40,567 bases of DNA, taken from contig JAISDC010000230.1 in the NCBI GenBank assembly GCA_031265105.1, positions 1 to 40,567 on the forward strand, read 5' to 3'. The position numbers and the translations under genes are program-made. Shown here one piece after another: positions 1 through 40,567 of this stretch (positions are counted from its first letter, which is position 1; each line of letters opens with the position of its first letter). The notes under the pieces are model-generated. The model did no database searches and was not told the DNA's origin. It saw only the letters and a list, made by a program, of their open reading frames with translations. Origin of the DNA: Verrucomicrobiales bacterium (lineage in GTDB: Bacteria; Verrucomicrobiota; Verrucomicrobiia; Methylacidiphilales; JAAUTS01).

Positions 1-759
1 GGCAGACTATCATCGACATGACATCAGTGACCGGGTATGGGCGATCTTAAAACCGCACCTGCCCGGCGAGCGCGGTCAATGGGGCGGGATTGCCCAAGAC
101 AACCGGCGGTTTATCAACGCGGTGCTGTGGATCTTGCGCACCGGGGCACCATGGCGTGATTTGCCGCCGGATTACGGCGGCTGGAGCAACACTCACCGGC
201 GTTTCATCCGGTGGCGGGACGCCGGGCGTTGGGAACGTCTGTTAAATGCCCTGATCCAAGAGCCGGATTTCGAGTGATTGATGATCGACGCTTTGCACGT
301 CAAGGTGCATCAGCACGGCACCGGGGCCAGGGGCGGTAACCAGGATATGGGCATCACTAAAGGGGGCTCAATTCAAAAATACATCTGGCCGTGGATGCGC
401 ATGGTCTGCCGCTGCGAGTCCTTGTTACAGCAGGTCCCGTGGCGGATTGCACACAAGCTGCAGCCCTGACCGCCGGCGTTGCCGCCGCACATCTGATTGC
501 CGACCGCGGCTACGATACCAATGCCATTGTCGAACAGGCCCAACAACACAACACCGATCCCGTGATTCCACCCAGGAAGCACCGCAAAGAACAGCGAGAT
601 TATGACCAATACCTGTATAAGTTACGTCACTTGGTCGAAAACGCCTTCATGCAGCTCAAGGGTTGGCGCGGCATTGCTACACGCTATGCCAAGCGTACTT
701 CTTCCTATTTGGCCGCGGTCCAAATCCGCTGTATTTTCCTCTGGACTCAAATCTTGTGA
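1..759 (+). pseudogene. IS5-family transposase, 5' truncated by window edge, interrupted by an in-frame TGA (275-277) and a -1 frame disruption near 380
   Basis: Frame 1-277 reads ISDRVWAILKPHLPGERGQWGG...NRRFINAVLWILRTGAPWRDLPPDYGGWSNTHRRFIRW; continues after TGA as MIDALHVKVHQHGTGARGGNQDMGITKGGS, then in another frame as HLAVDAHGLPLRVLVTAGPVADCTQA...LVENAFMQLKGWRGIATRYAK. Typical IS5-family order and motifs. Confidence 0.85.
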
Positions 760-940
760 CTACACTATCTAATACGAAGCCAAAAAATCTGCCTTTGTTA
801 TCGCTGTTGTTGACGTGGCTGTCTTTATCGAAATTCCATGTGCTGTCGTTGCTGACAATGCGGTCACCGCTGGTGAAGTCGCCGCTGCCGGTGGGGTTGG
901 GAGAACAGTAGTCACTGTCAGCGATTACTTGGCGCTGTTA
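757..940 (-). pseudogene. Possible remnant of a coding sequence next to the IS5 element
   Basis: Minus-strand reading VIADSDYCSPNPTGSGDFTSGDRIVSNDSTWNFDKDSHVNNSDNKGRFFGF is open and Ser/Asn/Asp/Gly rich, as in surface-protein passenger regions; no start or full gene visible. Confidence 0.25.
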
Positions 941-990
941 AACAAATTTTTCTGAAAAGGGAAAGACGTACGTCTTCTAAATCCCGGAGT

Positions 991-2460
991 TCACGGGTAT
1001 TGTTCCAGCCATTTCACGGCGTCCCAAATCTCTTCACCGGTATTCTTCTGTTTTGGTCCGGGTGTGCTGCGACCGTTACGCACATAAGCGGCCAGGATTT
1101 TTTTGAGCCTTTCGGCAATAGCAGGATGTTGTTCGATAATATTGATTTTTTCACCAATATCATCTTCTAAATTATAAAGCTGAAATTTAGGCATGTCGGG
1201 GGTTTCTTTTCCCGGCGCGGGATAAGACCAGCCGCCGGATCCCGGGCACAATTCCAATTTGAATTTTCCTTTCCGGATTGAAAGCGAACCGTTAATACTC
1301 TGATGAACCACATCTTCTCGTACCGCAGTACCGGCGGGATCCAACCAGAGTGGCAAATTACTAACACTATCAACTCCCGCCGATTCCGGCAGCTTGGTTC
1401 CGAAATAATCCGCCATGGTTGCCATAAAATCCGACAGGCAAACCAACTCTTCACAATTACCCCCCGCCTTGATCCGCGCGGGCCAACGGACAATCAGCGG
1501 AATTCGATGTCCGCCTTCATAGATATCCGCTTTATGTCCCCTAAATATATAACTGGGATTATGTCCGGCCGCTAGCAGTTCCTTAAAATCAGCCATGGGG
1601 GAACAGCCGTTGTCTGAAGTATAAATAAGAATGGTATTATTATAAAGATTGAGTTCTTTTAACTTGTTTGTGATCTGCCCGATAACATCATCACATTGAA
1701 GAACAAAATCACCGTATTCATTGACATGGGATTTGCCTCGGAATTGCGGCAATGGCAATATGGGGGTATGCGGCGCGGGAAGCGGGAAGTACAGAAAAAA
1801 CGGTTGACCCTTGTTTTCTTCAATCAGCTTCAATGCTTTTTTTGTAAGATGAGGCAGCACATCCTGATGAACGAAATCGGGAGCCGTTGGTCCCTTCCGC
1901 CAGAATTGTTTCCCCGTATTCGCGGTTTCATGATCCGGCAGCTGGGTAAAACGATCGTTTTCAATATAAATATACGGCGCCATGTCCAGGGATGCGCTGA
2001 TGCCGTAAAAATAATCAAAACCTCTGGTAACGGGGCTGTTTGCTATTTTTCCGGCATAGTTAATGCCCGGGCATGTCTCATAGCCGCTCATGAACTGAAA
2101 GGTTTCTTCTTTTGCAAAATCCATTCCAAGATGCCATTTACCGACCGTCATGGTTTTATAACCATTTTGCCTGAATAAATCGCCTATGGTCATGAGATCT
2201 TTTTCGATGAGAGCGGGCGAATAACCGCTCTGCACATCACGCTTGAGTCTGGACCGCCAGTTATACCGTCCGGTAAGAATACTGTAACGGGAAGGAGTAC
2301 AAACGGCAGAACTTGCATGGGCATCATGAAAGGCAAGTCCATCAGCGCACATTTGATCGAAATTGGGGGTTTTAAATCCCGCGTTTTCGTTAAACGCGGA
2401 AACATCCCCATAGCCCATATCATCGGCCAGCACGTAAATCAAATTGGGAAGATCATTCAT
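991..2460 (-). CDS. Sulfatase (arylsulfatase-like, Cys-type formylglycine motif)
   Basis: 489 aa; NLIYVLADDMGYGD N-terminus, SSAVCTPSRYSILTGRY (C-x-P-S-R), TVGKWHLG, TSDNGCSP motifs. Confidence 0.93.
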   Translation of the reverse strand: MNDLPNLIYVLADDMGYGDVSAFNENAGFKTPNFDQMCADGLAFHDAHASSAVCTPSRYSILTGRYNWRSRLKRDVQSGYSPALIEKDLMTIGDLFRQNGYKTMTVGKWHLGMDFAKEETFQFMSGYETCPGINYAGKIANSPVTRGFDYFYGISASLDMAPYIYIENDRFTQLPDHETANTGKQFWRKGPTAPDFVHQDVLPHLTKKALKLIEENKGQPFFLYFPLPAPHTPILPLPQFRGKSHVNEYGDFVLQCDDVIGQITNKLKELNLYNNTILIYTSDNGCSPMADFKELLAAGHNPSYIFRGHKADIYEGGHRIPLIVRWPARIKAGGNCEELVCLSDFMATMADYFGTKLPESAGVDSVSNLPLWLDPAGTAVREDVVHQSINGSLSIRKGKFKLELCPGSGGWSYPAPGKETPDMPKFQLYNLEDDIGEKINIIEQHPAIAERLKKILAAYVRNGRSTPGPKQKNTGEEIWDAVKWLEQYP

Positions 2461-2533
2461 TTGAGCGCCTTTTAATGGTTATGGTCAGCGTGAATCGCGC
2501 GGTGGCACCTGGTCTTCCTTCATGATAAAACAC

Positions 2534-4003
2534 TCAGTCTTCATTTTTTGACAAATTCTTTATATCCCCGGCGCGGACGAGCTTGTAGCTGTCCTTGGCA
2601 TCCTGCATGGTCCAGCCGAGGGCGGCGAGTCGGGCGCGGCATTGGTCGGCGAGTTGCCAGTGTTGTTCTTTTTTCGCCGCCCAGCGTTGGGCCGCCAAAT
2701 CGCGCACCTCGGCGGGCACAGCGTCAGCGACGGGGTCATCGTCAGCGGGCGGCAGGGTGAGGCCGAGGGCGCCGATGACGCGCTGGAAGCCGAGCCAGGC
2801 TGCCGGTGGGTCGGCGAATCGGCCGGCGTCCTTGAGCGCGACGAAGGTGCGGCCGAGCGCCGCGCTGACGTTGAGGTCGTTTTGCAACGCCGCCCACGCG
2901 GGGTGAAACGGGTTGTCCGCTGACAGTGCCGCGGCCCGGTTGACGAGTTGTTCATAGTCAAGCGCCGGCGCGCCCGCTGACAGTGCCGCGGCGGCCCGGG
3001 CGAGTTTTTTCAACGCGACCCGCGCCGCGGCCAGCGACTCCAGCGTGAAGTTCAGCGGCTGGCTGTATTTGCCGGCCAGCAGCACGTAGCGCGTCTCCAT
3101 CGGGGTAAAGCCCCGGCGTTGCAAATCCGCCAGCGTGTAGAGGTTGCCCTCGCTCTTGCTCATCTTGCGGTTTTCAACCAGCAGATGATTGGTGTGAAAC
3201 CAGTGCGCGGCGAACGGCCGGCCGGTCGCCGCCTCGCTCTGGGCGTTTTCGTTCTCGTGATGCGGAAAAATCAAATCCACCCCGCCGCCGTGCAAGTCGA
3301 ACGACTCGCCCAGATAGCGCATACTCATGCAACTGCACTCCAAGTGCCAGCCCGGCCGCCCCTCACCCCACGGCGCGCGCCAGAAATTGTCACCGTCAGC
3401 GGGCTTGCGCGCCTTCCACAGCGCGAAATCGGCCAGCGACTCGCGCTCGTATTCGTCCGCCAGATTCCGGCCGCTGACGGTGGCCGCGCCGCTCGCCCCG
3501 GCGGCCAGCTCGCGTTCTTGCACGCGCGAGAGCTTGCCGTAGTCCGGGAAGGAGGCGAGGCGGAACCACACCGAGCCGTCGTCGGTGCGGTAGGCGTGGT
3601 TTTTCGCCAGCAACGTTTCGACCAGCGCGATTTGCTGCGGAATGTGCGCGACCGCGCCCGGCTCGACATGCGGCGGCAACAGGTTCAGCGCCGCGCAATC
3701 GGCGCGGAACAACTCGCGCCAGCGGTCGGTGAAGACCGTCAGCAGCTCGCCGACCGCCTGCGACTGGCGAATGGTCTTGTCGTCCACGTCGGTGAGGTTG
3801 CGGACGTGTTTGGTGCGCCAGCCCGCCAGCTCCAGCACGCGGCGCAACACATCCTGCGACACGAACGTGCGGAAGTTGCCGATGTGCGCCGGGCCGTAAA
3901 CCGTCGGCCCGCAACAATAGAACCGCACCGTCGCACCGTCAGCGGCGCTGACATTCCTCACGCCGCGGGTCATGGTGTCGTAGAGCTGGACGTGCTGTGG
4001 CAT
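2534..4003 (-). CDS. cysS: Cysteinyl-tRNA synthetase
   Basis: 489 aa; FYCCGPTVYGPAHIGNFRTFVSQDVLRR, GWHLECSCMSMRYLGESFDLHGGGVDLIFPHHENENAQSEA, KMSKSEGN. Confidence 0.97.
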   Translation of the reverse strand: MPQHVQLYDTMTRGVRNVSAADGATVRFYCCGPTVYGPAHIGNFRTFVSQDVLRRVLELAGWRTKHVRNLTDVDDKTIRQSQAVGELLTVFTDRWRELFRADCAALNLLPPHVEPGAVAHIPQQIALVETLLAKNHAYRTDDGSVWFRLASFPDYGKLSRVQERELAAGASGAATVSGRNLADEYERESLADFALWKARKPADGDNFWRAPWGEGRPGWHLECSCMSMRYLGESFDLHGGGVDLIFPHHENENAQSEAATGRPFAAHWFHTNHLLVENRKMSKSEGNLYTLADLQRRGFTPMETRYVLLAGKYSQPLNFTLESLAAARVALKKLARAAAALSAGAPALDYEQLVNRAAALSADNPFHPAWAALQNDLNVSAALGRTFVALKDAGRFADPPAAWLGFQRVIGALGLTLPPADDDPVADAVPAEVRDLAAQRWAAKKEQHWQLADQCRARLAALGWTMQDAKDSYKLVRAGDIKNLSKNED

Positions 4004-4164
4004 AAGCTCCCCAAGCTAGGGCTGGCGCGGGGGAAGCTCAATGTTAAAACACGCGCCGCCAGCCGCCTCCGGCATTCCCATGACCACGATTCCATGCTAG
4101 GTTGTGGCGCCATGCACAACTCCGCACAACCGCGCCGGCTCCGCCGCAGTCTGGAGACGGCCAA

Positions 4165-4887
4165 ATGAAACCGCCCGTCGCCCTCGTCACCGGCAGCGCC
4201 GGGGGACTCGGCGCCGCGCTGGCCAGGCGCCTCGCGCAACACGGCTGGGCCGTCGCCGCGCACTACCGCCATAGCGGGCGGGCCGCCGCCGCGCTGGTGC
4301 AAAGCCTCACCGCCGGCGGCGCCACCGCCGCCGCGTTCCAGGCCGACCTGGCCGTCGAAGCGGAAGCGCAACGCATGGTCGGCGAAGTCATCGCCAGGTT
4401 CCGCCAGCTCGACCTGCTGATCAACAACAGCGGCGTTTATCACGCCAAACCCCTCGCCACACTGTCAGCGGACGAGTGGTTCGAGGGCCTCAACAGCACC
4501 GCCACCGCCGTGTTCTTCACCACCCGCGCCGCGCTGCCGCACCTGGGGAAGGCGGCCAACGGCCGCGTCATCAACCTCGGCGACGCCGGCTGCGAACGGG
4601 TCGGCGCGCGCGACTTGGCCATCAGCTACCACCTTGGCAAGACCGGCGCGTTGATGCTGACCAAATCCTTCGCCCGCGAGGCCGCCGGGCGCGGCGTCAC
4701 CGTCAACATGATTTCGCCCGGCTACCTGGACAACAGCCGGGAGTTGCCCGACCCCGGCGCGATACCCGCCGGCCGCTTCGGCACCGCGGACGATGTCTGG
4801 AACGCGGTCGAGTTTCTCATTAAACCGGCCAGCGGCTACCTTACCGGCGCCAACCTCATCGTCAGCGGCGGGTGGAATTTGCGTTGA
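4165..4887 (+). CDS. SDR-family oxidoreductase
   Basis: MKPPVALVTGSAGGLGAALARRLA (TGxxxGxG), LLINNSGVYH, YHLGKTGALMLTKSFAREAAGRGVTVNMISPGYL. Confidence 0.92.
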   Translation: MKPPVALVTGSAGGLGAALARRLAQHGWAVAAHYRHSGRAAAALVQSLTAGGATAAAFQADLAVEAEAQRMVGEVIARFRQLDLLINNSGVYHAKPLATLSADEWFEGLNSTATAVFFTTRAALPHLGKAANGRVINLGDAGCERVGARDLAISYHLGKTGALMLTKSFAREAAGRGVTVNMISPGYLDNSRELPDPGAIPAGRFGTADDVWNAVEFLIKPASGYLTGANLIVSGGWNLR

Positions 4888-4953
4888 CGGTTGGGGGTTG
4901 ATAATCCGCGTCTCCCGCGCCGCGCCGGGGTCAAGAGGCGGCCGATACGTTTG

Positions 4954-5020
4954 CACCACGAAGACACGAAGGCACGAAGGTTAAGCAAAAAATCCTTCGT
5001 GCCTTCGGGTCTTGGTGGTG
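4954..5020. repeat. Palindromic repeat, type A (CACCACGAAGACACGAAGGCACGAAGG hairpin)
   Basis: Left arm 4954-4980, near-perfect complementary right arm CCTTCGTGCCTTCGGGTCTTGGTGGTG 4994-5020. Confidence 0.9.
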
Positions 5021-5047
5021 AATAAAAATATTTAGCGTCTCCGCGGT

Positions 5048-6232
5048 TCAAAAACCACCGGTCATCTCCGGCGGCAAATCCTTCGGTGTGATGGTGTTGC
5101 CGCCGGCGAGGATGGCGGCGCGCTGGATGCTGTTTTCCAATTCGCGCACGTTGCCGGGCCAGTGGTAGGCGGTGAGGACGGCCAGCGCGTCGGCGGAGAT
5201 TTTCACCGGGCCGCCGTGATTGCGCTGGCGCCATTTGCGCATGAAGAAGGTGACCAATCCGCTGACGTCGCCGCTCCGCATCCGCAGCGGCGGCAGGTTG
5301 ATGCTGAACACGTTCAGCCGGTAGAACAAATCCTCGCGGAATTCCTTGTTGCGCGCGGACGCCCCCAGGTCGCGGTTGGTGGCGGCGATGATGCGGACGC
5401 TGACCCTGACCGGTTGGCGGCCGCCGACGCGCAACACCTCGCCGTCCTGCAAGACGCGCAACAGCTTGGCTTGCACGCCCAGCGGCATCTCGCCGATTTC
5501 GTCGAGGAACAGCGTGCCGCCGTCGCATTGCTCGAAGCGGCCGAGGCGTTGCGCCAGCGCGCCGGTGAAGGCGCCTTTCTCGTGGCCGAACAACTCGCTC
5601 TCCAGCAGGGCTTCGGGGATGGCGGCGCAGTTGATGGCCATGAACAGCGCGCGGTCGCGTTTGCTGTTGGCGTGGATGGCGTGGGCGACGAGTTCCTTGC
5701 CGGTGCCGCTCTCGCCGGTGACCAGCACGGTGGCGTCGGTGGGGGCGACCTGGCCGATGAGTTTGTAAATTTGTTGCATCGCTGACGATGAGCCGATGAT
5801 GCCGCCGCTGTCCGTGCCGGCGCTGACGGTGAGGACATTGTCGGCGCTGAGTTCCCGCGCGGCGCGGAGGGCGCGGCGGAGCAGGTCCTTGAGTTGCGGG
5901 ATTTCAAACGGCTTGAGCGTGTAGTCGAACGCGCCGAGTTTCATGGCCTCGATGGCGGTTTGCGAGGTGCCGTAGGCGGTCATCATGATGACGATTTGGC
6001 GCGGCCTGGCCTGGCGGATTTGGCGCAGCACGTCGAGGCCGTTCTCGCGGCCCAGGCGGATGTCCATGACCACGATGTCGGGTTGTTCTTTCTGCACCAT
6101 GTGCAGACCGTCAGCGCCGTTGGCGGCGGCGAGGACGTTGACGTGGTCCTTGGCGAGCAGGCGCTCGAAGGAGTAATGCACGTCGGTCTCGTCGTCGATG
6201 ATGAGGATTTTTTGTCGCGGCAAGTCGGTCAT
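5048..6232 (-). CDS. NtrC-family sigma-54-dependent response regulator (REC + AAA+), apparently without a C-terminal Fis-type HTH
   Basis: N-terminal REC (ILIIDDETDVHYSFERLL, DIVVMDIRLG); Walker A GESGTGKE; LFGHEKGAFTGA; ends RELENSIQRAAILAGGNTITPKDLPPEMTGGF. Confidence 0.94.
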   Translation of the reverse strand: MTDLPRQKILIIDDETDVHYSFERLLAKDHVNVLAAANGADGLHMVQKEQPDIVVMDIRLGRENGLDVLRQIRQARPRQIVIMMTAYGTSQTAIEAMKLGAFDYTLKPFEIPQLKDLLRRALRAARELSADNVLTVSAGTDSGGIIGSSSAMQQIYKLIGQVAPTDATVLVTGESGTGKELVAHAIHANSKRDRALFMAINCAAIPEALLESELFGHEKGAFTGALAQRLGRFEQCDGGTLFLDEIGEMPLGVQAKLLRVLQDGEVLRVGGRQPVRVSVRIIAATNRDLGASARNKEFREDLFYRLNVFSINLPPLRMRSGDVSGLVTFFMRKWRQRNHGGPVKISADALAVLTAYHWPGNVRELENSIQRAAILAGGNTITPKDLPPEMTGGF

Positions 6233-6279
6233 AGGGAAAGGACTTTAGCGTGAACGGCAGCGAAGGACATCAGGAATTT

Positions 6280-6353
6280 TTCACCACGAAGGCACGAAGG
6301 GAGACAGTTTATAAAAATAAACAAACTGTAGCCCTTCGTGTCTTCGTGGTGAA
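6280..6353. repeat. Palindromic repeat, type A, with nested ACAGTTT/AAACTGT stem
   Basis: TTCACCACGAAGGCACGAAGGG (6280-6301) pairs with CCCTTCGTGTCTTCGTGGTGAA (6332-6353). Confidence 0.9.
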
Positions 6354-6414
6354 AACAATCCCCGCCGCAGATTTGAGATTTGAGTTTTGCGTTTCGCCTC
6401 ACTACACTCCCCCC

Positions 6415-7443
6415 ATGTTTGTTGACCGAGTCAGAGTATGGGCCAAGGCCGGCAAGGGCGGCGACGGTTGCAGCAGTTTCCGCCGCGAGAAGTACGTGCC
6501 CAGAGGTGGCCCGGACGGCGGCGACGGCGGCCAGGGCGGCGATGTGGTGCTGGAGGTGGACGCGCAACTGAACAATTTGCAGCACTTGAAGTACCAGCCG
6601 CACCAGTACGCGGGCAAGGGCGCCAACGGTCAGGGCGCGATGAAGACCGGCAAGAGCGCCCGCGCGTTGTTAATCAAGGTGCCGCCGGGCACGCTGGTGT
6701 ATTACCTGCCGACCGCCGCGGAGGATTTCGAGCGCGCGGCGGACTTGGCGCTGGGCGAGGTGGCCGCCGATATGGTGGAGCCGGGGCAGCGTTTGGTGCT
6801 GGCCGCGGGCGGGCGCGGCGGGCGCGGCAATATTCATTTCAAAAGCTCGGTCAACCAGGCGCCGCGCCGCCGGGAGCTGGGGTTGCCCGGAGAGATGAAG
6901 CAGTATTACTTCGAGCTGAAATCCATCGCGGAGGTCGGGCTGGTGGGGTTCCCGAACGCGGGCAAGTCGAGCCTGCTGGCGGCGCTGTCCCGCGCCCATC
7001 CGAAAATCGCGCCGTATCCGTTCACCACCCTGACCCCGGTCATCGGCCAGGTCGAGGCCGGCGATTACCGGCGCTTCAACGTGGCGGACATCCCCGGCTT
7101 GATTGAGGGCGCGCACGCGGGCGTCGGGCTGGGGCACGATTTCCTGCGGCACATCGAGCGTTGCCGGCTGCTGGTGTTCGTGCTGGACATGGCGGGCACG
7201 GAGGGGCGCGAGCCGGCGGCGGATTACCGTCAATTGCGGACGGAGTTGAAGTTGTATGACGAGAATCTGGCGCAGCGGCCATTCCTCATCGCGGCGAACA
7301 AGATGGATTTGCCGGAGGCGGCGGCGCGGTTGAAGGAGTTCAAGCGGCAATTCCGCCGGCCCATCGTGCCGGTCTCCGCCCGGCAACCGGCCACCGTCGC
7401 GGCGCTGAAACAGGCGCTGGCCGACCGGTTGGCGGAGGCTTGA
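6415..7443 (+). CDS. obg: GTPase Obg
   Basis: MFVDRVRVWAKAGKGGDGCSSFRREKYVPRGGPDGGDGGQGGDV Obg fold; GFPNAGKSSLLAALSRA; DIPGLIEGAHAGVGLGHDFLRHIERC. Confidence 0.97.
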   Translation: MFVDRVRVWAKAGKGGDGCSSFRREKYVPRGGPDGGDGGQGGDVVLEVDAQLNNLQHLKYQPHQYAGKGANGQGAMKTGKSARALLIKVPPGTLVYYLPTAAEDFERAADLALGEVAADMVEPGQRLVLAAGGRGGRGNIHFKSSVNQAPRRRELGLPGEMKQYYFELKSIAEVGLVGFPNAGKSSLLAALSRAHPKIAPYPFTTLTPVIGQVEAGDYRRFNVADIPGLIEGAHAGVGLGHDFLRHIERCRLLVFVLDMAGTEGREPAADYRQLRTELKLYDENLAQRPFLIAANKMDLPEAAARLKEFKRQFRRPIVPVSARQPATVAALKQALADRLAEA

Positions 7444-7476
7444 AAATGATTGCCGGGCGGACGGCTGCCGCCGGGG

Positions 7477-8445
7477 ATGGATGAAGCTGTAGTTGTGAAC
7501 TTTAAACATTTTTTGCTGTTCATCGGCCTTTCGCTGCTGCTGCACATGTTTTTGCTGCTGCTGGCGTTCTCCTCCTTTTTTGCGCCGCTGTTCATCGATT
7601 TTGGCGCGCCCGATTTGTCGAGCGACCAGGAAATGACGCTGACCGTGCGGTCGGCACCGACGGATCGCGAGACCAAAATCATCGACACCGAGCAATCCAT
7701 CCCGACCGACCAGCCAGTGCAGAACACCCCGTTCGAGGGCGACCGCAACACGCGCGCGGCCAGTCTCACGCCCGGCCAGGGCAACCCGCAGGTGCCGAAT
7801 AATCCGGGCCGGGACATTCCCGGTCAGGATTTGCAGAATCAGCGTTACGCGCCGAACGCCACGCCGTCGCCGCCCGTGCCGCCGCCCCCCCCGCCGCCGG
7901 CGCGGCAACCCAAGCCTGACAATCAGCGGGCGGAGCAACAACGGAAATCCGGCGTGACCGTGCGCCCCGCCGACCAGTCCAGCACGGGCGACCAAGCGAC
8001 GCCACGCACGGTCAGTCCAACCGCCATCGCCGCCCGCCCGCCCGCGGACGCGCGACCGGCGGCGAGTTTTGCCACCTCACGCCTCGCCAGCCGGATGTCT
8101 GGCGGCGCCGCTGACACTGACGGGACTTCCATCGCGGTGCGCGAGACCGAGGAGGGGCGTTACAAGGTCAAGTTGTACCGGGCCATCGGCTCGCGCTGGT
8201 ATCAGTATGTGCACATGGACACGGGGCTGCTGAACATCGGCACGGTGAACATCAAATTTTACGTGCGGGCGGACGGCACCATCGTGAATCTGCAAATTAC
8301 CGACGGGCGGGACAATAGCGTGTTGGTGGCGATTTCCCGCCGCTCTATCCTTGAGGTCAGCGGCCAGTTGGAGCCGTTTTCGGCGAGTATGCGGGAAAAG
8401 ATGGGCGACGGGTTTTGGGACGATGTGAATTTTAGTATTTATTAA
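7477..8445 (+). CDS. TonB-like energy transducer protein
   Basis: N-terminal TM helix, Pro-rich linker (PSPPVPPPPPPPARQPKP), C-terminal RWYQYVHMDTGLLNIGTVNIKFYVRADGTIVNLQI; upstream of ExbB/ExbD genes. Confidence 0.75.
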   Translation: MDEAVVVNFKHFLLFIGLSLLLHMFLLLLAFSSFFAPLFIDFGAPDLSSDQEMTLTVRSAPTDRETKIIDTEQSIPTDQPVQNTPFEGDRNTRAASLTPGQGNPQVPNNPGRDIPGQDLQNQRYAPNATPSPPVPPPPPPPARQPKPDNQRAEQQRKSGVTVRPADQSSTGDQATPRTVSPTAIAARPPADARPAASFATSRLASRMSGGAADTDGTSIAVRETEEGRYKVKLYRAIGSRWYQYVHMDTGLLNIGTVNIKFYVRADGTIVNLQITDGRDNSVLVAISRRSILEVSGQLEPFSASMREKMGDGFWDDVNFSIY

Positions 8446-8490
8446 AACTCAAAACGGGCTGACGGTCTGGTTTTGAGATTTGAGTTTTAA
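8442..8490. repeat. Intergenic inverted repeat between TonB-like and ExbB-like genes
   Basis: TTAAAACTCAAA (8442-8453) and TTTGAGTTTTAA (8479-8490), 12-bp perfect arms; alternative inner stem CTCAAAAC/GTTTTGAG with GGGCTGACGGTCTG loop. Confidence 0.75.
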
Positions 8491-8520
8491 AATGCCCTCG
8501 TTGCCCTATTTTAAATCGGC

Positions 8521-9183
8521 ATGGACATTCTTCGCAACATCGCCAAATTTTTTCATGACGGCGGCTGGGCTATGGTGCCGCTGTCGCTCACCTCGCTGGT
8601 CGCGCTGGCCTTCATCCTGGAGCGCGGTGTCGCCTTGCGCCGCGCCAGGGTTATCCCCGATTACCTGTACCGCATGTTGCTCTCCTACCACAGCGGCCAG
8701 CCGCTGGAACCCATCGCCGCCATGATTGGCGTCGGCGACAGCACCATGGCGCGGCTGGTGCGCGTCTGCCTGGAGCACCTGCCGTGGTCGAAGGCGGAAA
8801 ACGCGGAGGCGGTGCAGGTGCGCGCGCGGGCCGAGGTGGTGCAATTGGAGCGCGGCCTGGTGCTGCTGGAAATCATCGTCGGCATCGCGCCGTTGCTGGG
8901 GCTGATGGGCACGGTCAGCGGCATGATAGTGATTTTCACCGATGTCGGCCACCTTGGCGCGGCGAAGCAGACCATGCAAATGGCGCTCGGTATCTCCCAG
9001 GCGTTGAACGCCACCGTCAGCGGCCTGGCCATCGCCATCCCGGCGCTGATCATGCACGGCTACTACAGCCGCAAGGTCGAGGCGCTGGCGGTGGAAATGG
9101 AAAGCCTGTGCATGGATTTTCTGACCAAACTTTACCTGCAACCGGCGTCCGCTGCCGGTGACAAACCCAAAACCGCCCGGTGA
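8521..9183 (+). CDS. MotA/TolQ/ExbB proton channel family protein
   Basis: LLEIIVGIAPLLGLMGTVSGMIVIFTDV...LGISQALNATVSGLAIAIPALIMHGYYSRKVE. Confidence 0.93.
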   Translation: MDILRNIAKFFHDGGWAMVPLSLTSLVALAFILERGVALRRARVIPDYLYRMLLSYHSGQPLEPIAAMIGVGDSTMARLVRVCLEHLPWSKAENAEAVQVRARAEVVQLERGLVLLEIIVGIAPLLGLMGTVSGMIVIFTDVGHLGAAKQTMQMALGISQALNATVSGLAIAIPALIMHGYYSRKVEALAVEMESLCMDFLTKLYLQPASAAGDKPKTAR

Positions 9184-9190
9184 CACTGCC

Positions 9191-9622
9191 ATGCAATTCT
9201 ACACCAAACGTCGCCGGATGCCGGTCATCAACGTGGTTTCGTTGATCGACGTGTTTTGCCTGCTGCTGATTTTTTACATCGTCACCACCACCTTCAAGAA
9301 AGCGGAGCCGGCGGTGCAAATCCGGGTGCCGGAATCCGCCGCCGCGCAGGCGGAAACGCCGGCGCGGGAACCGGTCGTGATTTACGCCACCAAGGCGCAG
9401 GAACTTTATCTCGGCGAGGAAAAAATCCCGCTGGCGCGGCTGGGCGAGGCGCTCAAGGCCAGGAAAGCCCAGGCAGCGGCCGGTTTCTCGTTGAAAGCCG
9501 ACACCGATGTGCCGCTCGGTTTTTTTGTCAAGGTGATGGACGCCGCCAAGCAGGCCGGCATCACCGATTTGTCAATGTACACCGAGGAGCCGCAACCCGA
9601 CCCCGCCGCGCCGGCGCCATGA
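9191..9622 (+). CDS. ExbD/TolR family biopolymer transport protein
   Basis: RRRMPVINVVSLIDVFCLLLIFYIVTTTFKK; adjacent to ExbB-like gene. Confidence 0.92.
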   Translation: MQFYTKRRRMPVINVVSLIDVFCLLLIFYIVTTTFKKAEPAVQIRVPESAAAQAETPAREPVVIYATKAQELYLGEEKIPLARLGEALKARKAQAAAGFSLKADTDVPLGFFVKVMDAAKQAGITDLSMYTEEPQPDPAAPAP

Positions 9623-9979
9623 TCAGCGGTGCCGCGTCATGGTCACGCTGACAAAGCGGGTGGTCGGGATGATAAATTTGCGGACTTCTACCGTGACCGC
9701 GCTGACCTTGAACTCCGTCAGAATCACCGCGCACAAGTCCGCGGCCAGCGTTTCAAGCAACCGGCGGGGCCGCGCGCCGGCGCTGTGTTTGACGGTTTCG
9801 CACACTTGGAAATAATCCACGGTCAGCGCCAGGTCATCGGTGGCGGCGGCGGCAGCGAGCGACGGCGGGGTCAGGGTCAGCGACACTTCCAGCCGCTGCG
9901 GTTGGGCGCGTTCCTCGTCGGTCACGCCGAGGCGGGCGCTGACGGTGAGGCGGTCGATGTGAATTTGGTCGGACGTCAT
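9623..9979 (-). CDS. folB: Dihydroneopterin aldolase family protein (FolB-like)
   Basis: DQIHIDRLTVSARLGVTDEERAQPQRLEVSLTL... DYFQVCETVK... LLETLAADLCAVILTEFKVSAVTVEVRKF. Confidence 0.85.
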   Translation of the reverse strand: MTSDQIHIDRLTVSARLGVTDEERAQPQRLEVSLTLTPPSLAAAAATDDLALTVDYFQVCETVKHSAGARPRRLLETLAADLCAVILTEFKVSAVTVEVRKFIIPTTRFVSVTMTRHR

Positions 9980-9985
9980 GGTTTT

Positions 9986-10639
9986 TTATTTGTCGCGCCT
10001 GCCGTCAAGCGGCGCGGACTGCCGGACGAGATACTCTTGCAATTCGCGCAAATCGTTGAACAGCAAATCCGGCGCGGCGGCTTGCAGCATGGCCGGCGTG
10101 TTGTAGCCGGTCAGCACGGCGCAACTGGCGACGCCGCCGTGTCGGGCGGTGGCGATGTCGTGCTCCATGTCGCCCACGAACAGCGTGGCCCGCGGGTCCA
10201 GGTCGAACTCCGCCAGCAGCGCGTGGATGACTTCGCGTTTGTCGCGGACTTGCACGCAGGCTTTGGTGAAGTATGTCGCCAGGCCGAGCCGGGGCGCTTG
10301 CGCCGCGTAATGCTCGGCGTGGATGCTGCTCAGGAGAAACAGTTTGCGGCCCGCGGCGCGGCAATAATCCAGCAGTTCTTTCGCGTGCGGCAGCAGCGGG
10401 GTGTCCGCTTCCAGCAATTTGAACGCGTCCGTGAAGTTGCGGTCAATCTCGGTCATGGCCGCTTCCGGCAGGTGGCGCGCGTAAAATTCCGTGAAGGGCA
10501 GGCAAAATTTTTCCCGAAATTCCGTCAACGTCAGCGGCGGCCGGCCGTAATGGGTGAAGATTTTATTGGTCGCGTCCAGCACCGCCGGCAAATCGTCCAC
10601 CAGCGTGCCTGACCAGTCGAAAATAATGTTGTTGAACAT
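9986..10639 (-). CDS. HAD-family hydrolase (phosphoglycolate phosphatase-like)
   Basis: MFNNIIFDWSGTLVDDLPAVLDATN; LFLLSSIHAEH; TLFVGDMEHDIATA. Confidence 0.88.
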   Translation of the reverse strand: MFNNIIFDWSGTLVDDLPAVLDATNKIFTHYGRPPLTLTEFREKFCLPFTEFYARHLPEAAMTEIDRNFTDAFKLLEADTPLLPHAKELLDYCRAAGRKLFLLSSIHAEHYAAQAPRLGLATYFTKACVQVRDKREVIHALLAEFDLDPRATLFVGDMEHDIATARHGGVASCAVLTGYNTPAMLQAAAPDLLFNDLRELQEYLVRQSAPLDGRRDK

Positions 10640-10641
10640 AG

Positions 10642-11085
10642 TTATGGTTTGAAACTCCGGTCACGAAGACGCAAAGGCGCGAAGTTTTTTTGGATGATTC
10701 GTTTGATTCCTTGTTTAATTAAAGGGACGTTAAAGTTGATAAGAAAACCCAATTGCAGATTGGATAATTTGAGGTACGTCAGGAGTTGGGATTGATGCAC
10801 CGGCAACAGCGCCTCGACGGATTTGACTTCCACGATGATTTGGTTTGCCACCAGCAAATCCAGCCGGAAATCGGCAGGTATCCGCTGCCCGTCATAAATC
10901 ACCGGCAGCGGAACCTGTCTGGCAAGCTTGATGTCGCGTTTGTCTAATTCGATGACCAGACACTGCTCATAAATGGATTCCAGCAATCCCGCGCCGAGGG
11001 TTGAATGCACTTTAAAGGCCGCGTCAACCACTTGTTTGGCCAGCCTTTCAATATCGGGATGCAAAATGTTTTTTTGATCAGTCAT
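10642..11085 (-). CDS. GxxExxY-family protein
   Basis: MTDQKNILHPDIERLAKQVVDAAFKVHSTLGAGLLESIYEQCLVIEL...DGQRIPADFRLDLLVANQIIVEVKSVEALLPVHQSQLLTYLKLSNLQLGFLINFNVPLIKQGIKRII. Confidence 0.9.
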   Translation of the reverse strand: MTDQKNILHPDIERLAKQVVDAAFKVHSTLGAGLLESIYEQCLVIELDKRDIKLARQVPLPVIYDGQRIPADFRLDLLVANQIIVEVKSVEALLPVHQSQLLTYLKLSNLQLGFLINFNVPLIKQGIKRIIQKNFAPLRLRDRSFKP

Positions 11086-11112
11086 TGCTTGGCGTCTTAG
11101 CGTCTTCGTGGC
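10661..11112. repeat. Type A-related palindrome arms flanking the GxxExxY gene
   Basis: Left TCACGAAGACGCAAAGGCGCGAAG (10661-10684); right CTTGGCGTCTTAGCGTCTTCGTGGC (11088-11112) is an imperfect reverse complement. Confidence 0.75.
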
Positions 11113-11117
11113 AGGAG

Positions 11118-12164
11118 TTAAAATTGGTTCAACCGGTCGAGCAACTCGCGCAGACGGCCGTGGGTGCGGCGGTCGAATTTCAGGCACAGGCGCGGCAGGT
11201 CGGCCAGTTCGGGTTCGTTGATTTCCTCCGGCAAGGCGCGGCTCATGTGGATGGAGCCGGGTTCGTCGAGAATGTCGGCGAAGTCGTCCTCCAGGCGGCG
11301 GATGGCGCCGGGCGGTACCTCGCGTTGCAGGCGGATGACCAACTCGTCGCCGACGTAGCGGTAGGAGTGGAAATTGTAATAAAAATTCAGGATTTCCTTT
11401 TGCGCCTCCGCCAGGTTGTCGGTGAATTTGATGAGCTTGAAATCGTCCCTGGAAATCACCCCGTCGCGCAGCAAATGCTCGTGCAGGTAATGCTCGAACG
11501 TCCGCCAGAAATTGCCGCCCGGCTCGTCCACGAACACGATGGGCATGATCGGCGCCTTGCCGGTCTGCACCAGTGTGATGACCTCGAAGCCCTCGTCCAT
11601 GGTGCCGAAGCCGCCGGGGAACAGCGCCACGGCGTCGCTGTTCTTGATGAAGTTCAGCTTGCGGGTGAAAAAATAACGGAAGGTGATGAGTTTTTCGTCG
11701 CCGCTGATGGTCGCGTTGGGCCGCTGCTCGAACGGCAACTGGATGTTCAGCGCGAAACTGCGCTCGCGCCCCGCGCCCGCCTGCGCCGCGCCCATGACGC
11801 CGTGGCCGCCGCCGGTGATAATCATGTAGCCGCTGTCCACCATCAGCCGGGCGAAGTCATGCGCGGCCCGGTAAGCGCCTTCCGCCGGCTGGGTGCGGGC
11901 GGAGCCGAAGATGCAGATTTTTTTGTCGGCGGCGTAGGGTTGGAAAACTTTGCTGGCGTAACGCATTTCCTTGAACGCGACGTTCATCTGGTAAACATCG
12001 GCGGGCGCGGGCTGGTCCTGGTTGAACTTCAGCACCGTCACCAGCATCTCGCGGAATTTGTCGTAATCGGCGCTGACGTTGGCGAGGCGCAACAGCTCGT
12101 CGATTTTTTTCTCCAACGCGGCGTCGCCGGTGGTGTAGGCGGTGGGTTTGTTCGGCTTGGTCAT
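11118..12164 (-). CDS. LOG-family (Rossmann fold, lysine-decarboxylase-like) protein
   Basis: ICIFGSARTQPAEGAYRAAHDFARLMVDSGYMIITGGGHGVMGAAQAGA; ALFPGGFGTMDEGFEVITLVQTGK (PGGxGTxxE). Confidence 0.9.
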   Translation of the reverse strand: MTKPNKPTAYTTGDAALEKKIDELLRLANVSADYDKFREMLVTVLKFNQDQPAPADVYQMNVAFKEMRYASKVFQPYAADKKICIFGSARTQPAEGAYRAAHDFARLMVDSGYMIITGGGHGVMGAAQAGAGRERSFALNIQLPFEQRPNATISGDEKLITFRYFFTRKLNFIKNSDAVALFPGGFGTMDEGFEVITLVQTGKAPIMPIVFVDEPGGNFWRTFEHYLHEHLLRDGVISRDDFKLIKFTDNLAEAQKEILNFYYNFHSYRYVGDELVIRLQREVPPGAIRRLEDDFADILDEPGSIHMSRALPEEINEPELADLPRLCLKFDRRTHGRLRELLDRLNQF

Positions 12165-12179
12165 GGTCAGCGGCTCCGT

Positions 12180-13040
12180 TCAGAGGTTCAGGGTCTCGTA
12201 AATTTTGCGGGTCGTGGCGGCGCGGTTCAGCGTGTAAAAATGCACGCCGCTGACGCCGTGGTCCACGAGGTCGCGCACCTGCTCGGTCGCCCAATGCGCG
12301 CCCACGCGCGCGACGCCCGCATCGTCAGCGGCGCGCGCGACGGCCTTCAGCAGCGGCGCGGGGAAACGCGCCCCGCCCGCCAGCTCCGCCATGCGCCGCA
12401 TCCCCGCCAGCGTGGTAATCGGCATGATGCCGGCGATGATGGGGACGTTGATGCCGGCCAGCTCGCAGCGTTCGCGGAAATCATAAAAATCGCGGTTGTC
12501 GAAGAACAGTTGCGTGACGAGATAATCCGCGCCGGCGGCCACCTTGGCTTGCAAAAACTCAATCTCGCGCAAGCGGTTCGGCGTGGCGGGATGCCCTTCG
12601 GGAAAGCCCGCGACGCCGATGCCGAAGCGCGGGAAATGTTGCTTGATGAACGCGACCAAATCCGCCGCGTGCGGGAAGTCGCCGCCCGCCGCTGACGGTG
12701 TCCCCGGCGACGGGTCGCCGCGCAAGGCGAGGATGTTGTGAATGCCGTGCCGGTCGTAATGTTCGAGGATGGCGTGGATGGCGTCACGGTCAGCGCCGCC
12801 GCAAGTGAGGTGGGCGACGACCGTCAAGTCCGTCTCCCGCGCCAGCCGCGTGACGAGCCGTTGCGTGCGGTCGCGCGCCGAGCCGCCCGCGCCGTAAGTG
12901 ACACTGACCGCGGCCGGCCGGAGCGGCATCAGCGCGGCGATGGTGTGGAACAACGTCTCCGCCTCCGCCTCGTTTTTCGGCGGGAAAAACTCGAAGCTGA
13001 ACGTCGGCCGGCGGCGGGCTAAAATTTCGCGGAACAACAT
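12180..13040 (-). CDS. metF: Methylenetetrahydrofolate reductase
   Basis: MLFREILARRRPTFSFEFFPPKNEAEAETLFHTI...AVSVTYGAGGSARDRT...NILALRGDP...DYLVTQLFFDN. Confidence 0.96.
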   Translation of the reverse strand: MLFREILARRRPTFSFEFFPPKNEAEAETLFHTIAALMPLRPAAVSVTYGAGGSARDRTQRLVTRLARETDLTVVAHLTCGGADRDAIHAILEHYDRHGIHNILALRGDPSPGTPSAAGGDFPHAADLVAFIKQHFPRFGIGVAGFPEGHPATPNRLREIEFLQAKVAAGADYLVTQLFFDNRDFYDFRERCELAGINVPIIAGIMPITTLAGMRRMAELAGGARFPAPLLKAVARAADDAGVARVGAHWATEQVRDLVDHGVSGVHFYTLNRAATTRKIYETLNL

Positions 13041-13104
13041 AACTAAACCGCCCTCTCCATTTCCTCCATGTTCTCCTTGTAAAAAGTGTTTTTCCAACAG
13101 ACCC

Positions 13105-14898
13105 TTAACCGGGAATATCCCCCGTCAACCGCGCCGCGCCGCCGGCCATCGGCTCAAGGATGGTCTCCCGCACACTCGTGCCGGCGGGTATCATCGGCAG
13201 CACATGCTCGGTTTCGGGCACCAGCACGTCCAGCACATACGGCTCCCGCGCCGCCAGCATCCGCTTCAGCGCGGGGACCAGGTCGGCGGGTTTGCTCACC
13301 TGCTCGGCCTTGACGCCGAAGCCCGCGCAAATCGTCACGTAATCGGGATACATTTTGCCACGGTCAGCGTGGTCGCCGAGGTAAGTGTGCCCGCGGTTGC
13401 TGGCGAAGAACCGGTCTTCCCACTGCATCACCATGCCGAGGTATTGGTTGTTAATGATGATGACTTTCGCGGGGATTTTCTCAATGGCGGCGGTGGCGAG
13501 TTCCTGCACGTTCATCATGAACGAGCCGTCGCCGTCGATGTCCACCACCTGCGCGCCGGGCCGCGCCACCTGCGCGCCGAGCGCGGCGGGGTAGCCGAAG
13601 CCCATCGCGCCGAGGCCGAGGCTGCTCAGGTAGGTGCGCGGCCGCACGTAGTCGTAAAATTGCGCCGCCCACATTTGGTGCTGGCCGACGCCGGTGCTGA
13701 TGATGGCGTCGCCGCGCGTCAGCTTGCTCAATTCCGCGACCACCTGCTGCGGCATGATGACGTCGGGCCGGGCGCGGTAACGCAGCGGGTACGCGCGCTT
13801 CCACGCGGCGATTTTTTTGTGCCACGCGGGAAAGTCCTTGCGCTGCCGGCCACCCTTGCGGATGAGTTCGTTCAACCGGCGCAGCGCGTATTTCACGTCG
13901 CTGAGGATGGGCAACTGCACGACCTTGTTCTTGTTCAACTCCGCCGCGTCGGTCTCGATGTGGACGATGGTGGCGCGCTTGGCGAACTCGCTGACCTTGC
14001 TCGTCACGCGGTCGGAAAAACGCACGCCGACGGCGATGAGCAAATCGCAATCGTCAGCGGCACGGTTGGCGTACGCGGGGCCGTGCATCCCCAGCCACTT
14101 GCACGCGAGCGGGTGCGTTTCGGGGAACGCGCCGACGCCCATCAACGTCGTGGACACGGGGATGTGCGTGGCCTCGGCGAATTTTTTCAACTCACCCGCG
14201 GCGTTGGCGGAAATCACCCCGCCGCCGGCGTGCAACAGCGGGCGCGCGGATTTTTCCACCAGCGCGAGCAGCTCCAGCAGCGCGTCATCACCGGCCTTGG
14301 CGTGCCCGACGAGGCCGGGCAGGTCAACGTCAGCGGGCCACACGGGCCGGGTGCGCGCGGCTTGCACGTCCTTCGGCACGTCAATCCACACCGGCCCGGG
14401 CCGGCCGGTGGTGGCGATTTTGAACGCCTCCTTGACCACGCGCGGGATGTCGTTCACGTCCATCACGAGGTAACTGTGCTTGACGATGGGCACGGTCATG
14501 CCGTACACGTCGGTTTCCTGAAAACCGGTTTTGCCAATCATCGAGCGGGTGACCTGGCCGGTGATGGCGATGAGCGGGATGGAATCCATGAAGGCGTCGG
14601 CGACGCCGGTGATGAGGTTGGTCGCGCCGGGGCCGCTGGTGGCCATGCACACGCCGACCTTGCCGGAGGCGCGCGCGTAGCCGCCGGCCATGAACGCGCC
14701 GCCCTGCTCGTGACGCGGGAGGATGGTGCGGATTGGTTTGGAGCGGGTCAGGGCCTGGTGGAACAACATGCTGTTGCCGCCCGGGTAAGCGAAGACGGTG
14801 TCCACGCCCTCCCGCTCCAGCGCGCGGACGAGGATGTCGGCGCCGCTGAGGGTGGACGAGGTTTGCTTGGCCGCTGCGGTTGACTGGTTGTTTTTCAT
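13105..14898 (-). CDS. ilvB: Acetolactate synthase large subunit (ThDP-dependent)
   Basis: GADILVRALEREGVDTVFAYPGGNSMLFHQAL; LPRHEQGGAFMAGGYARASGKVGVCMATSGPGATNLITGVADA; DIDGDGSFMMNVQELATA. Confidence 0.95.
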   Translation of the reverse strand: MKNNQSTAAAKQTSSTLSGADILVRALEREGVDTVFAYPGGNSMLFHQALTRSKPIRTILPRHEQGGAFMAGGYARASGKVGVCMATSGPGATNLITGVADAFMDSIPLIAITGQVTRSMIGKTGFQETDVYGMTVPIVKHSYLVMDVNDIPRVVKEAFKIATTGRPGPVWIDVPKDVQAARTRPVWPADVDLPGLVGHAKAGDDALLELLALVEKSARPLLHAGGGVISANAAGELKKFAEATHIPVSTTLMGVGAFPETHPLACKWLGMHGPAYANRAADDCDLLIAVGVRFSDRVTSKVSEFAKRATIVHIETDAAELNKNKVVQLPILSDVKYALRRLNELIRKGGRQRKDFPAWHKKIAAWKRAYPLRYRARPDVIMPQQVVAELSKLTRGDAIISTGVGQHQMWAAQFYDYVRPRTYLSSLGLGAMGFGYPAALGAQVARPGAQVVDIDGDGSFMMNVQELATAAIEKIPAKVIIINNQYLGMVMQWEDRFFASNRGHTYLGDHADRGKMYPDYVTICAGFGVKAEQVSKPADLVPALKRMLAAREPYVLDVLVPETEHVLPMIPAGTSVRETILEPMAGGAARLTGDIPG

Positions 14899-15012
14899 GA
14901 TGGGTGGATAATTATAAAAGGAAACCCGCGCAAGGCAATCCATAAGAAAGTTGGCGGCAAAACCCGCCAACATAGGCTTGTCCTCAGCGGGAGCGGTGGC
15001 TAAGGTTGTCTG

Positions 15013-15237
15013 ATGGTCACGATTTTGCCTCTGAAGAAAATGTCGCGGCGCGACAAATTGCGGGTGATGGAGGAGCTTTGGGTGGATTTGTCAACGAACG
15101 CTGAGGTTGACTCCCCCGCATGGCACGGGGCGGAGTTGCGCCGGACGGAACAATTGGTCGAAAGTGGCGCGGCCAAGTTTGATGATTGGGGCAAAGCTAG
15201 GCAGCGGCTCCGCCGCCAAATTTCCCGGCGCCTGTGA
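15013..15237 (+). CDS. Addiction module antitoxin (putative addiction module component family)
   Basis: LSRRDKLRVMEELWVDLSTNAEVDSPAWHGAELRRTEQLVESGAAKFDDWGKARQRLRRQI; directly upstream of and overlapping a ParE-like gene. Confidence 0.85.
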   Translation: MVTILPLKKMSRRDKLRVMEELWVDLSTNAEVDSPAWHGAELRRTEQLVESGAAKFDDWGKARQRLRRQISRRL

Positions 15238-15527
15238 ACATTCGCCTCCTCAATCTTGCCGAGCAGGACTTGCTGGTTGGTTTTGAATTTTACGAACGGC
15301 AAGAGGTCGGCGTGGGAACGTATTTTTTTGAGAGCCTGCAGGCGGACATCGAATCACTGCGGTTGTTTGCCGGCACACACCGCGAGGTGTTTGGTTTTCA
15401 CAAAATGCTGTCGCGCCGTTTTCCCTATGCGATTTATTATCGTGTGACGCATGACGAGATTGCCGTCTGGCGCGTTTTGGATTGTCGTCGCAATCCCCGG
15501 TGGATAGTACGGCAACTTGGCGGTTGA
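15234..15527 (+). CDS. RelE/ParE-family toxin
   Basis: NLAEQDLLVGFEFYERQEVGVGTYFFESLQADIESLRLFAGTHREVFGFHKMLSRRFPYAIYYRVTHDEIAVWRVLDCRRNP; GTGA start/stop overlap with antitoxin. Confidence 0.88.
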   Translation: MNIRLLNLAEQDLLVGFEFYERQEVGVGTYFFESLQADIESLRLFAGTHREVFGFHKMLSRRFPYAIYYRVTHDEIAVWRVLDCRRNPRWIVRQLGG

Positions 15528-15557
15528 TAAAAAAATCACCAAACTCAATAAAAAGCG

Positions 15558-15586
15558 TTGACAGAGTAGCGCGATACGCATACCGT
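15558..15586 (+). promoter_or_regulatory. Possible sigma70-like promoter for rplM-rpsI
   Basis: TTGACA (15558-15563), 17-nt spacer, weak -10 TACCGT (15581-15586), immediately upstream of rplM. Confidence 0.35.
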
Positions 15587-15600
15587 TTCCGTTCCTTTTT

Positions 15601-16035
15601 ATGAAAACATTCTCGGCAAAAGCAGAAACCACTGACCGCCAGTGGTATGTTATCGACGCCCAAAACCAAGTGGTGGGCCGCGTGGCGGAAAGAGCCGCGG
15701 TGCTCCTGCGCGGCAAGGCCAAGGCCATTTTTACCCCGCATGTTGATACCGGCGACCATGTCATTGTCATCAACGCCGGCAAGGCCCGCTTCACCGGCAA
15801 GAAGGAGGAGCAGAAGAATTACAGCACTTATTCCAACTTCATCGGCGGCCAGAAAAACGAAAGCCCGAAGGACGTGCGCCGCCGCCGCCCCGAATTGCTG
15901 GTGGAACGCGCGATCAAGGGCATGATTCCCCATAACCGGCTTGGTCGCGTGGTGTTGAAAAAACTGCACGTTTACGCCGGGGCCGAGCATCCGCACTCGG
16001 CGCAGGAACCCACCGCGATCAAGGTCGCCCGCTGA
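15601..16035 (+). CDS. rplM: 50S ribosomal protein L13
   Basis: MKTFSAKAETTDRQWYVIDAQNQVVGRVAERAAVLLRGKAKAIFTPHVDTGDHVIVINAGK; AIKGMIPHNRLGR. Confidence 0.97.
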   Translation: MKTFSAKAETTDRQWYVIDAQNQVVGRVAERAAVLLRGKAKAIFTPHVDTGDHVIVINAGKARFTGKKEEQKNYSTYSNFIGGQKNESPKDVRRRRPELLVERAIKGMIPHNRLGRVVLKKLHVYAGAEHPHSAQEPTAIKVAR

Positions 16036-16060
16036 CACTGAATATCATAGGATCAATATT

Positions 16061-16456
16061 ATGGCAGATACTGTAATTTTTACCGCCACCGGTCGCCGCA
16101 AAACCGCCGTGGCCCGCATCAATCTCAAAGCAGGCAAAGGCACGCTGACGGTGAACGGCAAGGCCGCCGACGAGTATTTTTTCACTCCGGAGCAGCGCAT
16201 TGAATTGCGGTTGCCGCTGGTCGTTACCGACAGCCAGAAAAAATTTGACGTCCAGATTCGCGCCGAGGGCGGCGGTCTCCAGGGCCAGGCCGGGGCTTCC
16301 TGCCTGGCGATAGCCCGCGCGCTGGTGCAAGTGGACAAGGAACTCCGCGCCCCGCTGCGGGCGCAGGGTTTGCTAACCCGCGATTCCCGCATGAAGGAGC
16401 GCAAAAAATCCGGCCAGCCGGGCGCCCGCAAGCGGTTCCAGTTCTCCAAGCGCTGA
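16061..16456 (+). CDS. rpsI: 30S ribosomal protein S9
   Basis: FTATGRRKTAVARINLKAGKGTLTVNGKAADEYFF; GASCLAIARALVQVD; LLTRDSRMKERKKSGQPGARKRFQFSKR. Confidence 0.97.
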   Translation: MADTVIFTATGRRKTAVARINLKAGKGTLTVNGKAADEYFFTPEQRIELRLPLVVTDSQKKFDVQIRAEGGGLQGQAGASCLAIARALVQVDKELRAPLRAQGLLTRDSRMKERKKSGQPGARKRFQFSKR

Positions 16457-16579
16457 TGGTGGCAGAGTGCCCAAGCCGGGTTGCCCAAATCTCCTCAGTC
16501 GTCATTCCGAGCGGAGCAAAAAAGCAATCCGTGTTCATTTGTGTCCATTTGCTTCACTTCGTTCGGAGCTTGAGGCGGC

Positions 16580-18057
16580 GTGTAATTCTGAAGATTACCC
16601 AGAAGTGATCTGTACAATGAGAGGTGCTTGTGCAAAGTGTAGGGATGAGCAAAGGAAGTGATGAAGTTGGCGAGTGGGCGACCGGGGAATTGGCAGGATT
16701 GAGCAGCGTGGAGGATCCGCGACGGGTGGCCCGGTTGACGCGGTTGTTGGGAGCGTTAAGGCGGCAACCTGGGGCAAGCCTGCCTGAATGTTGTCGCAGT
16801 TGGGCGGAGATCAAGGCGGCTTATCGTTTGATTGAAAGTGAACGGATTGACGCGGCGGCGGTGTTGGACAGTCATGGGTTGGCAACGCTGGGTCGGATGA
16901 GCACGGCGGGGACGGTACTGGTGATTCAGGACACGACCAGCCTGGATTATTCGGGGCGCGCGGCCACCGAGGGGCTCGGGCCGATTGACCGCAAGGGTCA
17001 ATGGCGGCAAGGCTTGTGGTTACATAGCCAATTGTGCGTGGATGGAGCGCACGGCATGGTGTACGGGTTGCTGGATGCCAAACTTTGGGCGCGACCGACT
17101 GACCGCAAACGCCGAGTTTCGACCGAACGCAACCGGCTGTCGCTGGGCGCCAAGGAAAGTTGCCGTTGGTTGGATGGTTATGCGCAGTGCGTGGAGTTAC
17201 GGCGGCAGCTCAAGACGCAGGTGATCAGCGTGGCTGATCGTGAGGGGGACATTTACGAAGTATTCAGGCACTATCAACCGGGTTCGGCTGATCTGTTGGT
17301 GCGGGCGCAGCATGACCGTGAGTTGTTGGGGCAAAACGGACGGGTGCGCGCTTGGTTGTCGGCACAAGCGGTGAACGGGTATCGGTCGGTGACCTTGCCC
17401 GACCGGTCACGCAACGTCACCCTGGCCTTGCGCTGGCAACGGGTAACCATTGCTGCGCCGGTGGATCAACGCCGTTACCATGGAGTCACAGAGCCGGTGG
17501 AACTAACGGTATTGTGGGCACGGGAGGAACACCAACCGGCGGGACTGGACTGGATGTTGTGGAGCACCCTTGAGGTGAAGAACGCAGCGGAGGCCAACAC
17601 GTTATTGAGCTATTATGAACAACGCTGGCAGATTGAAGTGCTGCACCGCATCCTCAAAAGTTACTGCCGTGCCGAACAACGACAATTGCGTACGGCGAAG
17701 CGACTGGGCTTGCTGCTGGTACTCGACCTGTTGGTAGCCGTGTATGTGTTGGGGTTAACACATGCCGCCCGTATTACTCCGAACGCCCCGGCCGATGACT
17801 GGTTAACCCCGGGTGAACAACAAGCCCTCTGCGTGTGGCATACAGGGCCGCCGTTAACCAAGCCTCTCACCCTCTCCGTCGCCGTAGCCAAGCTCGGCCA
17901 ATTGGGCGGACACTTGGGGCGCAAGCACGACGGCCCGCCGGGACCAAAAGCCCTCTACCGCGGCCTCGCCAAACTCCTAACCATTTCAGATACCTGGCAT
18001 GCCGCTGCCGTTTACTTCGCCGCCAATAAAACTTCTGGGTAATCTTCAGGTGTAATT
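16580..18057 (+). mobile_element. IS4-family insertion sequence (element 16588-18049) with 8-bp target duplication GTGTAATT
   Basis: TIRs CTGAAGATTACCCAGAAGT (16588-16606) and ACTTCTGGGTAATCTTCAG (18031-18049) are perfect 19-bp complements; GTGTAATT at 16580-16587 and 18050-18057. Confidence 0.96.
16645..18042 (+). CDS. IS4-family transposase
   Basis: N-terminal GEWATGELAGLSSVEDPRRVARLTRLLGALRRQPGASLPECCRSWAEIKAAYRLIESERID; VIQDTTSLDYSG; YYEQRWQIEVLHRILKSYCRAEQRQL (YREK-like region). Confidence 0.93.
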   Translation: MSKGSDEVGEWATGELAGLSSVEDPRRVARLTRLLGALRRQPGASLPECCRSWAEIKAAYRLIESERIDAAAVLDSHGLATLGRMSTAGTVLVIQDTTSLDYSGRAATEGLGPIDRKGQWRQGLWLHSQLCVDGAHGMVYGLLDAKLWARPTDRKRRVSTERNRLSLGAKESCRWLDGYAQCVELRRQLKTQVISVADREGDIYEVFRHYQPGSADLLVRAQHDRELLGQNGRVRAWLSAQAVNGYRSVTLPDRSRNVTLALRWQRVTIAAPVDQRRYHGVTEPVELTVLWAREEHQPAGLDWMLWSTLEVKNAAEANTLLSYYEQRWQIEVLHRILKSYCRAEQRQLRTAKRLGLLLVLDLLVAVYVLGLTHAARITPNAPADDWLTPGEQQALCVWHTGPPLTKPLTLSVAVAKLGQLGGHLGRKHDGPPGPKALYRGLAKLLTISDTWHAAAVYFAANKTSG

Positions 18058-18153
18058 GCCGCCTGACTCTTGTGGTTAAAAAAACACTTCGTGCCTTGGT
18101 GGTTCTGAGTTTTTTCCTATCAGCCCGGCATGTTATCAATGAAATACGATAAC

Positions 18154-18885
18154 CTACAATCCCGACGCGCCCTTTTGTCCCTTGCGCAGTTCGATGTAGG
18201 TCCGGCTTTGTGACAGGTCGCGGCCGGGCATCATGGTGGAAACCATCATTTCCTTGATAGTGTAAGTGTCCTCGATTTTCATCACGCCGTTGACCTCGAC
18301 GCGTTTGACGACCTGCTGGTCGGCGTTGTAGGCGTCGGCGCGCAGGACGGCGAGATACTCGCTGCTGATCCAGAAACGGATTTTGGCGTAATTGCTGACG
18401 ATGGGCGGGGTGCTTTCGTAGCACCAGGCGGGCAGGGTGAGAATACTGTCCGTGCCGACGGGCTTGACCGTGCTCCAGCGGAAAAAGTCGAGGGCGAGGT
18501 CCTCGTAAGCAATGTCGGAGTCAAGGATTCTGGCCAGGCGGTCCTTGCCGGCAACCAGTTCCCAGTCACGGTCAGCGCTCTGGCGACGCTGAATGACGCT
18601 GCCGTTGGGCATGAAGATGACGCGGATTTGCAGAGCACGGTCATTGAACTCGAACACCATCAGGCGGTCGCGGGTGCGCATGGTGACGGCATGGTAAAGG
18701 TCCTTGCCCTTGGCGGTGGTGATGTGCAGGAAGCCTTCCAGTTTGAAATCCTGCAACCGGCCGGACTGCCACATGGCGTCTTGCAAGCGTTCGGGCGCGG
18801 GGATTTTCCCGGCGGGGTCGGGGGCCGCGTGAATGTCAGCGGCCGTCAGGCCAATGGCGAGGAGCAGAACATAAACGGTGCGCAT
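18154..18885 (-). CDS. Secreted LolA-like / outer membrane lipoprotein-sorting-like protein
   Basis: Signal peptide MRTVYVLLLAIGLTAADIHA; fold-level resemblance (W-V-x-D-R, YEDLALDFFRW, VRADAYNADQQVVKRVEV). Confidence 0.65.
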   Translation of the reverse strand: MRTVYVLLLAIGLTAADIHAAPDPAGKIPAPERLQDAMWQSGRLQDFKLEGFLHITTAKGKDLYHAVTMRTRDRLMVFEFNDRALQIRVIFMPNGSVIQRRQSADRDWELVAGKDRLARILDSDIAYEDLALDFFRWSTVKPVGTDSILTLPAWCYESTPPIVSNYAKIRFWISSEYLAVLRADAYNADQQVVKRVEVNGVMKIEDTYTIKEMMVSTMMPGRDLSQSRTYIELRKGQKGASGL

Positions 18886-18946
18886 GCGGGGACAGGTTAA
18901 CAGGTTGCCGCCGGGGAACCAGCCGGAATTCGCGCCGCGCGCGCCG

Positions 18947-19183
18947 TCAGCGGGCTTTTTTCCGCGTCGGCGACACCTGCAAGGCGACCAGCTCCGGCCT
19001 GGGCAGCACGGCCAGCGGCAGGGTGATTACTTTTTTCAGCGCGTAATAATCGCAAATGGCTTCCAGCCCCTCGACCGCCAGAATGGTGGACGGAATGCCG
19101 GTCTCGCTTTCCAGCACGGTCAGCCGGTCTTTCAACCCCTGCGACAGACGCAGGGACAGTCGCGCTTCTTTCAACGGTTTCAT
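18947..19183 (-). CDS. Small ribbon-helix-helix-like DNA-binding protein
   Basis: MKPLKEARLSLRLSQGLKDRLTVLESETGIPSTILAVEGLEAICDYY resembles RHH beta-strand then helix-helix pattern. Confidence 0.55.
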   Translation of the reverse strand: MKPLKEARLSLRLSQGLKDRLTVLESETGIPSTILAVEGLEAICDYYALKKVITLPLAVLPRPELVALQVSPTRKKAR

Positions 19184-19287
19184 GTCTGTTTTTTACGCCA
19201 GATACCTCTTGACAGCATCGAAGTCTTTCACGCATATTGAGCGTCATTGACGTTCAATGACGTTATTATTAATAAACCCGCAAAATC

Positions 19288-20079
19288 ATGAATGACAAAT
19301 TACCGGTGGCCGTGGTCATGATCGCCCGCAACGAGGCGCGGCGGTTACCGCGCTCGCTCGGCAGCGTCAGCGGCTGGGTCAGCGAGCTTATGGTCGTTAC
19401 CAACGACTGCGCCGACGACACTGCCGGCGTGGCGGCGAGCTTCGGCGCCATCGTCAGCGAGCATCCGTTTCAAAATTTTCGCGACCAAAAAGCCTTCGCG
19501 CTGTCGCTGGCGACACAGCCGTGGGTGCTCAGTCTCGACGCCGACGAGGTGGTAACACCGGCGTTGCGTGACGAAATCCGTGACCTCATCGTCAGTGCCC
19601 CGGACACTGTCAGCGGCGCGTGGTTGCCGCGCCGGCTGTGGTTCATGGGCCGGTGGGTCCGGCACGGCGACAATTATCCCGACCGCGTGCTGCGGCTGGT
19701 CCGCCGCGACCGCGCGCGCCTGGCGGACGCGACCATTCACGAGCGGCTGGAGGTCACGGGGCTGACGGTGAAGTGCAAGAACGATTTGCTGCACTACTCG
19801 AATGAATCGGTGGCCCGGCATTTGGAAAAAATCGGTTATTACAACGATTGTTTTGTGCGAGAGGCGGCGTTACAGGGGAGGAAGGTCTGGTCGCTGACGG
19901 TGATTTTGCGGTCTGGCTGGCGTTTGTTTCGCGCCTATTTTTTTCGGCTCGGTTTTCTCGACGGTTTTCTCGGTCTGTATCTGGCGGTCACGAGCGCTTA
20001 CGCGACGTTTTCAAAATACACAATGCTGATTGAGCATTGGCGTGTGCCAGCGTCAGCGGGCAAGAAAGCAAACCAATGA
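19288..20079 (+). CDS. Glycosyltransferase family 2 (LPS core WaaE/KdtX-like)
   Basis: LPVAVVMIARNEARRLPRSLGSVSGWVSELMVVTNDCADDTAGVAASFGA...FRDQKAFALSLATQPWVLSLDADEVVTP. Confidence 0.93.
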   Translation: MNDKLPVAVVMIARNEARRLPRSLGSVSGWVSELMVVTNDCADDTAGVAASFGAIVSEHPFQNFRDQKAFALSLATQPWVLSLDADEVVTPALRDEIRDLIVSAPDTVSGAWLPRRLWFMGRWVRHGDNYPDRVLRLVRRDRARLADATIHERLEVTGLTVKCKNDLLHYSNESVARHLEKIGYYNDCFVREAALQGRKVWSLTVILRSGWRLFRAYFFRLGFLDGFLGLYLAVTSAYATFSKYTMLIEHWRVPASAGKKANQ

Positions 20080-20282
20080 ACGAGGACCGCTACGACTACG
20101 AACATGAGTGGGAGCGCGAGCGCAGTTGGCTGGTGCGGTTGTTGCCGGATGCGGCGGGGCTGGTCGGCGTGTTCATTGTTTGCGCGGTCAATGCTCCGCA
20201 ATGGCTATACCAAGCTTGCCGGAGTTGGCGGCGAAAAACACCGGGCGTGGACGACGAAAAATTTCGCCAACGACAACCATGA
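20076..20282 (+). CDS. Small hypothetical protein with one predicted hydrophobic segment, within glycosylation gene cluster
   Basis: MNEDRYDYEHEWERERSWLVRLLPDAAGLVGVFIVCAVNAPQWLYQACRSWRRK; overlaps upstream and downstream genes by a few nt. Confidence 0.55.
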   Translation: MNEDRYDYEHEWERERSWLVRLLPDAAGLVGVFIVCAVNAPQWLYQACRSWRRKTPGVDDEKFRQRQP

Positions 20283-21082
20283 AAACACCCGTTCATATTT
20301 TTATTATCAACCTGCCGCGTGTCGCTGACCGTCGCGCGATGATGACCCGGCAGTTGTCCGCGCTGGGGCTGCCGTTTGAATTTGTCGAGGGCGTGGACGG
20401 ACGCGCACTGTCAGCGGCGGCACTGGCCGAAAATTATGACCATGACAAGGCGCTGCGCGAGCGTAACGCGATGACCTTGCCGGAAATCGGCTGCGCGCTG
20501 AGCCATCAGAAAATTTACCGGAAAATGGCGGCGGAAAATATTCCCTGCGCATTGATTTTGGAGGACGACGTGAAGTTGGCGGATGATTTGCCGGATGTGC
20601 TGACCGAGTTGGCAAACCGGCCCGCTGACGGTGAGGTGGTGCTGCTCGGCCATGTGCCGCGCCATTTACGACGTGGCCGGGCGCCGCTGACGGTGACGCG
20701 CGCGTTGGCGCGGACGCACGGCCTGTGCTGGGGTGCTTACGCTTATTTCCTTGACAGCGTGGCGGCGGCGCGGCTGCTAGCCGACGCTCATCCGGTGTGG
20801 GTGGTGGCGGACCACTGGCGGAAGTTTCAGGAACGCGGCCTGGTCATGGTCAGCGCCATGACACCGTATTGCGCGGGGTTGACCGAGCTGGGCCGGGCCA
20901 GCTCCATCGGTGAAAGAGGAGTGCCGCGCCGCCGTGGGCTGGCCGGTTGGTTGCGCCGTCAGCGGCAGCGTTATTGTCACGCCGGTTTGCCGGCTTATTT
21001 GTGGCGCACAGTCCGCTGGAAAGTGGCGCGGCTGCTGGCCACGGTCAGCGGCAATGTTGTCACGCAACCCAGGACTTGGTGA
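20279..21082 (+). CDS. Glycosyltransferase family 25 protein
   Basis: VHIFIINLPRVADRRAMMTRQLSALGLPFEFVEGVDGRALS...TLPEIGCALSHQKIYRKMAAENIPCALILEDDVKL. Confidence 0.94.
   Translation: MKTPVHIFIINLPRVADRRAMMTRQLSALGLPFEFVEGVDGRALSAAALAENYDHDKALRERNAMTLPEIGCALSHQKIYRKMAAENIPCALILEDDVKLADDLPDVLTELANRPADGEVVLLGHVPRHLRRGRAPLTVTRALARTHGLCWGAYAYFLDSVAAARLLADAHPVWVVADHWRKFQERGLVMVSAMTPYCAGLTELGRASSIGERGVPRRRGLAGWLRRQRQRYCHAGLPAYLWRTVRWKVARLLATVSGNVVTQPRTW
20684..20696 (+). other. Representative full-match site of the dispersed motif CCGCTGACGGTGA
   Basis: Exact CCGCTGACGGTGA; other exact or near-exact copies at 3390-3402, 5820-5834, 9936-9950, 12689-12700, 20622-20636, 23348-23360, 23950-23962, 25004-25016, 33696-33710, 33981-33995, 36055-36067, 38788-38800. 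Confidence 0.9.
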
Positions 21083-21092
21083 TTCACGCCCA

Positions 21093-21941
21093 ATGCAGAC
21101 GCCTTTTTATTATTATGACCGGGACACGAACTTTGGCGATTTGGCCAATCCGCTGCTGATGGAACGGGTATTCGGCCTGCCTGTCGTCCACGCGAGCAAG
21201 TATCGCGCCGCGCTCTGCGGTGTCGGCAGCGTGTTGAAACATTTTATATGTCGGCGCGGCAATCTGGTCAAGAGATTGCGCGGCACCCTAACTGCCGAAT
21301 GCGTGGTTTGGAGCGCTGGCTTTATCGCCGCGCCGCCGCCTGGCCGGATTTTTTTTCGCGCCATGAATTTTCAAGCCTTGCGCGGCAAGCTCAGTCGCGG
21401 CCACGCGGAACGAATCACCGGAACCAGGCTGGACGTGCCGTTGGGCGACGGCGGCTTGCTTTACCCGCTGCTGCTGGAGCGCCGCCCGCCGGTCACGCAT
21501 GCGGTCGGCCTCATCCCGCATGTGAGCGAGCGGGATTTGCCGGTGTTTGCCGCGTTGCGCGCGCGCATACCGCGTTCGACGCTGATTGATTTGCGGGCGG
21601 AGCCGCTGACGGTGCTCAGGCAAATCGCCGCCTGCGAAACAATTTTGTCGAGCGCGTTGCACGGGTTAATCGCCGCCGACGGCCTGGGCATCCCGAACCG
21701 CCGCCTCATTGTCAGCGACCGGCTGATCGGCGGTGACTTCAAATTCAACGACTATTATTCCGTATATACACTATCAGCGCCACCGGCGCCCATCCGTCTG
21801 AATGAGGATAATTTGGCGGCAGCCGGGGATTTTTTCGCCACCATCAGCGACGATTATCAAATTGCGCCAACCGAGGTTTTGAAAATCCAGGAAACGCTGC
21901 GCGCGGTGTTTGTACACAGGATTTTGCCGAGTTTCAGATAG
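21093..21941 (+). CDS. Polysaccharide pyruvyl transferase family protein
   Basis: YYYDRDTNFGDLANPLLMERVFG...VGSVLKHF...LGDGGLLYPLLL...CETILSSALHGLIAADGLGIPNRRL. Confidence 0.88.
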   Translation: MQTPFYYYDRDTNFGDLANPLLMERVFGLPVVHASKYRAALCGVGSVLKHFICRRGNLVKRLRGTLTAECVVWSAGFIAAPPPGRIFFRAMNFQALRGKLSRGHAERITGTRLDVPLGDGGLLYPLLLERRPPVTHAVGLIPHVSERDLPVFAALRARIPRSTLIDLRAEPLTVLRQIAACETILSSALHGLIAADGLGIPNRRLIVSDRLIGGDFKFNDYYSVYTLSAPPAPIRLNEDNLAAAGDFFATISDDYQIAPTEVLKIQETLRAVFVHRILPSFR

Positions 21942-22098
21942 ACCGCGAGCAACTTGGGCGAACGCTGACGGTGTGGCCATTACGCGTGAATTTGTACCTC
22001 GTAGCCATTTTAGACCTCTTCCCGCACCGTCAGCGGCAATAATATCTGCCACCGAAAATAGTTTGAATCAACGGGTGATTAGATTAACATATACCCAT

Positions 22099-22305
22099 AT
22101 GGAAACTGTCACGCTTTCATCTGAGTATCAGGTGGTTATCCCGCCGTCGGTTAGAAAAGAACTGGCTTGGCGTCCCGGCACCCGGCTCAGTGTGTTCAAG
22201 CACGGAGGCGGGGTTGAATTTGTCCCAGCGCGCTCGCCACAGAGTCTGCGCGGTTTCTTGCGCGGGATGGATACCAATATTGAACGTGATGAAGACCGGT
22301 TATGA
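22099..22305 (+). CDS. AbrB/MazE-type antitoxin
   Basis: METVTLSSEYQVVIPPSVRKELAWRPGTRLSVFKHGGGVEFVP; overlaps downstream PIN gene. Confidence 0.9.
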   Translation: METVTLSSEYQVVIPPSVRKELAWRPGTRLSVFKHGGGVEFVPARSPQSLRGFLRGMDTNIERDEDRL

Positions 22306-22661
22306 ACGTGGTGGATTCTTCCGCGTGGCTGGAAGATCTGTGCGACACAGAGCGGGCGGATTTGTTCGCCGAGGCGATTGAAAAGCCGGCGGAGTTGGTG
22401 GTGCCGTCCATTTGTTTGTATGAGGTGGGCAAAAAAGTCTCCCGTGAGTTTGGCGAAGACGCTGCGGCGCAAATCTATGCGCTGATGAGCATGGGCACTG
22501 TGGTTGACCTTGACGCCAGTCTGGCAATGGACGCCGCGGCGCATCATTTGCCGCTGGCGGACAGCATCATTTACGAAACCGCGTTGCGTTATCGCGCCGT
22601 GTTATGGACACAGGATGCGCATTTTGACGGTTTGTCCAACGTGAAATATTTTTCCAAATAA
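22302..22661 (+). CDS. PIN-domain toxin (VapC-like)
   Basis: MNVVDSSAWLEDLCDTERADLFAEAIE...LPLADSIIYETALRYRAVLWTQDAHFDGL. Confidence 0.93.
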   Translation: MNVVDSSAWLEDLCDTERADLFAEAIEKPAELVVPSICLYEVGKKVSREFGEDAAAQIYALMSMGTVVDLDASLAMDAAAHHLPLADSIIYETALRYRAVLWTQDAHFDGLSNVKYFSK

Positions 22662-22702
22662 AAACGGTGACGGATTAGTAATTCATCCCGCTAGCGACAT
22701 CG

Positions 22703-23179
22703 TCAGCGCTGTTTCTCATCTGATGTTTTGCCAAATGCCGCGATTAGTTCTTTGGCTTCCGCTTTGTTGGTAAATGGAAAATTGCCTATTTCCAATTCAC
22801 CACCGGTAATTTCTGCCAGCACTACCGGCGCGGAATATAATTTTCCATTCAACAAAATAGCTAGTCGCTTGCCTATCGTTTCTTTGGTCAATTTAGCAAA
22901 TTTTTCCTTGCTGTTTTCCGTGAGTTTGAGATTAACCGAAAAAGTATCGTTTCGCTCAATCATTTGAGCCGAAACAACATCGCGGTCATCAAGGACTTTT
23001 TCCTTGGACACAAAAAATGTCTGGTCATTGGCAGCGTCGCCAGATTTTGATTTCAGCACCATTGCAACGGTGTCCGGCGATTCTTTTTCTTGGATTCGAC
23101 AAATCGCGAAAACATCTTCCACTGCTGATGAGGTCGCTGCTAACAAAATGCTAATTGCCAACAAACAAAGAAATTTCAT
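22703..23179 (-). CDS. Secreted standalone SecDF P1-head-like domain protein
   Basis: Signal peptide MKFLCLLAISILLAATSSA; LTENSKEKFAKLTKETIGKRLAILLNGKLYSAPVVLAEITGGELEIGNFPFTNKAEAKELIAAF resembles the SecD P1 head; no TM helices after the signal. Confidence 0.75.
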   Translation of the reverse strand: MKFLCLLAISILLAATSSAVEDVFAICRIQEKESPDTVAMVLKSKSGDAANDQTFFVSKEKVLDDRDVVSAQMIERNDTFSVNLKLTENSKEKFAKLTKETIGKRLAILLNGKLYSAPVVLAEITGGELEIGNFPFTNKAEAKELIAAFGKTSDEKQR

Positions 23180-23308
23180 TTTCTAATTTAATCATATGAC
23201 CATTTTTAATACCACACAAAAACACCCCTTTTGTGGGTGGCGTTTTCATGAATGGGAAGAGCAAAGAGTCATCTTGAAACCACACTTGTCTTGCGCTAAG
23301 TTGACGAT

Positions 23309-23536
23309 ATGTTGAATTGGTCACAATGCTTGGAGGTGGAGCGGTCGCCGCTGACGGTGAGCGGTAATTGGGTGTTTCGTGGCACTCGCGTGCCGGTGTC
23401 GGCATTGTTTCAAAATCTGGAGGATGGCGCGTCGGTGGAGAATTTCCTCGCGTGGTTTTCCGGCGTCACTCGCGAGCAGGTCGCGGCGGTGCTGGCGTTC
23501 ACTGAGAAAAGTTTGCTGGCAGCGGAGGCGGTGTGA
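23309..23536 (+). CDS. DUF433-family antitoxin
   Basis: CLEVERSPLTVSGNWVFRGTRVPVSALFQNLEDGASVENFLAWFSGVTREQVAAVLAF. Confidence 0.92.
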   Translation: MLNWSQCLEVERSPLTVSGNWVFRGTRVPVSALFQNLEDGASVENFLAWFSGVTREQVAAVLAFTEKSLLAAEAV

Positions 23537-23850
23537 AAATTTTGCTCGACCAAGGCACGCCCAATCCCCTACGGGCGCATTTGTCAGGACACACGGTGGC
23601 GACGGTGTATGAGTTGGGGTGGAGCCGGTTGACCAACGGCAATTTGATTCAACAGGCGGAGCAAGAAGGATACGATGTGTTAGTCACCACCGACCAAAAT
23701 TTGAAATACCAGCAAAATTTGCTCCACCGAAAAATCGCCATTGTAGTATTGCTCACTACCAGTTGGCCGCGCTTGCAAAAAGTTGCGCCGCAAATCTCGC
23801 TGACGGTCAGCGGCGTGGCCGCCGGTGATTACATTGAGGTACCCGCATGA
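23533..23850 (+). CDS. DUF5615-type PIN-like toxin
   Basis: MKILLDQGTPNPLRAHLSGHTVATVYELGWSRLTNGNLIQQAEQEGYDVLVTTDQNLKYQQNL; overlaps DUF433 gene. Confidence 0.9.
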   Translation: MKILLDQGTPNPLRAHLSGHTVATVYELGWSRLTNGNLIQQAEQEGYDVLVTTDQNLKYQQNLLHRKIAIVVLLTTSWPRLQKVAPQISLTVSGVAAGDYIEVPA

Positions 23851-23912
23851 TGTTGCTGTCAAATAGAGGTATAAGGTATATTTACTTTAGTTTTGCTCTT
23901 TTTTCAAACTGA

Positions 23913-24896
23913 CTATTTTCCTTGACTCGCTGGCGCTGACAAGGTCGCGTCACCGTCAGCGGTGGATTTTGCCGGAAAATATTTTTTAATCCATAACAGG
24001 TAGCCGAGCCACAGCACGCTTGAGCCAATGGTGAACCACAAGATTTGATTGCCGCCGAAATGTTGCAGCCCTTGTTCCAGTTGCGCTAATTGCTGTCCGG
24101 TATAACCGGCGGCGCGGTTAAATTCCATCGTGTCGTGACAGATGAACGTCAGCGTGCCGGACACGCCAAAGAATAACACACAGGCGAATGACAGCCACCA
24201 GCCACTGACGGTCAGTCGGTACATTTTCCACGCCGAATAGAGCCAGAGCACGCTCAGTGCGAGAAACAGAACGGTTGCCGAAATGCCGATTAGGATTTGC
24301 CCAAAGAACGGAAACGCCGGGCGAACAAACGCGACTGGCACCAAAGTCATGACACCCAAAATTATGAACAAACAACTGGCGAGCACCGGCAGCGGGCAAG
24401 CGTCTGTCCAACTTGGCGCTGGGTTGCGTGCTTCGCAGGTAGCTTTGACATGCCGGTCGCCGTAGAACCAAACGCCAATGGCGGGAATTATAAAAAAAAT
24501 GGTTGCTTGAATGGCGATAATAATTCCGCCCACAGGTCCCAGTTTAAGCGGGCTTTGCAATAGCATCCAAAGCAGTGAGCCAACAGTCAAAATTCCCATG
24601 ATTAACACGCACCACGCCAGTATCAGCAACAACGCCCGTGCCCAGCGCTGTGCCTTAATAGAACCGATACCCAGCCAGACGAGTGTCACAGTTAAACCGC
24701 TGTATATTGCCAATGTTACGATTAGCATGTTCGAGTTAATTGGCATGCCGCTTTTTTGCGCGTTAAATAATAAACCGCAAATTATTAACATCATGAATAA
24801 CGCGTTCAACACACCCGCCAGAATTTCCAAAATGCCGAACACTATCAGCCAAGCCGAGCGGTCTTTAAACGGAGCTGTCGAGTTTGTCATCAGCAA
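23913..24896 (-). CDS. Multi-pass membrane protein of unknown function
   Basis: Multiple hydrophobic helices (IVFGILEILAGVLNALFMMLIICGLLF etc.). Confidence 0.65.
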   Translation of the reverse strand: MLMTNSTAPFKDRSAWLIVFGILEILAGVLNALFMMLIICGLLFNAQKSGMPINSNMLIVTLAIYSGLTVTLVWLGIGSIKAQRWARALLLILAWCVLIMGILTVGSLLWMLLQSPLKLGPVGGIIIAIQATIFFIIPAIGVWFYGDRHVKATCEARNPAPSWTDACPLPVLASCLFIILGVMTLVPVAFVRPAFPFFGQILIGISATVLFLALSVLWLYSAWKMYRLTVSGWWLSFACVLFFGVSGTLTFICHDTMEFNRAAGYTGQQLAQLEQGLQHFGGNQILWFTIGSSVLWLGYLLWIKKYFPAKSTADGDATLSAPASQGK

Positions 24897-24958
24897 TAAA
24901 TAGTCGCTGATGGTGAAATGTCTAGCAATAAATTCGCTGTTAGAGGTAATGGTGCTTC

Positions 24959-24993
24959 ACAAAAAAAGCGCCCCCTTGCGGAGGCGCTTTTTG
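24959..24993 (-). terminator. Intrinsic terminator downstream of groL
   Basis: On minus strand AAAAAGCGCCTCCGCAAGGGGGCGCTTTTTTT: GC stem followed by T tract, about 35 nt after the groL stop. Confidence 0.88.
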
Positions 24994-25025
24994 AATGCAG
25001 CTTGCGCTGACGGTGATGGATTCGC

Positions 25026-26663
25026 TTAGTAATCCATCCCGCCCATGCCGCCGCCGCCCGGAGGCATTGCCGGAGCTTTTTCCTTTTCAGGGGCGTCCGT
25101 GACAATGGCTTCCGTTGTCAACAACAGGCCGCTGATGCTGGCCGCGTTTTGCAGGGCGGTCCGCGTCACTTTCGTCGGGTCCACGACGCCGGCTTTTACG
25201 AGGTCTTCGTATTGCTCGGTGGCCACGTTGTAGCCTTCGGCGCTCTTGCGCTTTTTCACTTCTTGCACGACGATGCTGCCGTCCACGCCCGCATTGTCAG
25301 CGAGGGTGCGGAGCGGTTGCTCAATCGCGCGGTTGACGATTTGCGCGCCGATGAGCTGGTCTTCGTCGGTCAGCTTCAGCGCTTCAATCGCTTTTTGCGC
25401 GCGGATGAGCGCGGTGCCGCCACCGGGGACGATGCCTTCCTCGACCGCCGCGCGGGTGGCGTGCAGGGCGTCTTCGACGCGGGCTTTCTTTTCCTTCATC
25501 TCGGTCTCGGTCGCGGCGCCGACGTTGATGACGGCCACGCCACCGGCGAGTTTCGCCAGGCGTTCTTGCAATTTCTCGCGGTCGTAGTCGCTGGTGGTCT
25601 CTTCAATCTGGCGGCGGATTTGACCCACGCGCCCTTGAATGTCAGCGTTCTTGCCGCCGCCTTCGATGATGGTGGTGTTTTCCTTGTCAATGACGATGCG
25701 CTTGGCTTTGCCGAGGTCGTCGATGCCGGTGTTCTCCAGCTTGATGCCGAGGTCTTCGCTCAGCAGCTTGCCGCCGGTCAGCACGGCGATGTCTTCGAGA
25801 ATCGCCTTGCGCCGGTCGCCGAAGCCGGGGGCTTTGACGGCGGCCACTTGCAGCGTGCCGCGCAGTTTGTTCACCACCAGCGTCGCGAGCGCCTCGCCCT
25901 CGACTTCTTCCGCGATGATGAGCAGCGGTTTGCCGCTCTTGGCGACTTTCTCGAGCACGGGGAGCAAGTCCTTCATGCTGGAGATTTTTTTCTCGTTGAT
26001 GAGGATGTAGGCGTTCTCCAACACGGCTTCCTGCGCCTCGGCGTCGGTAACGAAGTAGGGCGAGAGGTAACCTTTGTCGAACTGCATGCCCTCGACCACT
26101 TCCAGCGAGGTCTCGATGGATTTGGCTTCCTCGACCGTGACGGTGCCGTCTTTGCCGACCTTGTCCAGCGCGTCGGCGATGATTTCACCGACGGTGTGGT
26201 CCCAGTTGGCGCTGACGGTGGCGACTTGCTTGATTTCCTCTTTATCCTTGACTTTCTTGGAAATCTTCGCGAGTTCCGTGACGACGACTTCGACGGCTTT
26301 GTCAATGCCGCGCTTGAGGTCGGTCGGGTTGGCGCCGGCGGTGACGTGTTTCAAGCCGGACTTGTAGATGGCTTCTGCCAACACGGTCGCGGTCGTGGTG
26401 CCGTCACCGGCGATGTCGCTGGTTTTGCTGGCGACTTCGCGGACGAGTTGGGCGCCGATATTTTCATAACGGTCTTCCAACTCGATTTCCTTCGCCACGG
26501 TCACGCCGTCCTTGGTGATGGTCGGTGAGCCGAATTTTTTGTCGAGGACGACGTTGCGTCCGCCGGGACCCATCGTGGCTTTCACCGCGCGGGCGAGTTT
26601 TTCCACGCCGCGCAGGAGACCCTGGCGGGCGGCTTCTTCGAATAATAACTGTTTTGCTGCCAT
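25026..26663 (-). CDS. groL: Chaperonin GroEL
   Basis: [80 protein letters not shown]-terminal [13 protein letters not shown]. Confidence 0.98.
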
Positions 26664-26687
26664 AGTGTGTGTTTTCCTTTCTTGAAT

Positions 26688-26984
26688 TTATGCGATTACG
26701 CCGAGGATATCGTCCTCGCGCAAGATGAGATACTTGTCGCCGTCGAGAGTGACCTCGGTGCCGCCGTATTTGCTATACAACACGCGGTCGCCTTTGCTCA
26801 CCTCGAACGGAATGACTTTGCCACTCTCGTCTTTTTTACCAGTACCGAGGGCGACGATGGTGCCTTCCTGCGGTTTTTCCTTCGCGGTATCGGGGATGAT
26901 GATACCGCCCTTCTTCACTTCCTGCTCCTCGATGGGTTCGACCAACACGCGGTCGCCAACGGGTTTGAACTTAATGTTTGCCAT
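26688..26984 (-). CDS. groES: Co-chaperonin GroES
   Basis: [49 protein letters not shown]...[34 protein letters not shown]. Confidence 0.98.
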
Positions 26985-27030
26985 AAGTTACTTTTTTCTT
27001 TCTTGTTATCGTTAGTTTTTGTTTTAGTCA

Positions 27031-27068
27031 ACACCAGCGGCAGCGGAGCCGCTGATGGTCACGAAATT
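27031..27068. repeat. Intergenic motif-pair element, copy 1
   Basis: ACACCAGCGGCAGCGGAGCCGCTGATGGTCACGAAATTA; inverted CAGCGGC/GCCGCTG. Confidence 0.75.
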
Positions 27069-27919
27069 ATTTGTGGTTTCTCCTTCAATAGTTTCATTCC
27101 TTGGTTTCCCATGAGCGATTTCATTTGTGTAATCGCCACGTTGTTTAATTGTACCAGTCGCTCGCCTTGCGGTAAACTGTGGCGAACGAGCAGGGCGTTG
27201 ACGCTTTCCATGTTTGAGAGCACCACGAGTTGTTCCAACGCGGCGAAGTCGCGGATGTTGCCTTTTTCGCCGGGGTTGTCATCGCGCCATTGCTTCGCTG
27301 TTTTGCCGAACAGAGCCACGTTCAGCAAGTCGGCTTCATTGGCATAGACAGTGCTGATTTGTTTTTTGGTGACGAGTTGCGGGATGATGCATTCCTTGAT
27401 GGCGTCAGTGTGGATGCGGTAATTGATTTTGGAAAGTGTGCGTTGCAAATTCCATTCGAGCGAAAGCCGTTGGTTTTCTTCTCGTTTAAGACGCTTAAAT
27501 TCAGTGACGAGGAAAAGTTCAAATTCCGCCGAAATCCATGCGGCGAATTTAAAGGCAATATCGGAATGGGCAAATGTACCTCCACCATAGCGACCTGACT
27601 TTGAAATCAAGCCAATGGCATTGGTTTCGCTAATCCATTTTTGCGGTGACATCCAAAAATGTGGTTTGGCGGACTCATTTTTAAACCCCTCATAAATGTG
27701 GGGTTTAAAATTTGGGTTGTTTAGCTTTTCCCACAACCCGATATACTCAATCGTGCTGTAGGTGCGAAGCCAAAGGCTGATAACCTGCGACGGACTTTCG
27801 TCGTTGCGGTATCTTGCCATGTCGGTGAGCGAAATATAATCTTCCTTCTCTTTTGAGAACAAGACTATTTTCGTCCCCTGCACAGTTATGGTTTCCTTCT
27901 TCGCCACATTATTCTCCAT
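27059..27919 (-). CDS. KilA-N domain protein
   Basis: ISLTDMARYRNDESPSQVISLWLRTYSTIEYIGLWEKLNNPNFK...GRYGGGTFAHSDIAFKFAAWISAEFELFLVTEFKRLK. Confidence 0.9.
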   Translation of the reverse strand: MENNVAKKETITVQGTKIVLFSKEKEDYISLTDMARYRNDESPSQVISLWLRTYSTIEYIGLWEKLNNPNFKPHIYEGFKNESAKPHFWMSPQKWISETNAIGLISKSGRYGGGTFAHSDIAFKFAAWISAEFELFLVTEFKRLKREENQRLSLEWNLQRTLSKINYRIHTDAIKECIIPQLVTKKQISTVYANEADLLNVALFGKTAKQWRDDNPGEKGNIRDFAALEQLVVLSNMESVNALLVRHSLPQGERLVQLNNVAITQMKSLMGNQGMKLLKEKPQIIS

Positions 27920-27969
27920 TGCCAACTTTAAAGTGGTCAAATTCGACCACTTTAATTTTTCTTCTTATC

Positions 27970-27999
27970 ACCATCAGCGGCAACGGAGCCGCTGATGGT
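27970..27999. repeat. Intergenic motif-pair element, copy 2 (perfect 12-bp stem, 6-nt loop)
   Basis: ACCATCAGCGGC-AACGGA-GCCGCTGATGGT. Confidence 0.9.
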
Positions 28000-28027
28000 C
28001 ACGAAATTTGTTTTTATTTTTACAAAA

Positions 28028-29074
28028 TTATTTTTCCTTGTTGCTCAGTTTAGTGGTTTGCTCCGCCAGTTCAATCGCCTGCTGTAATTTTTGCTCCAGT
28101 AATTTTTTTTCCGGCAACTGCGTCATGTATTCCGCCACTTTGATTTGTCCGGGATGGTCGAGCAGCAAATAGTTGATTTGCTCAGGCGATTTTTCGCTGC
28201 ACAAAATCAACCCCACGGGCGGGTTCTCGCCCTCCCTCAAATCGTTGCGTTCGAGCCAGCGCAAGTACAATTCCATTTGCCCCTTGTAATCGGCTTTGAA
28301 TTTTCCGAGCTTCAAATCAATCGCCACCAAACACCGCAAGCCGCGATGATAAAACAGCAAATCCAGGTAATAATCTTCATTGTCAATGACAAGTCGTTTT
28401 TGGCGGCCGACAAAGGTGAAATCCGCGCCCATTTCCACGATGAAATTTTGCAGGTTCCGCAAAATAGACGACTCCAAATCTTTCTCGCTGAAGGTGTCTT
28501 TTAAGCCTAGAAAATCGAGGAAATAGGGGTCGCGGAAAACCAAATCAGGCGTGAGTTTTTTCTCATTTTTCAGCGCAGCCAAATCATTGGTGATGGTCAG
28601 CGCCGGTTTTTTGCTAATCGCCGTCCGCTCGTAAAGCATACTGTCCACGCGCTCTTGCAACGTGCGAACACTCCAATGTTCGTGAATGCACATTTGCGTG
28701 TAAAAGTCACGTTTTAGGCTGTCTTCGATGTAAATGAGGTTGCGGATGTGTGTCCAGGTCAATTGTGCACTCAGTGAGTGCACAATTGGCTCTTCTAGAA
28801 CTAACTCATTGAACCTAATGAAGTTATGTAAATTTCTTTTTGAAAAACCCTGGCCGTAACGACGGGTTAGTTCCGCGCTCAACTCTTTGATAACGGTCTT
28901 GCCATAATCAGCTTTTTCGTGCTTCAAAACGCGGTCATTTATCTGCTTACCGATATGCCAATACAAAACCGTCAATTCACTGTTGACCGTAACGGCAACT
29001 TTGCGCCGCGCGCTGTCAATCAGCGAAACGATGGACTGAAGCAATTCGCTTCCGGTTGTTTGTATCTGGCTCAT
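28028..29074 (-). CDS. PDDEXK nuclease domain protein (DUF1016/YhcG family)
   Basis: SLIDSARRKVAVTVNSELTVLYWHIGKQINDRVL...YGQGFSKRNLHNFIRF...DYYLDLLFYHRGLRCLVAIDLKLGKFKADYKGQMELYLRWL. Confidence 0.95.
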   Translation of the reverse strand: MSQIQTTGSELLQSIVSLIDSARRKVAVTVNSELTVLYWHIGKQINDRVLKHEKADYGKTVIKELSAELTRRYGQGFSKRNLHNFIRFNELVLEEPIVHSLSAQLTWTHIRNLIYIEDSLKRDFYTQMCIHEHWSVRTLQERVDSMLYERTAISKKPALTITNDLAALKNEKKLTPDLVFRDPYFLDFLGLKDTFSEKDLESSILRNLQNFIVEMGADFTFVGRQKRLVIDNEDYYLDLLFYHRGLRCLVAIDLKLGKFKADYKGQMELYLRWLERNDLREGENPPVGLILCSEKSPEQINYLLLDHPGQIKVAEYMTQLPEKKLLEQKLQQAIELAEQTTKLSNKEK

Positions 29075-29096
29075 TTTTTAATCAATTTTTTCTTGT

Positions 29097-29137
29097 CATC
29101 GTCAGCGGCAGTGGAGTCGCTGAGGGTCACGAAATTA
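29097..29137. repeat. Intergenic motif-pair element, copy 3 (imperfect)
   Basis: CATCGTCAGCGGCAGTGGAGTCGCTGAGGGTCACGAAATTA aligns to copies 1 and 2. Confidence 0.75.
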
Positions 29138-29359
29138 TTTTTTGTTTTTGTCACGTAAATATCCTTCAAATATCTCGGTTATGTTCCTGCCAATAAGCAC
29201 CGCCGACGCCAAAATGCTTATGCTAACCATTATTCCGACACAGGCTAACAGTGGATTACTTCGCCATGCCGTAACCCATGCAAACATAAAACTTCCTCCC
29301 ATGGCAAAAGCTCCAGATATTACCAGCCATTTCATAAACTTTGAGTTTTGAATGTTCAT
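29135..29359 (-). CDS. Small membrane protein, unknown function
   Basis: MNIQNSKFMKWLVISGAFAMGGSFMFAWVTAWRSNPLLACVGIMVSISILASAVLIGRNITEIFEGYLRDKNKK. Confidence 0.6.
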   Translation of the reverse strand: MNIQNSKFMKWLVISGAFAMGGSFMFAWVTAWRSNPLLACVGIMVSISILASAVLIGRNITEIFEGYLRDKNKK

Positions 29360-29364
29360 TTTTT

Positions 29365-29410
29365 GTCCGCTAATCATGCTACTAGCTTTTGATTTGCGTG
29401 ATTAGCGGAC
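29365..29410 (-). terminator. Inverted repeat downstream of dnaK (possible terminator)
   Basis: GTCCGCTAATCA (29365-29376) / TGATTAGCGGAC (29399-29410), 12-bp perfect arms, just after the dnaK stop; minus strand continues into AAAAAATGAAC, so the T tract is poor. Confidence 0.5.
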
Positions 29411-29416
29411 TCTTGG

Positions 29417-31360
29417 TTATTTCTTCTTATCATCATCCACAATCTCCGCGTCAATCACATCATCGTCAGCGGACTTCGCCGACTGCGGCTCACCGTCAGC
29501 GGGCGCGGCACCGGCAGCGGCACCGCCATGTTGCGCGTTCACATTCGCGGACGCTTGCTTGTACAACTCCGTCGAAACCTCCTGAATCTTCACCGTCAGC
29601 GCCTCGGTCGCCGACTTGATAGCGTCGCTGTCCTCACCCTTGAGAGTCTCGCGCAACTTGCCGACCAAATCCTCAACAGCCTTCTTGCCGTCCTCGCCAA
29701 TCTTGTCACCATTATCCTTCACCAACTTCTCCGCCTGGAACGCCAAGTTGTCGCCCTGATTGCGAATCTCCACCTTCTCCTTCGCCTTCTTGTCATCCTC
29801 AGCGTGCGCCTCGGCCTCCTTCACCATCCGCTCAATCTCGCTCTTGTCCAACCCGCTGCTGCCGGTGATGGAAATCTTCTGCTCCTTGTTCGTCCCCAAA
29901 TCCTTGGCGCTGACGTTGAGGATGCCGTTGGCGTCAATGTCAAACGTCACCTCGATTTGCGGCACCCCGCGCGGCGCCGGCGGAATGCCATCCAGATGAA
30001 ACTTGCCCAGCGACTTGTTATCGCGCGACAACGGCCGCTCGCCCTGCAAAATGTGAATTTCCACGCCCGGCTGACTGTCCGACGCCGTGCTGAACACATT
30101 GTTCTTCTTGGTCGGAATCGTCGTATTGCGCGGAATCATCGGCGTCGACTGGCCGCCTAACGTCTCAATACTCAGCGTCAGCGGCGTCACATCCAGCAAC
30201 AACACATCATCCACCTCGCCGCGCAACACACCGCCCTGCACCGCCGCGCCAATCGCGACCACCTCGTCCGGGTTCACGCCCTTGTGCGGCTCCTTGCCCA
30301 CGATGCGCCGCGCGATTTCCAAAATCTTCGGCATCCGCGTCATGCCGCCGACCAGCACCAATTCATTGATGCCACTGGCAGCGAGCTTCGCGTCGCGCAA
30401 ACACGCCTCGACCGGCTTGATGGTTCGCTCCGCCAGCGCCTCGGTCAGTTGCTCCAACTTCGCGCGCGTCAGCTTCAGTTGAATATGCTTCGGCCCGGTC
30501 TGGTCCGCCGTGATGAACGGCAAATTAATCTCGAACTCCTGCGACGACGACAGCGCGATTTTCGCCTTCTCCGCCTCCTCCTTGATGCGCTGCATGGCGT
30601 CCGACTGACTGTGCAAATCAATGCCGCTGTCCTTCTTGAACTCGCTGACGATGTGGTCAATCAGCGCGTTGTCCCAGTCATCGCCGCCGAGATGCGTGTC
30701 ACCGTTAGTGGCCAGCACCTCGAACACCCCGTCAGCGATGGACAACGCCGAAATATCGAACGTCCCGCCGCCGAGGTCATACACCGCGATTTTCTCATCC
30801 TTGGTCTTTTCGAGACCATAAGCCAACGACGCCGCCGTCGGCTCATTAATAATCCGCAACACCTCAAGCCCGGCAATCTTCCCCGCATCCTTCGTCGCGT
30901 GCCGCTGACTATCATTAAAATAAGCGGGCACCGTAATCACCGCCTGCGTAATCTTCTCGCCCAATTTCGCCTCAGCATCAGCCTTCAACTTGGACAAAAT
31001 AAAAGAAGAAATTTCCTCCGGCGTATAAACCTTCGCCTCCCCGCTGACCGTGACCTCCACCGCCGCCGCCCCATTCTTCCCCTCGACGACCTTATACGGC
31101 AACCGTTTAATCTCCTCCCCAATCTCCGAAAACTTCCGTCCAATCAACCGCTTCACCGAAAAAACCGTATTTTTTGAATTCGTCACCGCCTGACGTTTCG
31201 CCGCCTGTCCGACGAGTCGTTCCCCATTCTTAGTGAACGCCACCACCGACGGCGTAGTCCGCGCCCCCTCGGCATTCTCAAGAACGACCGCCTTCCCACC
31301 CTCCATAACCGCCATGCACGAATTAGTCGTGCCCAAATCAATACCCAAAACTTTACTCAT
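29417..31360 (-). CDS. dnaK: Molecular chaperone DnaK (Hsp70)
   Basis: [84 protein letters not shown]. Confidence 0.98.
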
Positions 31361-31540
31361 AAAATAAACTCCTATAGCCGTAAGAAACGGCTGTTGTTGC
31401 CTACTATATCGCAAATGGCGTGCCAAGGTTGGTTTGAGAAAATAACGCTGATAATCAACATGTTATGAAATTCATGGCAAAATCCAAGTGCGACAATAAT
31501 AACGCACAAGAGACATAATGACCCTTTTAATAAGAGATGT

Positions 31541-31637
31541 ACCTAACTCACGCACCCATTAAAGGGTGCGACCATAAATAAGACAATTTCCTTACTTAAA
31601 CCATTGTTTCAACTCACACATCCACGAAGGATATGAC
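31541..31637. CRISPR. Degenerate two-repeat CRISPR remnant, type I-C-like repeat
   Basis: 31541-31572 ...AACTCACGCACCCATTAAAGGGTGCGAC, 33-nt interval 31573-31605, then GTTTCAACTCACACATCCACGAAGGATATGAC (32 nt, 31606-31637). GTTTCAA...GAC ends and central dyad match the I-C repeat style. Confidence 0.5.
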
Positions 31638-31733
31638 TTGACCACTTTAGCAGTTTTTTTTCAAAGGCAAGCGCCGAAATCTTATTGATAAATCGTCTGA
31701 TTTTTGTTTAATGGATTAAGGAAGGATAAGTAA

Positions 31734-32580
31734 ATGGAAGCTAAAAATCTGTATATAATTTTAAGTATGTGTAACGTAAGTCGGATGAGGAAAGGTCGAC
31801 AGTACCCCAGTGATATCAGCCGAACGCAATTTGCGGAGATCAAACCACTATTGGAAAGCGCACGGAAAAAGACCCGCCCACGCGAGGTGGATTTATACGA
31901 AGTGTTCTGTGCGGTGCTGTATGTGCTGCGCAGTGGGTGCCAGTGGCGGATGCTTCCCGATGGGTTCCCCAAGTGGCGCACGGTTTATTCCTACTGGCAA
32001 ATCTGGAATGCCGTTAACGATACTGAGAGCCTGTTACCACAGGCCCTTAAAAAAATCGGTTGGCGCGGCCCGCGTTCGCCTTGGGCGCAACGCCCAGCCC
32101 AGCCTACTAATCATTGACGCCCAGCGCGTGCAGAACACCGACAGCGCCAGACACAAGGGGTATGACGCTGGCAAAAAGGTTGCCGGTAGCAAACGCCATC
32201 TGGCGGTGAATACGCAAGGTTTGCCACATGGCCTCATTGTCACCACCGCCAATGTCACCGACCGCCACGGTGCCACCAAACTGCTGTGCCAGCAACGCAC
32301 CGAGTTACAGTCCATCCACACCAGCCTGACCGATAGCGGCTACAGTGGCACCACTTTCGCCCAGGCGGTCAACCAATGGCTACCACACGCCAAGGTGCAA
32401 ATCGTCAAGCGTTTGGAGCAAGCTACTTTCGTGGTGTTGCCCAAACGCTGGATTGTCGAGCGCACCTTTGCCTGGCAGGATAAACATCGCCGCCGCTGGA
32501 AAAACTGCGAATGCCTCCTCAACTCTTCACTCCAATTCGCCATCCTCGTCCTGTTCGCTTTGCTCCTCAATAGATTATGA
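31734..32580 (+). mobile_element. IS5-family transposase in two frames (31734-32117 and 3' part to 32580), frame change at an A7 run (32049-32055)
   Basis: Frame A: YPSDISRTQFAEIKPLLESARKKTRPREVDLYEVFCAVLYVLRSGCQWRMLPDGFPKWRTVYSYWQIWN; frame B: RVRLGRNAQPSLLIIDAQRVQNTDSARHKGYDAGKKVAGSKRHLAVNTQGLPHGLIVT...WIVERTFAWQDKHRRR. Confidence 0.9.
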
Positions 32581-32732
32581 ACAGGCTCTTAAAGTTTTTG
32601 CCGAGAGACGTACATCTCCCTTCCGCTGACGATATATTTCACCATCAGCGGCTAAAATGCCGCTGAGCATCTTCCCGCGCCATACGAAAAAGACTTTGCA
32701 CGGCGAAGGGGGGTGCGGTAGGTTAACAAGTC

Positions 32733-33014
32733 ATGAAACTCGTTGAAGCCAAGCCGTTGAAAGATTACCGGCTGTTCCTGCATTATTCCGACGGCACGGC
32801 GGGCGTGGTGGACTTGTCGCCGCTGGTCGGGCGCGGGGTGTTTGCCGCTTGGTTGCAACCGGAAAATTTCGCGCAAGTCACTCTCAGCGAGGACGGCGCG
32901 CCGGTATGGGCGGGTGAGATTGATTTGTGCCCCGACGCTTTGTATTTGCAACTGACCGGCCGGCGACCGGAGGAGATGTTTCCCAACCTTAACCTGAGAT
33001 TGGTCCGTGCCTGA
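32733..33014 (+). CDS. DUF2442 domain protein
   Basis: VEAKPLKDYRLFLHYSDGTAGVVDLSPLVGRGVFAAWLQPENFAQVTLSEDGAPVWAGEIDLCPDALYLQLTG. Confidence 0.88.
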   Translation: MKLVEAKPLKDYRLFLHYSDGTAGVVDLSPLVGRGVFAAWLQPENFAQVTLSEDGAPVWAGEIDLCPDALYLQLTGRRPEEMFPNLNLRLVRA

Positions 33015-33267
33015 GATTGCCAGATTTTACGGTTTGGTGATCCGCCTGTATTACGGCGACCATTTGCCGCCGCACTTTCACGTGAGTTACGCGGGGCACG
33101 ACGCCAAGGTTGACATTGACACGCTGTCTGTGTTTGACGGCAAACTGCCGCCGCGCGCGCTGGGGTTGGCGATAGAGTGGGCGAGTTTGCATCAGGATGA
33201 ATTGCGCGCCGCCTTCCGCCAAGCTGCGGCGAATCAGTTGCCGCCGAAGATTAAGCCGCTGCCGTGA
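33007..33267 (+). CDS. DUF4160 domain protein
   Basis: MPEIARFYGLVIRLYYGDHLPPHFHVSYAGHDAKVDIDTLSVFDGKLPPRALGLAIEWASLHQDEL; overlaps DUF2442 gene. Confidence 0.9.
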   Translation: MPEIARFYGLVIRLYYGDHLPPHFHVSYAGHDAKVDIDTLSVFDGKLPPRALGLAIEWASLHQDELRAAFRQAAANQLPPKIKPLP

Positions 33268-33341
33268 AGAAAGGAGGCAGCGGTCATTATATGTTGCCAA
33301 ACCACTCCCGCTGACCGTGCCCTTCACCATCAGCGACATCG

Positions 33342-34397
33342 TCACGATGGAAGATTTTCCAGCAAAACACTCAGCGACACGTCAAGAAACCCATCGTCAC
33401 CGTCAGCGGCGAAAATCACGCGGTCTTGCGGGCCGTCGGGCAGAAAGGCGCTGTCGGTGAGTGTTGCGTGGAACCAGCACACCACCGGCGTGTTCATCAT
33501 TTGCGCGACATGGATGCCGCCGCTGTCGCCGCCGACGTGCAGTTTGGCGCGCGCGATGACCGCGGCGAGTTCGGCGACGTCAAGCTCGCCGGCAAAAATT
33601 TTCCACGGCGTGAAATCCAGCAGCGCCAGCAGCCGGCGGGTTTTCTCCGCCTCGCGCGCGGTCGGGGCGGTGGAGATGACCAGCGGCATGTCAGGCCGCT
33701 GACGGTGAAACTGGTTCAAAAACGCGGCGAGTCGCGCGGGCTGCGGCTCGCGCCGGTCAGCGGTGGTGAACGGGCTGAGATGCATGAAACCGCGTTGGCC
33801 GCCGAGCAATCGGTCAACGCGCCGCTCAACGTCAGCGGGCACGGTCACGTCGAAACGCCGCGCGGCGCTGACGGCGAGGCCGGCGTTTTGCAGAAACCGC
33901 AAATGCAGCCGCCACGCGCTCATGCCGCGGTGCGGTGATTCGGCGCGATGGTTGAAACACAGCCGCCAATGCAACGGCGGGCGCTGACGGTGAGGATGGC
34001 GCGGATAAAACGGCACGCGCCCCAGCCGCAGCGGCGCGCCGGTGGCGAGCGTCAGCCACGCGGCGCGGTCTTGCGCCGCAAAGCTGATGGTGACGTCGAA
34101 TTTTTCCCGGCGCAATTCCAGCAGCAGCGGCAGCGATTGCCACAGCGGCGGCGACTTGGGAAAACGCGGATACCCCCGCGCCCGGTCAATCCACGGACAC
34201 AGCCGCAACAGTTCGACGACATGCGCCGCCGTGATAACCTGCAATTCCGCGCGCGGCCAGAAATCCCGCAACGCGCGCAACGCCGGCAGCGTGTGCACCG
34301 TGTCGCCGAGGAAGCCGAGGTCAATCACCGCGACCTTGCGCGCGGCGCGGGCCAGCTGGAAAAAATTTCGCGCGCTACCTGGTAACGGCTGGCACAT
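33342..34397 (-). CDS. Glycosyltransferase family 9 (ADP-heptose:LPS heptosyltransferase-like)
   Basis: VAVIDLGFLGDTVHTLPALRALRDFWPRAELQVITAAHVVELLRLCPWID; VGGDSGGIHVAQMMNTPVVCWF. Confidence 0.9.
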   Translation of the reverse strand: MCQPLPGSARNFFQLARAARKVAVIDLGFLGDTVHTLPALRALRDFWPRAELQVITAAHVVELLRLCPWIDRARGYPRFPKSPPLWQSLPLLLELRREKFDVTISFAAQDRAAWLTLATGAPLRLGRVPFYPRHPHRQRPPLHWRLCFNHRAESPHRGMSAWRLHLRFLQNAGLAVSAARRFDVTVPADVERRVDRLLGGQRGFMHLSPFTTADRREPQPARLAAFLNQFHRQRPDMPLVISTAPTAREAEKTRRLLALLDFTPWKIFAGELDVAELAAVIARAKLHVGGDSGGIHVAQMMNTPVVCWFHATLTDSAFLPDGPQDRVIFAADGDDGFLDVSLSVLLENLPS

Positions 34398-34400
34398 TAT

Positions 34401-35192
34401 TCACACCCAACCGAGTTCAATGTTATCCGCCCCGGCTTCACTGATGATGTGCCGCAGCCGTTGCAAGCGGTCCTCCTGGTCGGAGAAAAATTTCTCGTGC
34501 GTTTCCACCACGATATGCCGCGCCAACCGGTAAACCTGCTCGGTTATGAGTCGCTCCACCACCTCAAACTCGCTGCCCTCAATATCCATTTTTATCAACC
34601 AAATCGGCGGCTGGGCCGCCTGACTGCCGGCGCCGAATTCCTGTTTGAGAAACCTGGCGAAGTCCATGACTTGCACCGTGTCATAGGACTGTGCCTGCTC
34701 CCGCCGCTGACGCTGCCACAGCGAGCCGTCCTCATAAGTGGCGCCCGGATTGTCATGGGTGTCGGCCGGCAGGTAAAATTTTGCCGTGCCGTCACTTGCG
34801 CCCAAGGCCGCCTTAAACAACTGTACCCGCCGGTTGCCGGCATATTTGCGCGACAAAAAATTAAACAGCACGGTGTTAGGCTCAAACGCGTAGGAGCTGC
34901 CGCCCTGATGCAATACCGCGTCGGTAAACTTGCCGACATTGGCGCCGCAATCGATGCACACCGCGCCCGGCGGCATTTTATAAAACAGATGATAAAACCG
35001 CCTGGGCACGTGCAGGTTCCACAGTTTCAATTCCAACCCGCCGAACCCGTGCGGATCGGCGATGGCGGCGGCGGTCAGGCGCGGCAATTCAAGTTTGTCG
35101 CGTTTATTGGCATTCCAACTGGCCACTCGGATGCCGCAAATATAAAGCCGTTTCCGTCCTCCCGGAAAAATAGCTTTTTTAAATAATTTCAT
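34401..35192 (-). CDS. FkbM-family methyltransferase
   Basis: PPGAVCIDCGANVGKFTDAVLHQGGSSYAFEPNTVLFNFLSRKYAGNRRVQLFKAALG; WLIKMDIEGSEFEVVERLI. Confidence 0.92.
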   Translation of the reverse strand: MKLFKKAIFPGGRKRLYICGIRVASWNANKRDKLELPRLTAAAIADPHGFGGLELKLWNLHVPRRFYHLFYKMPPGAVCIDCGANVGKFTDAVLHQGGSSYAFEPNTVLFNFLSRKYAGNRRVQLFKAALGASDGTAKFYLPADTHDNPGATYEDGSLWQRQRREQAQSYDTVQVMDFARFLKQEFGAGSQAAQPPIWLIKMDIEGSEFEVVERLITEQVYRLARHIVVETHEKFFSDQEDRLQRLRHIISEAGADNIELGWV

Positions 35193-35232
35193 AAATATTC
35201 TTTCCTGAATTCATGTTGCACTCCCGTCGCCG

Positions 35233-36045
35233 CTAAAAATTATCAGGTTGCTCCAATCTTTTGTTATAGCGCGCGTTAAATGCCGCCGCCTTGATCCGGC
35301 GCCACCAGTACGCCGGTAATCCCGTGTTGATATAACGCCGGAAAAAACGCCCGATGGTTTTGCGATTGGCCGGCAAACGGCGAACGCGTTCACGTTCGTT
35401 ACCGATGGAGCTGGTTTCGCTGACTGTATCAGTGCCGATGACATACGGCACCAGTGTCCGCGCGCGCATAATGCCGTAGGCGCGAAATTGCAGCCACTGG
35501 TCGGCAACCTGCCACACCGGATGCAACGCCGCCACCATCCGGCGCGCGGCGGCATTGGTAATAAAATAGCCGTGCGTGCCGCCGCAATGTTTGGCGCGAA
35601 TCTCCGCGACCAGGTGCGTGTCGTCCACCGGCCGCGCGCCGCGTTGCGCGTAATGTCGTATGTAGGTCAGCAGAATCAACGCCTCACGGTCAGCGGGATA
35701 AAGTCGCCGCAACTTTTCCACCACCGGCAGTGTCTCCGGTTTCAATTTGGCATCGTCCTCCAAAATCAGCGCGTGACCGATGTCTGCGGCAAGCATCCGC
35801 CGGTAGATATTCAAATGACTAAGCGCGCAGCCAATTTCCGGCAAACTCAGGTCGTTGCCATAACGCAGCGCCTTCCGGCGGTCATAGTTTGCCGCCAGCT
35901 CCGCCGCTGACAGTGAGCGAACGTCCACCGCCGCGACGAGTTCAAACGGTATGCCGAGTGCCGCGAGATGTCGCGTAATGTATTCGCGCCGCGCTGACGC
36001 TGACGCAAGATTGATAACCAAACATTTGACCGCGCCGCGGTTCAC
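35233..36045 (-). CDS. Glycosyltransferase family 25 protein (GTG start proposed)
   Basis: KCLVINLASASARREYITRHLAALGIPFELVAAVDVRSLSAAELAANYD...SLPEIGCALSHLNIYRRMLAADIGHALILEDDAKL; paralogous to 20279-21082. Confidence 0.93.
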   Translation of the reverse strand: MNRGAVKCLVINLASASARREYITRHLAALGIPFELVAAVDVRSLSAAELAANYDRRKALRYGNDLSLPEIGCALSHLNIYRRMLAADIGHALILEDDAKLKPETLPVVEKLRRLYPADREALILLTYIRHYAQRGARPVDDTHLVAEIRAKHCGGTHGYFITNAAARRMVAALHPVWQVADQWLQFRAYGIMRARTLVPYVIGTDTVSETSSIGNERERVRRLPANRKTIGRFFRRYINTGLPAYWWRRIKAAAFNARYNKRLEQPDNF

Positions 36046-36314
36046 GGGGCGCCTCCGCTGACGGTGACTTTGTCTGACCAATGATTATTGCCATTGAACC
36101 GGCGAAATGCCGCCGCGTCGCGGAATGGAACTGCCGGTACCCGGCCCGTCATGGCATATCGTCTTGATTGAGGCGCGACCATTTATCACTACATTTTTTA
36201 TCACGGCTTCGATTTATATCAAGCGCGTCATAACTGCCATTTGCTTGCGGCTGCCATGCCAGCCAAACAAATACCCGTTGACGGAATGACTTTTTACAGT
36301 ACAATCAGTAATAA

Positions 36315-37007
36315 GTGAGCAAACAATTCATCAGCATCGTGGCCTGGGGATTTCTCGTTGGCGGCGCTAACGCGCAGTTAACGCCAACGCAACATGCCGC
36401 GCTGGTTGACGAAATGCGCCAGCTCAGCGCCCGGCGCATTGCCTACAACCAGGGCTGGCAGCCGCCCGGTGCCGCCAAAGCCTGGGCGATGGATTGCTCC
36501 AACACTTCCCGGTACATTTACCAAACCGTCTTCGGCCTGCAACTGCCGCGCACCGCTTCCGACCAATATTACGCCTTGAAACAAGTGAAGCGCATTGTTT
36601 ACGCGCCCCGGCTGGCCAACGGCCGGGTGGACACCGAGGCGCTGCTCAGCCAGTTGCGTTCCGGTGATCTGTTGTTCTGGCAATGGACCTATGACATCGA
36701 GCGCGACCCGCCGATCACGCACGTGATGGTTTATCTCGGCCGCACCGCCGACGGCACGCCGAAAATGGCCGGCTCCGCCAGCCGTTCCAAGGGCGAGCAA
36801 ACCAACCGCGGCGGCGTCAATGTTTATGTCTTTGATCCCAACGCCAGCATGGGCGGGGTGAAAAATATCTTCGGCGACTACATCCGCCGCGGCGAATTCG
36901 TCGGCTTCGGCCGCGTCATCAAGCAGGAACCGATCAGCGGCGCCCAGACCGCTGACAGTGTCGGCGGGTATCGCCAGACTGTACCCGCCGTGATGCGGGT
37001 CAATTGA
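36315..37007 (+). CDS. Secreted NlpC/P60-family (C40) putative peptidase
   Basis: Signal-like MSKQFISIVAWGFLVGGANAQ; MDCSNTSRYIYQTVFGLQLPRTASDQY; LRSGDLLFWQW; ITHVMVYLG. Confidence 0.8.
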   Translation: MSKQFISIVAWGFLVGGANAQLTPTQHAALVDEMRQLSARRIAYNQGWQPPGAAKAWAMDCSNTSRYIYQTVFGLQLPRTASDQYYALKQVKRIVYAPRLANGRVDTEALLSQLRSGDLLFWQWTYDIERDPPITHVMVYLGRTADGTPKMAGSASRSKGEQTNRGGVNVYVFDPNASMGGVKNIFGDYIRRGEFVGFGRVIKQEPISGAQTADSVGGYRQTVPAVMRVN

Positions 37008-37019
37008 TTGTTTTTTTTT

Positions 37020-37136
37020 CACCACCAAGACACGAAGGCACGAAGGTCTTTTTAACGAAATTTAACCGCTGAGGCGCGGAGACGCGGAGGTTTTTTTAAT
37101 TTTTAAAATAAAACTCCGCGTCTCCGCGTCTCTGCG
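37020..37136. repeat. Composite repeat: half of type A plus a type B palindrome (CGCGGAGACGCGGAG / CTCCGCGTCTCCGCG)
   Basis: 37020-37046 CACCACCAAGACACGAAGGCACGAAGG; 37066-37090 GAGGCGCGGAGACGCGGAGG pairs with 37114-37136 CTCCGCGTCTCCGCGTCTCTGCG. Confidence 0.85.
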
Positions 37137-37148
37137 TTGAATGTGCTG

Positions 37149-40100
37149 TTAGAACTGATGCCGGTAGCCGAGGTTCAGGTTCCACGGCACGGTGGTGTGG
37201 TCGCCGAAGATGGCGTCGTATTCCAGGCGCAACTGGTCGAAGGTGGTGATTTGCCACTGGACGCCGGCGCCGCCGAGGAAATACAGGCCGTCGGTATGCA
37301 CGCGCCACACATCGTCAGCGTCGCCGCCGATGTGGACTTTGTTGCCCGCGCTGATTTGCTCCAGCGCGCCGCCGCGCAGATACGGTTGCAAGGTCTGTCC
37401 CTGGTCGCCGAGCTTGAAAGTCCAGCCGCCGCGCACGTTCGCGGCCAACTGGCCAATGTCAGCGGCGTTGACGCGCACGGTCGCCACGTCGCTGGAGTAA
37501 TTGCCGTTGAACAGCCGCAGATACGCGGCCTGCACCGACGGCTCGACAAACGCGCCGCCCGCAAAATCAAAGCGCTTGCCCGCTGACAGTGCCGCGCCGC
37601 CCGCCCAGTTTTTGAAGTCCGCGCGGTCACGGAAATTCACGTCATTGGCGGCGCGCGCGTCGAACGAGTTCTCGGCGTACTGTCCCTTCAGCACCAGGTC
37701 GGCGAACCAGCCCGCCTGATTCAGCCAGGTGCCGTAAAAGCCGCCGTAAAAACTGTTCGTGTCGCCGTCGCCGTTGTTCTTGAAATCATGCCGCGCGCCG
37801 CCGTAGCCGACGAAATAACCGAAGGTCAGCGAGTTGGCGGCGTCGAGCCGCCAGGTCATGTCCGCGCCGAGGTCGATGCCGTAAATCATGTCGGTGAATT
37901 TCTCGACGCCGCTGATGTTGAGCTTCGTGTCGGCCTGGCGCCCGTAGGAACGCGCCCAGAAATCCACGCCGTGATCGCCCTCCTGCCGCCCGTAGGCGAT
38001 GTAGTCCTCGATGCTCTGTTCCGCGCGGAAGCGCGTTTCCGCCAGCCGCCCGCGCAGGCTGTCGAGTTGCGCGAACCATGCCAGCGGCGCCGACGCCGCG
38101 ATGTTCAAAATCGCGTTCGCCGCGCTCATGGTTTTCACGCCGCTGAGCGTCCAGTTTTGCCCGTCGGTCGCCAAGTCATATTTGTACATGCCGGAGTACA
38201 ACGAGCCGCCGTTAAGCGTGAAAGTCGCGCCACTGACACCGCTGATGGTGATAATATCGGTGGCCGCCAGCGCGCCGCCGCTCTTGCCGCTCTTGTCGAT
38301 GAACAGCGTGGTGGCGCCGGAGCTGTCACCGTTGATGAACACGCGGTCAACAATCGGCGCGCCGCCGTCCATGCGCGCGGTCATGTGCAGGGACGAACCG
38401 TCGCCGCCGAGGTAGTCGCCGTACACCGTCAGCGTGCTTTGCGTGTTGCCGTTGCCGAACCGAATCGCACCGAGGTTGGTCACGCCCGCCGAACCGGCGC
38501 GGCCGAATTGCGCGTTCGTGTCGCTGAGGGTGACTTGCGCGCGGAAGGCAATGGTCGTGCTGCCGACGTAGTCGTTGCTCCCGCTGATAACGGTATTGCC
38601 GTTGAAGGTGACGTTCAATTCCTTGGTGCTCGCCAGCGCGCCGAGCCGGACATCGCCGTTCAATTGCAAATCGGGATAATCACCGTCACCGAACGCGAGC
38701 GTGCCGCCGACGTTGAGCCGCGCGCGCCCGTCGTCCACCAGGTTAAGCACCCCGGACGAACCGGCGTTCTGCGCGACGTTCAGGTTGCCGCTGACGGTGA
38801 GTTCGCTGTTATCGATGCGCAACGAGCCGCTACCGACCGGCGCGAAATTCAAGTCACCGTTCACCACCAGCCGGGCGTCCCGTTCGAGAATCACCGTCAC
38901 GTCCGAACCGACACCCTCAGCGACGGTCATGTTATTCACCGTCAGCGTCGAGTTGCGCGAGACGACCGTGGTACCGCTCGCCGCCACGCCACCAGCCAGG
39001 GCAAAGTTACCGACCCTGACCGTGGAGTAACGATCAACACCCAACCACCCCGTCGCGTCCGCGCCTGAGGCCAGCGTCAGATTGCCCGCGGTCAGCGTGG
39101 AATAATCCAACACGTCAAGCGACGCCCACGCATTAGTCCCGGACGCGCCGACGATGTCGCCGGCGAAAATCAGCGTCGAGTGATTGGCCGCGCCCAGCCA
39201 AGCATGGGAGTTTTCGCCGGTTGCCAGATGGTTGGTACCGGTGCCGAGAAATCTTGCGCTGCCGATGTGCAGGCCGAATTGCGTGTAGGAATTTGATCCC
39301 TCGGAAGCATACAGCAAGCCGCTGTTGATGAAGCGCGCACTGACAAAATCCGTGCTCGGCGATTCAATATACACACCACCGCCGCTGTTGTCCAAATGGC
39401 CGATGCTCAAATCACCGTTGTTCGTCCATGATGACGAGTCTTCAACATACACAGCGTAGTACCCGCCGCCGTCATAGCTGATGGTGGCGCTGTTGGTGAC
39501 CAGCGTGCTGTTGTCATACAAATAAATGTGGCCATCCGCGAAGGAACTCCACGTGGAACCATCATCGCCGGACATGTCCAGCGCGCCGCCGACCGTGACC
39601 CGTCCGCTGCCGCTGACGAAGACATAACTGCCCGTGCGAAGGCGTAAGTCGCCATCATTGCGCATGGTCGCCGTGTCGGCGACTTGCAGGATACCGTACG
39701 TATTAATGTAGTTATAAGTGTTGGTTCCGCCGGTGCGAAGACTTTTGCCGGACAACTCCAGCGCGCCGAGATTATGCCACTCGCCGTTGCCGCTAACGGT
39801 GACGTATGCGTCGCCACCGTAGGCCTCCCAAGTGTTGTTGTTAATGAGGGAGCTGTGATCGGTGCCATAAATCCTCGACAGCGCGCCTTCGGTGGTGAAG
39901 GAGCCGTCGCGGATAACAAATTCCGTGCCGGTACCGGAATTGGCGGTGAGCTGGTAGCTGCCGCCGTCCACGAACAAATTGGAAATGAGCACCGGCACGG
40001 TGCTGCTGACGGTGGGATATACCCAACTGTTGGAAATATAGGCGTTATCGTGGTAGCGATTACCTTCATCGCCGGGGATGCCGCTGCGATAATATGAAAT

Positions 40101-40271
40101 GCCATTGTAATTATACCACATGCCTTCGGTGTCCTCCCAGTTCACCCTGTCGCCGATATAAAATGTGCCGGTTGGCCACCATTCATAATCATCCGCTCGC
40201 GCTGACAGTGACAGGGCGCTGACGGCAGCCAGCACCGCGATTTTTCCAAACCAATATTTACTCATAACCAA
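37149..40271 (-). CDS. Autotransporter with C-terminal outer membrane beta-barrel
   Basis: 1040 aa; signal MSKYWFGKIAVLAAVSALSLSARA; repetitive G/S/T/N passenger; C-terminal barrel FYGGFYGTWLNQAGWFADLVLKGQYAENSFDAR... ending LNLGYRHQF (terminal F). Confidence 0.94.
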   Translation of the reverse strand: MVMSKYWFGKIAVLAAVSALSLSARADDYEWWPTGTFYIGDRVNWEDTEGMWYNYNGISYYRSGIPGDEGNRYHDNAYISNSWVYPTVSSTVPVLISNLFVDGGSYQLTANSGTGTEFVIRDGSFTTEGALSRIYGTDHSSLINNNTWEAYGGDAYVTVSGNGEWHNLGALELSGKSLRTGGTNTYNYINTYGILQVADTATMRNDGDLRLRTGSYVFVSGSGRVTVGGALDMSGDDGSTWSSFADGHIYLYDNSTLVTNSATISYDGGGYYAVYVEDSSSWTNNGDLSIGHLDNSGGGVYIESPSTDFVSARFINSGLLYASEGSNSYTQFGLHIGSARFLGTGTNHLATGENSHAWLGAANHSTLIFAGDIVGASGTNAWASLDVLDYSTLTAGNLTLASGADATGWLGVDRYSTVRVGNFALAGGVAASGTTVVSRNSTLTVNNMTVAEGVGSDVTVILERDARLVVNGDLNFAPVGSGSLRIDNSELTVSGNLNVAQNAGSSGVLNLVDDGRARLNVGGTLAFGDGDYPDLQLNGDVRLGALASTKELNVTFNGNTVISGSNDYVGSTTIAFRAQVTLSDTNAQFGRAGSAGVTNLGAIRFGNGNTQSTLTVYGDYLGGDGSSLHMTARMDGGAPIVDRVFINGDSSGATTLFIDKSGKSGGALAATDIITISGVSGATFTLNGGSLYSGMYKYDLATDGQNWTLSGVKTMSAANAILNIAASAPLAWFAQLDSLRGRLAETRFRAEQSIEDYIAYGRQEGDHGVDFWARSYGRQADTKLNISGVEKFTDMIYGIDLGADMTWRLDAANSLTFGYFVGYGGARHDFKNNGDGDTNSFYGGFYGTWLNQAGWFADLVLKGQYAENSFDARAANDVNFRDRADFKNWAGGAALSAGKRFDFAGGAFVEPSVQAAYLRLFNGNYSSDVATVRVNAADIGQLAANVRGGWTFKLGDQGQTLQPYLRGGALEQISAGNKVHIGGDADDVWRVHTDGLYFLGGAGVQWQITTFDQLRLEYDAIFGDHTTVPWNLNLGYRHQF

Positions 40272-40390
40272 GGGTTCCGTTGTTTTATATTCGTGGCGTC
40301 ACAGACGCGACAATGCCGAAGATAGCAAAGTCATCCAAGCTGACAACATTTTATTTGGCGTCTCGTCATATTTTACCGAGTGTTTTTTTT

Positions 40391-40468
40391 AACCACGGAT
40401 GGACACGAATGGACACGGATTATTTTTTTGTTTTAAATATCCGTGTTCATCGGTGTCCATCCGTGGTT
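40391..40468. repeat. Palindromic repeat, type C (AACCACGGATGGACACGAATGGACACGGAT hairpin)
   Basis: Left arm 40391-40420, right arm ATCCGTGTTCATCGGTGTCCATCCGTGGTT 40439-40468. Confidence 0.9.
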
Positions 40469-40567
40469 AAACAACGCTCGGCCCGGTACAGCTGCCACGA
40501 GTTCCACAGGTTGTGCCACAGCACGTAGAACGTCGGGCCGAGCGCCACCAGCGGGTTGGCGTACACC
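40450..40567 (-). CDS. 3' end of a CDS running off the window, unknown product
   Basis: Minus-strand frame VYANPLVALGPTFYVLWHNLWNSWQLYRAERCLTTDGHR then stop; last residues lie in the type C repeat. Confidence 0.4.

What the first reader, a model, noticed from the sequence alone, without database searches (positions are those of the whole stretch)
27031..29410. Cassette-like run between dnaK and groES: three genes, each followed by a copy of the same inverted-repeat element
Copies at 27031-27068, 27967-28008 and 29097-29137 share the ...CAGCGGCa(a/g)(c/t)GGAg(c/t)CGCTGAtGGTCACGAAATT core and sit at the 3' ends of the KilA-N gene, the PDDEXK (DUF1016) gene and a small membrane protein gene, all on the minus strand. 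The arrangement gene-repeat-gene-repeat-gene-repeat between two heat-shock loci could reflect modular insertion by recombination between repeats. KilA-N and DUF1016 proteins are typical of phage/defence neighbourhoods.
Basis: partly seen in the sequence, partly recalled or inferred. Interest (0 to 1): 0.65.

Follow-up and report, generated by a model that had tools for sequence, protein, structure and literature searches.

The report
Uptake-signal-like hairpins between imported defence genes
Three genes wedged between two heat-shock genes are separated by copies of one DNA hairpin whose arms are a 12-letter 'signature' scattered over 2,200 times through this bacterium's genome, much like the DNA-uptake signals so far described only in two families of bacteria, and the genes look imported by recombination.

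Summary
In detail: three near-identical hairpin elements, found nowhere else in the genome, separate three genes between dnaK and groES. Four relatives have the interval empty; one congener has two of the three genes. The element is the lineage's own dnaK-groES spacer hairpin, copied with the inserted genes.

Its arms are copies of CGCTGANNGTGA. This 12-mer occurs 2,242 times in the genome (reversed-pattern control: 5) and 1,359-1,944 times in three congeners. A fourth congener carries a related dialect, CGCTAAYGGYGA; sister genera have neither. Copies are mostly inside genes, use five of six frames, are balanced on both strands, and override codon usage. These are hallmarks of DNA uptake sequences (DUS/USS), known to me and the sources read only from Neisseriaceae and Pasteurellaceae. 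Uptake itself is untested.

KilA-N and DUF1016 match PADLOC phage-defence candidates PDC-S22 and PDC-S02. Elsewhere such genes are flanked by locus-specific direct repeats (33/225 versus 2/163 controls). In one locus with many empty relatives the two repeats are alleles of different species, pointing to recombination with imported DNA. So gene-plus-repeat modularity is supported, but the repeat is not a cassette recombination site. Competence genes could not be searched.

The parts
27028..27068 (-). element h1: spacer hairpin between KilA-N and groES (one arm CGCTGATGGTCA, other arm degenerate)
27967..28008 (-). element h2: spacer hairpin between DUF1016 and KilA-N; 12-bp perfect stem, one arm an exact CGCTGANNGTGA
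29095..29137 (-). element h3: spacer hairpin between the membrane-protein gene and DUF1016; both arms within 1 mismatch of the 12-mer
27059..27940 (-). KilA-N gene, PADLOC PDC-S22
   Evidence: N-half 66% against C-half 82% nt identity to the G004 copy
28028..29074 (-). DUF1016/YhcG PDDEXK nuclease gene, PADLOC PDC-S02
29135..29377 (-). 80-aa putative membrane protein gene; G004 has a 56-aa counterpart in the same place
29417..31357 (-). dnaK (left anchor of the interval); contains exact 12-mer copies at 29490, 29590 and 31042
26688..26984 (-). groES (right anchor)
25005..25016 (+). example of the dispersed 12-mer CGCTGACGGTGA; 32 exact CGCTGANNGTGA sites in the window, among them 3390, 5821, 9937, 16143, 20623, 23950, 24905, 27968, 29490, 33397, 38789
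28760..28788 (.). perfect palindrome inside DUF1016 (variable palindrome site B of the family)
27679..27710 (.). quasi-palindrome inside KilA-N at the family's fixed palindrome position
27928..27955 (.). KilA-N-type palindrome in the KilA-N leader

Best explanation
The repeated element is the dnaK-groES spacer hairpin of this clade. It consists of an inverted pair of a short sequence, GN-CGCTGAC(G)GTGA, that the genome carries more than 2,000 times and that behaves like a DNA uptake sequence. Foreign defence-type genes (a small membrane protein, a DUF1016 nuclease and a KilA-N protein) entered this spacer one at a time on DNA from related cells. Recombination at the spacer or gene-end homology, by single crossover or homology-facilitated illegitimate recombination, left one further allele of the spacer hairpin beside each new gene, giving gene-hairpin-gene-hairpin-gene-hairpin. 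Shown: copies and uniqueness; empty and part-filled sites; homology to the native spacer; the 12-mer and its dialects; direct repeats around such genes elsewhere; allelic origin of the two repeats at one locus. Inferred: that the 12-mer drives uptake by natural transformation, and that this route filled this particular locus. The hairpins probably also act as RNA boundaries between cistrons; they lack a T-run, so they are not classical terminators.
For: Element only at this locus. Empty sites in G001, G005, G006 and G010 with 104-148 bp spacers; part-filled G004. h1 and the G004 copy against the G001 native spacer: 0 of 500 shuffles as good; compensated stem change ACCATC/GATGGT to ACCCTC/GAGGGT. 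The 12-mer: CGCTGACGGTG 27 observed against 0.23 expected in the window. CGCTGANNGTGA: G000 1079+1163, G002 975+969, G003 656+703, G004 788+744, G001 34+30, G006 6+3, G005 3+4; reversed-pattern control 0-3 per strand in the clade. G001 dialect CGCTAAYGGYGA; nothing comparable in G005/G006/G010. Mostly inside ORFs (130 of the 154 clade sites), orientation 35:35 in G000, balanced in every stretch. Overrides codon choice: 49 of 111 Ala-Asp-Gly written GCTGACGGT against 1.0 expected; in G001 11 of 53 Leu-Thr-Ala written CTAACGGCG against 0.15; controls 0. Five of the six hairpin arms match within 1 mismatch, while the inserted genes hold 1 site against 5.6 expected, P=0.025. Flanking direct repeats at DUF1016/KilA-N genes: 33/225 against 2/163, p=1e-6. 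At L160 the downstream copy carries CAGTCA, as in G296/G332/G293/G320, and the truncated upstream copy TCCTCG, as in G307/G325/G317/G330/G295. E. coli integration by one-sided homology mostly left 109-950 bp duplications (PMC3240628).
Against: Strict inverted pairs of the 12-mer are rare in the sampled DNA (1 in 235 kb of clade sequence), unlike Neisseria. The 12-mer is not clearly more conserved than background at orthologous sites (few sites), and gaps are commoner than background at sites that differ (15/53); by eye these are alignment gaps in poorly matching regions. h3 folds weakly, and on its own h3 is not significantly similar to the G001 spacer. Allelic origin was shown at another locus (L160), not in the window. 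Only about 15% of DUF1016/KilA-N loci still show flanking repeats, and some repeats (L103, L118) are non-coding or low in complexity and prove little.
Confidence: 0.55

Rival explanations
1. Transposition-like insertion with long target-site duplication: DUF1016 and KilA-N genes (or an unseen recombinase) insert into hairpins or gene ends and duplicate 30-170 bp of target.
For: Locus-specific direct repeats flank these genes far more often than neighbouring ORFs (33/225 against 2/163). The genes carry conserved variable palindromes that could be recognition structures.
Against: Repeat copies are mostly 5-25% different and, in clear coding cases, differ mainly at third codon positions (13/10/41), as two real gene ends would. 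At L160 the two copies carry alleles of different species. No recombinase gene is in the window's units. Repeat length is not fixed.
Confidence: 0.2
2. Integron- or cassette-type site-specific recombination at the hairpins.
For: Gene-repeat order with hairpins at each junction.
Against: The element occurs nowhere else in the genome. Sequence shows no GTTRRRY/RYYYAAC box pair. It is explained by the native spacer. No integrase among the 25 window proteins scanned with Pfam.
Confidence: 0.03
3. The 12-mer is another kind of genome-wide signal (HIP-like, Chi/KOPS-like, repair or methylation driven) unrelated to uptake. The hairpins are selected only as RNA processing or boundary structures and were duplicated for expression of the new genes.
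For: No uptake gene or assay in hand. Every cistron boundary here carries a stem-loop, including 29365-29410. Stem compensation argues for RNA-level selection.
Against: Not palindromic, unlike HIP1 (PMC4390886). Balanced orientation in all 17 stretches, unlike Chi/KOPS. Mostly genic, unlike REP. Dialects within one genus, like DUS (PMC3630211).
Confidence: 0.35

Closest known systems
DNA uptake sequences of Neisseriaceae (DUS) and uptake signal sequences of Pasteurellaceae (USS)
   Same: 9-12-mer, about 1 per kb, non-palindromic, both strands, inside genes and between them, some inverted pairs, clade-limited with dialects (PMC2397512, PMC3630211, PMC1626085).
   Different: Different sequence and lineage; mostly genic here; inverted pairs rare and without a T-run; ComP or other receptor and uptake untested. 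The 2006 source says such sequences were not known in other transformable bacteria; later literature was searched only in part.
Homology-facilitated illegitimate recombination and single-crossover duplications; T6SS immunity-gene arrays of Vibrio cholerae
   Same: Foreign genes added one by one beside a conserved anchor, leaving an array (PMC5361080); one-sided integration leaving duplications of the anchor (PMC3240628).
   Different: Here the repeated piece is a non-coding spacer hairpin made of the uptake-like 12-mer.
PADLOC phage-defence candidates PDC-S02 and PDC-S22
   Same: DUF1016 and KilA-N proteins match these models at E 1e-130 and 3e-127. PDC genes embedded in immune systems: Payne et al. 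2024 (doi 10.1101/2024.01.29.577857), seen only as a reference in PMC13356809; that it covers these two families is my recollection.
   Different: Here they sit between two heat-shock genes, not inside a defence operon.
Coding palindromes of nematomorph mitochondria (PMC6649704)
   Same: Perfect palindromes inside coding DNA.
   Different: Bacterial; one or two fixed codon positions in two unrelated gene families, with variable but self-complementary arms.

Membership tests
DNA uptake sequence (DUS/USS) | Short sequence in the order of 1,000+ copies, about 1 per kb, far above chance | tested here: met
   2,242 copies in 3.0 Mb, control 5; mismatch spectrum 73 and 263 against 0 and 9 simulated for 0 and 1 mismatch
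DNA uptake sequence (DUS/USS) | Both strands, no replication-type orientation bias, not palindromic | tested here: met
   1079/1163 genome-wide; none of 17 stretches biased
DNA uptake sequence (DUS/USS) | DNA-level, inside genes in several frames and also between genes | tested here: met
   five of six frames used, intergenic/genic density ratio 0.8-1.4; codon override
DNA uptake sequence (DUS/USS) | Clade-limited with dialects | tested here: met
   CGCTGANNGTGA in 4 congeners, CGCTAAYGGYGA in the fifth, neither in sister genera
DNA uptake sequence (DUS/USS) | Some copies in closely spaced inverted pairs, in Neisseria acting as terminators | tested here: inconclusive
   pairs exist (h1-h3, G004:C98, G001:C8) but are rare and have no T-run
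DNA uptake sequence (DUS/USS) | Arises by substitution, not as an inserted element | tested here: inconclusive
   38 of 53 differing sites ungapped, gaps above background, but no clean 12-nt insertion seen
DNA uptake sequence (DUS/USS) | Needed for preferential uptake by a competent cell | not testable with these tools
   no competence-gene search left; organism unnamed
Integron gene cassette (attC) | GTTRRRY/RYYYAAC core sites and an integrase | tested here: not met
   no such box pair by reading the element; no integrase in the proteins scanned
REP element | Palindromic and extragenic, dispersed | tested here: not met
   long element unique to this locus; 12-mer mostly genic
Insertion with target-site duplication | Identical flanking copies of one length from one target allele | tested here: not met
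   31-282 nt, diverged, third-position differences, alleles of two lineages at L160
PADLOC PDC-S02 and PDC-S22 | Full-length match to the family model | tested here: met
   the defence function itself is not tested

The most novel reading that the evidence does not exclude
This uncultured genus carries an independently evolved third family of DNA uptake sequences, with at least two dialects splitting one genus. Natural transformation guided by it adds foreign defence genes at spacers that hold inverted copies of the signal, so gene and signal hairpin spread together.
Probability: 0.45. Interest if true: 0.9.

Novelty: new variant of a known kind. Interest (0 to 1): 0.72.

Why it matters
Uptake sequences are textbook for two proteobacterial families; why they evolved (kin preference, or drive by a biased uptake machine) is an old open question. 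An independent case with dialects inside one genus, and an empty congener with the other dialect at the same locus, would give a fresh natural test. It would also give a concrete route by which small defence genes enter housekeeping operons, explaining the repeats left beside them.

Tried and rejected
Rfam: no match. Target-site duplication was my working model; rejected as the main one by codon-position and allele tests. Mobile-palindrome idea: the strict KilA-type pattern is found in one of 40 genomes only, and there inside the KilA-N gene. Literature searches for DUF1016 with KilA-N, and for KilA-N with palindromes, gave nothing. Promoter and terminator scans were at chance level. NCBIfam: no match. 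PDB: no relative of the DUF1016 protein. Tracing the G002 KilA-N empty site by DNA search found instead dispersed copies of the 12-mer, which led to the reframing. The taxon could not be named by these tools; I suspect Verrucomicrobiota from memory of family sizes only, which is untested. Two 'control' hits of the flank test were genuine repeats elsewhere; one further 'control' (L060) is itself a DUF1016 relative and was left out.

Full report
What is there. Between dnaK (29417-31357) and groES (26688-26984), all on the minus strand, lie an 80-aa membrane-protein gene, a DUF1016 (YhcG) PDDEXK nuclease gene and a KilA-N gene. A pattern search of the whole genome finds these three copies and no others; one further copy is in congener G004, again just upstream of groES.

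Comparative anatomy. In G001 (same genus), G005, G006 and G010 the dnaK-groES spacer is 104-148 bp and holds no gene. G004 has dnaK, a 56-aa membrane gene, a stretch of palindromic spacer without DUF1016, KilA-N with a hairpin on each side, then groES. The G004 and h1 elements are significantly similar to the G001 native spacer (0 of 500 shuffles as good), and the stem changes in a compensated way between copies. So the element is the clade's own spacer hairpin, and extra copies accompany extra genes.

The arms are a genome-wide signal. The top-scoring 8- to 12-mers of the window are nearly all variants of CGCTGACGGTGA. CGCTGANNGTGA occurs 2,242 times in the genome, 1,359-1,944 times in G002, G003 and G004, 64 times in G001, and near chance in other genomes of the class. 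G001 instead shows CGCTAAYGGYGA, identical in layout (a G two bases before, then CGCT-R-A) and also far above chance; G005, G006 and G010 show neither. The clade motif lies mostly in ORFs, equally in both orientations and in five of six frames, and it overrides codon usage: 49 of 111 Ala-Asp-Gly are spelled GCTGACGGT against 1.0 expected. No stretch shows orientation bias. This fits the description of DUS/USS (about one per kb, genic and intergenic, some inverted pairs, dialects; PMC2397512, PMC3630211, PMC1626085) and not REP, HIP1 (PMC4390886) or Chi. Five of the six arms of h1-h3 match the 12-mer within one mismatch, while the inserted genes themselves are poor in it (1 site against 5.6 expected, P=0.025), as expected of newcomers.

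How the genes came. DUF1016 and KilA-N match PADLOC PDC-S02 and PDC-S22. In 225 such genes from many genomes (a few loci fetched twice), 33 are flanked by significant direct repeats that differ from locus to locus, against 2 of 163 neighbouring ORFs (p=1e-6). The repeats are often the end or start of the neighbouring gene (by reading the translations: HsdR, HsdM, HsdS, an aminotransferase). In clear coding cases the copies differ at codon positions 1/2/3 by 13/10/41, as expected of two real gene ends. For L160 I obtained relatives with the empty site: the intact downstream gene start has the CAGTCA allele of one set of species, the truncated upstream copy the TCCTCG allele of another. That is recombination with imported DNA, not duplication of one target. 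In E. coli, one-sided homology mainly yields such duplications (PMC3240628); a similar mechanism was proposed for T6SS immunity arrays (PMC5361080).

Best reading. A spacer with an inverted uptake-like signal took up foreign genes stepwise, each arrival adding an allele of the spacer. The insertion history, the 12-mer and the allelic origin elsewhere are shown. Uptake function and the route at this exact locus are inferred.

Side result. KilA-N genes carry a near-perfect palindrome at one fixed codon position with differing arms, and DUF1016 genes at one or both of two sites 36-37 codons apart: at least 11 of 12 arm bases paired in 83% and 67% of genes against 8% of control ORFs. Arms of the two DUF1016 sites resemble each other within a gene (0.74 against 0.53 shuffled, 0 of 5000). 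This is unexplained; copying between palindromes is one possibility.

Noticed in passing
window 28760-28788; 81 DUF1016 genes in L073-L152 and the window, 185 in all: DUF1016 genes carry variable perfect palindromes AATTNT-n6-CASTG-n6-ANAATT at one or two fixed codon sites (36-37 codons apart); arms of the two sites resemble each other within a gene.
   Followed up: partly
window 27679-27710; L067-L071, L153-L177: KilA-N genes carry a variable palindrome TTTTAA-n5-CGAATTCG-n5-TTAAAA at one codon position (about aa 65-90); some loci have further copies 30-100 bp upstream.
   Followed up: partly
L035 3775-4160 (G004): Spacer where DUF1016 is missing holds stand-alone KilA-N-type and DUF1016-type palindromes; one has the arms (TGCACTCA) of the window's DUF1016 palindrome.
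   Followed up: no
window 27059-27940 against L035: KilA-N N-terminal half is 66% and C-terminal half 82% identical in DNA to the G004 copy, with dnaK at 88%: the N-half seems to have been swapped.
   Followed up: no
G001 stretches L317-L319, L321-L326: A second dialect of the 12-mer, CGCTAAYGGYGA, in a congener that lacks CGCTGANNGTGA.
   Followed up: partly
window 29590: In dnaK the 12-mer replaces conserved codons without a gap: relatives have Leu-Asn-Ala/Ser or similar where G000 and G004 have Leu-Thr-Val spelled CTGACGGTG.
   Followed up: no
L203 (G089:C180:1-5600): Three DUF1016 genes in tandem with partial direct repeats between them.
   Followed up: no
window 31734-32580: IS4/5-family transposase split in two frames (DUF4096 and DDE parts), upstream of dnaK; probably frame-shifted or programmed.
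   Followed up: no
window 16624-18042: Tn5-like transposase gene (Tnp_DNA_bind, DDE_Tnp_1).
   Followed up: no
window 37149-40271: 1040-aa autotransporter with pertactin-like passenger, rich in copies of the 12-mer.
   Followed up: no
window 29365-29410: 15-nt inverted repeat GTCCGCTAATCAYGC at the dnaK/membrane-gene border, so all four cistron borders of the interval carry a stem-loop.
   Followed up: no
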